From an uncultured Tateyamaria sp. (GTDB lineage Bacteria; Pseudomonadota; Alphaproteobacteria; Rhodobacterales; Rhodobacteraceae), in contig NZ_CANNGP010000005.1 in NCBI RefSeq assembly GCF_947504105.1, positions 1 to 64,000 of the forward strand: a DNA stretch of 64,000 nucleotides, given 5' to 3'. Under the pieces are notes generated by a model that saw only the letters and a list, made by a program, of their open reading frames with translations, did no database searches and was not told where the DNA came from. The position numbers and the translations under genes are program-made. Below are positions 1 to 64,000 of the stretch, piece by piece; the first letter of the stretch is position 1; the number at the start of each line of letters is the position of its first letter.

Positions 1-8
1 CCCCTGGC

Positions 9-32
9 GTTACGCTGCCCAAGCAGCGTAAC
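9..32. repeat. Perfect inverted repeat near left edge
   Basis: Two 10-base arms (GTTACGCTGC and its exact complement) flank a 4-base CCAA loop. There is no T-tract on either side, so this is not a clear intrinsic terminator. It lies 3' of the CD-NTase gene, which is transcribed leftwards. It may be a terminator that works without a U-tract, or a regulatory hairpin of a gene outside the window. Bases 33-167 contain nothing else I can recognise. Confidence 0.5.
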
Positions 33-167
33 AGACACCGCCCTGGCCAAACAGGCCGAGTTCAACGGACGGGCACCAGGCATCTAAGCCAAACATAGAA
101 AGACGTTGACGTGTAGAGGGTGTTTCGCGCTTGCTCTAAGCACTCTGTGCGCAGTGTTTCTTTCATA

Positions 168-1070
168 TCAGTCCACCGAAGTTGGGATTACCGACCCGAA
201 CAATTTCTGCCACTCTAAGCCTGCTGAAACTTCCATGTTATCATATTCGTAGCCACATGCTTTCACGGCACGACGATGAGCCGTTTCCGTTTTGGATTGC
301 CATGCATCGCCCAACTGGATCATCTCAAGAGTATTTGACCCGGGCATCCAAAATGACTGCCCAACTCTTCCGATCATATAGGCTAAGACATCGCGAATAA
401 GCCAATCGAAGTAATATTCATCCTGTCGGGAGTAAGTGCTTTGATCTAGGCACTCTCTAACAAGTTGTTCAATATGGAAGCTTTTGATTGGTACCTCGCA
501 TTCCCGCTTCCAACGCTTCAATAGCTTTGTGAGTTTTCTGAGGTTTCCGCCATAGTTGTTATCATTTGCCGACAAGATTTCCATTTCCCCTATCGGAAAA
601 ACTTGTTTCCAGCTACCTCCGTTATTCGTGTCACAGGTCAAATAGCCGCCACCTTGAGCATGAAAAGCCGGAACGACTTCTATGGTTACGGAATTGAAAG
701 AAACGACAACAACTTGCCCATCGCCACGCATGTTGGTTTGAGGATAAGAACCCAGAAGTACATTCCTTACAGCCTGTAGCAACTGGCTTTGGACGTTACC
801 CTGACGCAGATTAAAGTCATGAAATACTTCGTTGGGGAGAATGCAAAATTGGTCAATGTCTGTTGGCGGCCTAATCGCGGTTCCTTTGCCCCAAGAACCC
901 ACAATTAACTTGTTGGCATCCCCGTCTGAGCTATCCCAATAGTGCCGATTTAGGCTTGCTGCCACCCCTCTCGACTTACCAAAACCGTCGGCGATTTGCG
1001 CGTCAGTCAGTGCTAAATTTGATAAAGCCGACCTAAATCTTGGCCGCACGTATCTCCAATGGTTAATCAT
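168..1070 (-). CDS. CD-NTase (cGAS/DncV-like cyclase), probable CBASS component
   Basis: This is a 300-residue SMODS-type nucleotidyltransferase. Enzymes of this family make cyclic di- or oligonucleotides on phage infection and thereby switch on a death effector. The nucleotidyltransferase signature GSWGKGT (58-64) is followed by the metal-binding DID (71-73), and the third acidic residue is Glu131 in TIEVVPAF. The C-terminal part (WKRECEVPIKSFHIEQL, and DAWQSKTETA further on) is typical of the family. I chose ATG at 1070, with AAGG just upstream, over an in-frame TTG at 1097. The effector would be expected downstream, which is left of base 168 and outside the window. It sits back-to-back with phage genes in what looks like an island. 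The family call is strong; a working CBASS locus is inferred. Confidence 0.8.
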   Translation of the reverse strand: MINHWRYVRPRFRSALSNLALTDAQIADGFGKSRGVAASLNRHYWDSSDGDANKLIVGSWGKGTAIRPPTDIDQFCILPNEVFHDFNLRQGNVQSQLLQAVRNVLLGSYPQTNMRGDGQVVVVSFNSVTIEVVPAFHAQGGGYLTCDTNNGGSWKQVFPIGEMEILSANDNNYGGNLRKLTKLLKRWKRECEVPIKSFHIEQLVRECLDQSTYSRQDEYYFDWLIRDVLAYMIGRVGQSFWMPGSNTLEMIQLGDAWQSKTETAHRRAVKACGYEYDNMEVSAGLEWQKLFGSVIPTSVD

Positions 1071-1209
1071 GTTTGCCTTGGGTTTAAGAAATTTCAACTT
1101 AAGTGGGTTCTCACGATATTGTGTTCAAGGGGTGGCGCGACACAACATGTGATGAAATTCGCCAATTGTGGCCACTGCTTTGAAGTGAGCGCAATCGGTT
1201 CGGTATTTT

Positions 1210-1239
1210 CCTTTCACCTGTAGTTCCCGAGGTGAAAGG
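1210..1239 (+). promoter_or_regulatory. Inverted repeat covering the ribosome binding site of the phage block
   Basis: Two perfect 10-base arms, CCTTTCACCT and AGGTGAAAGG, are separated by 10 bases. The right arm holds the purine-rich Shine-Dalgarno-like sequence ahead of the ATG at 1251. In mRNA the hairpin would pair that site; in DNA it could be a dimeric repressor operator. Either way it sits at the entry to the phage gene block. Confidence 0.6.
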
Positions 1240-1250
1240 ACCGAACTGCC

Positions 1251-2063
1251 ATGCCCAACTTGCAAACTGCTGAAATGAACCGATTTGGCCGCGATCTGTA
1301 TCGTCGCGCGCTGGATTTGCGGTTCAAAGCAGAGGACGGCGAAACCGTGCGCGACGATGCGCGACGGCTGAGCGCCGAAGCCGCAGCCGTCAAATCGACC
1401 GCTCTGGCCAATCTCACCCCCGTGGCAACGCGGGTGAAGTATCTTCAATCCCACAGTTTCAACAGCACCGGGGCGAATGCCCACAGCTATTTGCAGTCCC
1501 TTGGGCCGCATGGCTTCAAGGCTGCGTTGCCCGGGATCGTCGCCAAAGCCAATGCGGGCGATGAAGAGGCATTGGCGTTTGCCGGGGCTGCTATCGGCAT
1601 TCTCGACAACATGCCGGGGGCGCAACGTCCGCTCACGTCCAAGAAACTGGCCCGCATCATCGACCTACCGGAGTTCGACGCAGACCACCCGAACGCCAGC
1701 GAAGCGGTCAACCTGATCACTGCGAGTGAGAAGCTGGCCCGCATTTTGGCCGATGGCCGCACCCCGACAACGCCTGAGAAAATCGCCTTAGGACAGCTCT
1801 TGAACGATGTTCGGCCCGCTGAGGCGTTGGCCGATGAAAACGAAGCTCTGTTTGCCCCAGCCGAAGAGGACGAAACCGAAGAGGATACCCCCGATGACGA
1901 CGCAACTGACACTGCCGAACCCGACCAAGCCAGTGACGACACTGGACCGGATAGCAGCGGGGAAACGCCGGGTGATGACACCGACGGCGGAACCGAAGAC
2001 GAAGACCCCGACGGAGAAGATTCGGGCGGGGCTGAAAACGCAGAGGAAGGGGTAAGCGCATGA
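1251..2063 (+). CDS. Phage-block protein with long acidic tail, unknown function
   Basis: A 270-residue protein I do not recognise. Residues 1-190 are helical and Ala-rich. From about 200 to the end it is almost wholly Asp, Glu, Gly, Ser, Thr and Pro, so it is acidic and probably disordered. It is the first gene of a co-directional block and overlaps the next gene by four bases (ATGA). Its position ahead of a portal gene and its acidic low-complexity tail would fit a small-terminase-like, decoration or DNA-mimic protein, but nothing in it decides this. The start has the hairpin-covered AGGTGAAAGGA 10 bases upstream. Confidence 0.6.
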   Translation: MPNLQTAEMNRFGRDLYRRALDLRFKAEDGETVRDDARRLSAEAAAVKSTALANLTPVATRVKYLQSHSFNSTGANAHSYLQSLGPHGFKAALPGIVAKANAGDEEALAFAGAAIGILDNMPGAQRPLTSKKLARIIDLPEFDADHPNASEAVNLITASEKLARILADGRTPTTPEKIALGQLLNDVRPAEALADENEALFAPAEEDETEEDTPDDDATDTAEPDQASDDTGPDSSGETPGDDTDGGTEDEDPDGEDSGGAENAEEGVSA

Positions 2064-2494
2064 GCATTGCAACACACAACAAGCTGAAATTGGGCTTGGC
2101 TAAGGTGCATCGCAACAAGTTGGCCGCGAACGGTGCGACCGCTGAGGCGTTGTCGGACGCGGATTCTCAGATCGAAGATTTGAAAGACACGGCGAAGGCA
2201 GAACGCAAGGTTCTGGGCCAGCGCCGCGATGCACAGCTGGCCCGGTTTGGCGTACTCGATGAGCGGTTCCAAACCGATGGTTTCAAGGCAATCGCAGCTG
2301 TCGCGTCCGAAGCCGCAGAAACCGTGGGCGAATACGTCCATCGCTCTGCGCAAGACAAGATCAATGCTGGGCTGTCGGCGCATCGCAATGCACCAGCGAA
2401 GAGCAAAGAAACTCGCGTCGAATGGGATGGCAGTTTCAACGAGTCCTCAAACCCCATTCAGAATGGTCTCGACGAACTCAGGGAGGACATTTGA
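2060..2494 (+). CDS. Small phage-block protein, unknown function
   Basis: A 144-residue, charged, mostly helical protein rich in Ala, Lys, Glu and Asp, with a coiled-coil-like stretch around residues 30-60. It has no motif I recognise and no signal peptide or membrane segment. It overlaps its upstream neighbour by four bases and the portal gene by one base (TGATG), which implies translational coupling in one head-module transcript. It may be a head-assembly accessory protein, but that rests only on position. Confidence 0.6.
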   Translation: MSIATHNKLKLGLAKVHRNKLAANGATAEALSDADSQIEDLKDTAKAERKVLGQRRDAQLARFGVLDERFQTDGFKAIAAVASEAAETVGEYVHRSAQDKINAGLSAHRNAPAKSKETRVEWDGSFNESSNPIQNGLDELREDI

Positions 2495-3813
2495 TGGCCC
2501 AGAAATCCAAAGCGGATGTATCGACGCCATCGATTGAATTCCAATCCATGTCGCCCGTGTGGCAGATGATTGCGGACGTTTACGCGGGGTCTGAGGCATT
2601 GCGCCAACATGGCTCTGTCTACATCCCACAGCACCACAGCGAGCCGAGCGAAGCTTATGCCGAACGTCTGGACAACTTGGTTGCGTTCAATTTCCTGCGG
2701 CAAACCGTCGAAGAACTGACCGGGCGAACATTCAGCCGTGATCCGGTTTTTGATATGTCCGACGATGCCGCGCCGTGGCGTGATGAGTTCTTGCCCGATG
2801 TTGACCACCAGAAACACGCCGCACCAACTTTCCTGCGGGATTGGTTCGCTTGCGGGCTGAAATTTGGCTGCGCACACCTGTTGATTGAACCGGGCGTAAA
2901 CCGCCCCCGGTGGCGCATCATCGACCCGCGCGACCTGTTTTTCGCCGCACTGGATGGCAACGGCGATCTGTCTGAAATCCGCTATCACCGCAGCGTCACC
3001 GCAATCGACGGTTTTGAAGAGGTCAAAACGCCTGAGATTGTGCGGATGACGCCTGAGCTGATCGAAGTCTATCGGGAAGACAAAGAATGGGCGGTGCATT
3101 CGACCGAGGCAAACACCCTTGGGCGGATTCCGCTGGTCCCGTTCTTCATCGAACGCGAAGGCATCTTGGCTTGTGAACCACCCTTGCGCGATCTGGCAGA
3201 GCTCCAAATCTCGCACGCCCGCAAGCGCTCTGATTTGGACACAACCCTGCGTGTCGCCAGCTTTCCAATGCTGGCGGTCCAAGGGGGCAGCTATGACGAA
3301 AGCCAACTGATCGTCGGGCCACACGCCTTGATCGAGCTTGACCCGGATTCCACGGCTTTCTATGTCGAACACACGGGCACAGCCGTCCAAATTCTCATGA
3401 ATGATTTGAAGGCATTGGAAGAGCGGGCCGCGACGTTTGGCGCTCAGATCACCAAGAAACGCCCAAGCGTGGAAACCGCAACTGGAGCCGTCGTGAATGC
3501 CAATTCCGCACTGGCCCCGCTTCAGGGTTATGCGCTGGCTTTCATCGAAGCTGTCAATGAGGCGTTGGCCCTGACGCAAGAGATTTGGGGGCAGAGCACG
3601 CGCCCAGCGTTTTCCATGTCCATCGACTTTCTAGCACCGGACTCGGATGCGCAATCCATCATTCGCTTGCGCGAACTGGGGGACATCAGCCGCATTGACG
3701 CGCTGTCCGAGTTGAAGCGCCGGGGTGCATTGTCATCGGCATTCGACATCGAAGTGAACGAAGAACGGTTGGAGTCCGAAGGCCCAATCGCAGCCAATGG
3801 AGATTTCGCATGA
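2494..3813 (+). CDS. Phage portal protein (DUF4055-like)
   Basis: This 439-residue protein resembles the DUF4055 portal family. Portals form the dodecameric ring at the capsid vertex through which DNA is packaged. Family-like features include the N-terminal region with ETVEELTGRTF-type sequence (about residues 66-75), the central RPRWRIIDPRDLFF block and the helical C-terminal region with an ALTQEIWG-type crown segment. I placed the start at ATG 2494, directly behind GGGAGGAC, rather than at an in-frame ATG at 2422 inside the upstream gene. It overlaps the next gene by four bases. No terminase or major capsid gene is visible in the window, so the head module is partial. Confidence 0.7.
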   Translation: MAQKSKADVSTPSIEFQSMSPVWQMIADVYAGSEALRQHGSVYIPQHHSEPSEAYAERLDNLVAFNFLRQTVEELTGRTFSRDPVFDMSDDAAPWRDEFLPDVDHQKHAAPTFLRDWFACGLKFGCAHLLIEPGVNRPRWRIIDPRDLFFAALDGNGDLSEIRYHRSVTAIDGFEEVKTPEIVRMTPELIEVYREDKEWAVHSTEANTLGRIPLVPFFIEREGILACEPPLRDLAELQISHARKRSDLDTTLRVASFPMLAVQGGSYDESQLIVGPHALIELDPDSTAFYVEHTGTAVQILMNDLKALEERAATFGAQITKKRPSVETATGAVVNANSALAPLQGYALAFIEAVNEALALTQEIWGQSTRPAFSMSIDFLAPDSDAQSIIRLRELGDISRIDALSELKRRGALSSAFDIEVNEERLESEGPIAANGDFA

Positions 3814-4256
3814 ATTTTGAAACCAGCGCTCGCGTTTCTGCCGATCAAGCGATGGATGCTTGGAAGGTTCTTGAATCCCTGTACCAAGGAGGCATCACGA
3901 ACGGCGATGATATGTTTGTAAAAGTTGCTTCCTTCCTGAAATCGGTTGGCGAAGAAGGCAAAGCAAACTCGGAGCGGGCCAAATCTGAAATTGTATATCA
4001 AGAGCTGAAAGATGTTGAGCAAGCTGCGCAAGGCAATCCTTTGATTTGGCCCTTGCTGGTACAGGCCAGAGCTGAGGCCAAGCGGGCCGTGATTCTGGCG
4101 GATGCAGCAAGTGTTTACGCAAGTCAGTCCAAAGAGTCCGACGAACCCGCGCTCTATGATCCACACCCTTGGGCGTATTTGGCCGAAATGTCGGCTGTGT
4201 TGTGCCGGGATTGCTTGGACCAAGCGTTGGAAGTTCTGCGCGATGGCAAAGCCTAA
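3810..4256 (+). CDS. Phage-block protein, unknown function
   Basis: A 148-residue helical protein with no recognised domain. It carries no signal peptide or membrane span and has one CRDC motif near residue 131. It starts inside the portal stop codon (ATGA) and overlaps the next small gene by 14 bases, so it belongs to the same coupled transcript. A role in head assembly is plausible only from context. Confidence 0.6.
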   Translation: MNFETSARVSADQAMDAWKVLESLYQGGITNGDDMFVKVASFLKSVGEEGKANSERAKSEIVYQELKDVEQAAQGNPLIWPLLVQARAEAKRAVILADAASVYASQSKESDEPALYDPHPWAYLAEMSAVLCRDCLDQALEVLRDGKA

Positions 4257-4464
4257 ATCGGTCCACCCGGGGCTGTACAAGAAAAACGACGATTACCTTT
4301 TTTGCATGGGCTTGGCCAAGACCGCCGAAGGCGATGCGCAGATGGCCAAGGCTCTGGGCTATTCAGATCAGATCGTGAGCATCTTTATGGCGCGGGCGCA
4401 GCAATGGCGAGACGCCGCGAAACGGCATGGTGAAGCATGGTTGGAGCAACGCTATGGACAATGA
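4243..4464 (+). CDS. Small phage-block protein
   Basis: A 73-residue basic protein running from MAKPKSVHPG to QRYGQ. I chose ATG 4243 because it follows the local pattern of short overlaps: it overlaps the gene before it by 14 bases and the gene after it by 11. The open frame extends further upstream, but that part would lie wholly within the preceding gene. Function unknown. Confidence 0.5.
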   Translation: MAKPKSVHPGLYKKNDDYLFCMGLAKTAEGDAQMAKALGYSDQIVSIFMARAQQWRDAAKRHGEAWLEQRYGQ

Positions 4465-5368
4465 TGAAACGCTGGACGCCTTCGTGCGGCGTGCCGTGCG
4501 GATGCGGGCTGTGTCTGCAAGAACTGCCCGTGAGCTGAACAAGATCATTTCTCAGGCTGACGAAGACACCGTGGCTACGCTGGCCAAGCGGTTGCGCGGT
4601 GTGCGCAGTCTTGAATCGACAATCGAAGCTGTGGACGAAATCCGTCGGGATGCGCATGAACGACTTAGCGGCAAAATGGTCGATGACCTGAAACCGATGA
4701 TCAAGAGCGAAGCTGAGTTTGTGTCTAGCTTTGGTCGCGCCCGAAAATTTGGCCGCGCTACCTTGGCCGGGATCGTCTCAAACGTGCTGACGCGGCCCGC
4801 TTACGGCCTGTCGGTCGATGGACACCTAGACGCGCTGCAAATGTCCGACACGTCCCGCACCGCGCGTCTGGTGCGATCTGCGGTCACGGCTGGGCAAGGC
4901 GTGGGGCAGGTTATCGGCGGGCTACGCCAGACGGTATTCCCCCGAACCGCCAATTTCATTCTGGGCACAGCGCGAACGCTCTACGCCCATGCGCAGGCAA
5001 CGGTTCTCGACGATGTGGCCAGCACGGATTTGGAGAACTTGCGCGGGCTGCGTTGGACATCGGTTCTCGATGGCAAGACATCCGCGATTTGTCGCGCCCG
5101 GTCTGGCGAGGTCTATCAACCCTTCGAAGGGCCACGACCCCCGGCTCATTTCAATTGCCGTTCTGTCATGGTGCCAGTGTTTGTCGGAGGTGGGGGTGCG
5201 CTAGAGCCGACCTATGAGCAATGGTTGCGACGCCAACCGCGTGGTTTTGTCGAAGAGGTCATGGGCAAGCGCAAGGCTGACATCTTCCTATCGGGGGACA
5301 TGAGCCTTGATCGATTCGTGGATTCCACAGGCCGAGAGCTGCGGATTGATGAGCTTTCGGACGCTTGA
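4454..5368 (+). CDS. Phage Mu F-like head morphogenesis protein
   Basis: A 304-residue protein related to the Mu gpF / SPP1 gp7 minor head protein family, which binds the portal and takes part in procapsid assembly. The diagnostic C-terminal region reads RGLRWTSVLDGKTSAIC followed by RPPAHFNCRS, the usual Cys/His-containing core, at about residues 190-235. It directly follows the portal and small genes, as in many tailed phages. The start at ATG 4454 removes most of the overlap with the gene before it. It is the last gene of the phage block, about 125 bases from the 3' end of tRNA-Asn. Confidence 0.75.
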   Translation: MDNDETLDAFVRRAVRMRAVSARTARELNKIISQADEDTVATLAKRLRGVRSLESTIEAVDEIRRDAHERLSGKMVDDLKPMIKSEAEFVSSFGRARKFGRATLAGIVSNVLTRPAYGLSVDGHLDALQMSDTSRTARLVRSAVTAGQGVGQVIGGLRQTVFPRTANFILGTARTLYAHAQATVLDDVASTDLENLRGLRWTSVLDGKTSAICRARSGEVYQPFEGPRPPAHFNCRSVMVPVFVGGGGALEPTYEQWLRRQPRGFVEEVMGKRKADIFLSGDMSLDRFVDSTGRELRIDELSDA

Positions 5369-5492
5369 AGCCAGCCTAGTCGAAAAAAGTGGGGATAGAT
5401 TGCCCTGAAACGATGGCGTACCTAGGTACAGAAAATAAGCGCCGCAGTCATTTGGTGAAATGACGCAATGCGCTGATTTTACTGAGATATTT
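5369..5492. other. Junction between phage block and tRNA, with palindromes
   Basis: No gene is seen here. The stretch holds a perfect 12-base palindrome GTACCTAGGTAC (5418-5429) and an inverted repeat GTCATTT-ggtg-AAATGAC (5447-5464). It lies at the probable boundary between island and core chromosome. Confidence 0.5.
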
Positions 5493-5567
5493 TGGCTCCG
5501 GCGGTAGGGATCGAACCTACGACCAATTGATTAACAGTCAACTGCTCTACCGCTGAGCTACGCCGGA
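5493..5567 (-). tRNA. tRNA-Asn (GTT)
   Basis: A complete cloverleaf reads on the minus strand. The acceptor strand TCCGGCG pairs with CGCCGGA, the discriminator is G and CCA is encoded. The anticodon loop CTGTTAA gives anticodon GTT, and the T-loop is GGTTCGATCCC. Its 3' end faces the phage block, the orientation used by tRNA-targeting integrases. No second tRNA 3' fragment is seen in the window. Confidence 0.95.
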
Positions 5568-5637
5568 ACGGTTCGCGCCGTATAGCAAGGCCGATTCAGG
5601 TCGTCCAGAGGGTTTTGCAGGCCCGTGAACAAAAAAA

Positions 5638-6558
5638 TCAAACTCCACCAATGCGTGCAAAACGGGCGTCATGTGCCAATGGATCGCTGGCTTCGATCTC
5701 TGATCGACCCATCAGGTCGATCAGATGAGCCAATACGTTGCGCGTGGCAACAGGCAAGAGAGCCTTGGGCGTATCCACATAGACAAGTTGGGCGATCTGC
5801 ACTGCGGTGGCGGGCCCTTTGTCAAGCGTCGCAAGAATGGCGGCTTCCCGGGTGCGACGATGTGCGATCAACCACTCCAGCCGTGCGGTCGGGTCGATCA
5901 CTGGGCCTCCATGCCCGGGATAGAAAACGCGCCAACGCCTCCTGCGCAGCTTTTCGCAGGAGGCCATGAAATCTGTCAGATCGCCGTCAGGTGGAGACAC
6001 CAGTGAACTGGCCCATCCCATGACGTGATCCGCCGTCAGGCAAGCGTCGCCAAACCCAAGGCAGATATGATTGCCGAGATGCCCCGGTGTGTGAATGACG
6101 TCGAGGCGCCAATCCGGGCCGTTGATCACATCCCCGTCGCGTAGTCGGGTGTCGGGCGCAAAGGAGATATCGACACCCTCTCCTCCACCCACAAGCCCGT
6201 TGTCCACTAGGCTTTGCATGATGCTGCTTCGTCCATCCGTTGCTGTTCCAAACGCGAGAACGGGTGCGCCTGTGGCCTTGGAAAGGGGGGCAGCCAAAGG
6301 AGAATGATCCAGATGTGCATGTGTCACGATGATATGCGATACAAATTGTTCTGAACCGATTGCTCCCATGACCGCGTCAAGGTGCGCCGCGCTGTCTGGG
6401 CCCGGGTCGATCACTGCCAGAGCGGTTGTGCCCACAAGGTATGTATTGGTGCCTCGATAGGTCATTGGAGATGGATTCGGTGCCACGATGCGGCGCAGTC
6501 CGGGTTCCAGCACCTCGGAGATACCTATGGGTGGATCAAAATCGTCTGGCGGCAGCAT
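5638..6558 (-). CDS. MBL-fold metallo-hydrolase, LACTB2-like
   Basis: A 306-residue metallo-beta-lactamase-fold hydrolase. The zinc-binding motif HAHLDH (residues 100-105) is clear, followed by HTPGH, the bridging Asp in TADHVMG and the GHGGPV metal-ligand region. The last 60 residues look like the winged-helix tail found in LACTB2/BLACT-type proteins, which act on RNA or thioester-like substrates. There is no signal peptide, so it is cytoplasmic. Its start is 44 bases from the divergent sensor kinase gene, so the two probably share a promoter region. The substrate is not determined. Confidence 0.75.
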   Translation of the reverse strand: MLPPDDFDPPIGISEVLEPGLRRIVAPNPSPMTYRGTNTYLVGTTALAVIDPGPDSAAHLDAVMGAIGSEQFVSHIIVTHAHLDHSPLAAPLSKATGAPVLAFGTATDGRSSIMQSLVDNGLVGGGEGVDISFAPDTRLRDGDVINGPDWRLDVIHTPGHLGNHICLGFGDACLTADHVMGWASSLVSPPDGDLTDFMASCEKLRRRRWRVFYPGHGGPVIDPTARLEWLIAHRRTREAAILATLDKGPATAVQIAQLVYVDTPKALLPVATRNVLAHLIDLMGRSEIEASDPLAHDARFARIGGV

Positions 6559-6601
6559 GGTGGTCTTTCGTCCGGGATCGCGGCTCGATAGGGTTTACGC
6601 C

Positions 6602-7921
6602 ATGTCCTTTGCCTGGCTCAAACATTATATGCCCCGTGGCATCTACGCGCGCGCCGCGCTGATCCTTCTGCTGCCGGTCGTTGTGGTGCAGCTTGTCGTG
6701 TCTGTCCTTTTCGCCCAGCGCCATTTCGAAGGTGTGACGGTTCAGATGGCTGACACGGTCGAGCGCGAGATAAACCTGGTATTGAACGTTTTGTCCGATC
6801 TGCCACCTGATGCCGATGTGACGCAGGCCGTGCTCGATGCAACCGGTCCGCTGGCCATGATTGTGCAGCGTATTCCGGAGGAGGCGCTGGATGCACCCAA
6901 TCAACGCGATTGGGATGACTTTTCCGGGCGTGTTGTGATCCGACGTCTGGGGGAGACAATCCCTGCGATCCGTTCCTTCGATCTGTCCGGGAGCGGTTTG
7001 GTGCAGGTTGCAGTCGAAAGCGGAACCGGGCCGGTTTCCATCACCTTTGACAGACGCCGCGTTTCGGCCCGGAACCCGCACCAATTGCTGGTTTACATGG
7101 TCGTCTTCTCGGTCCTGACGACCTTTGTGTCGTTTATCTATCTGCGCAACCAGCTGCGCCCGATCCGAAGGCTTGCAAGGGCCGCCGAAGCTTTTGGGCG
7201 GGGACGTCATCTGGCCTATGTACCGGCGGGTGCCACTGAGTTGCGGGCAGCGGGTACTGCTTTTGTCGATATGCGCAACAGGATCGAAAGGCAGATGGAG
7301 ACACGGACACTCATGTTGTCAGGCGTCAGCCATGATCTGCGCACGCCTCTCACGCGGATGCGTTTGGCCCTTTCGATGGTGGATGACGACAACCGCGAAG
7401 CGCTGGAAGCAGATGTCGACGACATGCAGAACATGATCGACGCGTTTCTTGACTTCGCGAAGGGCGACGGGGAAAGCGAGCCGAAGGCGGTCGATCCGAT
7501 TGCACTGGCCCAAACACTTGTCGAAGATGCGCAGCGGGGTGATCAACCGGTGACGTTGCACGAGGTGAATGGGCAGGGCACGGTCATGCTGCGCCCGATA
7601 GCGATGCGCCGCGCGCTTGGTAACCTGATCAGCAACGCGGTGCGCTACGGCAGGCGCGCCGAGGTCAGCGTGGCACTTACCGAGAAGTCGCTGCGCTTCC
7701 GGGTCGAAGATGATGGTCCGGGCATTCCAGAAGACCGCCGCGCTGATGCGCAGCGCCCCTTTACCCGTCTTGATCCGTCCCGAAATCAGGACAAAGGCGG
7801 TAGTGTCGGGCTGGGATTGGCCATCGCCACCGACATTGCGCGCGCCCATGGTGGCGTGCTGCGCCTCGGCGAAAGCGAGCGGCTCGGTGGTCTGCGTGCC
7901 GATATCGTCATCGCCCGGTGA
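6602..7921 (+). CDS. Membrane sensor histidine kinase, EnvZ-like
   Basis: A 439-residue class I histidine kinase. A first membrane span (about 15-37) and a second (about 160-182) frame a periplasmic region of about 120 residues, followed by a HAMP linker. The phosphorylation box is SHDLRTPLTRMRL near residue 243. The ATP-binding domain has the N box (NLISNAVRYG), G1 (DDGPGIPE) and G2 (GSVGLGLAIA). I preferred ATG 6602; a longer in-frame start would overlap the divergent MBL gene. No response regulator is adjacent, so the partner is encoded elsewhere. Confidence 0.8.
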   Translation: MSFAWLKHYMPRGIYARAALILLLPVVVVQLVVSVLFAQRHFEGVTVQMADTVEREINLVLNVLSDLPPDADVTQAVLDATGPLAMIVQRIPEEALDAPNQRDWDDFSGRVVIRRLGETIPAIRSFDLSGSGLVQVAVESGTGPVSITFDRRRVSARNPHQLLVYMVVFSVLTTFVSFIYLRNQLRPIRRLARAAEAFGRGRHLAYVPAGATELRAAGTAFVDMRNRIERQMETRTLMLSGVSHDLRTPLTRMRLALSMVDDDNREALEADVDDMQNMIDAFLDFAKGDGESEPKAVDPIALAQTLVEDAQRGDQPVTLHEVNGQGTVMLRPIAMRRALGNLISNAVRYGRRAEVSVALTEKSLRFRVEDDGPGIPEDRRADAQRPFTRLDPSRNQDKGGSVGLGLAIATDIARAHGGVLRLGESERLGGLRADIVIAR

Positions 7922-7996
7922 CGTGCCGCAGCGGCACGCTTGCCGCGCAGGACGGATCGGTTTTACTGGCGACACAGCACAGCAGGAGCGCCCGAA

Positions 7997-8443
7997 ATGA
8001 CACCGTATGACATGATCCGCGACCAACTCGGCAAGGCGGTGCCCTTTGCCAACCACGTGGGTGTCGACCTGATCGAGGTGGGCGACGGCATCGGTATGGC
8101 GGCGCTCGAACAGCGGCCCGAGACGTCGAACCATATCCAGACCCAGCATGCCGGCGCCATGTTCACATTGGGTGAGGCTGCATCTGGGGCCGCCCTCGCC
8201 GGGGCCTTTGGCCCGATGATCTTTCAGGCGCGGCCCGTCGCCTCGGGTGCCAGCATCTCTTACGTCAAGATCGCGAAGGGTCGGCTCGAAGCGCATGCCA
8301 AAACCGAACGTCCGGGCCCCGAACTGGTCAAGGAATTGCAAGACGTGGGCAAGACGGCCTTCGACATCAGTGTGGATATCCGCGACCGCGACGGTGATAC
8401 GGTTGTCACTATGACGGTCGGCTGGCATGTCCGCAAAGCATGA
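7997..8443 (+). CDS. Hotdog-fold thioesterase, DUF4442/PaaI-like
   Basis: A 148-residue hotdog-fold protein. Family-like features are the N-terminal helix, the conserved HAGAMFTLGEAASGAAL segment (about residues 51-67) and the beta strand ending TMTVGWHVRK. Members usually hydrolyse acyl-CoA thioesters; the substrate here is unknown. ATG 7997 follows AGCAGGAG at suitable spacing. It lies 75 bases after the kinase gene, on the same strand, and ends just before a convergent tRNA gene. Confidence 0.65.
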   Translation: MTPYDMIRDQLGKAVPFANHVGVDLIEVGDGIGMAALEQRPETSNHIQTQHAGAMFTLGEAASGAALAGAFGPMIFQARPVASGASISYVKIAKGRLEAHAKTERPGPELVKELQDVGKTAFDISVDIRDRDGDTVVTMTVGWHVRKA

Positions 8444-8451
8444 AGGGCGGT

Positions 8452-8528
8452 TGGTAGGCCCGGCAGGACTTGAACCCGCAACCAAAGCGTTATGAGCGCT
8501 CTGCTCTAACCAATTGAGCTACAGGCCC
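8452..8528 (-). tRNA. tRNA with CAT anticodon, probably Ile2 (lysidine type)
   Basis: A cloverleaf of 77 bases reads on the minus strand with encoded CCA. The anticodon loop is CTCATAA. CAT serves initiator Met, elongator Met or, after TilS modification, Ile for AUA codons. The acceptor GGGCCTG and the overall sequence look more like alphaproteobacterial tRNA-Ile2 than elongator tRNA-Met, and the D-arm is not of initiator type. Pair 1-72 would be a G-U wobble. Confidence 0.75.
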
Positions 8529-8535
8529 GCCTGAT

Positions 8536-8561
8536 CCCGGGGATAGCATCGCCACCCCGGG
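8536..8561 (-). terminator. GC-rich hairpin after the porin gene
   Basis: CCCGGGG and CCCCGGG flank a 12-base loop, 20 bases beyond the porin stop codon and just ahead of the tRNA 5' end. There is no T-tract, so it is a probable but weak terminator or an mRNA 3' stabilising hairpin. Confidence 0.45.
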
Positions 8562-8580
8562 TGTCAAGACAGGCGACGGC

Positions 8581-9672
8581 TTAGAACCGGTAGCGTGCAC
8601 CGATAAAGACAGCGTCGATATCCCGAAAGGATTCGGTCGGCGTTTCCGCGCTGAATGTGCGGAAGCCGCCGTAGACCTCGGTGTTCAGTCGATCGATCTT
8701 TTGCACCGCGAAAATACTGTAGCTTTCAGAGTCGCTGCCGTTCACCGCCTGATCGCTGCCATCATAGAAATCGACAGCGAATGACGTGCTGCCCCACGGC
8801 AGAAGATCCTGCTTCTGATACCCCAGTTTCACATAATTAAAGCCGGGGTCTTCACGACCGGCTGTATCCAGGTCGTCGGTCCCGGATGCAAAGGTGACAT
8901 TCAGGCCAGTAGGGTCGTGAAAGGCCGAAACTGAGCCCGCAAACCGATCCACCTCGTCAATCTGGGCATAGGCGATACCGCCACGCACACGCACATCGCC
9001 AAACGTTCGTGTGTACCGGATGGCAATGTCGTTATTGCTGTCTTCGCCGAAGGAAACGGATGCAACAAAACCACCGCCGAACGTGGGCGTGTCGTAGCGG
9101 AAACGTTCGACCCTGCTGATACCGTCGAAGTTGGAGAAGAAATTGCTGACAGTGTTGCCGCTAAAACCACCCGTAGCCGTGCGGAATATCTGGCCACCCG
9201 CAATCAGGCCTACGTCGGAATAGTTGCCAAGGGCTGTTCCCGACAGGTCAATCTCTGAAATCCCGTTCGAGGCAGCGTCGCCTTGTCCATAGGCGAAGTT
9301 ACCGTAGGGCGTGTTCGCAAACAGCTCGAACTTGCGTTCGTTGGAAACGGATGAGCTGATGTCCGAATTCAATTGGCTGACGGAATTTGATGAGGAGAAC
9401 TCGAACTCGTACTCTACCAGGGCACCGAAGATATAGTTTCCGAAGCTGTAAGCTGCCCGCGCGGTCAACCGTGTCGATGAGTTGTCGTTGTCCACGAAGA
9501 ATTCATTGCTCTCCACTCCGTCATCCGTGAACAGGAAGGCGCGGTTGATCTGACCACCCAAGGTAAAAGAAAAGCCGCCATCCTGAATATCGACAATCTC
9601 GGCCTGGGCAGCGGGTACGGACAGCGAAATCGCCGTCAGGGATGATCCAATGAGCAGGCGGTGAAACGTCAT
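8581..9672 (-). CDS. Outer-membrane porin
   Basis: A 363-residue general-diffusion porin. It has a Sec signal peptide (Leu/Ser-rich core, cleavage probably after PAAQA near residue 24). The mature part is rich in alternating aromatic and polar beta strands (FSFTLGGQINRAF, FELFANTPYGNFAYGQGD) and ends in GARYRF, the C-terminal Phe that the BAM machinery recognises. The length is usual for Rhodobacterales porins. It is transcribed alone, divergently from purM, with a 190-base gap that must hold both promoters. Solute specificity cannot be read from the sequence. Confidence 0.85.
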   Translation of the reverse strand: MTFHRLLIGSSLTAISLSVPAAQAEIVDIQDGGFSFTLGGQINRAFLFTDDGVESNEFFVDNDNSSTRLTARAAYSFGNYIFGALVEYEFEFSSSNSVSQLNSDISSSVSNERKFELFANTPYGNFAYGQGDAASNGISEIDLSGTALGNYSDVGLIAGGQIFRTATGGFSGNTVSNFFSNFDGISRVERFRYDTPTFGGGFVASVSFGEDSNNDIAIRYTRTFGDVRVRGGIAYAQIDEVDRFAGSVSAFHDPTGLNVTFASGTDDLDTAGREDPGFNYVKLGYQKQDLLPWGSTSFAVDFYDGSDQAVNGSDSESYSIFAVQKIDRLNTEVYGGFRTFSAETPTESFRDIDAVFIGARYRF

Positions 9673-9864
9673 GGCGATGTCCTTTGAGTGGTTGGTGCAA
9701 GAACTGTGTCACGTTCTCGCAGCCTCGAATATGAGGTGTCACGAGAGGGTGACGCGCCGTGAGGGGCGCGTGAAACGCGGCGCAGCGGCGCAGAACTGCA
9801 TTTCCTTTTGCAACGCCACCTGTCTTCACGTTAAGGGGCAGGCGAGCCCCCGGGGAGATTGAGA

Positions 9865-10911
9865 ATGAACAGTAACAAGAACGGACTGACCTATGCGCAG
9901 GCCGGTGTCGATATCGACGCAGGCAACGCTCTGGTCGAGCGGATCAAACCGGCTGCCGCAGCCACGAAACGGGCAGGGGTTGCATCCGGGCTGGGTGGCT
10001 TCGGGGGATTGTTCGATCTGAAAGCTGCCGGTTTTGTCGATCCGGTGCTGGTGGCCGCCACGGATGGTGTCGGGACCAAGCTGCGGATCGCTATCGATAC
10101 CGGAAACGTGGACGGCGTGGGTGTCGATCTGGTGGCAATGTGCGTCAATGATCTGGTCTGCCAGGGCGCGGAACCGCTGTTCTTTCTAGATTACTTCGCC
10201 ACGGGCAAACTGGAACTCGATCAGGCAGCGCGGATCATCGAAGGGATCGCGCGCGGCTGCGAAGCCTCCGGTTGTGCTTTGATCGGTGGTGAGACCGCAG
10301 AGATGCCGGGAATGTATCCTGCGGGTGACTTTGATCTTGCCGGTTTCTCGGTCGGCGCGATGGAGCGGGGCGCGGCCCTGCCAGCGGGCGTGGTTGAGGG
10401 CGATGTGCTTTTGGGATTGGCCTCAGACGGTGTGCATTCCAACGGGTACTCCCTGGTCCGCAAGATCGTCGAAACCTCTCGGCTTGGCTGGGACGATGCT
10501 TGCCCATGGGGCGAGGGACGCCTTGGCGCGACCCTGCTGACGCCCACGCGCCTTTACGTCAAGGCGGCGCTGGCTGCGATCAAGGCAGGCGGCGTGCACG
10601 GCTTTGCCCACATCACCGGCGGTGGTCTGACCGAAAACCTGCCGCGTGTGCTGCCCGAGGGGATGGCTGTGCATGTGGATTTGGACAAATGGGAATTGCC
10701 ATCGGTCTTCCAATGGCTTGCGGCGCAAGGCGGCATGGATCAAGCCGAAATGCTCAAGACCTTCAACGCCGGTATCGGGATGGTTGTGGTTGTGGACCCG
10801 GCCTCTGAAGCCGATGTGACAGCCGCACTCGAAGCCGAAGGGCAGGTCGTCACCCGGATCGGCGCGGTCGAAGCAGGGCAGGGCGTGCGCTACTCCGGGG
10901 CGCTTCTTTGA
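9865..10911 (+). CDS. purM: Phosphoribosylformylglycinamidine cyclo-ligase
   Basis: This 348-residue enzyme (AIR synthase) closes the imidazole ring in step five of purine synthesis, using ATP on formylglycinamidine ribotide. The hallmark [10 protein letters not shown] appears near residue 70, followed by [18 protein letters not shown] and the glycine-rich [12 protein letters not shown] chose ATG 9865 behind GGGGAG over a TTG two codons upstream. The stop codon overlaps the start of purN, giving a coupled purMN pair as in many proteobacteria. Confidence 0.95.
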
Positions 10912-11498
10912 ACAAACGTGTCGGGATCTTTGTCTCGGGTGGCGGATCAAACATGCGTGCGCTGGTAGAGGACATGGATGCGTCGCACCCCGCCACGCCG
11001 ATCGTCGTTGTTTCGAACAAGGCCGATGCTGGTGGCATCGCGTGGGCGAAAGACGCCGGGCTTGCCACCGTGGTGGTCGATCACCGGCCTTTCGGAAAGG
11101 ATCGTGCCGGGTTTGAGGTGGCGATCTCGGAAGCCCTTGATCCCTTTGAGTTGGACCTGATTTGCCTGGCCGGGTTCATGCGCGTCCTCACGGCAGGCTT
11201 CGTGACGCCATGGCGCGGGCGCATGCTGAACATTCATCCCTCGCTTTTGCCCAAGTACCGTGGTTTGCACACCCATGCCCGAGCGCTTGAGGCAGGCGAT
11301 ACCGAGCACGGCTGCACCGTGCATCTGGTCACGCCCGAACTGGATGACGGCCCGATCCTCGGGCAGGCCCGCGTGCCTGTCCGTGTGGGCGATACGCCCG
11401 ACGATCTGGCCGCTCGGGTGCTGCAGCAAGAGCACATTTTATATCCGGCCGTGCTGCGCCGATTTGCGTCCGGGAACATGACACCGCTCCTGCTCTAG
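10908..11498 (+). CDS. purN: Phosphoribosylglycinamide formyltransferase
   Basis: A 196-residue GAR transformylase, step three of purine synthesis, transferring formyl from 10-formyl-THF. It has GGGSNMRAL near the N-terminus for phosphate binding, the catalytic Asn-His pair in [14 protein letters not shown] and the Asp of LDDGPIL. The start is a TTG within the end of purM (TTGA overlap), so translation is coupled to purM. Confidence 0.95.
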
Positions 11499-11564
11499 CC
11501 AGCGTGGGCGCGTTGGTGTAGGACCGGACAACCGGACGGTGAAAAGCAACAAAAAGAACCGCAC

Positions 11565-12725
11565 ATGAGAACTATCACAACCACGGACGCGTTGGCTGAA
11601 TTCTGTACCGAGGCCCGCGCGCACCCGTATGTGACCGTCGATACAGAATTCCTGCGCGAACGGACTTACTATTCCAAACTCTGCCTTGTGCAGTTGGCGA
11701 TGCCGGGCGACGATGACAGCAATGCCGTGTTGGTCGATCCACTGGCTGACGGCTTGTCGCTGGAACCGCTTTACGAGCTGTTTCGTGACACCGCCGTGGT
11801 CAAGGTATTCCACGCCGCGCGACAGGACCTCGAGATTTTCTATGTCGATGCGCAAGTCTTTCCTGAGCCGCTGTTCGACACGCAGGTGGCCGCAATGGTC
11901 TGCGGCTTTGGCGAACAGGTGGGATACGAGACGCTGGTGCGCAAGATCGCTAAGCAGTCACTCGACAAGACCTCGCGCTTTACCGATTGGTCGCGGCGAC
12001 CCCTGACGGACGCACAGAAAACCTACGCGATTGCCGATGTCACGCACCTGCGTCAAATCTACGAATTCCTTGCGGCCAAGCTGGCTGAAAGCGGGCGCGC
12101 GCGCTGGGTATCGGAAGAGCTGCAAACGCTGCTGAGCGCTGACACTTACATTGTCAAACCCGAGGATGCCTGGAAGCGTGTCAAGACACGCACGCATTCG
12201 GCCCGCTTCTTGGCGTTGGTAAGAGAACTGGCCGCCTTCCGCGAAACACATGCACAAGCCCGCAACATCCCCCGCAACCGTGTGTTCAAGGATGACGCGC
12301 TGGTCGAGCTGGCCAGCAACAAGCCGAAATCCTTTGAAGATCTGAGCCGCTCGCGGCTTTTGCTGCGCGAGGCGCGAAAGGGCGATATAGCGGATGGAAT
12401 CCTGGCTGCGGTCAAACGCGGGGTCGATATGGACCCCGATACCATGCCGCGCCCGGACCGATCGCGTGAAAAGCTTCAGGTGAACCCGGCCCTTGCCGAT
12501 CTGCTGCGCGTGCTTCTCAAGGCCAAGACTGAAAGCGCGGGTGTCGCGGCGAAGCTGATTGCGTCGGCTGCGGATCTGGATGCGCTGGCGGCCGGCATGC
12601 GGGACGTGCCTGCGCTTCAGGGTTGGCGGTCAGAGGTGTTTGGGACAGACGCACTGCGTTTGTGTGACGGGCGCGTGGCCCTTACGGCCAAGGGGGCCGA
12701 TGTTCAGATCATCCCGCTGGATTGA
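11565..12725 (+). CDS. rnd: Ribonuclease D
   Basis: A 386-residue 3'-5' exoribonuclease involved in tRNA 3' maturation. The DEDD catalytic set is visible: Asp and Glu in VTVDTEFLRE, Asp in HAARQDLEIF and Asp in AIADVTHLRQIYEFL, the last with the Tyr of the DEDDy subclass. An HRDC domain follows (about 210-290), and the last 90 residues fit the usual C-terminal part. It lies 66 bases after purN on the same strand. Confidence 0.92.
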   Translation: MRTITTTDALAEFCTEARAHPYVTVDTEFLRERTYYSKLCLVQLAMPGDDDSNAVLVDPLADGLSLEPLYELFRDTAVVKVFHAARQDLEIFYVDAQVFPEPLFDTQVAAMVCGFGEQVGYETLVRKIAKQSLDKTSRFTDWSRRPLTDAQKTYAIADVTHLRQIYEFLAAKLAESGRARWVSEELQTLLSADTYIVKPEDAWKRVKTRTHSARFLALVRELAAFRETHAQARNIPRNRVFKDDALVELASNKPKSFEDLSRSRLLLREARKGDIADGILAAVKRGVDMDPDTMPRPDRSREKLQVNPALADLLRVLLKAKTESAGVAAKLIASAADLDALAAGMRDVPALQGWRSEVFGTDALRLCDGRVALTAKGADVQIIPLD

Positions 12726-12734
12726 TACAGGAGG

Positions 12735-13268
12735 TCAGCGACGCGTGGTTGACTGCGCGTTCCGCAGTCCCTCGACTCGGATCACGCTGATCTCGGACAA
12801 TTCCTGATCGGTGAGACGGCGTGCGGCTGTGACCGTGCGTACCCGCTGGCTGAGCGTGCGTGTGGGGCGGTCGGAGTGAATGCCCCGCAACTGATAGGTC
12901 AGCACACCGTCAACGGGCAGGTTTTCGTCGCTATCGGTGGTCAACCGCACGTCATACACGCGGTCCTCGCCCGCGATACCGGTGGCCTGTACGATGGCGC
13001 CTCCGGGGACCGGTTCAATCACCAGATCAGTGACCTGATCAATAGGGGTGCCGACATAGAGTTCCGTCTGGTCGCGCAGACTGGAAAACAGGCCCGCCCG
13101 TCGCGTTTCCGGGATCAGCGGGTTGGTCGCAGCCCTTGGGTCGGGCTGAACTGGTCCGGACCGGCTGTTGCCAAACCAGTTGATCGGGTTCACCCGGCTG
13201 TCACGCACAGCGGCGCAGGCCGACAGGGTCAACGTGGCAACCAGAAGGGTAGGTAAGATCAGGCGCAT
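12735..13268 (-). CDS. Conserved lipoprotein of unknown function
   Basis: A 177-residue secreted lipoprotein. MRLILPTLLVATLTLSAC is a signal peptide with a lipobox, Cys18 being the lipidated residue, so it is probably anchored to the outer membrane. The rest has no domain I recognise; it carries a possible beta-rich segment and a C-terminal region rich in Arg and Thr. ATG 13268 was chosen because it gives the signal peptide directly; an upstream frame adds 21 non-signal residues. It is convergent with rnd and divergent from sufE. Confidence 0.7.
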   Translation of the reverse strand: MRLILPTLLVATLTLSACAAVRDSRVNPINWFGNSRSGPVQPDPRAATNPLIPETRRAGLFSSLRDQTELYVGTPIDQVTDLVIEPVPGGAIVQATGIAGEDRVYDVRLTTDSDENLPVDGVLTYQLRGIHSDRPTRTLSQRVRTVTAARRLTDQELSEISVIRVEGLRNAQSTTRR

Positions 13269-13404
13269 TGTCCGCTCGCATATTTGCTTTTGGCACATGT
13301 GGTACCGGATGCAGCCGCTGTTGAAAAGCATCCATTGCTGCTCTGGACCTTTGCGGCTGCTGCGCCTAGGTCACAAAGGCACAGGCATGATGTGGGGACA
13401 CCGG

Positions 13405-13812
13405 ATGGCAACGGCCAGCTTTGAAGAGATCGTGGAAGATTTTGAGTTTCTCGAAGATTGGGAAGACCGTTATCGCTATGTGATCGAGCAGGGCAAGGCG
13501 ATGGACCCGCTGCCCGCTGCGCTCAGGGTGCCTGCAACCAAGGTTGACGGCTGTGCCAGCCAGGTCTGGCTGCATCCGCAGATCGAAAACGGGATATTCC
13601 GATTTGACGGCGAAAGCGATGCAATGATCGTGAAGGGGCTGATTGCAGTGCTGCGCAGGCTATACAATGGCTTGCCGGTGGCCGAGGTACGTGCCGTGGA
13701 TGCGCGGGCTGAAATGGCGCGGCTGGGGCTGAACGACCACCTGTCGGCGCAACGGTCAAATGGGCTTCGGGCCATGATCGAGCGGATCCAGTTGGTGGCT
13801 GCAGCTGCGTGA
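13405..13812 (+). CDS. sufE: Cysteine desulfuration protein SufE
   Basis: A 135-residue SufE-like sulfur acceptor. It takes persulfide sulfur from the desulfurase SufS and passes it to the Suf iron-sulfur scaffold. The acceptor Cys is in KVDGCASQVW (about residue 50) and the family region FDGESDAMIVKGLIAVL follows. ATG 13405 behind GGGGA is preferred to ATG 13387. It is monocistronic here, away from any suf operon. Confidence 0.9.
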   Translation: MATASFEEIVEDFEFLEDWEDRYRYVIEQGKAMDPLPAALRVPATKVDGCASQVWLHPQIENGIFRFDGESDAMIVKGLIAVLRRLYNGLPVAEVRAVDARAEMARLGLNDHLSAQRSNGLRAMIERIQLVAAAA

Positions 13813-13842
13813 TCCCAAGGCCGCCAGAGGCGACACCATGAT

Positions 13843-13895
13843 TCAGGGGGCTCTGCCCCCGCCTGCGGCGCCCCCGTCGTATTTACGTTCAGAAG
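13843..13895. repeat. Rhodobacterales-type intergenic palindromic repeat
   Basis: GGGGGCTCTGCCCCC is followed by a second GC-rich arm pair and then GTCGTATTTACG and AGAAGAAG-like sequence. The arrangement resembles a repeat common between genes in this order. A diverged relative lies at 48249-48300. It separates sufE from the convergent DUF1638 gene. Confidence 0.55.
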
Positions 13896-13904
13896 AAGGT
13901 GCTG

Positions 13905-14549
13905 TTAGAGTCGCGTCAGAGTGGTTTGCAGGTCACCATAGCCTGTAAAGCGACGTTCAAAGGCCAGTCCCAGTGTGTGCGCCGCGGCGCGCGCCTTCTC
14001 GGTAAGGCTCGGATCATTGGTCTGGGCCTGGTAAACGAGCTTTTCATAATTGCCGAAATACATGTCTCGCAGTTCGGGATGGCGGTCGAGCCCCATGGGT
14101 TTGATTACGAAGGCTTCGAACTGGCGGACGAGGAAATCAGTTAGGTAGAAGGTGGTGATTTCACTTTCACTTTGCGCTGCAAATCTTTCATTTCCCTCGA
14201 AAAAACTGTAGCAGTGTGGGCCCGAGATCATCTCTACACCCATCTCGGCACAGGCGGCTTGCAGCAGGCCGCCCGTCCCGCAATCCGCATAGACCACAAA
14301 GATGGTTTCATAAGCGTCACGGTGCTTGGTGACCGCGTCACGCACGGCCTCGGTGATCTTGTTAGGGAACAAGTGGTACTTGGCGGGCAGGCAGGTCAGA
14401 TCCATGTGATCCCAGCCGTTTGTGCGTTTGAGATCCAGTATCTCGCGAGCGAGCGCACCGCAGGCAATCAGCAAGATACGTCCCGCGCCCGTGGCGGGCA
14501 GGCCAGAGTCAGTCAATTGGGCGTCTGTCAGCGCCATTTGATCGAACAC
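13905..14549 (-). CDS. DUF1638 protein
   Basis: A 214-residue protein of the DUF1638 family, whose biochemical role is unknown to me. Features include the ILLIACGALAREIL segment near residue 25, YADCGTGG near 108 and the conserved Cys residues in these blocks. Members are often found beside corrinoid-dependent methyltransferases, as here, where the corrinoid protein gene is next but one. The GTG at 14549 and an ATG at 14537 are both possible starts; both overlap the redoxin gene, so translation is probably coupled. Confidence 0.7.
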   Translation of the reverse strand: MFDQMALTDAQLTDSGLPATGAGRILLIACGALAREILDLKRTNGWDHMDLTCLPAKYHLFPNKITEAVRDAVTKHRDAYETIFVVYADCGTGGLLQAACAEMGVEMISGPHCYSFFEGNERFAAQSESEITTFYLTDFLVRQFEAFVIKPMGLDRHPELRDMYFGNYEKLVYQAQTNDPSLTEKARAAAHTLGLAFERRFTGYGDLQTTLTRL

Positions 14550-15073
14550 CCCATGCTGGGCGTCTGGTCTTGGGGACCGTGTCCGGTTTCGGCCACCTGC
14601 TGCATGGCGTTTAGCAACTCGGGCACGCGATCTTTGGCGTCACCCATACCTGTGTCGTCTAGCCGCCCTCGGTATTGCAACTGTCCATCGCGGTTGAAGC
14701 CGAAGAAATCGGGTGTGCAGACAGCGCCATAGGCGCGCGCAACGGACTGATCCGCGTCGATGAGATAGGGAAAGTCAAACCTGTGTTTTTTCGCGAAACC
14801 GGGCATTTTGTCCGGGGCATCAGCGGGGTAGGCGGCATAGTCATTGGCGTTGATGGCAACCACGCCGATACCCAGTGTTTTCAGGGCCTTCGCATCCGCC
14901 GCCAGTCGGTCCGCAATCGCGATGACATAGGGGCAATGATTGCAGATGAACGCCACAAGCATGCCGTTCTGACCCATGTGGTCTGACAGGTTATGCACGG
15001 CGCCATGCGCGTCCGTGAGGCTGAACTGTGGCGCTGGCGCGCCAAAGTCGCAGATCGGTGTATCAAGCAGCAT
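14528..15073 (-). CDS. Thioredoxin-family redoxin (AhpC/TSA-like)
   Basis: A 181-residue cytoplasmic thioredoxin-fold protein. The CNHC redox motif lies in FICNHCPYV (residues 41-49), followed by INANDYAAYP and the cis-Pro region GAVCTPDFFGF. Proteins of this type are annotated as thioredoxin family or alkyl hydroperoxide reductase/thiol-specific antioxidant-like. ATG 15073 was chosen because the upstream frame runs inside the corrinoid gene. Its place between the corrinoid protein and DUF1638 suggests a redox service to the methyltransferase system, but this is inference. Confidence 0.75.
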   Translation of the reverse strand: MLLDTPICDFGAPAPQFSLTDAHGAVHNLSDHMGQNGMLVAFICNHCPYVIAIADRLAADAKALKTLGIGVVAINANDYAAYPADAPDKMPGFAKKHRFDFPYLIDADQSVARAYGAVCTPDFFGFNRDGQLQYRGRLDDTGMGDAKDRVPELLNAMQQVAETGHGPQDQTPSMGCSIKWR

Positions 15074-15107
15074 GTCGTTCTCCGGTTGGGCCGGGGCGAC
15101 AGGACAG

Positions 15108-15809
15108 TTAGCCTGCCGCCATCTGGTTGTGCTTGCGGGCCACGAATTCCTTGGCCGTTTCGACTGCCACGGCCGCGTCGCGGCAATAGGCGTCGGCGCC
15201 GATGGCCTTGCCGAACTCTTCATTCAGGGGCGCGCCACCGACCAGAACGATATAGTCATCCCGAATGCCCTGTTCGACCATCGTGTCTATCACGACCTTC
15301 ATATAAGGCATTGTTGTGGTCAGCAGCGCCGACATGCCCAAAATGTCCGGGCCTTCCTGTTCAATGGCTTCCAGGTAGTTTTCGACCGGGTTGTTGATGC
15401 CAAGATCGACCACTTCGAAGCCTGCGCCTTCCATCATCATCGACACGAGGTTCTTGCCAATATCATGGATGTCACCCTTGACGGTGCCAATGACCATCTT
15501 GCCCACGCGTGGTGCACCGGTTTCAGCCAGCAAAGGCTTTAGAATGAACATGCCGCCCTTCATCGCGTTTGCAGCCAGCAGCACTTCGGGCACGAACAGA
15601 ATGCCGTCGCGGAAATCATGTCCCACAATCGTCATACCCCCGACCAGAGCCTTGGTCAGGATGTCGTAAGGCACCCAGCCGCGCTCGAGCAGGATGTTGA
15701 CCGCTTCCTCGATCTCTTCCTTGAGACCATCATAGAGGTCGTCAAACATCTGTTGGACAAGCTCTTCGTCATCAAGTTCGGACAGGATGATTTCGTCTTC
15801 ATCTGACAT
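15108..15809 (-). CDS. Stand-alone corrinoid (B12-binding) methyltransferase protein
   Basis: A 233-residue protein with the two-part architecture of MtbC/MttC and of the central MetH module. An N-terminal four-helix cap (about 20-95) is followed by a Rossmann cobalamin domain with GDIHDIGKN, whose His is the lower axial ligand (near residue 114), then GMSALLTTTM and VGGAPLNEEF. It carries the methyl group between a donor and an acceptor methyltransferase. ATG 15809 follows AGAGGA. With the homocysteine methyltransferase at 17091-18107 it probably forms part of a split methionine synthase; no pterin-binding module is in the window. Confidence 0.85.
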   Translation of the reverse strand: MSDEDEIILSELDDEELVQQMFDDLYDGLKEEIEEAVNILLERGWVPYDILTKALVGGMTIVGHDFRDGILFVPEVLLAANAMKGGMFILKPLLAETGAPRVGKMVIGTVKGDIHDIGKNLVSMMMEGAGFEVVDLGINNPVENYLEAIEQEGPDILGMSALLTTTMPYMKVVIDTMVEQGIRDDYIVLVGGAPLNEEFGKAIGADAYCRDAAVAVETAKEFVARKHNQMAAG

Positions 15810-16017
15810 TGGCAATCCTCTTGCATGGGTGCCGGACCCGGTGCCTTGTTTTTCGATTTATCGTTCAGAATGTCGCAGCCGGACTGTCCGGATTACGACA
15901 TGGCCCGCTTCGCGTGCGACGCGAGAGACCACTTTTTGTGTGCCGTCGCATGCCGCGGCACGCCCGGTTGGTGTATCTTATCTGGTATATGTTCTTGTTG
16001 TGTTCTATTTTGGGCGC

Positions 16018-17094
16018 ATGAAACCCGATCTGCAGACCCGCACTCCCAAGGCGCGTGGCGCCGTGACCAACGCGGTCAGCCGTTATGAGACGGTCAGCCG
16101 CCACGCCGAGACGGACGGCTGGGAGATGGAGGAAGATCTGCCGACCTTGCGGACCGAGGTCAGCATCGAACGACCGCGCAGCTTGATAACGTACAACCGC
16201 TCGCCGGATCTGCCCTTTGACCGATCGATCAACCCGTATCGCGGGTGCGAGCATGGGTGCGTCTACTGCTTTGCCCGGCCGAGCCACGCCTATTTGGGCC
16301 TGTCGCCCGGTCTTGATTTCGAAACGCGGCTGGTGGCGCGCGCCGATGCGCCCCAGGTGCTGCGGGATGAGTTGGCGCGCAAACGCTACAAGGTTGCGCC
16401 GCTCGCCATCGGCACGAATACGGATCCGTATCAGCCGATCGAACGTGAGCATCGCATCATGCGCCAATGCCTCGAAGTGCTTGAGGAATGCGATCACCCT
16501 GTCGCGATCGTGACCAAGGGCACGCTGATTGAGCGCGACATGGACATCCTTTCCCGTATGGCCGCCAGGGGTTTGGCCCGGGTCGGTCTGTCGATCACGA
16601 CGCTTGATCCAATGCTTTGCCGCGCGATGGAACCTCGTGCGCCCACGCCCAGGCGACGGCTGGAAACCGTGCGCAGGTTGACAGGAGCGGGCATTCCGGT
16701 TCGGATCATGGCGTCGCCCATGGTACCTGCGCTGACCGACCCCGAGCTTGAGGCGATCCTTGCCTCGGGCAAGGCGGCAGGCGCGGGCAGTGCCAGCTGG
16801 ATCATGCTGCGCCTGCCGCGAGAGGTATCGCCGCTCTGGCAGGAATGGCTGGCCGTGCATTATCCCGACCGCGCGCACCGCATCATGTCGCGCCTGCGCG
16901 AAATGCATGGGGGCAAGGATTACGATGCCCGTTGGGGGCACCGCATGCGGGGCGAGGGACCCTATGCCGAGATTGTCGCGCATCGGTTTCAAGTGGCCAT
17001 CAAGCGTTTGGGGTTGAAAGAAAAACTGGCACCCATGCGCACCGACCTCTTTCGGTCGCCGCACGAACCAAGCGCCCAGCTAAACCTGCTCTAA
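16018..17094 (+). CDS. Radical SAM protein, PA0069 family
   Basis: A 358-residue radical SAM protein. The cluster motif CEHGCVYC (Cx3Cx2C) lies near residue 78. It is followed by the family sequence FARPSHAYLGLSPGLDFETRL and GTNTDPYQPIER, which mark the PA0069 / Rv2578c-type subgroup distantly related to spore photoproduct lyase. The substrate is unknown. ATG 16018 is preferred; the open frame runs upstream without support. It points against its neighbours and overlaps the convergent methyltransferase gene by four bases at its 3' end. Confidence 0.8.
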   Translation: MKPDLQTRTPKARGAVTNAVSRYETVSRHAETDGWEMEEDLPTLRTEVSIERPRSLITYNRSPDLPFDRSINPYRGCEHGCVYCFARPSHAYLGLSPGLDFETRLVARADAPQVLRDELARKRYKVAPLAIGTNTDPYQPIEREHRIMRQCLEVLEECDHPVAIVTKGTLIERDMDILSRMAARGLARVGLSITTLDPMLCRAMEPRAPTPRRRLETVRRLTGAGIPVRIMASPMVPALTDPELEAILASGKAAGAGSASWIMLRLPREVSPLWQEWLAVHYPDRAHRIMSRLREMHGGKDYDARWGHRMRGEGPYAEIVAHRFQVAIKRLGLKEKLAPMRTDLFRSPHEPSAQLNLL

Positions 17095-18107
17095 GCGGCA
17101 CGCCGTCCACGGCGCTTGCGGGCCGGGCGGTTGCCATCGTCGCCTGTGCCGTCAGTGGCTGACGAAAATGCACCTAAAGCTGCCACAATCGCGTCCAGCG
17201 ACGGGGCCGGTCGCGCGGAATGGGTGTCCAATGCTTCTCGCATCTTCTCGAGGTGGGCGGGGGTTGTACCGCAGCATCCGCCAATGATGGTCGCACCGCA
17301 ATCGCGCGCCATGGTGGCATAGTTTGCCATCAACTCCGGCGTGCCATCATAGTGAATATGTCCGTCATGATACTTTGGAATACCGGCGTTCCCCTTAGCG
17401 ATAATGGGTAATGTCGTGCCCGTGGCTGCAAAACCAAGAACAGTGCGCAACAGGTCAGATGCGCCCGTGCCGCAATTGGCACCGAAGGCCAAAGGCGGGA
17501 AATTCAGGCCAGAAACCAAGGTCGCCATGTCCGTGCTGGTCACACCCATCATGGTGCGACCCGCCGTGTCGAAGCTCATGGTGCCGACCCAAGGCAGCTC
17601 GGCTAGGGCAAACCCTTCGGCTGCTGCGGTGTACTCTTCAGGAGCCGATATTGTTTCAAGCCAACCGATATCCGCGCCGCCTGCCTTCAATCCGGCAGCC
17701 GTTTCGTGAAATATCTCGACCGCGTCCGCATGGGTTAGGCTGCCGACAGGTTCCATGATGTCGCCCGTTGGCCCAACCGAGCCTGCAACGATGACCTTGC
17801 GCCCGGCGGCATCGGCCACATCCCGGCCAAGCTCGGCCGCCATTTGGCTCAACTCGAACGCGCGGTGGCCTGCATCATGCAGTTTCAGGCGTGATGCATT
17901 TGCACCAAAAGAATTGGTCAGAAAGATATCGCTACCCGCATCGACCGCACCTTTGTAAAGAGTGCGCACCTTATCGGGTTCATCTTCATTCCAAAGCTCG
18001 GGCGCGTCACCTGACATCAGACCCATGGCAAACAGGTTTGTGCCCGTGGCGCCATCTGCCAGAAGGACGCCTTTTTCGGCCAGTAGAGTGGTCAGAGGAT
18101 CGGACAT
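17091..18107 (-). CDS. bmt: Betaine/cobalamin-homocysteine S-methyltransferase
   Basis: A 338-residue Zn-dependent homocysteine methyltransferase that makes methionine. It has LLADGATGTNLF at the N-terminus, GANCGTG (first Zn Cys) and the IIGGCCGTTPAHL double Cys near residue 285. The Arg/Gly-rich last 15 residues are an unusual basic tail. It resembles both betaine-homocysteine methyltransferases and the homocysteine module of MetH. With a free corrinoid protein nearby, the MetH-like role is as likely as a betaine one. ATG 18107 sits behind AAAAGG. Confidence 0.8.
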   Translation of the reverse strand: MSDPLTTLLAEKGVLLADGATGTNLFAMGLMSGDAPELWNEDEPDKVRTLYKGAVDAGSDIFLTNSFGANASRLKLHDAGHRAFELSQMAAELGRDVADAAGRKVIVAGSVGPTGDIMEPVGSLTHADAVEIFHETAAGLKAGGADIGWLETISAPEEYTAAAEGFALAELPWVGTMSFDTAGRTMMGVTSTDMATLVSGLNFPPLAFGANCGTGASDLLRTVLGFAATGTTLPIIAKGNAGIPKYHDGHIHYDGTPELMANYATMARDCGATIIGGCCGTTPAHLEKMREALDTHSARPAPSLDAIVAALGAFSSATDGTGDDGNRPARKRRGRRAA

Positions 18108-18144
18108 GATCAAACCTTTTCGCGCGAAGAGTTTTGATCACATG

Positions 18145-20043
18145 TCATGCCGCCGAACGTGAAGCCAGTTCATAATTCTCATCTTCTTGATGAGCTGCGT
18201 TTGCATTCGTTTCGGGCGGACGTGCGGGAAGCGGGTTTGGTGCGCGTATCGTGCGCGCGATATCTGCCAATCCCAGAGCCAGACCAAACCATGTGGGTGC
18301 CGCCGCATATCTGGGTACCCATCGGGGCGCAAAGGCCGATTTGAACTGGCGCAAGCCCGTGCCCCCGGCATGGCGGAGGGCCACCTGTGCTGCCCAACGC
18401 CAAACGGCGCTTGCAGGGTCCGCGCAAGCGGTGACCGATGCCAGACTTACGCGTGTGCAACCCTTGCTTTGGGCATCCAGAAGGGCTTGATGCACAAGCG
18501 CATGCATCGTGCCGTCGGGCGCATCTGGCGCGTAGCGTATGATGTCCAGACACCAATCGTATGCTCCGCGATGAAATGTTACAAATCCAACTAATTTTTC
18601 ACCCGAATATGCGCTCATAACCCACTGTTCAGAAACATAATAAGGACAGTATCTCCCCATGCTTCCACCGCGTGCATGGCCGCAATGGGCTTGCCACCGT
18701 GCATCGACCTCTGCGGCGGCTTGCCGGGGCAAAGGTGCATTTGACAGCACGGTCACACCTGCCTTTCGTGCTGCGCGCAGCTTGCGGCGCAATCGGCGCC
18801 GCAAGGGGCTGTCGAGTTGGTAGTGCGGGAGGTCCACGATCGCGTCGTCGGCAATGCGTAACACGGCCCATCCGCTATGCCGCGCCGCCTGCGCAAGCCG
18901 CTGGTTGGACTTGTAAATGACGGGCACGCGCCCCCGTGCCTGCGCGGCGCGGCGCAACCAAATCAGTACACCAGCTTCGGCGGGACCCTTGATATCCGTG
19001 AACAAAGTTTGGGTCTGCTGGGTTGGCCATACAGGCGCGTTGGTATCGGATGTCACGGGTGCCAACATGCCACCGTTTTGGCGCAGAGCCTGAGCTTCGC
19101 TGCGGGGCAACGCCTCCCATTGAAATGTGGGAGAGCTGGTTGTGGCGACAGCGGGCAACGGGCGCAGCATGGCCAACATGGCCACACAGGCAGGCCCGGC
19201 ATAGTAAACGATCCGAAAGGCCAGAATGGCTGTCAACACGCCGGCTTCCGTTCCGGCACCAGCGGGCAGGGCAGACACCAGTACCAATTCGAACGGGCCT
19301 ACACCGCCGGGGGTGTTTGACATCAATCCACAGCCGAGTGCGACCATGAACAGTGGCAGCAGGACGGTAAAGGCCATCGTTCCAGACGGCAGCAATACCC
19401 ACAATGCCGCTGCCGCCAGAACCATGTCGACCAGTGCCCAAACCAGGATCGACCCGGCGACGCGCAAGCTGGGTAAAGGGATTGCGTGGCGACCAATGCT
19501 GAAGGTGGGGCACCAGAACAACAAACAGGCACAGGCGGGCAGTAGTAAAATAGCGCCAACTGACAGGGCTGTCGTCCAGGCCGGGGCTGGCAGGATAGCA
19601 CTGACCAACCCTGTGATACAGGCCCAGGCGACGACGAATGTCAGCGATACAAACGTGGACAATTTCAGCGCCTGAGCGACATTCATCTCGGGCAGCATGC
19701 GCCAGCGCGCCAATGCGCCAGACACCAGACCAAAGCCGACAGTCTGTCCAATGGCGATTCCGACTGCCCCGGTAATTCGGGCGCGTTCTTCCGACACGCC
19801 GGTGTCAAGTGTACGGTGCGCCTGCACATCATATTGAGCGACGGCAAAGAAGCTGCCAATGGTCAAAAACGCGGCCGTAACCCATTGCAATGCTGAGATA
19901 TCGGCCAGTTGTTGCGGCAGGGTCACCAGCACATCCATAGGGATTTGCCGGGCCAACAGCATCGCGCATGCGACGAGGATCAGCATTGGCAGACCGATCC
20001 GAAATGCGGTGAGCGCCACCGCCCGCGCCTGAAACCTGTGCAT
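18145..20043 (-). CDS. MprF/LPG-synthase-like membrane protein with DUF2156 domain
   Basis: A 632-residue two-part protein. Residues 1 to about 320 hold several membrane spans of the LPG-synthase type, with NTPGGVGPFELVLV near 245. Residues 350-610 form a cytoplasmic DUF2156 acyl/aminoacyltransferase-like domain (GNAT fold), with SMGRYCPYY and KLVGFVTFH. MprF proteins move an amino acid from tRNA to phosphatidylglycerol and flip the product, reducing surface negative charge. Which amino acid is used, or whether this variant is active, is not clear. ATG 20043 follows AGAGGTAGG. It lies downstream of DUF1476 but behind a terminator, so it is probably independent. Confidence 0.75.
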   Translation of the reverse strand: MHRFQARAVALTAFRIGLPMLILVACAMLLARQIPMDVLVTLPQQLADISALQWVTAAFLTIGSFFAVAQYDVQAHRTLDTGVSEERARITGAVGIAIGQTVGFGLVSGALARWRMLPEMNVAQALKLSTFVSLTFVVAWACITGLVSAILPAPAWTTALSVGAILLLPACACLLFWCPTFSIGRHAIPLPSLRVAGSILVWALVDMVLAAAALWVLLPSGTMAFTVLLPLFMVALGCGLMSNTPGGVGPFELVLVSALPAGAGTEAGVLTAILAFRIVYYAGPACVAMLAMLRPLPAVATTSSPTFQWEALPRSEAQALRQNGGMLAPVTSDTNAPVWPTQQTQTLFTDIKGPAEAGVLIWLRRAAQARGRVPVIYKSNQRLAQAARHSGWAVLRIADDAIVDLPHYQLDSPLRRRLRRKLRAARKAGVTVLSNAPLPRQAAAEVDARWQAHCGHARGGSMGRYCPYYVSEQWVMSAYSGEKLVGFVTFHRGAYDWCLDIIRYAPDAPDGTMHALVHQALLDAQSKGCTRVSLASVTACADPASAVWRWAAQVALRHAGGTGLRQFKSAFAPRWVPRYAAAPTWFGLALGLADIARTIRAPNPLPARPPETNANAAHQEDENYELASRSAA

Positions 20044-20141
20044 GAACCTACCTCTTTCCCACAGTCCCCAATCAAGGGCTAGCGGGCAAGGGTGTGCCAA
20101 ACCTTAACGGGCTGACGGCAACTGGTGAAAATGCAAATCAA

Positions 20142-20171
20142 AAGGCGCACACCGGGTAAGGTGCGCGCCTT
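20142..20171 (-). terminator. Intrinsic terminator after DUF1476 gene
   Basis: Twelve-base arms with one mismatch surround a 6-base loop. Reading on the minus strand the hairpin is followed by TTTTGATTT. It separates the DUF1476 gene from the MprF-like gene. Confidence 0.75.
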
Positions 20172-20206
20172 AACTTACATCATATACAAACTGCAGTGTT
20201 TTGATA

Positions 20207-20524
20207 TTACTCTATTTCTTTCATTAACTGCGCTTTGGCTTCGGCCATCAGTTCAGCCATCTTGGCACGGATCGTCGCCTCGTCGGACTTGTCACCCAGA
20301 TCGCCCGAGACCTTGCGATAGACGTCTTCGTCCCCAGCTTCTTCGAAGTCGGATTTCACCACTTCGCTAGCATATTCCGCCGCTGCGTCACCGGTCTTGC
20401 CCATAAGGCTCGCGGCCCACAGGCCCAACAGTTTGTTGCGGCGGGCGTCTGCCTTGAACTGCATTTCTGCATCATGGGCGAATTTGTTTTCAAACGCGCT
20501 TTCGCGCTCGTCAAAGGTGCTCAT
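20207..20524 (-). CDS. DUF1476 protein, F1-ATPase inhibitor zeta subunit
   Basis: A 105-residue helical protein of the DUF1476 family. In Paracoccus this family is the zeta subunit, which enters F1-ATPase and blocks ATP hydrolysis. The N-terminal inhibitory stretch STFDERESAFENKFAHD and the following LLGLWAA helix match the family, and the length is normal (about 104). ATG 20524 is preceded by a GGGGGTGG-like sequence. It is divergent from purC. Restricted to alphaproteobacteria, it supports the taxonomic call. Confidence 0.85.
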   Translation of the reverse strand: MSTFDERESAFENKFAHDAEMQFKADARRNKLLGLWAASLMGKTGDAAAEYASEVVKSDFEEAGDEDVYRKVSGDLGDKSDEATIRAKMAELMAEAKAQLMKEIE

Positions 20525-20673
20525 CGGCCACCCCCTTTCTGGCTTGTCTTTGTTCCAGATATGCAGGCCAGGGCGCGCCGTGCAACCCCATTGCTTGCGG
20601 CATTTGGGTCGATTGCTTATGAGGTGCCCATCGGCGGGCAGACTCAACACCCCGCACACGCGAAAGGACGCCC

Positions 20674-21435
20674 ATGGCGCGACGCAAAAAGATTTACGAG
20701 GGTAAGGCCAAGATTCTGTATGAAGGTCCCGAGCCCGGCACGATTGTTCAGTACTTCAAAGATGACGCCACCGCTTTCAACGCCCAGAAAAAGGACGTGA
20801 TCGAAGGCAAGGGCGTTTTGAACAACCGTCTGAGCGAGTTTTTCATGACGGGTCTCGGTCAAATCGGCGTGCCAACGCACTTTATGAAGCGTCTGAATAT
20901 GCGCGAGCAGTTGGTCCGCGCCTGCGAGATCGTGCCCCTTGAGGTGATCGTGCGCAACTATGCGGCCGGAACGATGAGTGAACGGCTTGGGATCGAAGAA
21001 GGCACGCAGCTGCCCCGTCCTATCGTCGAATATTGCTACAAGGACGACAAGCTGGGCGACCCGCTGGTCACAGAAGAGCATATTGCTGCCTTTGGCTGGG
21101 CCAGCCAGCAGGACATGGACGACATTCTGTCGTTGGCCCTGCGGGTGAATGACTTCCTCAGTGGCGTCATGCTGGCCGTTGGCATCCGCCTTGTGGACTT
21201 CAAGATCGAGATTGGCCGCGTCTATGATGGTGACTTCATGCGCCTGATCATCGCGGACGAGATCAGCCCGGATAGCTGCCGCTTGTGGGACATCGAGACG
21301 GGCCAGAAGCTGGACAAAGATGTGTTTCGCCGTGACCTCGGCAATCTGACGGATGCTTATACCGAGGTGGCCCGCCGTCTGGGTGTAATGCCCAAGAACG
21401 CGGCCCCGATTTCCAAACCAACGCTTATCAACTGA
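20674..21435 (+). CDS. purC: SAICAR synthase
   Basis: A 253-residue phosphoribosylaminoimidazole-succinocarboxamide synthase, which joins aspartate to CAIR with [17 protein letters not shown] at the N-terminus is the P-loop-like signature, followed by [14 protein letters not shown] and the [21 protein letters not shown] motif. It is the first gene of a purC-purS-purQ run with short gaps (11 bases, then an overlap), the common arrangement in Rhodobacterales. Confidence 0.96.
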
Positions 21436-21446
21436 AAGAGACCGAC

Positions 21447-21677
21447 ATGAAAGCGACCGTACATGTGATGCTGAAAAACGGCGTTCTGGATCCGCAGGGC
21501 GAGGCCGTGCGCCACGCTTTGGGGGCTCTGGGCTTTGATGGGGTCAATGGGGTGCGACAGGGTAAGGTCATTGAACTAGACTTGGCAGACGGCACCAGCG
21601 AAGCAGATGTGACGGCCATGTGTGAGAGGCTGTTGGCCAACACCGTGATCGAAAGCTACCGGGTCGAGATGCCATGA
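21447..21677 (+). CDS. purS: FGAM synthase, PurS subunit
   Basis: A 76-residue PurS protein, the small dimeric bridge that joins PurL and PurQ in the three-part formylglycinamidine synthase. It begins [21 protein letters not shown] and ends in an [12 protein letters not shown] strand, both typical. It overlaps purQ by four bases (ATGA). Confidence 0.95.
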
Positions 21678-22342
21678 AGGCCGCTGTTGTCGTCTTTCCC
21701 GGATCGAACTGTGACCGGGATTTGGCCGTCGCTTTCCGCAATGCGGGCGCGGATGTCGAGATGGTCTGGCACAAGGATACCGACCTGCCTGCGGGTATCG
21801 ATATGGTGGGTGTGCCGGGTGGTTTTTCCTTTGGTGACTACCTGCGCTGCGGAGCCATCGCCGCCAATTCGCCCATCTGCAAAGCGGTTAAAAGCCATGC
21901 CGAACGGGGTGGATATGTCTTTGGCGTGTGCAACGGCTTCCAAGTGCTGACCGAAACCGGCATCTTGCCAGGCGCTCTGCTGCGCAATGCGGGCCTCAAG
22001 TATATATGTAAGACTGTTGGTCTGAAGGTCGAGACCTCGCAATCGGCATTTACCGAAGGCTACAATGCAGGTGACGTGGTCGACATTCCCATTGCACACC
22101 ACGATGGTAATTATTTCACGGATGACGCCACGCTGAGCGCGCTGGAGGCAGATGACCGTATCGCTTTCCGCTACACCTTCAACCCGAACGGTTCACTGCA
22201 TGATATTGCGGGCATCTTGTCTGAAAACCGCCGTGTCCTTGGCATGATGCCCCACCCAGAACGGGCAGCGGATCCCGGCCATGGCGGCACAGACGGACAG
22301 GCGCTCTTCCGCGCAGTGGTGGGCCAGTTGACGTCCGCGTGA
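21674..22342 (+). CDS. purQ: FGAM synthase, glutaminase subunit
   Basis: A 222-residue class I glutamine amidotransferase that supplies ammonia to PurL. The nucleophile Cys is in [10 protein letters not shown] (about residue 87) and the His-Glu pair in MMPHPERA (about 195). Start overlaps purS. purL is not in the window. The next gene, dctB, begins 36 bases downstream and could be read through. Confidence 0.95.
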
Positions 22343-22378
22343 CTTGAGCCGGAACCGTCGACGCCGTAGGTTCCATTT

Positions 22379-24160
22379 ATGTCAGTTGCTGCTCGTACCC
22401 CAGCGCCCCGCACACCCGCCACAAGTTGGCGTGTCCGCATCGCACTTGTTCTTCTGACCGTTGCGGCGGTTACCACGGTGTTTTTCACCAACCGTCTGCT
22501 GACCGACCGCTTTACCGAGACGACGCGGAACCGCGCCGAACTTCGGCTTGCGTTGTATTCTGGGAACTTGCTGAGCGAGCTGCGCCAGAACCAGATTGTG
22601 CCGCAACTTCTGGCACGCGACCCTACGCTGATAGGAGCGCTAAACAGCCAGGACTATCAACAATCGACCCAGCGCCTGATTTCCTTTGTGGAAGAGATCG
22701 GTGCCGCCAATCTTTACTTACTGGATCGCGACGGGCGTACGGTTGCGGCAACCGACCGTAACCGTTTGGGATCAAATCACCGGACCGAACCCTTTTTCAT
22801 CAACGCAATGCGTGCAAGCGGCACCATCTTTACCCTGACGGAGCGTGAAGCTGGTGGATTTGACTTTACGTATTCCCGCCGCGTAACCGCCGGGGGCGAT
22901 GTTTTGGGTGTGATCGCGGTCGAAGTAGACCTGCAAAAGTTCGAACGCGCCTGGGCCGGTATCTCTGCCGCTGTGCTTGTGACTGATAGCGCAGGACAGA
23001 TCATCCTTAGCACTGAACCCCGTTGGCGAGGACGCACGGAAGAGGAGGCGCTGGCCCGCCAAACTCCACAAAGCGCCATCGAGCGCGCTATTCGTGCAAC
23101 GGCCGATTGGACCGCACTGCCCCCTGACGCTTATTTGCAGGGTGAGGGAGTGATGCGGCTGGAAGCACGCATTCCTTTCCGTGGCTGGCGTATGACGTCC
23201 TTTACCACCTATGCCAGTGTCCGAGAGCGCGTGAACGGGGTTCTAGCGCTAGAGATCATGGGATTCGCCATTCTGCTGGCGCTTGCGTTTTATGCAATGA
23301 GTCGTCGGTCCGCGTTACGGCTCGCGCTGTTCGCGCGGGAGTCGGCAGAGCTTCGCCACCTGAATGTGCAGTTGCAGCGAGAAATTGCCGAGCGGAAACG
23401 CGTGCAGGAGGACCTTGCCCAGGCTGAGCAAACCCTTGAACAATCATCAAAACTCGCAGCTTTGGGTGAGATGTCTGCGGCTGTGAGCCACGAGCTGAAC
23501 CAACCGCTGGCTGCGATGAAAACTTACTTGGCAGGCGCGCGCTTGCTCTTGCGCCGGAACCGTCCGGACGAGGCGTTGGTCAGCTTTGGTCGCATTGATG
23601 ATTTGATCGAGCGGATGGGAGCAATTACCCGCCAGTTGAAGTCCTACGCACGCAAGGGTCAGGACGCGCTCAGCCCTGTAAACATGGGCGATGCGCTGGC
23701 GTCCAGCCTATCGATGATGGAGCCCCAGCTGCGGCAACGTCGGGTTTTGATCAACCGCGTGGTGCCCCCGGCGCCGATCGAGGTGATGGGGGACCGGATG
23801 CGGATCGAGCAGGTGATGGTCAACCTCTTGCGCAATGCCATTGATGCCACCAAGTCTGAACGGGAGCCGCAGGTTGATATTATCCTGTCGGCAGGTGAGA
23901 CGGCGACCCTGACCGTTCGCGACAATGGACCTGGTATTGAGGATTTGGACAGTTTGTTTGAGCCATTCTACACCACAAAGCAGCCGGGCGACGGCGTAGG
24001 GTTGGGCCTTGCCATCTCTTCCGGCATCGTAAACGATTTAGGCGGACGGTTGGTTGCTCGCAACGGACAAGCGGGCGGTGCCGTCTTTGAAATGCAGCTT
24101 CCGATTCTCGGTGACGAGGGGTCGGGAGATGAAAACACGAAGATCAGAGCGGCGGAGTAA
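22379..24160 (+). CDS. dctB: C4-dicarboxylate-type sensor histidine kinase
   Basis: A 593-residue DctB-like kinase. It has a membrane span at about 20-42, a large periplasmic double-PAS-like sensor domain to about 280, a second span near 290-308 and a coiled-coil linker with EIAERKRVQEDLAQAEQTL. The kinase core has the H box AAVSHELNQPLAAMKTYLAG, N box NLLRNAIDAT, DNGPGIE and GVGLGLAIS. DctB senses succinate, fumarate or malate and signals to DctD, encoded six bases downstream. No dctP/Q/M transporter is in the window, so the ligand is inferred. Confidence 0.85.
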   Translation: MSVAARTPAPRTPATSWRVRIALVLLTVAAVTTVFFTNRLLTDRFTETTRNRAELRLALYSGNLLSELRQNQIVPQLLARDPTLIGALNSQDYQQSTQRLISFVEEIGAANLYLLDRDGRTVAATDRNRLGSNHRTEPFFINAMRASGTIFTLTEREAGGFDFTYSRRVTAGGDVLGVIAVEVDLQKFERAWAGISAAVLVTDSAGQIILSTEPRWRGRTEEEALARQTPQSAIERAIRATADWTALPPDAYLQGEGVMRLEARIPFRGWRMTSFTTYASVRERVNGVLALEIMGFAILLALAFYAMSRRSALRLALFARESAELRHLNVQLQREIAERKRVQEDLAQAEQTLEQSSKLAALGEMSAAVSHELNQPLAAMKTYLAGARLLLRRNRPDEALVSFGRIDDLIERMGAITRQLKSYARKGQDALSPVNMGDALASSLSMMEPQLRQRRVLINRVVPPAPIEVMGDRMRIEQVMVNLLRNAIDATKSEREPQVDIILSAGETATLTVRDNGPGIEDLDSLFEPFYTTKQPGDGVGLGLAISSGIVNDLGGRLVARNGQAGGAVFEMQLPILGDEGSGDENTKIRAAE

Positions 24161-24166
24161 CCACCG

Positions 24167-25501
24167 ATGACACAAGCCATGAAAATTGCCATCGTTGATG
24201 ATGAGCAGGACATGCGTCAATCCATCAGCCAATGGCTGGCCCTTTCAGGCTATGACACAGAAACCTTTGCCAGTGCCGAGGACGCGCTGAAGGTGCTCGG
24301 CCCCGAATATCCTGGCATTGTGATTTCCGACATCAAGATGCCGGGTATGGACGGGATGCAGTTTCTCAAGAAGCTGATGGGCAATGACAGCGCACTGCCT
24401 GTCATAATGATTACCGGCCACGGGGATGTGCCCATGGCGGTTGAAGCCATGCGGGTGGGGGCGTTCGATTTTCTCGAGAAACCCTTCAACCCTGATCGGA
24501 TGAGCGAACTGGCCAAACGCGCAACCGGCGCCCGCCGCCTGACCATGGACAACCGTGCCCTGCGGCGCGAGTTGTCGGATGGCGGGCAACTGATGAAAAA
24601 GCTCATCGGCCAGTCGCCGGTTATGGAGCGTCTGCGCGAGGACATTCTGGATCTGGGACAGGCCGATGGTCACGTCTTGATCGACGGCGAGACGGGCACA
24701 GGCAAGACCCTGGTCGCGCATGCTCTTCATGCTGTGGGCAGCCGCGCAGGCAAGAAATTTGTGCTGGTCAGTTGTTCGGCCTGGGAGGAAGAGGCGCTGG
24801 CCAAGCGCCTGTTTGGCCCGATGTTGCCCGAGGACACTGCTTTGCCCGCAATCGAAGAGGCGCGTGGCGGCACACTTGTCCTAGAGGACATCGAGGCATT
24901 GAGCGAAGCCCTTCAGGCACGGCTTTTGTCTGTGATCAATGAGCAAGGTACACCGGCCGAGACCCGGATCGTTGGCATTTGTAATATGCAAGAAGCTGGC
25001 CGCACCTGTGAGGATGCGTTGCGTCCCGACTTGTACTACCGCTTGGCTGCCCTAAAGATCACCGTGCCGCCGTTGCGCCAACGTGGCGAAGACATCCTGA
25101 CCTTGTTCACCCGTCTGAGCGATCAGTTCGCTGACGAGTATGGCTGCGAAGCGCCCAAGGTGTCGGCCCAAGAAGCTGCGCAGCTGTTGCAGGCGCCATG
25201 GCCGGGTAACGTTCGTCAGTTGATCAACATTGCGGAACGTGCGGTTTTGCAGGCTCGTCGTGGCACCGGGTCCATCGCGTCCCTGCTGATGAATGATCAC
25301 GAGGAAATGCAGCCCGTGATGACCACGGAAGGCAAGCCGCTCAAGGAGTATGTCGAGGCATTCGAGCGGATGCTGATTGACAACACGATGCGCCGCCACA
25401 AGGGATCCATCGCGTCGGTCATGGAAGAATTATGCCTGCCGCGCCGGACCCTGAATGAGAAGATGGCGAAATATGGTTTACAGCGGTCCGAGTATCTCTG
25501 A
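24167..25501 (+). CDS. dctD: DctD-like response regulator lacking the GAFTGA motif
   Basis: A 444-residue NtrC-family regulator. The receiver domain has phospho-acceptor Asp55 (VISDIKMPG); the AAA+ domain has Walker A GETGTGKT (174-181); an HTH lies at the C-terminus (residues 415-438). The segment between the NCAA-like strand and Walker B is only about 18 residues and has no GAFTGA, the loop that contacts sigma-54. Walker B is also altered (LVLEDIE for LFLDEI). Such a regulator is unlikely to open sigma-54 promoters and may instead act with a sigma-70-type enzyme, as described for Rhodobacter NtrC. It follows dctB by six bases. Confidence 0.85.
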   Translation: MTQAMKIAIVDDEQDMRQSISQWLALSGYDTETFASAEDALKVLGPEYPGIVISDIKMPGMDGMQFLKKLMGNDSALPVIMITGHGDVPMAVEAMRVGAFDFLEKPFNPDRMSELAKRATGARRLTMDNRALRRELSDGGQLMKKLIGQSPVMERLREDILDLGQADGHVLIDGETGTGKTLVAHALHAVGSRAGKKFVLVSCSAWEEEALAKRLFGPMLPEDTALPAIEEARGGTLVLEDIEALSEALQARLLSVINEQGTPAETRIVGICNMQEAGRTCEDALRPDLYYRLAALKITVPPLRQRGEDILTLFTRLSDQFADEYGCEAPKVSAQEAAQLLQAPWPGNVRQLINIAERAVLQARRGTGSIASLLMNDHEEMQPVMTTEGKPLKEYVEAFERMLIDNTMRRHKGSIASVMEELCLPRRTLNEKMAKYGLQRSEYL

Positions 25502-25532
25502 TCACGCCCCGTGACATCTTATTGAAACAAGT

Positions 25533-25555
25533 GACCGCCGATGCTTTCGGCGGTC
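25533..25555 (+). terminator. Hairpin terminator after dctBD
   Basis: GACCGCCGA and TCGGCGGTC form a 9-base stem with a 5-base loop, 31 bases after the dctD stop. The following ATTTC is only a weak T-tract. Confidence 0.7.
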
Positions 25556-25616
25556 ATTTCATATGCACGGTACCCGTGGCAAGAGAAGTGCGACCGAACC
25601 GGAAAGACGGCCTGTA

Positions 25617-26291
25617 ATGGTACCAGATGCGTTTTTTTTTGACATGGATGGTTTGCTTTTGGACAGTGAGCGCGTCTATGCCGCTGTGGCCCGCGACTTG
25701 TTGGTGCCTAAGGGCTTTACGCCTGCCGCCGTCGATGCGCATTTCCTGACGCTTATCGGTGTCTCAGGCGATGCTGCACGTCAGCGGATAGAGATGTTTC
25801 TCGGTCCTGATTTCGATCTTATGTGGTTTGAATCCGCGTGGCACGCTGAAGTCGACCGACGTGTGGCTCAAGCCGTGCCATTGCGCCCGACAGTGCGTGA
25901 CAGTCTGGCGCGACTGGTCGAACAGGGTGCACGGATGGCCGTTGTTACCTCTACAAGTGGGCGCACGGCGCGTCGGCACTTGGATCGCGCTGGGCTCCTG
26001 TCTCATTTTGAGGTGGTCATAGGTGGTGATGAAGTGCGGGCGCGCAAGCCAGATCCCGCACCCTATTTGCACGCGGCCGCTGCTCTGAACGTCGATCCCA
26101 CGCGTTGCGCTGCTTTTGAAGACAGCGACAGCGGAATAACTGCTGCCGTTGGGGCAGGGTGCATCGCTGTACAAGTCCCCGATCTGCGCGATCCAGATCA
26201 ACCACTACCCGATCTCGGTCAGTATGTAGCACGCGATCTTTGGCGTGCAGTGGCTCTTGTGACAGGCGTTTCAGTAGGTGCCGTCGACTGA
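25617..26291 (+). CDS. HAD-superfamily phosphatase
   Basis: A 224-residue HAD hydrolase of the beta-phosphoglucomutase/phosphoglycolate phosphatase-like group. Motif I is FFDMDGLLLDSE (nucleophile Asp near residue 8), motif II Thr is in VVTSTSGRTARRH, motif III Lys in ARKPDPAPY and motif IV in FEDSDSGITAA. A helical cap lies between motifs I and II. ATG 25617 follows GGAAAGACGG. The substrate is not evident and the gene stands alone between a terminator and the long rne leader. Confidence 0.8.
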   Translation: MVPDAFFFDMDGLLLDSERVYAAVARDLLVPKGFTPAAVDAHFLTLIGVSGDAARQRIEMFLGPDFDLMWFESAWHAEVDRRVAQAVPLRPTVRDSLARLVEQGARMAVVTSTSGRTARRHLDRAGLLSHFEVVIGGDEVRARKPDPAPYLHAAAALNVDPTRCAAFEDSDSGITAAVGAGCIAVQVPDLRDPDQPLPDLGQYVARDLWRAVALVTGVSVGAVD

Positions 26292-26676
26292 TGTGCGATT
26301 GCCCATTGTCTTTCCTGTCTGCATCCCCTTTATTGAGCAGGCGGGATTGCGGCGCATCTAGACGCTGCCCCGGTTGAGTTTCGCTGTTGAGCATGTCGGG
26401 CAGGACTTCCTGCCGCCATCAACAGACCGATTGGGCCAGAGATGGCCACGAGTTGCTGACGCGGGCTGAGGTCTGGCGCAGCTTATGAACGGACACGCCG
26501 CACCAACGCGCCGTGTCGGAGAGAACCGCGATGACGCGCGTGAGGACAGTACAGTTCCGAGCAGAAGGCCCTTCCGGCCTTGTCTGCAGCGCGTCCATAT
26601 TCGCTCAGACAAGACACGCCCCCAATACGCTTGCGCCGCCTGGTGCAGGACGATTGCGGGCGCGCAATGGACTTTC
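26292..26676 (+). promoter_or_regulatory. Long leader region ahead of rne
   Basis: These 385 bases lie between the HAD gene and rne. I find no supported gene; an in-frame extension upstream of rne exists but its predicted sequence is unlike RNase E. RNase E genes are often autoregulated through a long 5' untranslated region, and the GC-rich stretch here with several possible hairpins would fit that. No specific element was identified. Confidence 0.4.
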
Positions 26677-29424
26677 ATGCCAAAGAAAATGCTTATCGAT
26701 GCCACCCACGCGGAAGAGACCCGCGTTGTGGTGGTCGACGGAAATAAGGTCGAGGAGTTCGACTTTGAATCCGAAAACAAACGCCAGCTTGCTGGCAACA
26801 TCTATCTCGCAAAAGTAACACGGGTCGAACCGTCGCTTCAGGCGGCGTTCGTGGACTATGGCGGCAATCGCCACGGCTTCCTTGCATTCTCGGAAATCCA
26901 CCCGGATTACTACCAGATCCCCGTCGCTGACCGTGAGGCGTTGATGGAAGAAGAGCGCGCCTATGCAGAGTCGATGAAGGCGCGCGACGAGGAAGAGGAC
27001 AAGCCCAAACCGACACGCAAGCGGTCGTCGCGGTCGAAGTCCAAGGCGTCGAAAACCGCTGATACCGATGCCAAGGTGTCGACCGAGATCGGAGGTATGG
27101 AGACCATCGATCTTGAAACCTCTGACGTAGAGGTCGATGTGGCCGTGCCTGAGGGAGAGGCCTCCTCGCCCATGGAAACGGTCAAGGAGACCCCGGTCGA
27201 AACACCCGAATCCGGTGAGGATGTGGTGGAATCCGACGATGGTGTTTCTGAAACGACCGGTGATGAGGCCGCGCCGGTCGAGGCCGACGCTGATCAAGTC
27301 GACGCAGCGCCTGAAACGTTAGCTGCAAAAGAGGCAGAGCAAGATGTGGCTGCTTCGGATGATGCTCCGGATGCAGATGATGATGAAGACGAAGTCAAAG
27401 CGAAGGCGTCCGATGCCACATCCAAAGATGACAGCATCGAATCCGTAGCCGACGAGGACGACAGCGAGGACATTCGACCTCCGCGCAAACCACGTCCGCG
27501 CCGCTACAAGATTCAAGAAGTTATCAAGGTTCGCCAGATCCTGCTTGTGCAGGTCGTCAAGGAGGAGCGCGGCAACAAGGGTGCGGCCCTGACAACCTAT
27601 CTGTCGCTGGCTGGGCGCTACTGTGTCCTGATGCCGAACACAGCGCGCGGCGGCGGTATCTCTCGCAAGATTACCAACGCAGCTGACCGGAAGAAGCTCA
27701 AGGAAATCGCAAACGAGATCGAGGTGCCGCAAGGCGCCGGTCTGATTGTGCGCACAGCGGGGGCAAAGCGAACCAAGGCAGAGATCAAACGTGACTATGA
27801 GTACTTGCAGCGCCTCTGGGAGCAGATCCGCGAACTGACGCTCAAGTCCATCGCACCTGCCAAAATCTACGAAGAAGGCGACCTGATCAAACGGTCCATC
27901 CGCGACCTTTACAACCGCGAGATCGACGAGGTGTTTGTCGAGGGCGAACGCGGCTACCGCATCGCCAAGGACTTCATGAAGATGATCATGCCGTCCCACG
28001 CCAAGAACGTGAAACAGTACCAAGACAGCCTGCCGCTGTTTGCTCGCTATCAGGTCGAGACGTATCTCGGAGGCATGTTCAATCCGACTGTTCAGTTGAA
28101 GTCGGGCGGCTATATCGTGATCGGCGTAACCGAAGCGCTGGTCGCGATCGACGTGAACTCGGGAAGAGCGACCAAGGAAGGGTCGATCGAGGAAACCGCG
28201 CTCAAGACCAATCTGGAGGCCGCCGACGAAGTGGCTCGTCAATTGCGTTTGCGTGACCTTGCCGGTCTGATCGTCATCGATTTCATCGACATGGATGAGC
28301 GCAAGAACAACTCGGCTGTAGAAAAGCGGATGAAGGATCGACTGAAAACCGACCGGGCGCGCATTCAGGTTGGCCGCATTTCGGGCTTCGGCCTAATGGA
28401 GATGTCGCGCCAGCGTCTGCGTCCCGGCATGATCGAGGCGACAACCCAACCATGTCAGGCGTGCCACGGCACCGGTCTGATCCGCTCGGATGATAACCTG
28501 GCTCTGTCCATTCTGCGCCAAATTGAAGAGGAGGGCACCCGCCGTCGGTCCCGTGAGGTTCTGGTGAAGTGTCCGGTGGGTATCGCTAACTTTCTGATGA
28601 ATCAGAAGCGCGAGCATATTGCACAGATCGAAGGCCGTTACGGTCTATCAGTCCGCATCGAAGGGGATCCGCATCTGGTCAGCCCGGATTTCGCGCTTGA
28701 GAAATTCAAGACAGCCACCCGTGTGGTCAAGTCGGTCGAAGCCCCGGTGGTTTCTGTCGACACATCGATCATGGATCAGGTGGACGAGGATGAGGACGCG
28801 GTTACTGAGGCGTCCGAAGTCCCGGTCGGTGAAGATGACGAACCCAAGCCCAAGCGTCGTCGCCGGCGTCGTCGCAGCCGCAGCCGCAGTAAGTCCACGA
28901 CCACTGCAGAAGGCGATACACCTCAGGCAGAGGACGACACAGCCCCTGTTGAGGCCAGTGCCGAAGACGTAACGGAAGATACCGTTGAAAGCGCAGACGC
29001 GCCCGAAGCCAAGGCAACAAAGACTAAGACTTCGACACCGGCCAAGAAAACACCCACGCGCACACGCAGCACGTCGCGCAGCAGCTCGTCCACGTCGCGA
29101 TCTAAGTCGACCACGGCCAAGAAGGATGCCCCCGCAGCAGAAGAGGCAACCGCTGAGGACGCCGCCACTGCAGACGAAAAGCCTAAGAAGACGACAACAC
29201 GGTCGACCCGGTCGCGCAGCTCAGCATCCAAGACCAAGGCGAAGGAAGACGCTGCACCGAAGGATGAGGTTGCTCCTGCCGCGGTTTCGGAGGTCCCCGC
29301 CACGGCAGAGCCGGAGCCCGTTGCGGCTGAAGCCGCGCCAGCGCCAGAACCGGTGGCCGAAACATCTGCTCCGGATGAGCCGCCGAAGCCCAAAAAACGC
29401 GGCTGGTGGTCGTTAGGGAAGTAA
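26677..29424 (+). CDS. rne: Ribonuclease E
   Basis: A 915-residue endoribonuclease of the RNase E/G family, which initiates mRNA decay and matures rRNA and tRNA. The S1 domain begins at about 35 (AGNIYLAKVTRVEPSLQAAFVDYG). It is interrupted by an acidic insertion of nearly 200 residues (about 100-270), usual in alphaproteobacteria, and resumes at KIQEVIKVRQILLVQVVKEE. Catalytic acids lie in ALVAIDVNSGRAT and LIVIDFIDMD. The Zn-link is CQACHGTG. The C-terminal 250 residues are a disordered Arg/Ser- and Ala/Glu/Pro-rich scaffold ending GWWSLGK. ATG 26677 was chosen because MPKKMLIDATH is the family N-terminus. Confidence 0.93.
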   Translation: MPKKMLIDATHAEETRVVVVDGNKVEEFDFESENKRQLAGNIYLAKVTRVEPSLQAAFVDYGGNRHGFLAFSEIHPDYYQIPVADREALMEEERAYAESMKARDEEEDKPKPTRKRSSRSKSKASKTADTDAKVSTEIGGMETIDLETSDVEVDVAVPEGEASSPMETVKETPVETPESGEDVVESDDGVSETTGDEAAPVEADADQVDAAPETLAAKEAEQDVAASDDAPDADDDEDEVKAKASDATSKDDSIESVADEDDSEDIRPPRKPRPRRYKIQEVIKVRQILLVQVVKEERGNKGAALTTYLSLAGRYCVLMPNTARGGGISRKITNAADRKKLKEIANEIEVPQGAGLIVRTAGAKRTKAEIKRDYEYLQRLWEQIRELTLKSIAPAKIYEEGDLIKRSIRDLYNREIDEVFVEGERGYRIAKDFMKMIMPSHAKNVKQYQDSLPLFARYQVETYLGGMFNPTVQLKSGGYIVIGVTEALVAIDVNSGRATKEGSIEETALKTNLEAADEVARQLRLRDLAGLIVIDFIDMDERKNNSAVEKRMKDRLKTDRARIQVGRISGFGLMEMSRQRLRPGMIEATTQPCQACHGTGLIRSDDNLALSILRQIEEEGTRRRSREVLVKCPVGIANFLMNQKREHIAQIEGRYGLSVRIEGDPHLVSPDFALEKFKTATRVVKSVEAPVVSVDTSIMDQVDEDEDAVTEASEVPVGEDDEPKPKRRRRRRRSRSRSKSTTTAEGDTPQAEDDTAPVEASAEDVTEDTVESADAPEAKATKTKTSTPAKKTPTRTRSTSRSSSSTSRSKSTTAKKDAPAAEEATAEDAATADEKPKKTTTRSTRSRSSASKTKAKEDAAPKDEVAPAAVSEVPATAEPEPVAAEAAPAPEPVAETSAPDEPPKPKKRGWWSLGK

Positions 29425-29429
29425 AGTGA

Positions 29430-29455
29430 GGGGCGTGCCGGTGGCGCGCCCCTTT
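29430..29455. terminator. Bidirectional terminator between rne and tusA
   Basis: A GC-rich 10-base stem with a 3-base loop is followed by TTT on the plus strand. It lies between two convergent genes, so it probably serves rne and, less well, tusA. Confidence 0.65.
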
Positions 29456-29681
29456 ATCCTTTGCGGATAGCGTAGCGTTGTATGGGGCCGTCGGTGTCGG
29501 CAGACACCAACACATGGCCAGCTTCGGCGCAGAAATGCGGCACGTCCACCACGGCAGCTGGATCATCTGCCGAGATGATCAGGATATCGCCGGTTGCGAG
29601 CGCTTGCAGGCGTTTGCGTGCCTTGAGTACGGGCAGGGGACACAAAAGTCCCACAGCGTCGAGTGTGTATGCGTCGTCCAT
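29454..29681 (-). CDS. tusA: TusA-family sulfurtransferase
   Basis: A 75-residue sulfur carrier. The family signature is LDAVGLLCPLPVLKARKRL with the sulfur-carrying Cys14 in CPLP. TusA relays persulfide sulfur for tRNA thiolation, molybdenum cofactor or sulfur oxidation. It stands alone, convergent with rne and divergent from ccdA. A link to the sulfur genes at 42-49 kb is possible but unproven. Confidence 0.85.
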   Translation of the reverse strand: MDDAYTLDAVGLLCPLPVLKARKRLQALATGDILIISADDPAAVVDVPHFCAEAGHVLVSADTDGPIQRYAIRKG

Positions 29682-29774
29682 GATTGCCGAGATAGGCGTG
29701 ATGTTACACCCTGTCCACAGACATGTGACCGCAGGGCACGTGACGTGGACGCCAAGTGTCGCTAGGTGGAATGC

Positions 29775-30527
29775 ATGTTCGGAATTGATATCATCGACGC
29801 AAGCCTGATCCCGGCCATGAGCGTGGCGCTTCTGGCGGGCATCATCAGCTTTCTCAGTCCCTGCGTGTTGCCTATCGTGCCGCCCTATCTGGCTTATATG
29901 TCAGGCATGAGTGTAGGAGAGATGTCGGAAGGCCGCTCGGGTCGTAGCCGCGCCACAGTGACAGCCCTATTTTTTGTGCTGGGCTTATCGACAGTCTTTA
30001 TCATCCTGGGCTTTGCAGCGTCCGCATTCGGTGCGTTTTTCCTGCAGAACCAAGTGCTGTTCGCCCAAGTCTCGGGTGCGGTCATCATGGTGTTTGGTCT
30101 GCATTTTCTGGGCGTGTTCCGAATTCCGTTTCTGGATCGCGAGGCGCGGATGGACGCGGGCGATCAGGGGGGATCGTCCTTTGGCGCGTATATCCTTGGT
30201 CTTGCCTTCGCCTTTGGCTGGACGCCGTGCATCGGGCCACAGCTGGGTGCGATCCTAACACTGGCCGCGTCTGAAGCCTCTGTCACGCGCGGCACGTTCT
30301 TGCTGGGTATCTATGCCGCAGGGCTGGGTATTCCGTTCCTGCTTGCGGCTATGTTCATGACCCGGGCCATGGGCTTTATGAATCGGATCAAGCGCCACAT
30401 GGGCCTGATTGAGAAGGTGATGGGCGGCATGTTGGTGATTGTGGGTGCGGCAATGCTGTTTGGCCTGTTCACCCGGTTCTCTTTCTGGCTTCTGGAACAA
30501 TTCCCGGCACTGGCCACTTTGGGCTGA
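29775..30527 (+). CDS. ccdA: Cytochrome c biogenesis protein CcdA
   Basis: A 250-residue membrane protein of the CcdA/DsbD-beta type, with six predicted spans. It carries electrons from cytoplasmic thioredoxin across the membrane to reduce apocytochrome c partners. The paired redox cysteines are in FLSPCVLPIVPPYLAYM (near residue 24) and GWTPCIGPQLGAIL (near 155). ATG 29775 follows AGGTGGA; a GTG three codons upstream is less likely. Confidence 0.88.
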   Translation: MFGIDIIDASLIPAMSVALLAGIISFLSPCVLPIVPPYLAYMSGMSVGEMSEGRSGRSRATVTALFFVLGLSTVFIILGFAASAFGAFFLQNQVLFAQVSGAVIMVFGLHFLGVFRIPFLDREARMDAGDQGGSSFGAYILGLAFAFGWTPCIGPQLGAILTLAASEASVTRGTFLLGIYAAGLGIPFLLAAMFMTRAMGFMNRIKRHMGLIEKVMGGMLVIVGAAMLFGLFTRFSFWLLEQFPALATLG

Positions 30528-30668
30528 TCAGTCTTGGGCACAAAGATCGGTTGGACGTCGACGCGACTTCCACTGGCTTTCAAGTCGAAAATGACTCAAA
30601 GACCGCGCCAGCCTCAGCCTTACTTTGGACGCAGAAGGTCGCTAAAGTGCACCAAAAGGTGCATTTGA

Positions 30669-31889
30669 ATGAGCAGGCCGCATCACAAAACTATCTCGCG
30701 TCGCCGGGTATTCTACATTCCCGGATATGACCCGATTCACCCGCGTCGTTACCGCGAACTCTACCGCAAGGAAGGCGCGGCGCAGGCTGACATCTCGGAC
30801 TATGAGATTGCTTTGCGCCCCACACCCAAATCCGAACACTACGGATGGCAGGTGGATGCCTGTATCGACGATACAGACGTGCATGCGGATATCGAGGTCC
30901 TGGTGTGGTCCGATATCGTGCGCGATTCGATGGAGGCATCGATCCCCGGCACCTATCTGCAATTGGTACGTACGGCGTGGACCTATATTGCTTCGGGCGC
31001 GCTGCGCCGGTTGATGCGGTTGCGCAAGGGGCCCGTTATTGCGGCACTCTATCCCGTCGGTATGTTGCTGGGGCAAGCACTGTTGGCTATGGCGCTGTGG
31101 TACGTGTTGTGGCGCGTGGGGGCTGCGTTCGGAACTATCGGTGCATGGGCTGGTTTGGCTGCCGGGGTGGTGGCCTGCGTTGGGCTGCTGCGCTGGTTCA
31201 AGTCAAAAGACGGCAAGATCTTTGCCTACTATCTAATGCATGACTATACTTATTCCGCCGCGTCCAGGGGGGCCAATCCTCCTGCGTTGGAAAAGCGCCT
31301 ACGCGGGTTCCAGAACAGCATAGCGGCGGCGCTGTCGGAGGAGGTCGACGAGGTATTGATCGTAGGCCATTCGTCTGGCGCCCATCTGGCCGTGTCGATC
31401 CTGGCCGACCTGATCCGGGGGGGGCGTGTGCCTGCCAACGGGCCTGCACTTGCGTTCCTGTCCTTGGGGCAGGTTGTGCCCATGGTGTCTTTCCTGCCGG
31501 AGGCGCACCGGTTGCGGGCAGACTTGCAGTACCTGTCGGCACAGGATGCGTTGACTTGGGTGGATGTTACGGCCCCAGGTGATGGTTGCGCCTTTGCGCT
31601 CTGCGACCCTGTCTCTGTCTCGGGCGTGGCGCCCGCGAACAAACGCTGGCCGTTGGTGTTCTCTGCCGCCTTCACCCAGACCCTGAGCCCCGCGCGGTGG
31701 AAGGAATTGCGCTGGCGCTTCTTCCGACTGCATTTCCAGTACCTCTGTGCCTTCGACCGGCCCAAGGACTATGATTACTTCCAGATTACGGCGGGGCCGC
31801 TGACACTGGCTGATCGTTATGCAGACCGTCCGCCGTCGAAGTCGCGGATCGACCACGCGGTGTCCAAATACACGTCGGTTGCCGCATGA
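30669..31889 (+). CDS. Alpha/beta-hydrolase-like membrane protein, unknown
   Basis: A 406-residue protein. Residues 120-185 hold two or three hydrophobic spans, and the later half has a nucleophile-elbow motif GHSSG in EVLIVGHSSGAHLA (about residue 235), so an alpha/beta-hydrolase fold is likely. The N-terminal RRRVFYIPGYDP strand would fit the first strand and oxyanion region. ATG 30669 follows AAAAGGTGC. It overlaps the P450 gene by four bases, which suggests the two act in one pathway, perhaps on a membrane lipid or ester. Substrate unknown. Confidence 0.6.
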   Translation: MSRPHHKTISRRRVFYIPGYDPIHPRRYRELYRKEGAAQADISDYEIALRPTPKSEHYGWQVDACIDDTDVHADIEVLVWSDIVRDSMEASIPGTYLQLVRTAWTYIASGALRRLMRLRKGPVIAALYPVGMLLGQALLAMALWYVLWRVGAAFGTIGAWAGLAAGVVACVGLLRWFKSKDGKIFAYYLMHDYTYSAASRGANPPALEKRLRGFQNSIAAALSEEVDEVLIVGHSSGAHLAVSILADLIRGGRVPANGPALAFLSLGQVVPMVSFLPEAHRLRADLQYLSAQDALTWVDVTAPGDGCAFALCDPVSVSGVAPANKRWPLVFSAAFTQTLSPARWKELRWRFFRLHFQYLCAFDRPKDYDYFQITAGPLTLADRYADRPPSKSRIDHAVSKYTSVAA

Positions 31890-33226
31890 TACCACCTAAA
31901 CCTCCCAGCCGCCCCGACCGTGTGTCGCTGTGGCGCTATATGCAGTTGTTCCGGCAGGATATTCTGTCGGCGCAGCCTGCGCGTCTGTACCGCGCATGGA
32001 TGGCCGAGTTTCGCACGCCATTCTTTCGCAGCTACCTGATGAATCAGCCCGAGTTGGTGAAAACGGTGCTGAAGGACCGGCCAGAGGACTTTCCCAAGTC
32101 GAACCGAGTGGGTGAGGGTTTGCGCCCACTGTTGGGAAATTCTGTGTTTCTGACCAATGGTGAGATATGGAAACGGCAGCGGCGTATCATTGATCCGGCA
32201 TTTGAAGGCGGACGCCTGCGCGAGACGTTCCCCGCTATGTGGGATGCATCCGAGGCGGCAGCTGCCCGCTTGCCGGAAGGCGTGGTGGAGATCGAGGAAC
32301 AGACCAGCCATGCCGCTGCCGATGTCATCTTCCGCACTCTGTTCTCAATCCCCATCCAAGACAGGCTGGCCAGCGCCGTCTTTCACGAGTTTCGGGCCTA
32401 TCAGCGCAGCCAGCCAATTCTGAACCTTGCGGCTTTTGTCCCCTTGCCGCGGTGGATGCCACGTCTGTTTCGGCGGGACACGCGTGCAAGTGCCGCGCGC
32501 ATCCGAGCGTTGATTGCGCAACTGGTGGATCGGCGCGCCGAAGAGATTGCCGCAGGCACGGCACCTGACGATCTTGCCACTAAGATCATGACCACCCGCG
32601 ACCCCGAGACAGGAGAGACTTTTACGCCCGCAGAGATGGTGGATCAGGTTGCGATCTTTTTTCTGGCCGGCCATGAAACCAGTGCGTCAGCGTTGGCTTG
32701 GGCACTGTATTTGATGGCGCTGTATCCGGAGTGGCAAGAGAAGGTGGCTCAGGAAGCGCGGGCATTAGACGCGTGTGACTTTTCTGTGATGTCTAAGCTG
32801 CCGGTTACACGTGACGTGTTCCGCGAAACACTGCGCCTGTACCCGCCCGTACCCATGATGGTGCGCGAGGCAACCCGTCCGGAACATTTTCGGGATCGCG
32901 ACGTGCGCAAAGGCAGCCAACTGGTGCTGAGCCCGTGGCATTTGCACCGTCATGAGCGGTTGTGGGAGCGGCCTGACGACTTTGATCCGGGGCGGTGGCA
33001 GACCGAGAACGGCAAGACATGCGGGCGTGATGCCTACATTCCCTTTTCCGCCGGTGCACGGGTGTGCACAGGCGCAGGGTTCGCCATGGTTGAGGGGCCG
33101 CTGATTCTCGCTCGCTTGTTGCGCGATGTCGCCGTATCGCCAGTAGATGGGCAAGCCCCGGTACCCGTGGCGCACCTGACGGTACGCGCTCAAAGCGGAA
33201 TCTGGCTGAATTTGAGCAAAAGATAG
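31886..33226 (+). CDS. Cytochrome P450
   Basis: A 446-residue soluble-type bacterial P450. The I-helix oxygen-binding motif is AGHETSASALAW (about 257-268), the ExxR motif is ETLRLYPP (about 314-321) and the haem ligand loop is PFSAGARVCTGAG (Cys near 393). There is no N-terminal membrane anchor. It is translationally coupled to the hydrolase-like gene upstream. No ferredoxin or reductase gene is adjacent, so electron partners are elsewhere. The substrate cannot be read; fatty acid or terpenoid hydroxylation is common in this general type. Confidence 0.88.
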   Translation: MIPPKPPSRPDRVSLWRYMQLFRQDILSAQPARLYRAWMAEFRTPFFRSYLMNQPELVKTVLKDRPEDFPKSNRVGEGLRPLLGNSVFLTNGEIWKRQRRIIDPAFEGGRLRETFPAMWDASEAAAARLPEGVVEIEEQTSHAAADVIFRTLFSIPIQDRLASAVFHEFRAYQRSQPILNLAAFVPLPRWMPRLFRRDTRASAARIRALIAQLVDRRAEEIAAGTAPDDLATKIMTTRDPETGETFTPAEMVDQVAIFFLAGHETSASALAWALYLMALYPEWQEKVAQEARALDACDFSVMSKLPVTRDVFRETLRLYPPVPMMVREATRPEHFRDRDVRKGSQLVLSPWHLHRHERLWERPDDFDPGRWQTENGKTCGRDAYIPFSAGARVCTGAGFAMVEGPLILARLLRDVAVSPVDGQAPVPVAHLTVRAQSGIWLNLSKR

Positions 33227-33310
33227 CGCAAACAGGGACTTGCGGGATTACGTGTGTGCCGGGAATAGGCTAGGTCTGGGACAATTGTAGCCATGACTTT
33301 GGAGCGCAGT

Positions 33311-34204
33311 ATGACCGAATTTGCCAAGATGCGGGATCAGATGGAAAACGGAAGCGGTTTTATTGCCGCGTTGGATCAATCTGGCGGGTCCACACCAAAG
33401 GCGCTGGCGCTGTACGGTGTAGATGCCTCGGACTATGGATCCGAGGATGAGATGTTTGCAGAGATTCAAAGGATGCGGGCGCGCATTATCCTGAGCCCGG
33501 ATTTCACCAGTGCCAAGGTGATCGGCGCGATCCTGTTTGAAAAGACACTGCGTGAACAAATCGAAGGTCAAGCTGTCCCGTCCTATCTGTGGGACAAGCG
33601 TGGCGTGGTACCGTTTCTGAAGATTGACAAGGGTTTGCGGGACGAAGCGGACGACGTGCAGCTGCTCAAACCCATTCCGGGGCTGGCAGACACATTGGCG
33701 GCGGCCAAGGGGATGGGCATCTACGGCACCAAAGAGCGGTCTGTGGTCCACGGTGCCAATGCTGACGGCATCAAAGCCATCGTTTCAAACCAGTTCGAGG
33801 TCGCGCATGAGGTGATCGCCGCGGGCATGGTGCCGATCATCGAACCCGAGGTGAACATTCATTCCAAGACCAAGGCCGAGGCCGAGGCGATGTTGGCCGA
33901 AGCGTTGATGGCACAGACCGAAGCATTGGCTGATGGGCAGGATATCATGCTCAAGCTGACTTTGCCCGAGCAGCCCGGCATTTACGATGCTCTCGCGGAT
34001 CACCCGCGCGTGCAGCGGGTCGTAGCCCTGTCCGGCGGGTATTCCACGCAGGATGCGAGCGCCCGTTTAGCGCAGAATCACAAGATGATTGCGAGCTTCA
34101 GTCGCGCGCTGACCGAAGGATTGCAGCGCGATATGAGCGATGACGGGTTTCATGCGGCTTTGGGCGGAAACATCAAGCAGATCTTCGAGGCTTCTGTAGC
34201 GTAA
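33311..34204 (+). CDS. Class I fructose-bisphosphate aldolase
   Basis: A 297-residue Schiff-base aldolase of the short bacterial class I type. It cleaves fructose 1,6-bisphosphate in glycolysis or makes it in gluconeogenesis. Signature regions are GFIAALDQSGGSTPKAL, KIDKGL, IIEPEVNIHS and DIMLKLTLPEQPG (probable Schiff-base Lys), with ALSGGYS for phosphate binding. ATG 33311 with GGAG upstream is preferred to ATG 33293. It is monocistronic. Confidence 0.88.
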   Translation: MTEFAKMRDQMENGSGFIAALDQSGGSTPKALALYGVDASDYGSEDEMFAEIQRMRARIILSPDFTSAKVIGAILFEKTLREQIEGQAVPSYLWDKRGVVPFLKIDKGLRDEADDVQLLKPIPGLADTLAAAKGMGIYGTKERSVVHGANADGIKAIVSNQFEVAHEVIAAGMVPIIEPEVNIHSKTKAEAEAMLAEALMAQTEALADGQDIMLKLTLPEQPGIYDALADHPRVQRVVALSGGYSTQDASARLAQNHKMIASFSRALTEGLQRDMSDDGFHAALGGNIKQIFEASVA

Positions 34205-34332
34205 GGGGTTTCAACGCAAAAAACCGCGTAGAAGATGTAGTTTGACCCGGAACAGGTTGCGCTATGGGTTTCATAATCGAGAGGCCGGATCACGGCAGTA
34301 CAAGATTTGTGGTCAGATGACCCACACCATGC

Positions 34333-34548
34333 TTACCGTTCCATCACCCGCTTGAGCACAAAGACGCGTATGGCCGAGGCAAGCCCAACATCGCCGCGCC
34401 CAACATCAATTTCGGCGGCCAAGTCGTTGATTGGACGCTTTTCTTCAGTTGCAATAGCACGGAAGGCGTCCCAAAACTCGGGCTCCAGCGACACGCTGGT
34501 TCGGTGCCCTTTGAGGGTAAGGGAGTGCTTTTGTGGTCGGGCGCTCAC
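34333..34548 (-). CDS. Ribbon-helix-helix domain protein
   Basis: A 71-residue small protein with the RHH_4-like sequence GHRTSVSLEPEFWDAFRAIA at residues 14-33, a beta strand then helix arrangement typical of DNA-binding ribbon-helix-helix folds. The start is a GTG overlapping the stop of the 53-residue gene upstream (GTGA), so translation is coupled. It is last of three tiny genes downstream of fumC. Confidence 0.7.
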   Translation of the reverse strand: MSARPQKHSLTLKGHRTSVSLEPEFWDAFRAIATEEKRPINDLAAEIDVGRGDVGLASAIRVFVLKRVMER

Positions 34549-34706
34549 TGCTCGGCCCAGAACCGTCGGGACGGGTCGAGCTGAGCAATACGCTCATACG
34601 TGTTCAACACGCGCGCCAACGTTCCTTCGTTGGCACTAATGTAACGGCGCGCACGGCGCAAGGCACGGATGCGGTCACGCTCGGCTGTGTCATGGGGCTG
34701 TATCAT
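34545..34706 (-). CDS. 53-residue protein between DUF4169 and RHH genes
   Basis: An open frame of 53 codons from ATG (complement of 34704-34706) to TGA. The product begins MIQPHDTAERDRIRALRRAR and ends in ARVLNTYERIAQLDPSRRFWAEQ. It is basic and helical and has no domain I recognise. The stop overlaps the GTG of the RHH gene, and it fills the only gap in a run of tiny genes, which argues that it is real. Confidence 0.55.
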   Translation of the reverse strand: MIQPHDTAERDRIRALRRARRYISANEGTLARVLNTYERIAQLDPSRRFWAEQ

Positions 34707-34747
34707 GGAACACCTATAACTCTCAACGCAAGGAACATGCCGCAGAT

Positions 34748-34960
34748 TTATGGCTTTTTGTCGTTACCATTCGCACCATACAAGGACGTTTCGGCGGCTT
34801 TGCCGTCCAAATCTCGCGCAGACCGGATGTTTTCGCGCTTTGCGAGATTTTTCTCCGCCTTGGTTAACCCAAACGCAACCGTATTGACGTCGGCGCGCGC
34901 TTTCTTCTCAGCGCGCGCACGGGCCTTCCGGACCTTGTTCAGGTTGATGGGAGTGCTCAT
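34748..34960 (-). CDS. DUF4169 protein
   Basis: A 70-residue highly basic protein. The N-terminus [22 protein letters not shown] and the central [15 protein letters not shown] are typical of DUF4169, a small family largely of Rhodobacterales with no known role. It overlaps the fumC stop codon (ATGA), implying coupling to fumarase expression. Confidence 0.75.
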
Positions 34961-36348
34961 TTGGGTCCGATCATGTTTTCCGGGCGCACGACTTCGTTGA
35001 ACCTCTCTTCGGTGACGAAGCCCAGCTTTACGGCTTCTTCGATCAGAGTGGTGCCGTTCTTGTGCGCCGTCTTGGCGACCTTGGTGGCGTTGTCATAGCC
35101 AATCTCGGGTGCAAGCGCAGTGACCAGCATCAACGACTCGCGCATCAGCTTGTCTATGCGGGTTTCATCGGCCTGCAGCCCATCCACAAGATTGTCGGTG
35201 AAGGCGGAACAGGCGTCACCGAGCAGCTGCATGGATTGCAGCACGTTATAGGCCATCATCGGCTTGTAAACATTCAGCTCAAAATGCCCCTGTGATCCGG
35301 CAAAGCCCACGGCGGCGTCATTGCCCATCACGTGCGCGCAGACCTGTGTCAGTGCCTCGCACTGGGTCGGGTTCACCTTGCCCGGCATGATTGACGACCC
35401 GGGCTCGTTCTCGGGCAAAACCAACTCGCCCAGACCGCAGCGGGGGCCGGACCCCAGCAAGCGGATGTCATTGGCAATCTTGAAGAGTGAGGCGGCAACG
35501 GTCTTCAACGCGCCGGAAATCTCGACCATAGCGTCATGGGCGGCGAGCGCCTCGAATTTGTTGGGGGCGGTGACAAAGGGCAGGTTGGTGATGTCGGCCA
35601 TGTGGCCCGCAACCGCTTCGGCCCAACCAACTTTGGTGTTCAGGCCGGTGCCAACCGCCGTGCCGCCCTGGGCCAGTTCATAGATGCGACCCAGCGCGTC
35701 TTTCACCCGCTGGATGCCCATGGCAACCTGGTGGCTGTAGCCTGAAAATTCCTGGCTGAGTGTGAGCGGCGTCGCGTCCTGTGTGTGCGTGCGCCCGATT
35801 TTGATGATGCCATCGAATGCGGCCACTTTTGCCTCGAGGGCAGCGTGCAGCTTTTCTAACCCGGGTAGCAATACATCGCGCGCGGTCATCGCGGCCGATA
35901 TGTGCATGGCCGTCGGAAATGTATCATTTGATGACTGGCCCATATTGCAGTGATCGTTGGGATGCACGGGTTCTTTCGACCCAATCACGCCACCAAGAAT
36001 TTCGATGGCACGGTTCGCGATCACTTCGTTTGCGTTCATGTTCGACTGGGTGCCGGACCCTGTTTGCCAGACAACCAATGGAAAGTTGTCGTCAAGCTTG
36101 CCAGCTATCACTTCGCTTGCGGCTTCGATGATCGCGTCGGCCAGCTTTGCGTCAAGCGTGCCCTGTGCCTTGTTCTGCATGGCGCAGGCCTTCTTGATCA
36201 CACCAAGCGCTCGCACCACGGCGATAGGCAGCTTTTCCCAACCAATCGGGAAATTCATGATGGAGCGTTGCGTTTGTGCTCCCCAATACTTGTCGGCGGG
36301 AACCTCCAGTGGGCCAAAGCTGTCGGATTCAGTGCGGGTGTCGGCCAT
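34957..36348 (-). CDS. fumC: Class II fumarate hydratase
   Basis: A 463-residue iron-independent fumarase interconverting fumarate and malate in the TCA cycle. The family signature [11 protein letters not shown] lies near residue 318. Other active-site blocks are [15 protein letters not shown] (about 95-109), [14 protein letters not shown] (about 130-143) and [11 protein letters not shown] (about 185-195). ATG 36348 follows AGGAGCCGCC. Three tiny genes follow in a coupled run. Confidence 0.95.
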
Positions 36349-36526
36349 CGGGCGGCTCCTTCTGCGCGTGTCGTCTTTGTGCCTTGCATCTACCGGGCGC
36401 GGGCTTTGCAGACAAGGACCGGTGGGCCGGTTCGTTGCTGATATGATCACACATTGGCGAAGCAAGGGTGCATCCGTGTGCGGGCGTTCCTATATCTAAC
36501 TGAATAGGAGGAAAAAGGACCACGTC

Positions 36527-37096
36527 ATGATCGTTTCACGCGCACTTTTTGGCGGCTCGATGCGGCCTGTGATGGCTGCCTTGTTTGTACTGGGCTTTGC
36601 GGTTTTGGCTCTTGCGGCACCGGTTCGGGCCGATGTTGCACCGTTCGTTGGCTACTACTCCGGCAATGCTGAAGTCATACAGTCCGATGGCACGAAGATT
36701 CCGCGCGATATGAGCGTAAAGATCAACGAAACCAAGCAGGGGTTCACGGTAACTTGGACGTCAGTCACGTATAGGGCGTCGGGCAAAGTGTCCAAAAAGT
36801 CCTATACTATTGATTTTGTCCCAAGTGGTCGGGGCGACGTTTATGCTGCTGCACAGAGGAAGAACGTTTTCGGCCACGAGGTTCAGCTGGATCCAATGAA
36901 GGGTGAACCCTACGTCTGGGCGCGTATCGACGGAGAGACATTGACCGTCTATTCGCTGTTCGTGGATACCGATGGTGGTTACAGCTTGCAACAGTACGAT
37001 CGCACGCTTGCCGAAGGCGGGCTTAATTTACACTTTCAGAATATTCAGGACGGTGAAATCCTGCGCGCAGTCGAAACTTTTCTGACTCGGGAATAA
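36527..37096 (+). CDS. Secreted protein of unknown function
   Basis: A 189-residue exported protein. A Sec signal peptide (MRPVMAALFVLGFAVLALAAPVRA) ends near residue 36. The mature part is beta-rich, with Gly-Tyr and Thr-Val-Thr strands, and resembles no family I can name. It has a strong AGGAGGAAAAAGG ribosome site. It is divergent from fumC and convergent with sspB. Confidence 0.65.
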   Translation: MIVSRALFGGSMRPVMAALFVLGFAVLALAAPVRADVAPFVGYYSGNAEVIQSDGTKIPRDMSVKINETKQGFTVTWTSVTYRASGKVSKKSYTIDFVPSGRGDVYAAAQRKNVFGHEVQLDPMKGEPYVWARIDGETLTVYSLFVDTDGGYSLQQYDRTLAEGGLNLHFQNIQDGEILRAVETFLTRE

Positions 37097-37105
37097 ATGT
37101 GCCGA

Positions 37106-37612
37106 CTACTTCCTGAAGCTGTCGAGTGACACGATTTCAGCGTCTTTGCCGTCATCGTCTACCTTTGCGCCATCCTCAGGCGTCGGCTTGGGCGCAGCTG
37201 GGGCACGACTGGGCAAGATTTCGGGCGGAGTTGCCGGTGCTGTTTCATCATCGTCTTCACCCTGGGTCTCGAACCTCAGGCCAAATTCGACCGACGGATC
37301 AACAAATGTCTTGATCGCGTCGTAAGGTATATACAGCGGTTCGGGCGCGTCCCCGAAGTTTAGCGTCACCGCAAACCCTTCGGTCCCAACATCCAGCTTG
37401 TCATACCAATGCTGCATCACCACGGTCATCTCACCTGGATAGCGGTCGCTCAACCAGTCGGCCAGTTCGGCATCCGGGTGGCTTGTGTCGAAGGTGATAA
37501 AGAAATGATGCGCGCCCGGTAGTCCGTTCTGGGCAACATCCGTCAACACCTTCCGGATGAGGCCCCGCATGGCCTCGTGCATCAGGTTGCCGTAATCAAT
37601 GCTCCGGCTCAT
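37106..37612 (-). CDS. sspB: SspB-family ClpXP adaptor
   Basis: A 168-residue alphaproteobacterial SspB. It binds ssrA-tagged proteins and delivers them to ClpXP. The substrate-binding core (residues 1-125) includes HHFFITFDTSHPDAELADWL and the FAVTLNFGDAPEPLYIPYDAI segment. A disordered linker leads to a C-terminal peptide with IVSLDSFRK, the ClpX-docking type ending. The tmRNA that makes its substrate tags lies 3 kb away at about 40.6-40.9 kb. ATG 37612 was chosen; the earlier frame lacks family sequence. Confidence 0.85.
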   Translation of the reverse strand: MSRSIDYGNLMHEAMRGLIRKVLTDVAQNGLPGAHHFFITFDTSHPDAELADWLSDRYPGEMTVVMQHWYDKLDVGTEGFAVTLNFGDAPEPLYIPYDAIKTFVDPSVEFGLRFETQGEDDDETAPATPPEILPSRAPAAPKPTPEDGAKVDDDGKDAEIVSLDSFRK

Positions 37613-37688
37613 GGTGATCCTCGTGCTGCGAGTTCCAACCATATCCCAATTTGACGCAGAGGGAAGAGGTGGAGCGCGTTGTCAGCGA

Positions 37689-38942
37689 TTAAACCAGTCC
37701 CAAAAGCGAAAGAGCGCAACCCATAGCCGCCATGCCCGTCAATGTGACCAGCAAACCGACGCGCAAGCCCAGCATTAAAAGTGCCGCGATGGCCGTGAGC
37801 CCGGCGGCCCATATGTTGAGCGTTGCGACGTCTGGGACGGGAAGGGCGCTCATGCTGGCTTTCCCCACGTCGGCAAACAGGACGTGCAGGGCGAACCAAA
37901 CTGACAGGTTCAGGATCACCCCAACCACTGCCGCCGTGACGGCCTGCAAGGCGGCTGACAGCCGGGGCCGCGCGGCGATATGATCCAGGTACGGTCCTGC
38001 TGCGAAGATCCAAAGAAAGCAGGGCACGAAGGTGACCCACAGCGTCAGCACCCCCGCGGCCACGGCCATCCCTAGCCCGCTCTGCGCGTATCCAGCAAGC
38101 AGGGCGACGAATTCGGTCACCAGGATCAGTGGTCCGGGCGTGGTCTCTGCCAGTCCCAGCGCGTCGATCATCTGGCCGGTGGTGATCCATCCGTGATCCT
38201 GCACGACCTGCTGGGTCATATAGGCAAGCACGGCGTAGGCACCGCCAAAGGTCACGATGGCGAGTTTGGAAAAGAACAGTCCAATCTCAAGCAGGAAGGT
38301 CCGGGCCGTGAGCCACAAGACGATCAGTGGGGCTGCCCACAAGGCACCGAAGATCGCGACGTTACGTAAGGTCTGTGTATGCACCGGGGTGGAGGGCCGG
38401 GCCCGAGCCAGTGCAGGTTTGCGAAGTGCTCCGACAAGGCCTGCAACAACGACAACCAGCGGAAAGGGGATACCGAGTGCAAAAAGGGAGATAAAGGCTG
38501 ATCCGGCGAGTATCCAGGCTGTGGGGCCGGTCAGGGCCTTTTGACCTAGTCGTAAAAGTGCCTGCAGCACGACGATGATGACCGCCGCCTTGATCCCGAG
38601 AAAAGCCGCCTGAACCAGCGGTACGTCACCGAACCGAATGTAGGCAAGCGCAAGCACCAGTATCACCGCGGCCCCGGGAACAACAAACAGCAGCCCTGCC
38701 AGCACCCCACCGGACATACCGCGCAGCCGCCAGCCGGCATAGGTGGCCAACTGCATGGCTTCGGGTCCCGGCAAAAGCATGCAGAGCGAAAGCGCGCGCA
38801 GGTATTGATCCTCTGTCAGCCATTTTTTACGAGTCACAAGTGAATCGTGCATCAACGCGATTTGCGCTGCAGGTCCGCCAAAGGACAGCAAACCGATGCG
38901 CCCGAAAACGCGGGTCATCTGCGACCAGCTTTGTTCCATCAC
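37689..38942 (-). CDS. chrA: Chromate efflux transporter ChrA
   Basis: A 417-residue CHR-family ion transporter of the long, two-domain type with about 10-12 membrane spans. The domain signatures FGGPAAQIALMHD (N-terminal half, near residue 21) and FGGAYAVLAYMTQQ (second half, near 230) mark the tandem duplication. It exports chromate. It overlaps the rhodanese/ChrB-like gene by four bases, forming a two-gene operon. Confidence 0.88.
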   Translation of the reverse strand: MMEQSWSQMTRVFGRIGLLSFGGPAAQIALMHDSLVTRKKWLTEDQYLRALSLCMLLPGPEAMQLATYAGWRLRGMSGGVLAGLLFVVPGAAVILVLALAYIRFGDVPLVQAAFLGIKAAVIIVVLQALLRLGQKALTGPTAWILAGSAFISLFALGIPFPLVVVVAGLVGALRKPALARARPSTPVHTQTLRNVAIFGALWAAPLIVLWLTARTFLLEIGLFFSKLAIVTFGGAYAVLAYMTQQVVQDHGWITTGQMIDALGLAETTPGPLILVTEFVALLAGYAQSGLGMAVAAGVLTLWVTFVPCFLWIFAAGPYLDHIAARPRLSAALQAVTAAVVGVILNLSVWFALHVLFADVGKASMSALPVPDVATLNIWAAGLTAIAALLMLGLRVGLLVTLTGMAAMGCALSLLGLV

Positions 38943-39667
38943 GTGGCCTCCTGCCCGGCGGACTGACGATGCACCAGCCAGGCAGTGTCGAGAAACGGCA
39001 GGGCGGCACGGGCCAAGTCTTCATCACGTTCATGAAGATTGGGCAACATGGCAAGCAAGGCCGCGCCGCAAAATGCTCCGGTATCTACAGCTGTAATGAA
39101 ATCCACAAGATCAGGGCAGATGAGCCCCAATGCCACAAAAGCTTGCCCAAGCGGCATTGGATTGGGTAGTGCATTGCCGTCAAAGCGCATGGCAACATCT
39201 ATGACGTACTTGGGCGTCACCCAGAGTAGTGCGGCATCGGGATCGTACCAGCGCAGGATCAGCCAAGCCGTGATACACGCCCGCGCGTCATGGGTCGCCG
39301 GAAGCACCCAGGATGTACCGGGGTCCGGCGCGGTATCTAGCGCCAGGTGCGGACGACCGTCAGTGCGCCAGGCATGGTTGCCACCTGTCAGCGCGCGGGC
39401 ATCAAAGCCCATGCTGCGCAACTGTGCAGCTGCGCCGTGCGACAATTTCAAACCCTTTTGGCATATGATGACAACAGGTGCGTCCGAATCCTGCGATCTC
39501 GCCCAGTTTAATACACTGCGGTGTGGAACATGTCGTGCACCGGGCAAGCGCCAAGGGGCGGCGGCACTGTCCTCGGGCACGCAAACGTCGATCAGGCGGG
39601 GCGCACGGCCCGTGCCCAAGACAGACAGCAATTCGGTGGCAGAAATAGAGTGATGTGTGTGGTCCAT
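38939..39667 (-). CDS. Rhodanese-ChrB fusion protein, chromate-linked
   Basis: A 242-residue protein. The first 110 residues form a rhodanese domain with an active-site Cys loop CQKGLK (about residue 73) and the LIDVCVPEDSA strand. Residues 120-240 match the C-terminal domain of ChrB chromate resistance proteins, with WLILRWYDPDAALLWV, RFDGNALPNP and DTGAFCGAALLAML. It probably senses or regulates chromate stress for the coupled chrA. ATG 39667 was preferred to a start eight codons earlier. Confidence 0.75.
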   Translation of the reverse strand: MDHTHHSISATELLSVLGTGRAPRLIDVCVPEDSAAAPWRLPGARHVPHRSVLNWARSQDSDAPVVIICQKGLKLSHGAAAQLRSMGFDARALTGGNHAWRTDGRPHLALDTAPDPGTSWVLPATHDARACITAWLILRWYDPDAALLWVTPKYVIDVAMRFDGNALPNPMPLGQAFVALGLICPDLVDFITAVDTGAFCGAALLAMLPNLHERDEDLARAALPFLDTAWLVHRQSAGQEAT

Positions 39668-40045
39668 AGCGGCATCCTTTAAACACAACAAAAGGATGCG
39701 ACGTTTGGGCCAGCATGTGTATCAAGCCTGATGGGGCAGTCGCGATCTCCCCATAAGCCACGGTGCGCAATGATGCTCAGCCCGTCAACCCTTGTGGAGT
39801 GCAGCGCCAAAGATTTTGGTTCCAACAGACCGCTTTACCGAATTTACCGAAGTCCGCCTAAGCGGCCGTAGGTGTCTCAGGCATATACACAATCTGTCGA
39901 TCCGCGTGGTCCAGCAGGGCAGTTTACTTAGCTGCATTCAGAAGCGTGATGCGGGTCGAGTGGTAGCATTGGCTTTGCACCACACACTGGCGGGATCGCT
40001 GCAAGCAAGGGCACGTTTCATCACCGGTACGGGATTGCGCCAGCT
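39668..40045. other. Intergenic stretch without a recognised gene
   Basis: About 380 bases lie upstream of the chromate pair and downstream of the SnoaL-like gene. Open frames here have no family resemblance. It must hold the promoter of the chrB-like/chrA pair. Nothing else is identified; a small RNA cannot be excluded. Confidence 0.4.
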
Positions 40046-40474
40046 TTATCGCAGCCTTGTGCCACCCAGCATCACGGCCATTGCGTTCTCGGGAAGCAGG
40101 CTTAGCTGCTCGAACAGCGTCAGGGAGTCGGTGCCCGTGTAAATCTCCACCATCTGCGTCCCCTCGAACCTTGCGATCACCTGCCCGAAAACATGCACAG
40201 GATCGCCCGTGTCTGCCGAGTGGCTTTTGATCTCTACCAGCGCTGATAGCCAATCATCCTGCTCCATCGTGATGGGCAAGGTGATTTCGATGGGGCCAAG
40301 CAGTTCTCGTACCATCGTCACCAGGTCGGTCAGATCCTCTATCGAAAAGGGTGTGTCACCCATGATCCCGCGCGAGCGAGCGTTGGGCGCAAGGAATTTC
40401 GGGATCGCCTCAAGGTCACCCTTGATCCACACCTCGTCGTACCAGCCTTGCAGGGTTTTGACCTTGTGCGGCAT
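40046..40474 (-). CDS. SnoaL/NTF2-like protein
   Basis: A 142-residue small protein with the alpha+beta-barrel pattern of the NTF2/SnoaL fold: VWIKGDLEAIPKFLAPNA near the N-terminus is typical of polyketide-cyclase-like members, followed by strands ending in VIARFEGTQMVEIYTGTDSL. The substrate is unknown. ATG 40474 is the start that leaves the family N-terminus. The gene is immediately downstream of tmRNA but behind a hairpin. Confidence 0.65.
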   Translation of the reverse strand: MPHKVKTLQGWYDEVWIKGDLEAIPKFLAPNARSRGIMGDTPFSIEDLTDLVTMVRELLGPIEITLPITMEQDDWLSALVEIKSHSADTGDPVHVFGQVIARFEGTQMVEIYTGTDSLTLFEQLSLLPENAMAVMLGGTRLR

Positions 40475-40569
40475 GCGCGCCTCGTCCTCAAATAGACTAT
40501 TCCATCCACAGCGATAGCGCCCGGGCCTTAACAATCCTTGAAGGTGTGGTGAAAACACAAAAGTCTTTT

Positions 40570-40601
40570 GAAAATGCAGGCTTCTGTTGCCAGGTGCCTG
40601 C
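40570..40601 (-). terminator. Probable terminator of tmRNA
   Basis: GCAGGC and GCCTGC arms close a hairpin with a 14-base loop, followed by CATTTTC on the minus strand. It lies at the 3' end of the ssrA coding piece. Part of it could instead be a tmRNA pseudoknot. Confidence 0.5.
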
Positions 40602-40890
40602 GAACCCCGCCTAACGCTGCTAGGCGCTAGGGCTTAAAGTCGGTTCTACTAGGACTGCTTACGCAGCCATAGCAACCGGAGCACGATTGTCGTTTGCAAT
40701 TGTACTGTTTTCGCCGGTAACGGTGGCAGACAGCCGAGACAAAGCTAACACCTTTAGACGTCCGTCGATCCTGTTTCGGCCCCATGATCCCGCAAACGAC
40801 AGGATATTTGGTGGAGCCGCCGGGTACCGCCCCCGGGTCCGATCCGTTTATTACGAGCGCGTTTATGTCCATAGTCCCGAGGGACATCAA
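40602..40890 (-). ncRNA. ssrA: Two-piece (permuted) tmRNA
   Basis: The acceptor piece comes first on the minus strand and ends CGGCTCC-A-CCA at 40809. A 25-base spacer follows, and the coding piece starts GGGGCCGAAACAGGATCGACGG at 40783. The 5' GGGGCCG pairs with the acceptor CGGCTCC to form the tRNA-like stem. The tag frame (40659-40697) reads ANDNRAPVAMAA then TAA. tmRNA rescues stalled ribosomes and tags the product for ClpXP, served by the SspB at 37.1-37.6 kb. The permuted form is characteristic of alphaproteobacteria. The 5' and 3' limits are approximate. Confidence 0.9.
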
Positions 40891-41016
40891 TGACATAGGC
40901 GAACCGAATGCCGGTTGCAATCTTCAGGAGGCTTTAGACGCATCTTTTTGAAACAGAGGGGATATAGGCAAACATTAAAAATATGATCTATCTCATTGTA
41001 ACATATGATTTATCAA

Positions 41017-41367
41017 TTAAATATTTGCGATTGTGAACCACAGAGCCAGCGCGGCCTCAATCCCGCCGAAGATCAACACCTTCTTCACTGGGGGTTTGTC
41101 CAGGATCAGCGATACACACCGCCCTAGGGCCGCGCCGACAAAGGCAAAGCCGATCATTGCATATGCCAATGGCGCGTCGATCCAGATGGCGGCACTGCCG
41201 GTGACAACGAAAAGTCCGCCGACCGAGGCGCGCATTTCGCTAAGCCCCATGGTGCTGTCCGTCGGTACGAGGTCCAGCGCCGAGGCCGTGTATCGGGGTG
41301 CCACAAAACCAAAAAGCCCGAAAGCAACTGTCAGTAAGGCTGCGATGATGTTGAGTATGTCAATCAT
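41017..41367 (-). CDS. DUF4345-like small membrane protein
   Basis: A 116-residue protein with four predicted membrane segments, beginning at ILNIIAALLTVAFGLFGFVAP. The MGLSEMRASVGGLFVVTG segment is typical of DUF4345. Function unknown. It ends about 130 bases before the tmRNA, and the gap is AT-rich and probably contains the tmRNA promoter. Confidence 0.7.
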   Translation of the reverse strand: MIDILNIIAALLTVAFGLFGFVAPRYTASALDLVPTDSTMGLSEMRASVGGLFVVTGSAAIWIDAPLAYAMIGFAFVGAALGRCVSLILDKPPVKKVLIFGGIEAALALWFTIANI

Positions 41368-41418
41368 GAGCGCCAGCTAGGGCGGGGTGGGTCCAAAGGC
41401 AAGCGGAAGCTCACTGGA

Positions 41419-42111
41419 CTAAAACTCTGTCGCGATGGGTGTGTTCAGCCGATCCTCGAGGTCCTTGTTGAATGACGCAAGATCCATAGACAGATTGAGG
41501 TCCAGCACGGTCTTGATATCGACTGATATATGGCGGCGGCCTTTCTTGATGCCGATGAACGTCCAGAAATAGTCGTACCTTGCGTGTTGAAACCTGCCCA
41601 ACCCATCCAGCCTAAGCAACAGAACGGGGCGGTTTGGATTGGTTTGCAAAATATCGTATGCGCCCGACAGATGCGGTGCGATCAGCTCTGGTTCTTGCTG
41701 CCGGGTATGACCGGCGGGGAAAAGCAAAATACTTTCGTCGCGACCCAGCGCTGCAAGAATGCGCTGCATGCTCGCCTCTTTCCGGGCCTGTCTTTTTTCT
41801 GGCGCCCAGCTCTTGGGTGAGCTGACCGGGATGGCGCGCGCCACGAACAGGGGGAACCACTGCATCCAGTTGTGGTATTCATTGTAATGTACCACCGGAC
41901 GGATGCGTTGCGTGGTGTAAAGTATAGCAGCGATCAATGGGCCGTCGAAGCGGCTGACATGGGTCGCGAGGATCAGCGCGCCCGGCGTGTCTTGCAGCAA
42001 TTGCTTACCTGAGCAACTCACGTTGTAGAAAAGCGCGAAATAGGTACGCACAATGGCAAAGAAGACGTGGCGCAACCACTTGCCAAGGGTCTTGTCGATC
42101 AATCGCAACAT
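41419..42111 (-). CDS. PlsC-like acyltransferase
   Basis: A 230-residue 1-acyl-glycerol-3-phosphate acyltransferase-type protein. The catalytic HX4D motif is HVSRFDGP (about residues 51-58), with the FPAGHTRQQEPE substrate block at about 135. A hydrophobic N-terminal segment (FAIVRTYFALFY) suggests membrane association. The substrate may be a lysolipid; the enzyme is more divergent than housekeeping PlsC. It follows the membrane protein linked to mtoX at a 71-base gap. Confidence 0.7.
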   Translation of the reverse strand: MLRLIDKTLGKWLRHVFFAIVRTYFALFYNVSCSGKQLLQDTPGALILATHVSRFDGPLIAAILYTTQRIRPVVHYNEYHNWMQWFPLFVARAIPVSSPKSWAPEKRQARKEASMQRILAALGRDESILLFPAGHTRQQEPELIAPHLSGAYDILQTNPNRPVLLLRLDGLGRFQHARYDYFWTFIGIKKGRRHISVDIKTVLDLNLSMDLASFNKDLEDRLNTPIATEF

Positions 42112-42182
42112 AGTTTGAAACCTGGCACTGCACGTCGTTGGCCTGACAGTTGCGGCCTTGTTCGGCTAGGTCAATGCCTTTT

Positions 42183-42836
42183 TCAGACCGCCGTCCACAG
42201 GCCAACGCCGCCCACGACAATCAGGCTGAGGGCCCAGACCAATTCCAGATCAAACCAGCTACGGCTCAGGAATTGTAGACCTAGCCAGCGGTGCACGGCA
42301 TAGGCAACAGCGCCCCCCGATCCCATCATCGCCACCGTGTGTAGTACAGCAACTCCAAGTGCCAACGCTGTTGTTGCCATAAGGGCAGAGGCCGCGCGAT
42401 GGCCTGCGTCCAGTTCCTCGATCGCACAAAGACCAAGATAGATGGGCACCAGCATCAGCGCTGCCCCATGTGCAAGCGCAACCAAAAAAGACCAGAGTGT
42501 CAGCTTGTGCGGGGGAATGCGCGCGAGGAACCGAGGGTGTTTGCGTGTGATGGCAAGGTAAAGGCCCATGGTGATCACGACCAACCCGGCGCCAATGCGG
42601 ATCTCGCGTTCGTAGTCAATGAGCAGCGTCATCAGCGAAAATGGCAGCAGGATGCCGAGCATTGCCGCAAAATGACCCAAGGACAGCGCCCCGAGCGCCG
42701 GCCAAAGCGCACTGCGCTTGCGTTCGAACAGGGCGGACGACACGGCAAGCGGCCAGCCCATACCGGGGTTCAGCCCGTGATAGAGGCCGGAGAGGATCAC
42801 GGCGAGCCAGAGGCCCGCCGTGGTCGTAAGGTCCAT
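42183..42836 (-). CDS. Polytopic membrane protein coupled to mtoX
   Basis: A 217-residue integral membrane protein with about six spans. Conserved-looking histidines lie in LYHGLNPGMGW (His20), LGHFAAM (His55), LAHGAALMLVP (about His122) and LHTVAMMG. The pattern of paired His/Pro/Gly in membrane helices recalls metal permeases of the NicO/HupE kind, though I cannot place it firmly. Its ATG overlaps the mtoX stop (ATGA), so the two are translationally coupled. Metal supply to the copper-dependent oxidase is a reasonable inference. Confidence 0.6.
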   Translation of the reverse strand: MDLTTTAGLWLAVILSGLYHGLNPGMGWPLAVSSALFERKRSALWPALGALSLGHFAAMLGILLPFSLMTLLIDYEREIRIGAGLVVITMGLYLAITRKHPRFLARIPPHKLTLWSFLVALAHGAALMLVPIYLGLCAIEELDAGHRAASALMATTALALGVAVLHTVAMMGSGGAVAYAVHRWLGLQFLSRSWFDLELVWALSLIVVGGVGLWTAV

Positions 42837-44236
42837 CAGACCGATGGGTAGCAGAAACTGTCCGTCGAACAGTCGCCACCCTCAAGCCGGATCTGGTGGC
42901 TGCGGTAGCCTTCAGGGAACTTTGTCCAGAAGTTTTCATCCAGCGTCAGTCCGCCGTTTTCACCCACATGGGCCATGACCATCGCCGCGCCGCGCTCGCC
43001 GGGATAGAACTGGTCATCCCAGGTGGAATAGAGCGAGTTGGTCCAGTAGACGCGTTTTCCGTCGCGGCTGATCTCGACCATCTGCGGGCCGTAGCCAAAG
43101 TCCTTGCCATTGGGGTGTTTGGTTTTCTTGACGATGCCGCCAATTTCGACCTTGCCAGCGAGCACGGGATTCATCGGATCGGACACGTCGTATTGATGCA
43201 TTTCACCAAGGCCCCAGCAGGCAACGTAGAGGTACTTGTCATCGAGGCTCAGGTCGATGTCTGTGACCAGCGGTGGCACCGCACCAAAGCCCTTGAGGAG
43301 GTCGGGCAGGTCGTCCGCGTCCGCAGGCACGGGGTCGATGGTGATCGTCTTTTTGGCCTGCCATTCACCGTCCTCATCCCGCCACCAGGTAAAGATCGCA
43401 CCCTGCAGGTTGGTGGTATCAACCACCACGCCACAGAACCCATATTCCTTGACCGGGTCGTGGGCTGGGCGGATTTCCAGCGCCATCTGGTGATTTTCTC
43501 CCAGGTCGATGGACTTCGTTACCTTACGCCCGCGCAGGTCCCAGAAGTGGATCGTGTGGCCGTATTTGTTGGACAGAAGATCCTCTGGCACCACACCATT
43601 TTCGAATTGCGGCGGGAGGCCCCATTCGCTGCTGACCATGTAGTCGCGCGGCAGGTTCCACCAGAAATCGTAATGCTTGTCCTGAATGCCGCGGTCCATC
43701 TCGTAGCGGCCCAGAATGTCGAAGGTTTCGCAATCCATGATGAAGATACCGGGAGGGCCATCGGTGCCATCCTCACCACCGCCGCCCAGGGTCGATACAT
43801 AGATGCCCTCGGGTCCGCAGTGAATGGTGTGAGGGCGGGAATAGCCCGTCTTGTCAAACAGTTCTTCGGGTTCGATGATCTTGTGGATCTTGGCTTTGAG
43901 CGGTTCCTTTACATCAATAATGTAGATGCGCGACGACCGGATGCCAGGAATGATCAGGTAACGGCGTTCAAGAAACGCGTGGCCGGTGAGGGGGCTGAGC
44001 GCCGAAGAACAGGCATTCCAACCGAAATGGTGAAACTCGTCACCAAGGTTGGGGACATAAAGCTCATGGACGATCTGGCTGTAAGTGTCGCTCGTGGGAT
44101 CAACATCGACAACCGCAAGGCCATCGGGTTTGGTCCCATCAGGGCTGAGCATCAGCGTAAACGCCAATTTCTCAACCGGGGCTTCCATGGCCATCTTGGG
44201 CGAGGGGTGAAATGTGGGATCGGGTCTTAAATTCAT
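42836..44236 (-). CDS. mtoX: Methanethiol oxidase / selenium-binding protein SBP56 family
   Basis: A 466-residue SBP56-family protein of full family length (about 460-470). In bacteria such as Hyphomicrobium and roseobacters the family is methanethiol oxidase, a copper enzyme converting methanethiol to formaldehyde, sulfide and peroxide. Family blocks include HHFGWNACSSALS (about residues 67-79), SRPHTIHCGPEGIYVSTLGG, RDYMVSSEWG and DIDLSLDDKYLYVACWGLGEMHQYDVSDP. There is no N-terminal signal peptide, which is worth noting since some characterised MtoX are periplasmic. A strong GGGAGGAC site precedes ATG 44236. Downstream of the GntR gene and coupled to the membrane protein. Confidence 0.85.
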   Translation of the reverse strand: MNLRPDPTFHPSPKMAMEAPVEKLAFTLMLSPDGTKPDGLAVVDVDPTSDTYSQIVHELYVPNLGDEFHHFGWNACSSALSPLTGHAFLERRYLIIPGIRSSRIYIIDVKEPLKAKIHKIIEPEELFDKTGYSRPHTIHCGPEGIYVSTLGGGGEDGTDGPPGIFIMDCETFDILGRYEMDRGIQDKHYDFWWNLPRDYMVSSEWGLPPQFENGVVPEDLLSNKYGHTIHFWDLRGRKVTKSIDLGENHQMALEIRPAHDPVKEYGFCGVVVDTTNLQGAIFTWWRDEDGEWQAKKTITIDPVPADADDLPDLLKGFGAVPPLVTDIDLSLDDKYLYVACWGLGEMHQYDVSDPMNPVLAGKVEIGGIVKKTKHPNGKDFGYGPQMVEISRDGKRVYWTNSLYSTWDDQFYPGERGAAMVMAHVGENGGLTLDENFWTKFPEGYRSHQIRLEGGDCSTDSFCYPSV

Positions 44237-44310
44237 AGCGTCCTCCCTGACGTATGGTTGACGATCAGTGCCCGACCCCTCGGATGCCTTTGCGACTTTT
44301 GGGGGAAGGA

Positions 44311-45066
44311 TCAGGCGGTCTTGTGCTCCTTTTCTGCGGCCTTTTGCGCGCGGGCAGTGACGACCGAATGGGCCAGCTCTCGCGTGTAGGCTTCTAATTT
44401 AACCAATGTCGCGTCGATCTTGGCGGCGTCCCGAGCCTCGACCGCGTCCGCGATGTCCGTGTGCAGCGCCACAATCGCTTCGCGCGACCGGGCGGTGAAC
44501 GTGATCATGTTCATAAGGGGCTGCATCGCCTCGACCGCACCGGCAAGCTGATAGCTGAGTACCTTGTTGCCTGCGCCATCCACCAAGGCCCGGTGAAAGG
44601 TGACATCAGAGGCACAAAACGCCTCGTCGGTGAGGCCGGGCTGGCCTTGACGGTGAATTTCCGCCCGCATCGTCGCCAAATGATCCGGCGTACGGCGCGC
44701 CGCGGAAAGCGGGGCACAGGCACGCTCCAGCGCATAGCGCGCTTCACAGGCGACATCGAAACTGACAGCATTCATGGACAGCAACAGGGTCGAGGTCGTG
44801 ACCTGCTGGGCATAAGCATCCTCGAACCGCAGGCGGTTCACGAAAGCGCCGCCAGTGGCCCCGCGCTGGGTTCTGATCAACGATTGCGCCGCGAGTCGCT
44901 TTAGGGCCTCGCGCACCGTGGGCCGGGATACGTCAAAGTGATCGGCAAGCTCGGCCTCGCTTGGAAGCCGTTGATCCACAATCAAATCACCTGCGATAAT
45001 GGCATCCCGGATCGCCTTGGCAATCTGGGCAGAGAGATCAACTGTGCTGTCGGGATCAATTTTCAT
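44311..45066 (-). CDS. FadR-family GntR regulator (DmdR-like)
   Basis: A 251-residue regulator. The N-terminal winged helix has LPSEAELADHFDVSRPTVREALKRLAAQSLI (about 35-65). The C-terminal FCD ligand domain spans about 90-230 with His/Asp residues in SDVTFHRALVDGAG and ALHTDIADAVEARD. GntR regulators near dmdA control the demethylase in roseobacters, and acryloyl-CoA-type ligands have been proposed. It is the first gene leftwards, followed by mtoX 74 bases later, and diverges from the DUF2182-dmdA operon across two operator-like palindromes. Confidence 0.85.
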   Translation of the reverse strand: MKIDPDSTVDLSAQIAKAIRDAIIAGDLIVDQRLPSEAELADHFDVSRPTVREALKRLAAQSLIRTQRGATGGAFVNRLRFEDAYAQQVTTSTLLLSMNAVSFDVACEARYALERACAPLSAARRTPDHLATMRAEIHRQGQPGLTDEAFCASDVTFHRALVDGAGNKVLSYQLAGAVEAMQPLMNMITFTARSREAIVALHTDIADAVEARDAAKIDATLVKLEAYTRELAHSVVTARAQKAAEKEHKTA

Positions 45067-45093
45067 TTGTCATACATTTTAATGTCTGACATT
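45067..45093. promoter_or_regulatory. Two GntR/FadR-type operator candidates
   Basis: TTGTCATACAT (45067-45077) fits the FadR-type pattern TNGTNNNACNA at ten of eleven positions. AATGTCTGACATT (45081-45093) is a perfect 13-base palindrome with the same GT...AC core. They sit immediately upstream of the regulator start and 43 bases from DUF2182, so one regulator could control both directions. Confidence 0.65.
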
Positions 45094-45135
45094 TAATCTG
45101 GCAAGCATTGAGTCGCATGAGGTCAGGGAGGACAC

Positions 45136-45924
45136 ATGTCGCACATCGTTCGTTCGACCCTCTGGCTGGGGTTCTTCGGCGCGATTTTGGCGTCGTGGTG
45201 GGTCCTGTATTCCATGTCGCTTTCCATGGACGTGGACCTTTTTGGTCGCCCAGGAGATATGGGCGCGCGCATGGCTGCCATGGACCCGCGCATGCCCATG
45301 TACATGCCGATGGCCAATTTTGGTCCGCTGTTTGCCATGTGGGCGATCATGATGGCCGCTATGATGTTGCCGACATTGGTGCCGACCTTGCGCAGCTACG
45401 AGGACCTGATGGTGTCGGCAAACGGCACGCGGGCAGGGTGGCTGGGTGTGCTACTGGGCTACTTCGTGGTTTGGGTCGCCTTTGCTGCGCTGATCTCGGC
45501 TGTGCAACTGGCCTTGCTTTATGGTGGCATCATCGACATGCTGGGCATACCCAAGACCACCACATTTGCGGGCCTGCTTCTGCTGGCCGTCGGTCTGTTC
45601 CAATTCACCCGAGCGAAGGAAATCTGCCATGGCGTCTGCCATAGCCCCATGACCTATTTTCTCGGCCACTGGCGCACCGGCTTTGCGGGCGGGTTGCGCA
45701 TGGGGCTAGGCCTCGGCGCGTTTTGCGTGGGCTGTTGTTGGGGCTTCATGGCCCTTGGCTTTGTCGGCGGCGTGATGAGCCTTTTGTGGATGGGCCTTGC
45801 CACGCTGTTTATGGTGATCGAAAAACTGCCCCAGATCGGGCATGTTGTTGCAAAACCCATGGGGGTTCTACTGGTGCTGGGTGGTATCGGTGTGCTCGCA
45901 TATCCCGTTGTTTCAGGAGGATAA
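45136..45924 (+). CDS. DUF2182 membrane protein, predicted metal-binding
   Basis: A 262-residue polytopic protein of the DUF2182 family, which is described as a predicted metal-binding integral membrane protein. About six or seven spans are seen. A Met-rich loop, with Met at 53, 55, 57 and 59 in DPRMPMYMPM, resembles soft-metal binding segments. Later come CHGVCHSP (164-171) and CVGCCWG (197-203), placing five cysteines and two histidines near membrane faces. AGGGAGGAC precedes ATG 45136. It is the first gene of the operon that ends with dmdA and acuI. Function is not established; copper or iron handling is inferred. Confidence 0.8.
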   Translation: MSHIVRSTLWLGFFGAILASWWVLYSMSLSMDVDLFGRPGDMGARMAAMDPRMPMYMPMANFGPLFAMWAIMMAAMMLPTLVPTLRSYEDLMVSANGTRAGWLGVLLGYFVVWVAFAALISAVQLALLYGGIIDMLGIPKTTTFAGLLLLAVGLFQFTRAKEICHGVCHSPMTYFLGHWRTGFAGGLRMGLGLGAFCVGCCWGFMALGFVGGVMSLLWMGLATLFMVIEKLPQIGHVVAKPMGVLLVLGGIGVLAYPVVSGG

Positions 45925-45925
45925 G

Positions 45926-46633
45926 ATGGCCGTGAAAAAACGCCCCGACGCGGATAAGTTGCCGGTCAGTCAGCGCATCGACAGCCGGATGCCCAACCCG
46001 GGCCGGCGGCAGATGTCGCCCACCGAATGGGCTATCAAGGGCGAACTGTTTCTCAACTGTTCGTGCGAGCTCTTTTGTCCCTGCGTCGTCTCGCTTGGCG
46101 CGCACCCGCCCACCGAAGGGCATTGCCACGCGTGGATGGCCATTGCCATTGACGAAGGGCATTTCGAAGGCGAGGACCTGAGCGGCCTGAACGTCGGCCT
46201 GATGGTCGATATCCCTGGTCGTATGGGGGAAGGCGGCTGGCGCGTCGCGGCCTATGTGGACGAGCGCGCAAGCGGCAAGGCCTACAATGGCATCCTGCAG
46301 ATCTTCTCTGGCGCCGCAGGCGGCACTACGGGTCTCTTCACCATGCTGGTCAGCGACATCGTAGGCGCCGAACGCGAGAAGGTCGAGATCGTGCGCGAGG
46401 GCAAGAAACGCGGCCTCTATATCGGGCGCAAGATCCAGGGCGAGATCGAGATGATCACCGGCAAGTCCGAGGATCACCCGGTTATGATCACCAACTCCAA
46501 GTACTGGATGGGGCCGGATATCATCGCAGCCCGCGGCGTGAAATCCAAGGTGCGCGACTACGGCCGCATCTGGGACTTCGGCGGCAAATCCGCGGAAATC
46601 TGCCCGATCGACTGGAAAGGTCCCAAGCCATGA
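45926..46633 (+). CDS. DUF1326 cysteine-rich protein
   Basis: A 235-residue soluble protein of the DUF1326 family. The hallmark CSCELFCPC (Cys45, 47, 51, 53) is followed by GHCHAW (His66, Cys67, His68), a likely soft-metal site or redox centre. The rest is mixed alpha/beta without a signal peptide. DUF1326 genes are commonly found next to DUF2182 genes, as here with a one-base gap. CAGGAGG precedes ATG 45926. It ends inside the DinB start (ATGA). Role unknown; a partner that loads or moves metal for the DUF2182 protein is a reasonable guess. Confidence 0.8.
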   Translation: MAVKKRPDADKLPVSQRIDSRMPNPGRRQMSPTEWAIKGELFLNCSCELFCPCVVSLGAHPPTEGHCHAWMAIAIDEGHFEGEDLSGLNVGLMVDIPGRMGEGGWRVAAYVDERASGKAYNGILQIFSGAAGGTTGLFTMLVSDIVGAEREKVEIVREGKKRGLYIGRKIQGEIEMITGKSEDHPVMITNSKYWMGPDIIAARGVKSKVRDYGRIWDFGGKSAEICPIDWKGPKP

Positions 46634-47139
46634 TCGACGCGGGTTATGTACGTACCATGGCCCGTTACAACGCCTGGCAGAACCGCCAACTGACGGAAAT
46701 GCTCACAGGCGTGCCGGACGAGGACCTGCGCAAGGATCGCGGTGCTTTCTTCGGGTCCATCATGGCGACGCTTAACCACATCCTGTGGGGCGACACGATC
46801 TGGATGAGCCGGTTCGACCCGGACCTGCCTCCGCCGTCTGTTCCGCCCGAACAGCATAAGGAATTCACCCCGACATTCGCGGTCTGGAGTGCAGAGCGCT
46901 TCCGCATGGACGGCACGATCCGCCTTTGGGGTGACCGCCTCGACACTGTGGCGCTCAAAGGCGATTTGTCTTGGTATTCCGGCACCTTACAGCAGGGCTT
47001 TGAAATGCCGCTTGAAACCTGCGTGGTGCACCTTTTCACCCACCACGCCCACCACCGGGGTCAGGTCCACGCCATGATGACGGCCACCGGTCTGACCGCT
47101 CCCGTTACTGATATTGTGTTCATGCCAAAGGACGACTGA
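46630..47139 (+). CDS. DinB/YfiT-like metalloprotein
   Basis: A 169-residue four-helix DinB-fold protein. The usual metal triad appears as His50 (ATLNHIL) and two His in HLFTHHAHHRGQ (His138 and His142), a family-typical C-terminal motif. Some DinB-fold proteins are thiol-S-transferases that use bacillithiol or mycothiol, and others lack a known role. It overlaps both neighbours by one to four bases, so it is fixed in the operon between DUF1326 and dmdA. A reaction with a sulfur compound of the pathway is possible but unproven. Confidence 0.8.
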   Translation: MIDAGYVRTMARYNAWQNRQLTEMLTGVPDEDLRKDRGAFFGSIMATLNHILWGDTIWMSRFDPDLPPPSVPPEQHKEFTPTFAVWSAERFRMDGTIRLWGDRLDTVALKGDLSWYSGTLQQGFEMPLETCVVHLFTHHAHHRGQVHAMMTATGLTAPVTDIVFMPKDD

Positions 47140-48242
47140 TGGCCGTTATCTCTCCATCGCGCCGCCTGCGCCGTACGCCGTTTTCGGACGGGGTCGAGGC
47201 GGCAGGCGTCAAAGCCTACACCATCTACAACCGCATGCTGCTGCCGACCGTGTTCGAAAGCGTCGAGGCAGATTACCGCCATCTCAAAGACCATGTGCAG
47301 GTCTGGGACGTCTCGGTCGAACGGCAGGTCGAGCTGCGCGGTCCTGATGCAGGCCGCCTGATGCAGATGCTGACTCCGCGCGATTTGCGCCGGATGCTGC
47401 CCGGGCAATGCTATTACGTCCCCATAGTGGATGAGACAGGTGGCATGCTGAATGACCCCGTTGCTGTAAAGCTCAGCGAGGACCGGTGGTGGATTTCCAT
47501 TGCTGACAGCGACCTGCTCTTGTGGGTCAAGGGGATCGCCAACGGCTACCGGCTTGATGTGCTGGTGGATGAACCGGACGTGTCACCCCTCGCCATTCAA
47601 GGTCCAAAGGCCGACGAACTCATGGCGCGCGTGTTCGGCGATCGTATCCGCGACATCCGTTTCTTCCGTTTCGATATGTTCCAGTTCGAAGGCTGCGATC
47701 TTGCGATTGCACGCTCGGGGTACTCCAAGCAGGGCGGGTTCGAAATCTATGTGCCAGACAGCGCGCTTGGCATGCCGCTGTGGGACGCGTTGTTTAACGC
47801 AGGCGAAGACCTACAGGTCCGTGCGGGCTGCCCCAATGCCATTGAGCGGATCGAAGGTGGGCTCTTGAGCTATGGCAATGACATGACCGACGACAACACA
47901 CCGCATGAGTGCGGGTTGGGGCGGTTCTGCGACACCCAGACGGCTATCGGTTGTATCGGACGTGACGCGCTTTTGCGCGTGTCCAAGGAAGGGCCGGTTC
48001 AGCAAATTCGCCCCATCGTTATCCATGGGGATGCGGTGCCGACCTGTGACCGACCTTGGCCCCTTTTGGCCGGCGGCAAACGCGTGGGGCAGGTAACGTC
48101 GGCTGCATGGTCGCCAGACTTCAAGACCAATGTCGCCATCGGTATGGTGCGGATGACACATTGGGATCCCGGAACTGACCTCGAAGTCGACACCCTCGAT
48201 GGGATATGCCGGGCCACGGTACAAGAGGCGTTCTGGTTATAA
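47139..48242 (+). CDS. dmdA: DMSP demethylase (DmdA family)
   Basis: A 367-residue GcvT-fold protein close to DmdA, which moves a methyl group from dimethylsulfoniopropionate to tetrahydrofolate, giving methylmercaptopropionate. DmdA-type blocks include SRRLRRTPF near the start, AYTIYNRMLLPTVF (about 27-40), KLSEDRWWISIADSD and IERIEGGLLSYGNDM. The SGYSKQGGFEIYV segment has Tyr where I recall Trp in the Pelagibacter enzyme, though some roseobacter proteins may share it. ATG overlaps the dinB stop. acuI follows after a GC-rich repeat, the classical demethylation operon order. Confidence 0.87.
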   Translation: MAVISPSRRLRRTPFSDGVEAAGVKAYTIYNRMLLPTVFESVEADYRHLKDHVQVWDVSVERQVELRGPDAGRLMQMLTPRDLRRMLPGQCYYVPIVDETGGMLNDPVAVKLSEDRWWISIADSDLLLWVKGIANGYRLDVLVDEPDVSPLAIQGPKADELMARVFGDRIRDIRFFRFDMFQFEGCDLAIARSGYSKQGGFEIYVPDSALGMPLWDALFNAGEDLQVRAGCPNAIERIEGGLLSYGNDMTDDNTPHECGLGRFCDTQTAIGCIGRDALLRVSKEGPVQQIRPIVIHGDAVPTCDRPWPLLAGGKRVGQVTSAAWSPDFKTNVAIGMVRMTHWDPGTDLEVDTLDGICRATVQEAFWL

Positions 48243-48248
48243 ACGTGG

Positions 48249-48300
48249 AACCGGGGCGCTGCCCCGGACCCCGAAGTTTACTTTGCAAGATGAAGCAGGG
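48249..48300. repeat. GC-rich intergenic palindromic repeat
   Basis: ACCGGGGCGCTGCCCCGG forms a hairpin followed by ACCCCGAAGTTTACTTTGCAAGATGAAG-like sequence. It resembles the repeat at 13843-13895 in layout. It lies between dmdA and acuI and could reduce read-through or shape mRNA decay. Confidence 0.55.
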
Positions 48301-48328
48301 GATCATCCCCCGAAAAATGGAGAACAAG

Positions 48329-49315
48329 ATGTTCAATGCACTGGTGGTCAACAAGGACGAAGAAAGTGGCAAGACGTCCGCTGCGGTGCAGGAACTGTCG
48401 CTGGATGATCTGCCGCAAGCCGAGGTAACCGTGGCGGTCGAGTATTCAACCGTGAACTACAAGGACGGTCTTTGCATTGGCCCGGGCGGCGGGTTGGTCC
48501 GCAAATACCCTCATGTGCCGGGCATCGACTTTGCCGGGACCGTCGAGGCATCAGACGATGATCGTTACAAGCCCGGCGACAAGGTCGTGTTAACCGGCTG
48601 GCGTGTCGGTGAAGCGCATTGGGGTGGCTATTCGCAAAAGGCGAGGGTCAAAGCGGACTGGCTGGTGCCGCTGCCTGAGGGCCTCGATACCCGGCAGGCG
48701 ATGGCCGTGGGCACTGCTGGTTTTACGGCAATGCTGGCGGTGATGGCGCTGGAAGATCATGGGATCAAATCCGGACCTGTTCTGGTCACGGGGGCTGCCG
48801 GCGGTGTTGGGTCGGTTGCGACAGCCATTCTCGCGCACTTGGGTCATACCGTTGCAGGCGTTACGGGGCGGCCTGAAACAGCCGACTATCTGACGTCACT
48901 TGGCGCGAGCCAGATTGTTGCACGCGAAGAGATCAATGAAACCACCAAGCGCCCGCTTGAGGGTGAAACCTGGGGCGGCTGTGTTGACGCCGTCGGTGGT
49001 GCAATGCTGGCGCGTGTTTTGGGTCAAATGGAATACGGCGCGTCAGTCGCGGCCGTCGGTCTGGCAGGGGGCGCGGGCTTGCCCGCGACGGTCATCCCAT
49101 TCTTGCTGCGCGGTGTGAACCTTTTAGGCATCGACAGTGTCATGCAACCTTATGACAACCGCGTCCGCGCGTGGCAGCGTGTTGCCAAGGACCTACCCAT
49201 GGACAAGCTCGAAGCCATGGTTCAGCCCGCCACTCTGTCCGATCTGCCAAAGCTGGGTGCGGATATCCTGAAAGGGCAAATCAAGGGCCGCGTCGTGGTC
49301 GACGTGAACGCCTGA
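48329..49315 (+). CDS. acuI: Acryloyl-CoA reductase
   Basis: A 328-residue zinc-free medium-chain reductase of the AcuI (YhdH-like) type. It reduces acryloyl-CoA to propionyl-CoA with NADPH, removing the toxic intermediate of DMSP cleavage. Family blocks are VEYSTVNYKDGLCIG, PHVPGIDFAGTVE, GWRVGEAHWGGYSQKARV, the cofactor motif VTGAAGGVGSVA and RGVNLLGIDSV. ATG 48329 follows GGAG; an ATG four codons earlier is also possible. It is the sixth gene of the DUF2182-dmdA-acuI block and pairs with dmdA as in other roseobacters. Confidence 0.9.
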   Translation: MFNALVVNKDEESGKTSAAVQELSLDDLPQAEVTVAVEYSTVNYKDGLCIGPGGGLVRKYPHVPGIDFAGTVEASDDDRYKPGDKVVLTGWRVGEAHWGGYSQKARVKADWLVPLPEGLDTRQAMAVGTAGFTAMLAVMALEDHGIKSGPVLVTGAAGGVGSVATAILAHLGHTVAGVTGRPETADYLTSLGASQIVAREEINETTKRPLEGETWGGCVDAVGGAMLARVLGQMEYGASVAAVGLAGGAGLPATVIPFLLRGVNLLGIDSVMQPYDNRVRAWQRVAKDLPMDKLEAMVQPATLSDLPKLGADILKGQIKGRVVVDVNA

Positions 49316-49356
49316 TCGGTCTAGACGGGTCTTTGAACAGTTTTCGGAGACCCGCG

Positions 49357-49773
49357 ATGACCGCCTATGACGACCAGAACATTTTCGCCAAGATCCTGCG
49401 GGGCGAGATCCCCAACGTAACAGTCTACGAAGACGATGATACGCTGTGCTTCATGGATATCATGCCGCGCACGGACGGGCATTGTCTGGTGATCCCGAAA
49501 ACTCCTTGCCGCAATGTCCTAGATGCCAACGATGCGCAGTTGGCCGCAGTCATGTCGACGGTCAGGAAGGTTGCGAACGCGGCTAAAACCGCATTTGGGG
49601 CCGACGGTGTCACCCTACAGCAATTCAATGAAGCCGCAGGCGGGCAAGAGGTGTTTCACCTGCATTTCCATATCCATCCCCGACACGAAGGTGTGTCGAT
49701 GCGCCCGGCGGGCACGATGGGAGACATGGATGCGATCAAGGCGCATGCAGAGGCGATCCGCGCCGCGCTTTAG
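49357..49773 (+). CDS. HIT-family hydrolase
   Basis: A 138-residue Hint-branch HIT protein. The catalytic triad motif HLHFHIHP lies near residue 104, and NIFAKILRGEIPNVTVYEDD is the family N-terminus. It probably hydrolyses aminoacyl- or acyl-adenylates and similar AMP derivatives. It is 41 bases after acuI and ahead of a terminator, so it may be the last gene of the operon. Confidence 0.85.
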   Translation: MTAYDDQNIFAKILRGEIPNVTVYEDDDTLCFMDIMPRTDGHCLVIPKTPCRNVLDANDAQLAAVMSTVRKVANAAKTAFGADGVTLQQFNEAAGGQEVFHLHFHIHPRHEGVSMRPAGTMGDMDAIKAHAEAIRAAL

Positions 49774-49795
49774 TCTGACATAATCATAATAATTG

Positions 49796-49824
49796 AAAAA
49801 GGGGCGCCAATAGAGCGCCCCTTT
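49796..49824. terminator. Bidirectional terminator between HIT and BCCT genes
   Basis: GGGGCGC and GCGCCCC arms around a 7-base loop are preceded by AAAAA and followed by TTT. It serves the convergent HIT gene and the BCCT gene. Confidence 0.8.
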
Positions 49825-49841
49825 GTGGCTGATAAGTCGGT

Positions 49842-51682
49842 CTATTCCGCCGGTTGTCCAATCGCGTCGTCCGACTTGGCGCGGCGGCTGTCGTTGAACA
49901 GTGCCTTGACCAGCGACACCATCATCAGAACCATAATGATGGTGAAGGGCAGGGCACCGATGATCATGGCATCTTGAAGCGACGCCAGTGGATCACCCCC
50001 GCGGCCCGAGGCCCCTGCAATGATCAATCCGCCAATGACACCTGTCATGATCAATCCCCAGATGATCCGGTGTTTGATGCCCGTTTCCTGTGCGCCACCC
50101 GACATGATGGTGTTCATCACAAGGATGCCGGAATCAGCCGAGGTGACAAGGAAGGTCATGATCAGCACCACGCACATGATGGTGATGACCGATAGGAAGC
50201 CACCCTCGATCATGTAGCTGAGGGTCACAAACAACTTGTTGGTGTTCGACGCGCCGATAATGGCCCCATCTGCCACACCCTGCAGTTCCAGATCGATCGC
50301 TGTTCCGCCCAATATGGTCATCCAGGCAAAGCAGACCAGAGCCGGGGCAAACACGCAGCCCAAGATGAACTCGCGGATCGTGCGGCCTTTCGAGATGCGC
50401 GCCAGGAACAGACCGACGAAGGGAGAGAAGGCAATCCACCACGCCCAATAGAAGGTTGTCCAACCCGATTGCCAGCCGAACAGGCGACCTTGGGCGCCGG
50501 CTTCATAGGCCGCCGCCTGCGTTTCAGGCGGCAGCGATGCTGCGACCCCTTCGAGGCCGCCGGTAAAGCCATCGACACTGCCCCAGGCGTTTGTTGCCCC
50601 GCTATACAGATCGGCAGCCATCGGCGCGGCCTCTTCCGGCAGGTTCGCGGCAAACGCATCTTGGCCCAGCGGGCTATACGCCTCAAAGCTGAGCGGAATG
50701 AACTGGATGATGTAGTCCACCAATGCCGTGCCATATGTCGTCATCGCGAACACGAAGCTGCCAAAGATCACGAAGGTCAGCAGCAGGATGATCGACAGCA
50801 CAAGGTTGAGGTTCGACAGGTATTTGATCCCACGACCCACACCCGACACGGCGGACAGGATCGAAAGAAACATGATAACGGCCAGTGCCGACAACAGACC
50901 AACGGTGGACGGCGTTGGCGGCGCATCCCCCTCGGCCACACCCATCAACCAGCTCATTCCGGTCACGGCATAAACGCCGTCAACGAACTGGCTTACCCCG
51001 TATCCGATCGTGACGGACACGCCGAGGATGGTGGCGACGACGCCCAGCACATCAACGATGTGACCCACGATGCCGTTGGCGACCTTGCCCAATATTGGCG
51101 TCAGCGCCGACCGGATGGTCAGGGGCATATCGCGGGTATAGGCGTAGTAGGCTAGGCTCAGCCCGGTGACCACGTAAATAGCCCAGGCGTGGAACCCGTA
51201 GTGCAGGAAAGTGTAGCGGTACGCCGAGGTCAGTGCTTCGGGCGTGTGTTCCCAACCACATTGCCGGCGACAGTCTCGGGGTTCGAGCCCCAAAGTCCAA
51301 GCGGTTCGGCAGTGGCAAACACCATCAACCCGACACCAAGGCCCGCGCCGAACATCATCGAGAACCAAGAAAAGTTGGAAAACTCGGGCACCGTCTCTGG
51401 CCCGCCCAGTTTGCGCTTGCCCGTGGGAAGGATCGCAAGAGCAAACAGAAAGAAGGCAAAGCACCCGACCGAAATAATGTAAAAGGCATTGAAACCCTGC
51501 AAGAGCGCCCAATTCCAGTCGTCAAGCGTGCCATTCGCGCTGACGGGAAAGATGATGGCCCACAGCACAAGGGCGACCATTACGGCCTTGGACTTGAGTG
51601 CGATGGGAAGGCTGTAGCCTTCGTAGAACCCTGACTGTTGTTTGGTGATATCAAGGTCCGTGAACGGTTCCTTAAGTGCCAT
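49842..51682 (-). pseudogene. BCCT osmolyte transporter with an apparent frameshift
   Basis: A betaine/choline/carnitine-type transporter read in two frames. Residues 1-147 are encoded from 51682 to about 51253 and include the BCCT entry region (GFYEGYSLPIALKSK, then FSNFSWFSMMFGAGLGVGLM). The rest, from EHTPEALTSAYRYTFLHYGFHAW onward, is in the next frame and reaches 49842. Together about 613 residues make a normal transporter with twelve spans and FYWAWWIAFSPFVG near the substrate site. The break lies at a GGG run (51251-51253 on the plus strand) and looks like one lost base. It is either a real pseudogene or a sequencing error. The likely substrate is betaine or DMSP. Confidence 0.8.
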
Positions 51683-52155
51683 GAACGTGGCTCCCTGCTG
51701 TTGGGTTCGCCCGCCATCTTGCGTGGCTTTGGCATGAGATAGGGTACACGATTTCCCGCAGATCGAGAAATGAGACCAGTATTAAGTGTGTTTTCACGTT
51801 TTGTGCATAAAGCGTGGCAGGGTTTTGAGCGAAGACTGGCTTATCCGCGACAGCAAACGGCCTCAATTTGACATTTTTTGCCAGTTCTTGGGTCATGCGC
51901 GTGTTGGACGATGCGAAATCTGTGATGCAAGCAGGGTTCCGAATCTCAAGAAATGAGACGCTCAATTGACGTGGACACGTCCTTTTCAATACACAGAAAG
52001 GCCCAATGCATTGAAAATCAGACACCTTTTTTCATTTCGGAAACAAAAACGGCGTTCTGGCGTCCAATGCGACCTCTGCGGCACCAATTAACCCTTCGTT
52101 TATGTCTCTACCCGTGGTTTGCTGATGTCATAAAAATGACAACAGGAAGGTATCT
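51683..52155. promoter_or_regulatory. Divergent region between two BCCT genes, with repeated AGAAATGAGAC
   Basis: About 470 bases without a supported gene. The 11-mer AGAAATGAGAC occurs twice, about 180 bases apart; the right copy lies in the palindrome TCTCA-AGAAA-TGAGA. These are candidate operator sites for a regulator of osmolyte uptake. Promoters of both transporters must be here. Confidence 0.5.
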
Positions 52156-53850
52156 ATGTCTATTCAACCTCCATTGACGGAGTTGCCGATAAAAACCGCC
52201 GACACGGGTTTTTATCGCGGCTTCAGTGTCAACGTCGCGGTGGTCAGTAAGGTCATCATCAGTGTGCTCGTCGTTTGGTGCATCGTCTGGCCAACAGAGG
52301 CGGGCACCGTGTTGGGCGACTGGAACAGCGTCATTCTGTCAAACTTTGCCGCATGGTACATCTGGGTCGTTACGTTTTTCGTGCTCGTTTGCCTTGGGCT
52401 GGCGATTTGGCCGACCGCTGGGCGCCTAAATCTGGGTCAACCAGGCGAAAAGCCGGAATTCAGCAATTTCTCATGGTTTTCGATGATGTTCGGTGCCGGT
52501 ATTGGCGTTGGTATGCTGACCTGGGCTGTGGCCGAGCCTGTGGCACATTTCAAAAACAACCCTTCGGTTATTCAGGGTGCAACGACAGCGCTTGGCGAGG
52601 ATAACGTCCGTGAAGCCTATGTCTGGTCTTTCTTGCATTGGGGGCTGGGCGCTTGGGCATGCTACGCCATCGCGGGACTTGCGCTTGCCTTCTTCAGCTA
52701 TCGCCGAGGCCTGCCGTTGACGATCCGATCGTCACTGACGCCACTGTTCGGTTCCTCTCTGTCGGGGCTGCTGGGCAACATCATTGATATTGTGGCCGTT
52801 GTCGCGACGATCCTTGGTGTGGCACAGACACTTGGTTTCGGTGTCGAGCAATTCGTGGCCGGACTGACCCGCATTGGGATTGGCGGGCTGGTGCTTGAAG
52901 ATGGTTCGGCGACGACACTGGGCATCATCGTTGCACTCTTGGTCATTATGGGAGCCTCAACTCTGTCGGCGTTGTCCGGCGTGGGTAAAGGCATCAAATG
53001 GTTGTCCAATATCAATATGGTTCTGTCGATTGTCCTTCTGGGCTTCTTCATCCTGTTTGGTGCGACTTTCTTTGGTGCAGCAGCCTTCTTCGTTGGGATC
53101 TGGGACTACCTGATCGCACTGCCATGGCTCAGCTTCAACGTTTACGCGTCTGACGGCGTTGACGGCTCCGAAGCGTTCCTTCTTGCACAGTGGCAGGGCT
53201 GGTGGCCCGTGTTCTACTGGGCCTGGTGGATCGCATTTGCACCGTTTGTGGGTCTGTTCCTGGCGCGCATCTCGCGCGGTCGGACCATCCGCGAGTTCGT
53301 TCTGGGTGCCATGATCGTTCCGTCGCTGATGTGCTTTGTCTGGTTCTCATGGGCCGGTGGCACAGCCATTGACCTTGAACTGAATGGCGATGCCAATGGC
53401 GTTATTCTGGACGCGGCCAATGGCGACAAGATCTTTGCCATGACCCAGTTCATGTTGGCCCCGATTGCTCAGGCTTTGGCGTGGGGCATGGCGGTTCTGA
53501 TCGTTGTGTTGCTGATGACGTTCCTTGTGACATCCGCTGACTCAGCCGTGCTAATCGTGAACACCATCAACGCGGCCGGTGACGAAGGTCCAAAAGCGCG
53601 TCCCCACATCCTATTCTGGGGTTCAGCCCTTGGCCTTGTTGTGGCAGGCCTGCTGATCTCCGGCGGGACAGGTGCCATTCAGACGGCCATGGTGATCGGG
53701 GCGTTGCCGTTCTCGATCGTGATGGCGCTGATGTGTATCGCGCTGATCAAGGCGATCTATAATGACGGTCGCCGCGAGGCCGCGGGCGTACCAGCCGTGC
53801 ATTCGGAAATTCCAGGTGCGACGGGCAATGGCCTGTCGCCGGCCGAATAA
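52156..53850 (+). CDS. BCCT-family osmolyte/DMSP transporter
   Basis: A 564-residue intact BCCT transporter, probably sodium- or proton-coupled and importing glycine betaine, choline or DMSP. Twelve membrane spans are visible. FSNFSWFSMMFGAGIGVGMLTWAVAEP is the usual N-terminal signature and FYWAWWIAFAPFVGLFLARISRGRTIREFVLGA the conserved central region containing the aromatic substrate box. It is 2.8 kb from acuI and diverges from a paralogous broken copy. With dmdA and acuI nearby, DMSP is a good candidate substrate. ACAGGAAGG precedes the start. Confidence 0.88.
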   Translation: MSIQPPLTELPIKTADTGFYRGFSVNVAVVSKVIISVLVVWCIVWPTEAGTVLGDWNSVILSNFAAWYIWVVTFFVLVCLGLAIWPTAGRLNLGQPGEKPEFSNFSWFSMMFGAGIGVGMLTWAVAEPVAHFKNNPSVIQGATTALGEDNVREAYVWSFLHWGLGAWACYAIAGLALAFFSYRRGLPLTIRSSLTPLFGSSLSGLLGNIIDIVAVVATILGVAQTLGFGVEQFVAGLTRIGIGGLVLEDGSATTLGIIVALLVIMGASTLSALSGVGKGIKWLSNINMVLSIVLLGFFILFGATFFGAAAFFVGIWDYLIALPWLSFNVYASDGVDGSEAFLLAQWQGWWPVFYWAWWIAFAPFVGLFLARISRGRTIREFVLGAMIVPSLMCFVWFSWAGGTAIDLELNGDANGVILDAANGDKIFAMTQFMLAPIAQALAWGMAVLIVVLLMTFLVTSADSAVLIVNTINAAGDEGPKARPHILFWGSALGLVVAGLLISGGTGAIQTAMVIGALPFSIVMALMCIALIKAIYNDGRREAAGVPAVHSEIPGATGNGLSPAE

Positions 53851-53895
53851 AACCTGACTTTTCAGTTGTCCTTTGGGGCAACTGGGATAGCATCG

Positions 53896-53927
53896 AAAGG
53901 CCCCGACCATCTGGTTGGGGCCTTTTT
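53896..53927 (+). terminator. Intrinsic terminator after the BCCT gene
   Basis: A 13-base stem AAAGGCCCCGACC, a 4-base loop and the complementary arm end in CCTTTTTATC. One pair is a G-U wobble. It is strong on the plus strand. Confidence 0.88.
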
Positions 53928-53950
53928 ATCTTTAGACGGAGTACCGGCCG

Positions 53951-55177
53951 ATGTCCCTTGATCTTGAGTTTGTGCGCGCGCAATTCCCTGCCTTCGCCGA
54001 ACCTTCATTGCAGGGGCAGGCTTTCTTTGAAAATGCTGGAGGTAGCTACACTTGCAAACAGGTCGTTGATCGCCTGTTCCGCTTCTACGCGCAGCGCAAG
54101 GTGCAGCCCTATGCCGATTACGAAGCCTCGCGTCTGGGCGGGCAAGAGATGGATGAGGCACGCAACCGTATGGCGGCCATCCTCGGAGTGGATACGGACG
54201 AGTTGAGCTTTGGCCCATCGACCACGCAGAACACATATGTTCTGGCACAGGCTTTCGCCCAGATGATGCAACCCGGCGAGGCGATCGTGGTCACCAATCA
54301 GGACCACGAAGCCAACAGCGGCCCGTGGCGGCGTCTGGTGGACTGCGGGATTGACGTGCGCGAATGGCAGGTGGATCCGGACAGCGGGCACCTGGATCCC
54401 ACTACGCTCGAAGACATCCTTGATGAAAGTGTGCGTCTGGTCTGCTTCCCGCATTGCTCGAACGTTGTGGGAGAGATCAACCCGGTAACCGAGATCACTG
54501 CGCTTGCCCATGCCGCCGGGGCCTTTGTTTGCGTCGACGGGGTCAGCTATGCCCCGCACGGCTTTCCTGACGTCGGCCATCTCGGACCCGACATCTACCT
54601 GTTCTCGGCTTACAAGACATATGGACCACATCAGGGGTTGATGGTGATCCGCCGCACTCTGGCAGAGTTGCTGCCAAACCAGGGGCACTATTTCAATGAA
54701 GGTAGCTTGCACAAAAGGTTCACGCCCGCAGGTCCCGATCACGCACAGGTGGCAGCCTGTGCGGGCATGGCAGATTATGTGGATACCCTTTATGAGCACC
54801 ATACAAGCGGTGCAGACACACAAGTGTCCCCGCGGGGACACGTCGTTCATGATCTCATGCGCGCACGAGAAATCGACGGGCTGTCCCGTGTCATGGATGT
54901 CTTGAAGGACCGCAACGATCTGCGTGTCATTGGCCCGACCGATCCCGCAATCCGCGCACCGACTATCGCATTGGATCTGGGTCGTGATCCGGTAGGCATT
55001 GCCGCTCGCCTTGCGGATCATGGCATTATGGCTGCTGGCGGTGACTTCTACGCCGTACGTGCCCTGCAAGCCATGGGCGTTGATCCAGACCGGGGTGTGT
55101 TGCGCCTGAGTTTCACGCATTACACGAGTGATGCAGAGATCGATCAGCTTTTGACGGCCTTGGACAGGGTTCTTTGA
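53951..55177 (+). CDS. Class V aminotransferase / cysteine desulfurase-like PLP enzyme
   Basis: A 408-residue PLP enzyme of aminotransferase class V. The Schiff-base Lys is in LFSAYKTYGPH (about residue 223), the cofactor Asp in VCVDGVSYAPHG and the FENAGGSY entry motif near residue 28. It resembles cysteine desulfurase/isopenicillin epimerase-like proteins, but lacks the conserved Cys loop of SufS/IscS, so the reaction is unclear. The gene follows a terminator and is separated from phr by a gap holding an RpoE-like promoter. Confidence 0.75.
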   Translation: MSLDLEFVRAQFPAFAEPSLQGQAFFENAGGSYTCKQVVDRLFRFYAQRKVQPYADYEASRLGGQEMDEARNRMAAILGVDTDELSFGPSTTQNTYVLAQAFAQMMQPGEAIVVTNQDHEANSGPWRRLVDCGIDVREWQVDPDSGHLDPTTLEDILDESVRLVCFPHCSNVVGEINPVTEITALAHAAGAFVCVDGVSYAPHGFPDVGHLGPDIYLFSAYKTYGPHQGLMVIRRTLAELLPNQGHYFNEGSLHKRFTPAGPDHAQVAACAGMADYVDTLYEHHTSGADTQVSPRGHVVHDLMRAREIDGLSRVMDVLKDRNDLRVIGPTDPAIRAPTIALDLGRDPVGIAARLADHGIMAAGGDFYAVRALQAMGVDPDRGVLRLSFTHYTSDAEIDQLLTALDRVL

Positions 55178-55200
55178 CGTAAAGGCATGCTGCCACAACT

Positions 55201-55230
55201 TGATCCATCCGACCGCGTTCTACGTAACTC
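55201..55230 (+). promoter_or_regulatory. Candidate RpoE (ECF sigma) promoter for phr-cfa
   Basis: TGATCC (55201-55206) is followed by 18 bases and TAACTC (55225-55230). This matches the -35/-10 layout of Rhodobacter RpoE promoters (TGATCC, about 18, TAAGA), used for singlet-oxygen response. The predicted transcript begins about 20 bases before the TTG start of phr. Photolyase and cfa genes are known members of that regulon in R. sphaeroides. Confidence 0.65.
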
Positions 55231-55254
55231 TCGATAACCAATAGGAACGGGGCC

Positions 55255-56670
55255 TTGAGCAGCACACCGATTATCATGTGGTTTCGCCGTGACTTGCGGC
55301 TAAGTGACCATCCTGCCTTAAAAGCGGCCTGCGACAGCGGGCGCCCAGTCATTCCCGTCGTCATCCGTGATGCAAGTGTGAACGATCTGGGCGCAGCCCC
55401 GAAATGGCGGTGGGGATTGGGTGTTGAGCATCTGGCCCAGTCCTTGGCAGACAAGGGCACCAAGCTGATCTTTCGCTCGGGTGATGCGCTTGAGGTCTTG
55501 CAAAAGCTGATTGCCGATACGGGGGCAGGGTCAGTTTATTGGTCGCGCCTTTATGACCCGCAAGCGGTCGCGCGCGATACCGAGATCAAGTCTGTCTTAA
55601 AGGATGCTGGTGTTGAGGCTCGCAGTTATGGCGGCCACCTGATGTTCGAACCCTGGACAACAGAGACAAAGACCGGTGGATTCTACAAGGTCTATACCCC
55701 GTTCTGGCGATCGGTGAAGGACCGGAATGTTGACGCGCCTCTGTCTGCACCAAGTCGCGTTCCCGCGCCTGAAGTCTGGCCTGACAGCGAAGTGTTGGCA
55801 GATTGGGCGCTCGGCGCCGCAATGAACCGGGGAGCAGAGATCGTCCGCCCGCATGTTCGCCTTGGGGAACGTGCAGCGCAGTCGCGGCTTGGCGTATTCA
55901 TCGATGGCAAGGTTGCAAGCTACGATGATGGGCGGGACATCCCGGCAGAGGATCGCACCTCGAACCTGTCGGAAAACCTCACCCTCGGAGAGATCAGCCC
56001 GCATCAATGCTGGCACGCGGGCCTACGGGCACTGCACGAAGGCAAGGCCGGTGCCGAAACCTTTTTGAAAGAACTCGTTTGGCGCGAGTTTGCATATCAC
56101 CTCATGCATCACACGCCGCATATACTGGACCAGAATTGGAAAGACGGTTGGGACGCGTTCCCATGGAACAAGGACGACACCGCGGAGGTCGTCGCTTGGA
56201 AACAGGGGCGTACCGGTATCCAATTCGTCGATGCAGCGATGCGCGAGATGTATGCGACGGGCCGCATGCACAACCGGGGCCGTATGATTGTAGCGTCGTA
56301 TCTATGCAAACACTTGATGACTCACTGGCGCGTCGGACAGCACTGGTTCGAGGAGTGCCTGATCGACTGGGACCCGGCCAGCAATGCAATGGGCTGGCAG
56401 TGGTCGGCAGGTTCAGGCCCCGATGCAACACCCTATTTCCGGGTGTTCAACCCGGTCACTCAGCTCGACAAGTTTGACAAGAACCGTGACTACGTGAGCC
56501 GCTGGATCGCAGAAGGGCGTCGCAACCCTGCACCCGAGGCGGTGTCATATTTCAGGGCGATCCCGAGAGCGTGGAACCTGTCCCCGAACGACGTTTATCC
56601 GGGTCCTGTGGTGCCTGCAGATAAAGGCCGCAAAAGGGCGCTAAGTGCTTACGAAAAACGTAATTTTTGA
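55255..56670 (+). CDS. phr: Deoxyribodipyrimidine photolyase
   Basis: A 471-residue class I photolyase. It repairs cyclobutane pyrimidine dimers with blue light using FAD and an antenna cofactor. The antenna domain starts MWFRRDLRLSDHPAL. The FAD core has GRMHNRGRMIVASYLCKHLMTHWRVG (about 340-365), then NAMGWQWSAGSGPDATPYFRVFNPVTQ (about 378-404). The start is the TTG at 55255 (MSSTPIIMW), with ATG seven codons on as alternative. It precedes cfa and probably shares a transcript. Confidence 0.9.
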   Translation: MSSTPIIMWFRRDLRLSDHPALKAACDSGRPVIPVVIRDASVNDLGAAPKWRWGLGVEHLAQSLADKGTKLIFRSGDALEVLQKLIADTGAGSVYWSRLYDPQAVARDTEIKSVLKDAGVEARSYGGHLMFEPWTTETKTGGFYKVYTPFWRSVKDRNVDAPLSAPSRVPAPEVWPDSEVLADWALGAAMNRGAEIVRPHVRLGERAAQSRLGVFIDGKVASYDDGRDIPAEDRTSNLSENLTLGEISPHQCWHAGLRALHEGKAGAETFLKELVWREFAYHLMHHTPHILDQNWKDGWDAFPWNKDDTAEVVAWKQGRTGIQFVDAAMREMYATGRMHNRGRMIVASYLCKHLMTHWRVGQHWFEECLIDWDPASNAMGWQWSAGSGPDATPYFRVFNPVTQLDKFDKNRDYVSRWIAEGRRNPAPEAVSYFRAIPRAWNLSPNDVYPGPVVPADKGRKRALSAYEKRNF

Positions 56671-56704
56671 TGACAACCGCGTGCGCATGGTTGCGCGATG
56701 TCAA

Positions 56705-56724
56705 CTGTCAAGCTAACTTGACAG
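56705..56724. promoter_or_regulatory. Perfect inverted repeat ahead of cfa
   Basis: CTGTCAAG and CTTGACAG are separated by CTAA, 23 bases upstream of the cfa start. It could be a repressor operator overlapping a promoter, since TTGACA is a -35-like hexamer, or an mRNA hairpin between phr and cfa. Confidence 0.6.
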
Positions 56725-56746
56725 AAATGCGTAATGGGGAAACCGC

Positions 56747-57955
56747 ATGATCCTTACCACGACTGACGGCCAGACGGGCTTGCCACGCTATTTTGCCCGT
56801 GTCTTTGCCATGGCGCAGGGGACAAACAATGGCCGTGTAGACTTTGTTCTACCCGATGGCCGTTGCTTTCGGGCCGAGGGGCCAAACCCCGGTCCGGTGG
56901 CCGAGTTGCATATCCACAATGATGATCTGTTTGCGCGCCTGATCCGCGAAGGGGATTTGGGGTTTTGCGACGCATACCTTGACGAATGGTGGAGCACCCC
57001 GGATCTGCAAGCTTTCATGGATTGGGTGCATGCTGACAATGACGATATCTATGACGGGTTTCCCGGAATGGGTCTGGTGCGCCGGTTCGAGAAGTTCCGC
57101 TTTTGGTTGCAACGCAACCACCGCGAGCAGGCGCGGAAGAACATCAGCTACCACTACGATTTGGGAAACGAGTTCTATGGCCTATGGCTCGATGACACGA
57201 TGACATATTCTTCGGCCCTCTTTGAAACGGGACAGGAAAGCCACGAGGCCGCGCAGATCGCGAAATATGCCAGTATGGTGGATCAGATGGGTGCGCAGCC
57301 CGGCGATCATATCCTGGAGATTGGATGCGGTTGGGGTGGGTTCGCGGAATATGCTGCCAAGGAACGTGGGTTGAAGGTCACGGGTCTCACCATTAGCGAA
57401 GAGCAATTTAAGTATGCCCGGGAGCGCATTGAAAAAGCTGGTCTTTCTGAACTTGTTGATTTCAAGCTGCAAGACTACAGGGACGAACGCGGCACCTATG
57501 ATGGCATTGCCAGTATCGAGATGTTCGAAGCGGTGGGCGAGAAATACTGGCCCGTTTACTTTGACACCGTCCGGGATCGCTTGAAGCCTGGCAAAAACGC
57601 GACACTGCAGATCATCACGGTGCAGGATCGGCGCTGGAAGGTCTACAAACGCGGTGTGGATTTCATTCAGAAGTACATTTTTCCGGGCGGTATGCTGCCC
57701 AGTCCGTCGGCGCTTCGTAAACAGATCATCAAGGCGGGCCTGGGGATCGAACGATCGGTTGAGTTTGGGCAAAGCTACAACATCTCGCTGCGCCGTTGGC
57801 ATGAGACATTCAACCAAAGGTGGGATCAGATCGCAGATATGGGTTTTGACGACCGATTCCGGCGGATGTGGAATTTTTATCTGACCTCTTGCGCGGCGAC
57901 CTTTGAAAGTGCCAACTGCGACGTAACGCAGATCACGATCAAAAGACCCGGGTAG
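56747..57955 (+). CDS. cfa: Cyclopropane-fatty-acyl-phospholipid synthase
   Basis: A 402-residue SAM-dependent methyltransferase that adds a methylene bridge to unsaturated fatty acids in membrane phospholipids. The SAM-binding motif is ILEIGCGWGGFAEYAAKE (about residues 190-208), with ISYHYDLGNEFYGLWLDDTMTYSSALF upstream and IVSIEMFEAVGEKYW-type downstream block. The N-terminal DUF-like region is normal. It lies 76 bases after phr and has its own inverted repeat upstream. Confidence 0.93.
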   Translation: MILTTTDGQTGLPRYFARVFAMAQGTNNGRVDFVLPDGRCFRAEGPNPGPVAELHIHNDDLFARLIREGDLGFCDAYLDEWWSTPDLQAFMDWVHADNDDIYDGFPGMGLVRRFEKFRFWLQRNHREQARKNISYHYDLGNEFYGLWLDDTMTYSSALFETGQESHEAAQIAKYASMVDQMGAQPGDHILEIGCGWGGFAEYAAKERGLKVTGLTISEEQFKYARERIEKAGLSELVDFKLQDYRDERGTYDGIASIEMFEAVGEKYWPVYFDTVRDRLKPGKNATLQIITVQDRRWKVYKRGVDFIQKYIFPGGMLPSPSALRKQIIKAGLGIERSVEFGQSYNISLRRWHETFNQRWDQIADMGFDDRFRRMWNFYLTSCAATFESANCDVTQITIKRPG

Positions 57956-57973
57956 CCATGGAAGATCAAAACG

Positions 57974-58414
57974 ATGCCTAACGCAGCCAAATTGGTGGCC
58001 GCCTTGGGCCTTGGTCTTTTGGCCTTTGTCGTGTCCGGCATGATCATGCCGCTGTTCGAGGAAGATACGAATTTCGGTTGGTTCACCTACGTGAATATAG
58101 CGGTTGGGCTTTTGACCGGGTGGATGGTGGTAGGTCCGCGCGCAGGGCGGGGTATGACCTCGGCCGTGAATGTCGGGCTGACCGGTCCCGTTGTTATGGT
58201 GTTCTGGTGCCTGTTCGTTCAATCCTGCAACGAGATGGTGCGCATCGCCATGAAAAACCGCTACGATGGTGCGTTCGAGGCTCTGGTTGCGATCTTTCAG
58301 ATCGGATCGGAGTGGGCGCTGCTGATGAGCACGATCCCCATTTGGGCAACCTTGCTGGTCGGTGGCATGATCACTGGTATCCTGACCGAATATGCTTGGC
58401 GCACTTGGCGGTAA
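57974..58414 (+). CDS. trgA: TrgA-family membrane protein (tellurite resistance)
   Basis: A 146-residue protein with four membrane spans, homologous in context and sequence type to TrgA of Rhodobacter sphaeroides. TrgA with TrgB and CysK was shown there to raise tellurite resistance, mechanism unknown. Charged loops follow FEEDTNFGWF and VVGPRAGRGM. It is followed by trgB with a four-base gap. Confidence 0.85.
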   Translation: MPNAAKLVAALGLGLLAFVVSGMIMPLFEEDTNFGWFTYVNIAVGLLTGWMVVGPRAGRGMTSAVNVGLTGPVVMVFWCLFVQSCNEMVRIAMKNRYDGAFEALVAIFQIGSEWALLMSTIPIWATLLVGGMITGILTEYAWRTWR

Positions 58415-58418
58415 CACT

Positions 58419-59528
58419 ATGGAAAATCTGTTTTTCTACGGCACGCTCCGGCATGTGCCGTTGCTGGAATGTGTGCTGGGGCGTCGTGCCGAAGTTATCG
58501 ATTTCTCTTCGGCCTCCTTGCAGGGCTATGCGGCCTATTCTGAGCCTGGTGGGCTTTATCCAGTGCTACGTGCACAAGGTGGGGCGGAAACGTCGGGTGT
58601 CATTGTTCGTGACCTTTCAGCCGGGGATATTGCGCGGCTGAACTATTACGAAGGCGGCTTTGCCTATGAATTGCGCGCTATCACCCTGACCTCGGGCGAG
58701 GCCGCGAGCGTCTATTTACCCGGCGAAACAGTTCCATCTATTGCAAACGTTTGGGACTTTGCCGTGTGGCTGGATCATTGGGGGTCAATGACGGTTTGGG
58801 CTGCCGAAGAAGTCATGGACGGCTTTGGAAAGCTGACAGCGGACGAGGTGGCCAATCGGTTTCCCCGCATCCGCGCCCGCGCCTGGAGCAAGGTGTTGGC
58901 GCAGTCAGGGCGCCACGGGCAGGGGGTTCTTGAGGGACGCGTCGATGTCCTGTCGCACACACGGGCACACACCAACTTCTTTGCCATGGATGAGGTCGCC
59001 CTGCGTCACGAGACGTTTGACGGTGGCATGTCAGAACCAATGCAACGCGCGGTTTTTGTATCTTCGGATGCCGCTATTGTACTGCCTTACGATCCTGTTC
59101 GCGATCGGATTTTGCTTGTGGAGCAGATCCGTCTGGGCCCGATCGGCCGGAACGACCCAGTGCGTTGGCAAATGGAGCCGGTCGCCGGCTTGATTGATCC
59201 CGGTGAAACGCCCGAACAGGCGGCGCGGCGGGAAGGGATTGAAGAGGCAGGATTGGAGTTCCGCACTTTGGAGCCGGCGGGTGAATGCTATGCGTCGCCG
59301 GGGGCCGTGACCGATTTCTTTCATTTGTTCGTCGGGATTTGCGATTTGCCTGATGGCAGTGCGGGGATTGGCGGACAAGAGGATGAGGGTGAGAACATCC
59401 GCAGCCACCTTATGTCCTATGCTGAACTGCTTGCGATGGCAGATGATCGGCGGGTTGCAAATGCACCGCTGGCGCTGCTTGCGTTTTGGCTGGCCCGCCA
59501 CCGTGCGCGTTTGCGCGCCTCTGTGTGA
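58419..59528 (+). CDS. trgB: TrgB: gamma-glutamylcyclotransferase-like plus NUDIX hydrolase
   Basis: A 369-residue fusion. The N-terminal 140 residues resemble GGCT/AIG2-like proteins, with NLFFYGTLRHVPLLE at the start. The C-terminal part (about 210-350) is a NUDIX domain with a recognisable box GLIDPGETPEQAARREGIEEAG and pyrophosphatase of ADP-ribose or nucleoside-diphosphate-sugar type. It is middle gene of trgA-trgB-cysK. ATG 58419 was chosen. Confidence 0.87.
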   Translation: MENLFFYGTLRHVPLLECVLGRRAEVIDFSSASLQGYAAYSEPGGLYPVLRAQGGAETSGVIVRDLSAGDIARLNYYEGGFAYELRAITLTSGEAASVYLPGETVPSIANVWDFAVWLDHWGSMTVWAAEEVMDGFGKLTADEVANRFPRIRARAWSKVLAQSGRHGQGVLEGRVDVLSHTRAHTNFFAMDEVALRHETFDGGMSEPMQRAVFVSSDAAIVLPYDPVRDRILLVEQIRLGPIGRNDPVRWQMEPVAGLIDPGETPEQAARREGIEEAGLEFRTLEPAGECYASPGAVTDFFHLFVGICDLPDGSAGIGGQEDEGENIRSHLMSYAELLAMADDRRVANAPLALLAFWLARHRARLRASV

Positions 59529-59596
59529 CCCAACGCGGCTTGAGGTCGCCGGACACCACAGCTACACCTTTCGTGAATGACAAAAGGAACTCGCCC

Positions 59597-60631
59597 ATGC
59601 GTTACGCGCCTGATCTGGCTTCGGCCATTGGAAACACGCCTCTGATCAAGCTGCGCCGCGCCAGCGAAGAGACTGGATGTACCATTCTGGGCAAGGCCGA
59701 ATTTATGAACCCGGGCCAGTCGGTCAAGGACCGTGCCGCGCTGTCCATCATTCAAGAAGCTGTCGCAAGCGGAGCATTGCGCCCGGGCGGCACGATTGTC
59801 GAAGGGACAGCCGGCAACACGGGCATCGGCCTTGCGCTGGTCGGCGCGTCGATGGGATTCAAGACGGTCATCGTGATCCCCGAGACGCAGAGCCAGGAAA
59901 AGAAAGATATGCTGCGCCTGGCCGGAGCCGAGCTGGTGCAGGTGCCTGCCGCCCCTTACCGCAACCCTAACAACTTTGTCCGCTATTCGGGTCGTCTGGC
60001 CGAGGAACTGGCTAAGACGGAGCCGAATGGCGCAATCTGGGCCAATCAGTTCGACAATGTCGCCAATCGCAAGGCCCATATCGAAACCACCGCGCCTGAA
60101 ATCTGGGAACAGACAGACGGCAAGGTTGACGGTTTTATTTGTGCCGTTGGCTCGGGCGGAACGCTGGCTGGCGTTGCCGATGTGTTGCAACCCAAGGGCG
60201 TCAAGATTGGTCTCGCCGACCCGGATGGCGCAGGACTTTTCAGCTACTACACGACCGGAGAAATCGCGATGGAGGGCAGTTCGATTGCAGAAGGGATCGG
60301 ACAGGTGCGCATCACGAAAAACCTTGAAGGGTTCACACCGGACTTCAACTACAACGTCTCGGATGCCGAAGCGCTGCCTATTGTCTTTGATTTGTTACAG
60401 TATGAGGGGCTTTGTCTCGGTGCATCCTCGGGGGTGAATGTGGCGGGTGCCATTCGGATGGCCAGGGACATGGGACCGGGCCACACGATCGTCACCATCC
60501 TGTGTGATTTTGGCACGCGGTATCAGTCCAAGCTGTTCAATCCCGAATTCCTCCGGGAAAAGGAATTGCCGGTGCCTGAGTGGCTTGAACAAGGTCCTTC
60601 AAGCATTCCCGGCGTCTTTGAGGACGTATGA
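59597..60631 (+). CDS. cysK: Cysteine synthase
   Basis: A 344-residue O-acetylserine sulfhydrylase making cysteine from sulfide. The PLP Lys lies in PGQSVKDRAA (about residue 43). EGTAGNTGIG binds the substrate carboxylate, and GSGGTLAGVADVL the PLP phosphate. MRYAPDLASAIGNTPL is the expected N-terminus, so ATG 59597 is used. It ends inside the start of the MscS gene. As part of the trg cluster it contributes to tellurite resistance; it also could use sulfide released by MtoX. Confidence 0.93.
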   Translation: MRYAPDLASAIGNTPLIKLRRASEETGCTILGKAEFMNPGQSVKDRAALSIIQEAVASGALRPGGTIVEGTAGNTGIGLALVGASMGFKTVIVIPETQSQEKKDMLRLAGAELVQVPAAPYRNPNNFVRYSGRLAEELAKTEPNGAIWANQFDNVANRKAHIETTAPEIWEQTDGKVDGFICAVGSGGTLAGVADVLQPKGVKIGLADPDGAGLFSYYTTGEIAMEGSSIAEGIGQVRITKNLEGFTPDFNYNVSDAEALPIVFDLLQYEGLCLGASSGVNVAGAIRMARDMGPGHTIVTILCDFGTRYQSKLFNPEFLREKELPVPEWLEQGPSSIPGVFEDV

Positions 60632-63036
60632 TGCCCGCGGCGTGGTTGCGCGCTGCATTTCTGTCCGCGTGTCTGGCGTTGCTTGCGACATTGGCGACCG
60701 CGCAGGCCGATGGACCGGACTACGAACAGTGGCAAAGCACTGCCACGCGGGCCGAACGCGCGGTTGAAACAGCCCGCGCCTCGGATCAGGCATTTGAAAT
60801 TCTGCGGGCAGAGGTTGCCGGGTGGCGTCAGCAGTTTCAAAACCAGCTGAATGCCAATGACAGCCGTTTGCAAACGCTGCGTGACCAGATTGGCGCTCTG
60901 GGCCCGGCACCCGAAGACGGGCAGAACGAGGCCACCGAGATCGCGGAGCGTCGCACGGAACTGAATGCCCAGCTTGAACGGTTGAGTACCCCCCGGCGCA
61001 CGGCTGAGGAAGCGTTCAGCCGCGCCAATGGCGTCATCACCGAAATCGACGATATCCTGCGCCAGCGCCAGACAGACGCATTGTTGAACATGGGGCCATG
61101 GCCGGTCAATCCCACCAATTGGCCGGGCGCGCTGCGCCATGCACAGGATACAACGATAGCGATCGCTGCCGGAGTGCGACAGGCATGGCACAACCCTTCT
61201 CGCCGTGCGAACGCGCGGGATAACCTGCCGCTTGTCGTCATTCTTCTGATCGTGGGTGCGGTTCTTTTGACGCGCTCTCGCTATTGGTCCGAATTACTGG
61301 CGGTGCGCATTCAGAGGGGTGACACGCGGTCAAGCGCCGAGGTTGCTGGCTTCATTGTGTCACTTGGGCAGATCTTTTTTCCGATGCTCGGGCTGGTCGC
61401 CTTTGTCCGGGCGGTGCGTGCCACGCAGCTTTTCGGCCCGCGCGGAGATCTTCTGCTGGATACGCTCGAGGTTGTTGGACTGGTGCTGTTCTTCTCTCGG
61501 TGGTTGGCGAGCCGACTGTTTCCAAAAGATGATGCATTGCGCGCGCCGCTTGCCATCCCCAAAGGCCGCCGCGCCGAGGGACGCATCTATGCCGTCACGC
61601 TTGGCATTGTCTTTGCCTTCTACGTTCTTCTGGGCCAGTTTTCTGATTTTGACCGGTATGATCCAAGTGCGGATGCGGTTCTGAATTTTCCGCTTGTCGT
61701 TCTCGCCTGCCTGATCCTAACGCGGTTGGGATGGTTGTTGCGGCGCCGTGTCCGCGACGCCGCGAAAGATGCCGACCAGGAAATACCTTATGGCGACCGC
61801 ATCGTCGGCACCATCGGTCGGGCTGTCATTGCGGTGGGCTTGATTGCACCCGTCCTTGCGGCTTTAGGGTACGGAGCGGCAGCACAGTTCCTGACCTATC
61901 CAATGATCCTGACGCTCGCGCTAATCGGCACGGTGGTTTTGCTGCAGGGCGTGATCCGCGACGCCTATGCGACACTGCGGCCGGGTGAAGGCGCGCGCGA
62001 CAGCCTGGCGCCCACATTGATTGGTTTTCTTGTCGTGCTGTTGGCGATTATTCCACTGTCGCTGATTTGGGGCGCGCGCGTGACCGATTTGACCGAGGTG
62101 TGGGCGACCCTGCGCTCTGGTCTGACGATCGGCGACATGACCATTTCACCGGGTAGCTTCTTTACGCTCGTTGTTGTCTTCACCCTAGGTTACCTGATGA
62201 CCCGAGGGATCCAAAGTGCGCTCAAGACCTCTGTCTTGCCCAAAACGAGGATAGATCCCGGCGGACAGGTCGCGATTGTATCGGGCTTGGGCTATGTCGG
62301 CATTTTCCTGGCTGCGCTGATCGCGATCACGGCGGCAGGGATCGACCTTTCGAGCCTCGCCATTGTTGCGGGTGCCTTGTCTGTTGGCATCGGCTTTGGC
62401 CTGCAGACCATCGTGTCAAACTTTGTTTCCGGCATCATCCTTCTGATCGAGCGCCCCATTTCCGAAGGGGATTGGATCGAAGTGGGTGGGCAGATGGGCT
62501 ATGTCCGTTCGATCTCGGTCCGGTCCACGCGGATTGAGACCTTTGATCGCACGGACGTCATTGTCCCGAATGCGGACCTTATTTCCGGGACAGTGACCAA
62601 CTTTACCCGTGGCAATACCGTGGGCCGTGTCATTATCCCTGTAGGTGTCGCGTATGGCACGGATACGCGCCGGGTCGAGGCTGTGCTCAAGGAGATTGCT
62701 GATGCGCACCCCATGGCGCTGGCCAATCCGCCGCCCGCAGTTCTGTTCATGGGATTTGGCGCCGATAGTCTGGATTTCGAAATCCGTATCATTCTGCGCG
62801 ATGTGAACTGGATGTTGGCCGTCAAGAACGAGATCAATCACCAGATCGCGGCGCGGTTCGAGGAAGAGGAGATCGAGATACCCTTTGCCCAGCGGGACGT
62901 ATGGTTGCGCAATCCCGAGGTATTGCAACCCGGGCGCAAGGCTGAAAAAGCGCCAAAGACGGTCCCAACCGTAGAGCATCTGGACGAAAACGACATGGAC
63001 CCTGATACGCCTGCCGAAGATGGAGATGGCAAATGA
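60628..63036 (+). CDS. MscS-family mechanosensitive channel with DUF3772 domain
   Basis: An 802-residue inner-membrane channel. Residues 1-25 form a signal peptide. The periplasmic part (about 30-190, coiled coil) fits DUF3772. Some eleven membrane spans follow. The MscS pore helix and beta domain appear as GLQTIVSNFVSGIILLIERPISEGDWIEVGGQMGYVRSISVRSTRIETFD at about 592-645, which includes FDRTDVIVPNADLI further on. It releases solutes on hypo-osmotic shock. It overlaps cysK and the AlaX gene by four bases each. Confidence 0.88.
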   Translation: MMPAAWLRAAFLSACLALLATLATAQADGPDYEQWQSTATRAERAVETARASDQAFEILRAEVAGWRQQFQNQLNANDSRLQTLRDQIGALGPAPEDGQNEATEIAERRTELNAQLERLSTPRRTAEEAFSRANGVITEIDDILRQRQTDALLNMGPWPVNPTNWPGALRHAQDTTIAIAAGVRQAWHNPSRRANARDNLPLVVILLIVGAVLLTRSRYWSELLAVRIQRGDTRSSAEVAGFIVSLGQIFFPMLGLVAFVRAVRATQLFGPRGDLLLDTLEVVGLVLFFSRWLASRLFPKDDALRAPLAIPKGRRAEGRIYAVTLGIVFAFYVLLGQFSDFDRYDPSADAVLNFPLVVLACLILTRLGWLLRRRVRDAAKDADQEIPYGDRIVGTIGRAVIAVGLIAPVLAALGYGAAAQFLTYPMILTLALIGTVVLLQGVIRDAYATLRPGEGARDSLAPTLIGFLVVLLAIIPLSLIWGARVTDLTEVWATLRSGLTIGDMTISPGSFFTLVVVFTLGYLMTRGIQSALKTSVLPKTRIDPGGQVAIVSGLGYVGIFLAALIAITAAGIDLSSLAIVAGALSVGIGFGLQTIVSNFVSGIILLIERPISEGDWIEVGGQMGYVRSISVRSTRIETFDRTDVIVPNADLISGTVTNFTRGNTVGRVIIPVGVAYGTDTRRVEAVLKEIADAHPMALANPPPAVLFMGFGADSLDFEIRIILRDVNWMLAVKNEINHQIAARFEEEEIEIPFAQRDVWLRNPEVLQPGRKAEKAPKTVPTVEHLDENDMDPDTPAEDGDGK

Positions 63037-63752
63037 CAATCCCCTTGTTCCGTGAAGATGCCTATACCCGTGATGTCAACGGTGTGGTGATGGGCCATAC
63101 GCCCGAGGGAGGGATCGTTCTGGATCAATGCGTGTTTTACCCCACCGGCGGCGGACAACCCGGCGACAGCGGAACACTGAGCTGGAATGGTGGCGCTTTG
63201 AATATCGCAACAGCGATCAAGGGGGATCAAGAGAGCATTGTGCTTGTTCCGGCTGAGCCGCGCGCGTTACCCCCGGTCGGCACCACTGTCATGCAAAGCC
63301 TGGATTGGGAACGCCGCTACGCCCACATGCGTGTGCATACAGCGCTTCATCTCTTGTCTGTGGTGCTGCCCTTTGGTGTGACCGGCGGCTCCATCGGGGC
63401 AGGGCGTGGGCGGCTAGATTTTGATATGGCCGACGCGCCCGAAGACCGTGACAGCCTTGAAGAGAGGTTGAATGCCCATGTGACCAGTGACATGCGTGTC
63501 AGTGCCGAGTGGATCACCGAAGCAGAGCTGGATGCCGATCCAAGCATGGTCAAGACATTGTCGGTGCAGCCTCCGCGCGGTGCAGGCGAGATTCGCCTGA
63601 TCCGTATCGGTGAAGGTGACACGACCGTTGACCTGCAACCCTGCGGTGGCACCCATGTCGCCCGTACCGGCGAGATCGGCGCACTGCGTATCGGCAAGAT
63701 CGAAAAGAAAGGGCGGATGAACCGCCGTGTCTATCTGCATTTGGATGGCTGA
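63033..63752 (+). CDS. Alanyl-tRNA editing protein (AlaX type)
   Basis: A 239-residue AlaXM-like protein that removes misattached Ser or Gly from tRNA-Ala. The zinc/active-site motifs are HMRVHTALHLL (His-x3-His, about residues 94-104) and PCGGTHVAR (Cys-x3-His, about 200-208). It lacks the catalytic domain of AlaRS. It is translationally coupled to the mechanosensitive channel gene upstream, an unlikely functional partner. Confidence 0.88.
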   Translation: MTIPLFREDAYTRDVNGVVMGHTPEGGIVLDQCVFYPTGGGQPGDSGTLSWNGGALNIATAIKGDQESIVLVPAEPRALPPVGTTVMQSLDWERRYAHMRVHTALHLLSVVLPFGVTGGSIGAGRGRLDFDMADAPEDRDSLEERLNAHVTSDMRVSAEWITEAELDADPSMVKTLSVQPPRGAGEIRLIRIGEGDTTVDLQPCGGTHVARTGEIGALRIGKIEKKGRMNRRVYLHLDG

Positions 63753-63809
63753 AAAAATCACGCGCTACCCGCTTGCATCCCCATACCTTCATTCGATAGA
63801 GACGGCGGT

Positions 63810-63899
63810 GGACAGGTGGCCGAGTGGTCGAAGGCGCGCGCCTGGAAAGTGCGTAGGCGGGAGACCGTCTCGAGGGTTCGAATCCCTTCCTGTCCGCCA
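63810..63899 (+). tRNA. tRNA-Ser (GGA)
   Basis: A 90-base class II tRNA with encoded CCA. GGACAGG pairs with CCTGTCC, the anticodon loop CTGGAAA gives GGA, and the long variable arm and GGTTCGAATCC T-loop are clear. Bases 63900-64000 show nothing I can name. Confidence 0.95.
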
Positions 63900-64000
63900 C
63901 CCTTACCCGAGTTTACCATTTACGGTTGCGGTGTCTGTTGTTCAGCGCGGGTAAGCGACCGAAATTCGTTTGCCGGTTTGGCTGCAATCACGTCTGGTTT

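Follow-up and report, generated by a model that had tools for sequence, protein, structure and literature searches.

Demethylation of DMSP, for which dmdA serves as marker gene, sets the share of marine sulfur that goes to methanethiol versus DMS. Among the closest described systems, dmdA-acuI of Ruegeria pomeroyi is induced by acrylate, and many organisms that do not use DMSP have AcuI as well (PMC3338564); here and below, cited work is represented by the accessible part of each text. The methanethiol oxidase MtoX requires copper (PMC5739008), and Ruegeria lacuscaerulensis, which is without mtoX, appears to convert methanethiol sulfur to sulfide (PMC7157515). PpoB2 from Marinomonas mediterranea hands copper specifically to PpoB1, a tyrosinase (PMC2855505). 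We compare with these systems a locus of an uncultured Tateyamaria sp., located in a window (the whole stretch of DNA that was analyzed) of 64,000 nucleotides. Our literature search found no paper with DUF1326 or DUF2182, two families encoded side by side in this locus; the conserved dmdA operon of Gonzalez et al. 2019, known to us by citation, may show part of it. The DUF2182-DUF1326 pair is unnamed in the titles and abstract openings among the matches listed for the DMSP, dmdA, copper, and COG5486 literature, the accessible parts of PMC9873259, PMC7487153, and PMC4770636 are silent on it, and that of PMC12366255 holds nothing matching.

Organization of the Locus

The genes for a GntR/FCD regulator, an SBP56 protein, and a membrane protein (MEM) lie on the reverse strand, divergent from a forward-strand DMSP operon with the order DUF2182-DUF1326-DinB-DmdA-AcuI, and the gene content, strands, and order given in the initial annotation are borne out by the gene calls and profile matches. 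Its statement that most genes overlap was too strong, as only three of the six same-strand junctions do: SBP56/MEM (1 base), DUF1326/DinB (4 bases), and DinB/DmdA (1 base). There are gaps of 1 base between DUF2182 and DUF1326, of 74 bases between DmdA and AcuI (counted to a start at 48317), and of 74 bases between GntR and SBP56. DmdA (47139..48242, +), a predicted DMSP demethylase, scores 693.8 bits with the NF009133 equivalog (cut-off 410), and its best PDB match is 3TFH. AcuI, an acrylyl-CoA reductase (48317..49315, +), ends at 49315 and most likely starts at 48317; it reaches 445.2 bits with TIGR02823 (cut-off 297) and 642 bits with the AcuI structures PDB 5GXE/5GXF, and stays just under the cut-off of the NF051456 equivalog (415.8 against 440 bits). 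Neither DmdA nor AcuI is known to us as a copper enzyme. The DinB-family protein (46630..47139, +) matches PF05163 with 80.1 bits (cut-off 23), its PF04978 match being below cut-off, and has the His triad that we take to mark membership of the DinB superfamily, with H50 kept in 77 of 78 sequences and H138 and H142 in 75 of 78. A search of the structure database returned no credible solved structure matching DinB, DUF2182, or DUF1326.

The regulator (44311..45066, −) exceeds the cut-offs of both PF00392 (65 against 27 bits) and PF07729 (67 against 24.3 bits), and its gene is present in 74 of the 80 related loci. Between gntR and DUF2182 there is a gap (45067..45135), a putative shared control region, which contains two TGTNNNACA sites, TGTCATACA at 45068 and TGTCTGACA at 45083. 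All 75 GntR-DUF2182 gaps examined have such a site, with two sites in 36 of them, against 2.4% of mononucleotide shuffles, and the pattern is also found in two loci where dmdA directly follows GntR (L066, L067). It is presumably the operator of the GntR FCD subfamily, and we infer that the regulator binds these sites. No TGTNNNACA was found within 250 bases upstream of SBP56 in any of 21 regions, the window's included and L203 left out, which rules out a separate operator ahead of that gene. In the window's own genome, the double site is present here and in one other place; because a backward control pattern gave three matches, such operator pairs say nothing about a regulon.

The DUF2182-DUF1326 Pair Is Linked to dmdA

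For the family Rhodobacteraceae we sampled a single genome from each of 61 genera, and the counts, all from one family, are not phylogenetically independent. Locus counts were made with tblastn; the gene caller had skipped genes in some loci (for example, MEM in L036 and several in L038, L053, L055, and L060). DmdA is present in 26 of the 61 genera, and in 20 of these the pair precedes dmdA in the same orientation, separated from it by no more than one gene, a recurrence for which chance does not account. The GntR gene adjoins the pair in 16 of these 20 loci. The three small genes before dmdA had been proposed as an accessory module of the DMSP operon, and this holds for DUF2182 and DUF1326, while DinB, found in 10 of the 20 dmdA-linked family loci and in 66 of the 80 related ones (some cut by contig ends), is common yet optional. 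Wherever it is located, the pair occurs in 21 of the 26 DmdA genera versus 9 of the 35 others (Fisher p = 2e-5, 61 genera, kinship ignored); it is missing from five DmdA genera and lies away from dmdA in a sixth (G001). In five genomes the pair is beside acuI without an adjoining dmdA (G001, G004, G006, G019, and G040; in G004 it is divergent from acuI), in others it accompanies a DmdB-like ligase (G008, G032, G056, G252, and family f37), and it is linked to DMSP genes on Marinovum and Antarctobacter plasmids. Beyond Rhodobacteraceae, the class draw contained 22 genomes with DmdA, of which only one (G252) showed the adjacency intact; in a genome of another family (G094, locus L109), the gene immediately ahead of dmdA is what is left of a decayed DUF1326.

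DUF1326 (45926..46633, +) matches PF07040 with 165.9 bits against a gathering score of 25. In our tree, all 34 DMSP-linked DUF1326 rows fall in one clade of 38 rows (support 100/100, stem 1.19), two in-clade rows (L078, L084) having no DMSP neighbor, and none of the 32 rows outside it is DMSP-linked. Because of this division (34/38 vs. 0/32), the pair looks like an accessory unit dedicated to the pathway, found also on plasmids and in other families. The contexts of DUF1326 outside the clade (six plasmid records and three genome loci) are varied, with no common partner besides DUF2182, and were dropped as a clue to function for that reason. The window protein has C45, C47, C51, C53, and C67 together with H60, W70, and W194, and the Cys pattern CxCx3CxC...C is invariant in the clade. 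Its AlphaFold model, with a mean pLDDT of 38.5, is too poor for use.

DUF2182 (45136..45924, +) scores 197.5 bits with PF09948 (gathering score 28.7), a family that Pfam now names "PpoB2, copper chaperone", and residues M68, M72, M76, M77, C164, C168, C197, C200, C201, and M205 are kept in 50 of 50 relatives. It had been listed as uncharacterized, a label that does not suit its family, since PpoB2 is a characterized relative (PMC2855505).

The SBP56 Protein and Its Membrane Partner

The SBP56 protein (42836..44236, −) matches PF05694 with 575.9 bits (gathering score 34). The name MtoX, under which it was introduced, has to be withdrawn: with the NCBIfam MtoX equivalog NF052453 it scores 114 bits where the cut-off is 650, so it is not an orthodox MtoX. 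Orthodox MtoX exceeds that cut-off in 2 of the 61 genera, and none was found in the window's own genome, in which this is the only SBP56 found. The protein keeps the HH pair, two Trp, and the C-terminal His columns of two distinct MtoX sequences (L214, identical to L211, and L215), the H122 column being aligned in only part of the MtoX sequences. By hydropathy, a crude test, it has no hydrophobic N-terminal stretch and thus no visible signal peptide, and there is no SCO1/SenC or MauG gene beside it, its neighbors being GntR and MEM. We regard it as a candidate alternative methanethiol oxidase.

MEM (42183..42836, −) has no credible Pfam, NCBIfam, or PDB match and shows no homology to DUF2182 (probability 0.6%), and its AlphaFold model (mean pLDDT 47.6) is too poor for use; H20, M26, H55, H123, M128, C137, H166, and M170 are invariant in a 14-row alignment. 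The MEM-linked SBP56 proteins form one clade of 29 rows, separate from MtoX and with no visible signal peptide, and in all the cases that we examined a MEM gene comes after the SBP56 gene. In addition, 10 of 10 clear MEM matches in 289 class genomes directly follow an SBP56 gene (one 19.5-bit match was left uncounted). Most SBP56-MEM units lie away from the DMSP locus, and they are found too in Rhizobium, Azospirillum, and others. Full-length window-type SBP56 occurs in 12 of the 26 dmdA genera versus 3 of the 35 others (p = 1e-3, 61 genera). An SBP56 gene adjoins the locus in 10 of the 80 named loci, all Tateyamaria, and in 3 of the 61 genera (G000, G043, and G003, the last with a locus without pair and dmdA) plus one Marinovum plasmid. 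Such rarity rules out the SBP56 linkage, on which the initial annotation laid its stress, as the chief conserved feature: that adjacency is nearly unique to the strain, that of the pair is not, and the conserved part of the locus is the DUF pair before dmdA.

Discussion

The association of the pair with DMSP genes is strong. In our preferred reading, to which we assign a probability of roughly 0.5, DUF2182 and DUF1326 are a copper-handling pair dedicated to DMSP, joined in Tateyamaria by an SBP56 unit that is likely to serve methanethiol oxidation. GntR would control the DMSP demethylation operon of this Tateyamaria-like roseobacter. The DUF2182 membrane protein, which by analogy with PpoB2 we propose as a copper donor, would pass Cu(I) to the soluble, Cys-rich DUF1326, a proposed copper acceptor or client, and the latter would hold or deliver copper for the MMPA/methanethiol-side chemistry of DMSP breakdown. 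DmdA and AcuI are encoded further along the operon, and DinB would be an accessory of thiol or metal type that the operon can do without. Across the operator gap, gntR is followed by the second unit, a non-MtoX-clade SBP56 with its membrane partner, which most likely oxidizes methanethiol in a strain where no orthodox mtoX was found. Copper as the ligand, the direction of transfer, the client, and the SBP56 substrate are what we infer; our searches turned up no copper-binding experiment on this DUF2182 or on DUF1326 of the DMSP-linked clade. In a bolder version, which we hold to be improbable, the DMSP-linked DUF1326 proteins would be copper enzymes in their own right, with methanethiol or MMPA as substrate, and DUF2182 would be dedicated to providing them with copper, as PpoB2 does for PpoB1; such an enzyme would supply the methanethiol-degrading activity of roseobacters without mtoX.

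The same residues could serve thiols rather than copper, a doubtful but still worthwhile alternative in which DUF1326, through its Cys cluster, and DUF2182, a membrane protein with Cys and Met residues, would have sulfane sulfur or thiols (methanethiol or those formed from MMPA) to bind, to render harmless, or to transport, and DinB would be a thiol transferase. The invariant Cys pattern of the clade, the existence of thiol transferases within the DinB superfamily (the PF04978 match being below cut-off), and the linkage of the pair to both dmdA and dmdB-like genes are consistent with it, but the sole characterized DUF2182 relative met here, PpoB2, acts on copper (PMC2855505), and the literature search gave no paper naming either DUF. 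It is unlikely that the pair works with AcuI against damage by acrylate or acryloyl-CoA and not in demethylation: the acrylate induction of dmdA-acuI in R. pomeroyi and the five genomes with the pair near acuI would fit this, but three family f37 genomes have the pair with dmdB-like genes and no acuI, and AcuI itself is found more widely than DMSP use (PMC3338564).

A metal role as suggested in the initial annotation is reasonable for DUF2182, a PF09948 member and PpoB2 relative; the loading of metal into the SBP56/MtoX enzyme as the general job of the module is not, and we consider it quite unlikely. The gap shared by the pair and SBP56 in Tateyamaria and G043, the position of SBP56 downstream of acuI on plasmid pMaD9, the copper requirement of MtoX (PMC5739008), and the association of window-type SBP56 with the pair (p = 0.006, 61 genera) argue for it. 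However, 18 of 30 pair genomes are without a full-length window-type SBP56 (15 when contig-cut fragments assigned to the type are counted), six DmdA genomes with the pair have no SBP56 match at all (G005, G011, G015, G029, G049, and G059), and the f37 pair genomes G322, G224, and G097 are outside the 20 SBP56-bearing class genomes, so SBP56 loading cannot be the only job of the pair; conversely, SBP56-MEM occurs without the pair in G003, G022, G038, and a Rhizobium plasmid stretch. Finally, much of the linkage is at one syntenic chromosomal place, as expected if the genes had merely inherited an old roseobacter order and had nothing to do with each other in function. This is very unlikely given that the DUF1326 clade is met again beside DMSP genes in different layouts, in further families, and on plasmids, and that the pair opens an operon whose upstream gap has conserved operator-like sites.

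Should a dedicated copper-type pair stand at the head of most dmdA operons in roseobacters, copper supply may limit or protect the flux, and the pair could sharpen the annotation of true DMSP demethylation loci. Since orthodox MtoX exceeded its cut-off in just 2 of the 61 genera, concrete candidates for methanethiol handling without it, as R. lacuscaerulensis appears to perform, are the DUF pair and SBP56-MEM.

Comparison With Known Systems

In R. pomeroyi (SPO1913-SPO1914), acuI directly follows dmdA, as in the window; the cloned 2.4-kb fragment comprised dmdA, acuI, and the promoter, and the accessible text makes no mention of the pair and DinB in front (PMC3338564). MtoX (Hyphomicrobium VS; R. 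pomeroyi SPOA0269) belongs to the same SBP56 superfamily as the window protein, which keeps the His/Trp columns attributed to Cu/TTQ, but has SCO1 and MauG alongside, whereas the window SBP56 is beside a membrane protein without Pfam family (PMC5739008). The selenium-binding protein of PDB 2ECE, whose entry gives no function, matches the window SBP56 with 559 bits; the alignment begins at chain residue 7 and covers almost the whole length. PpoB2 (COG5486, PF09948) shares its Pfam family with the window DUF2182 and, like it, is the operon partner of another gene's product; it serves a tyrosinase, whereas the partner here is DUF1326, in a DMSP catabolism operon (PMC2855505). Plasmid pMaD9 of Marinovum algicola DG 898 (CP010864) has a cluster of a regulator, DUF2182, DUF1326, an AMP ligase, DmdA, AcuI, SBP56, and a relative of MEM (64% identical). 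Unlike the window, it carries the ligase gene and is without DinB, and its SBP56-MEM unit comes after acuI, in the same orientation, rather than on the divergent side of the gap; its DUF2182 and DUF1326 are annotated as involved in DMSP breakdown.

The dmdA operon of the window and its conservation

All the genes reported in the initial annotation were found in the window, at 42183-49315. On the minus strand, outward from the centre, lie a GntR/FCD regulator, an SBP56 gene and a gene for a membrane protein of 217 residues (MEM), and on the plus strand DUF2182, DUF1326, DinB, DmdA and AcuI are followed by an HIT gene. The initial annotation's description of overlaps among most genes was too strong, as overlaps, of 1-4 bases, occur at three of the six same-strand junctions. 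DmdA scores 693.8 bits against an equivalog cut-off of 410, and AcuI passes the TIGR02823 cut-off and falls slightly below that of NF051456. Two uncultured Tateyamaria isolates carry a DUF1326 protein 100% identical to this one, which places the genome close to Tateyamaria. Between dmdA and acuI (48243-48316) is a G+C-rich inverted repeat, CCGGGGC...GCCCCGG, which could be a repeat element or an attenuator. The adjoining BCCT transporter gene (49842-51682, minus strand) is read in two overlapping frames, split near 51240, either by a true break or by an assembly error; at the matching place in locus L112 there is one undivided 612-residue frame.

We drew 61 Rhodobacteraceae genomes, one per genus, and found DUF2182 and DUF1326 in an identical set of 30, DmdA above its cut-off in 26 and SBP56 in 24. 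Of the 26 DmdA genomes, 20 have the pair upstream of dmdA in the same orientation and at most 1.7 kb away, with nothing, DinB or a ligase gene in between; GntR adjoins 16 of these 20 pairs and DinB 10. One further DmdA genome, G001, has the pair elsewhere, and five are without it. In G054 one small gene parts DUF2182 from DUF1326. Pair and DmdA co-occur (21/26 vs 9/35, Fisher p=2e-5; for the 56 genomes with completeness of 90% or more, p=1e-5). In this and all our other survey counts the cases are not independent, since they come from one family or one class, and neighbour genes were identified by score thresholds that we set. Among the best 80 named loci by closeness to the DUF1326 alignment, some of which end at a contig edge, DUF2182 is present in 80, AcuI in 76, GntR in 74, DmdA in 73, DinB in 66, and SBP56 with MEM in 10, every one Tateyamaria. 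An eleventh Tateyamaria locus, L120, is without SBP56, MEM and the neighbouring acyltransferase, and its gntR directly adjoins a 116-residue gene, marking the borders of a block gained or lost. In L065 (G014:C59) the dmdA match is in pieces, one with a stop, and the adjacent DUF pair is seemingly intact.

The form of the window is GntR | DUF2182-DUF1326-(DinB)-DmdA-AcuI, and the pair is also found in others. A ligase gene stands between the pair and dmdA in G008, G032, G056 and a Marinovum plasmid, after dmdA in G252, from another family, and behind the pair without adjoining dmdA in G322, G224 and G097 (family f37); a relative with a small genome (L107) also has this subfamily close to dmdA. 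This ligase passes the NCBIfam PRK08162 cut-off and is far below the model named methylthiopropionyl-CoA ligase, so the name DmdB would be inferred from position. The pair is near acuI, with dmdA not adjacent, in G001, G004, G006, G019 and G040, divergently in G004. Outside the family, the class draw of 289 genomes held 22 DmdA genomes and an intact adjacent pair in one (G252). In G094, likewise outside the family, dmdA is immediately preceded by what is left of a decayed DUF1326 gene (L109:8517-8686), spread over several frames in fragments too short for our tree, suggesting that the linkage was formerly present there.

Linkage of dmdA and acuI is already published (PMC3338564), and a conserved dmdA operon is credited to a 2019 paper in PMC7487153. 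A Marinovum algicola database record annotates the two DUF proteins as taking part in DMSP breakdown, so annotators had noticed the linkage; in the literature searched, we found neither DUF1326 nor DUF2182 named.

A DMSP-linked clade of DUF1326

We called a DUF1326 row DMSP-linked when a DmdA, AcuI or DmdB-like match above our score limits lay within 3.5 kb. In a maximum-likelihood tree of 70 rows, all 34 linked rows fell in one 38-row group (support 100/100; stem of 1.19 changes per column) and 0/32 rows outside were linked, some long branches there being unsure. The four unlinked members are L033 and L056, which stop at contig ends, and L078 and L084, which have no DMSP neighbour. With these last two excluded, C45, C47, C51, C53 and C67 are kept in 36/36 clade rows and 26-27/32 outside, and H60, W70 and W194 in 36/36 vs 0/32. 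DUF2182 comes first in nearly all clade rows, DUF1326 mostly first outside. The group thus looks like a DMSP-dedicated clade. L084 (8785-11904), basal to the DMSP type, is without DUF2182, and its neighbours, identified by eye, resemble hydrolase, racemase and SnoaL genes, a hint that this branch serves another pathway.

The SBP56-MEM unit

The SBP56 protein had been called MtoX, an assignment we do not retain: it scores 114 bits against the MtoX equivalog cut-off of 650, and its clade is well separate. Orthodox MtoX passes the cut-off in 2/61 genera. The window's SBP56 shows no visible signal peptide and is the only SBP56 in its genome. By alignment column, it keeps the His pair, two Trp and C-terminal His to which copper/TTQ roles have been attributed (Eyice et al., PMC5739008; a 2024 mBio paper, PMC10936201). 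R. lacuscaerulensis, which lacks mtoX, seems to produce sulfide from methanethiol, and its two other SBP56-family genes were proposed as candidates (PMC7157515).

In a 37-row SBP56 tree, a branch with support 95/88 divides the 29 rows with adjoining MEM from the 8 that lack it. SBP56 directly precedes all 10 clear MEM matches in the 289 class genomes (an eleventh, at 19.5 bits, was left out), and precedes MEM in 6/6 plasmid records; a Rhodovulum plasmid record has SBP56 unannotated, matched as two overlapping pieces. MEM has no credible match in Pfam or PDB, and H20, M26, H55, H123, M128, C137, H166 and M170 are invariant in 14 rows.

Window-type SBP56 is enriched with DmdA (12/26 vs 3/35, p=1e-3; 15 vs 3, p=4e-5, with fragments that we typed), and other types are not (p=0.5). 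It touches the DMSP locus in G000 and G043. In G003 (L192:11316-14002), SBP56-MEM follows a close relative of the window gntR, and the genes facing that regulator are an acyl-CoA dehydrogenase (identified by eye), DinB and AcuI, without the DUF pair or DmdA. Three such cases among 15 have a binomial probability of 5e-5, a simple estimate that takes 20 kb of 4.2 Mb, but all three are chromosomal, apparently occupy a single syntenic position and could reflect one event; Marinovum pMaD9 has SBP56 at the locus in a different layout. SBP56-MEM also occurs on Rhizobium, Azospirillum, Rhodobacter and Phaeobacter plasmids with no DMSP genes annotated nearby, and is thus a general module. Another SBP56 type, with some 40-42% identity, precedes ferredoxin-like and CoA-binding-like proteins (named by eye) in 5/5 loci (L205-L209), a different conserved cluster.

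The control region

The GntR-DUF2182 gap carries TGTNNNACA, which we take to be an FCD-type operator pattern, in 75/75 cases (the window and 74 of the best 80 loci), twice in 36, at a chance rate of 2.4% in mononucleotide shuffles. It was present in 19/19 GntR gaps of a second locus set, including L066 and L067, where dmdA directly follows GntR. A genome-wide double-site search was uninformative. No such site was found upstream of SBP56 genes (0/21 regions of 250 bases); in the window SBP56 comes after gntR in the same orientation, and the two may be co-transcribed. DMSP and acrylate induce dmdA-acuI in R. pomeroyi (PMC3338564).

A possible copper route

Hydropathy indicates a soluble DUF1326 protein, in which five Cys are conserved, and 50/50 DUF2182 relatives keep the Met and Cys columns of DUF2182. 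On the simplest reading, DUF2182 would supply copper and DUF1326 receive it, for a task in the methanethiol-releasing branch of DMSP demethylation. Methanethiol is a thiol and a strong copper binder. Metal loading of SBP56, one of the roles the initial annotation had offered for the module, cannot be the pair's only task, because 18 of the 30 pair genomes are without full-length window-type SBP56. DUF1326 could instead guard or supply some other client, or could itself be the acting copper protein, which would be a novel case; structure predictions for it and MEM, from shallow alignments, were too poor to use. The copper-supplying role for DUF2182 would have a precedent in its own family, PF09948. 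That family takes its name from the Marinomonas mediterranea protein PpoB2, which provides copper to the tyrosinase PpoB1 and does not serve another oxidase (PMC2855505).
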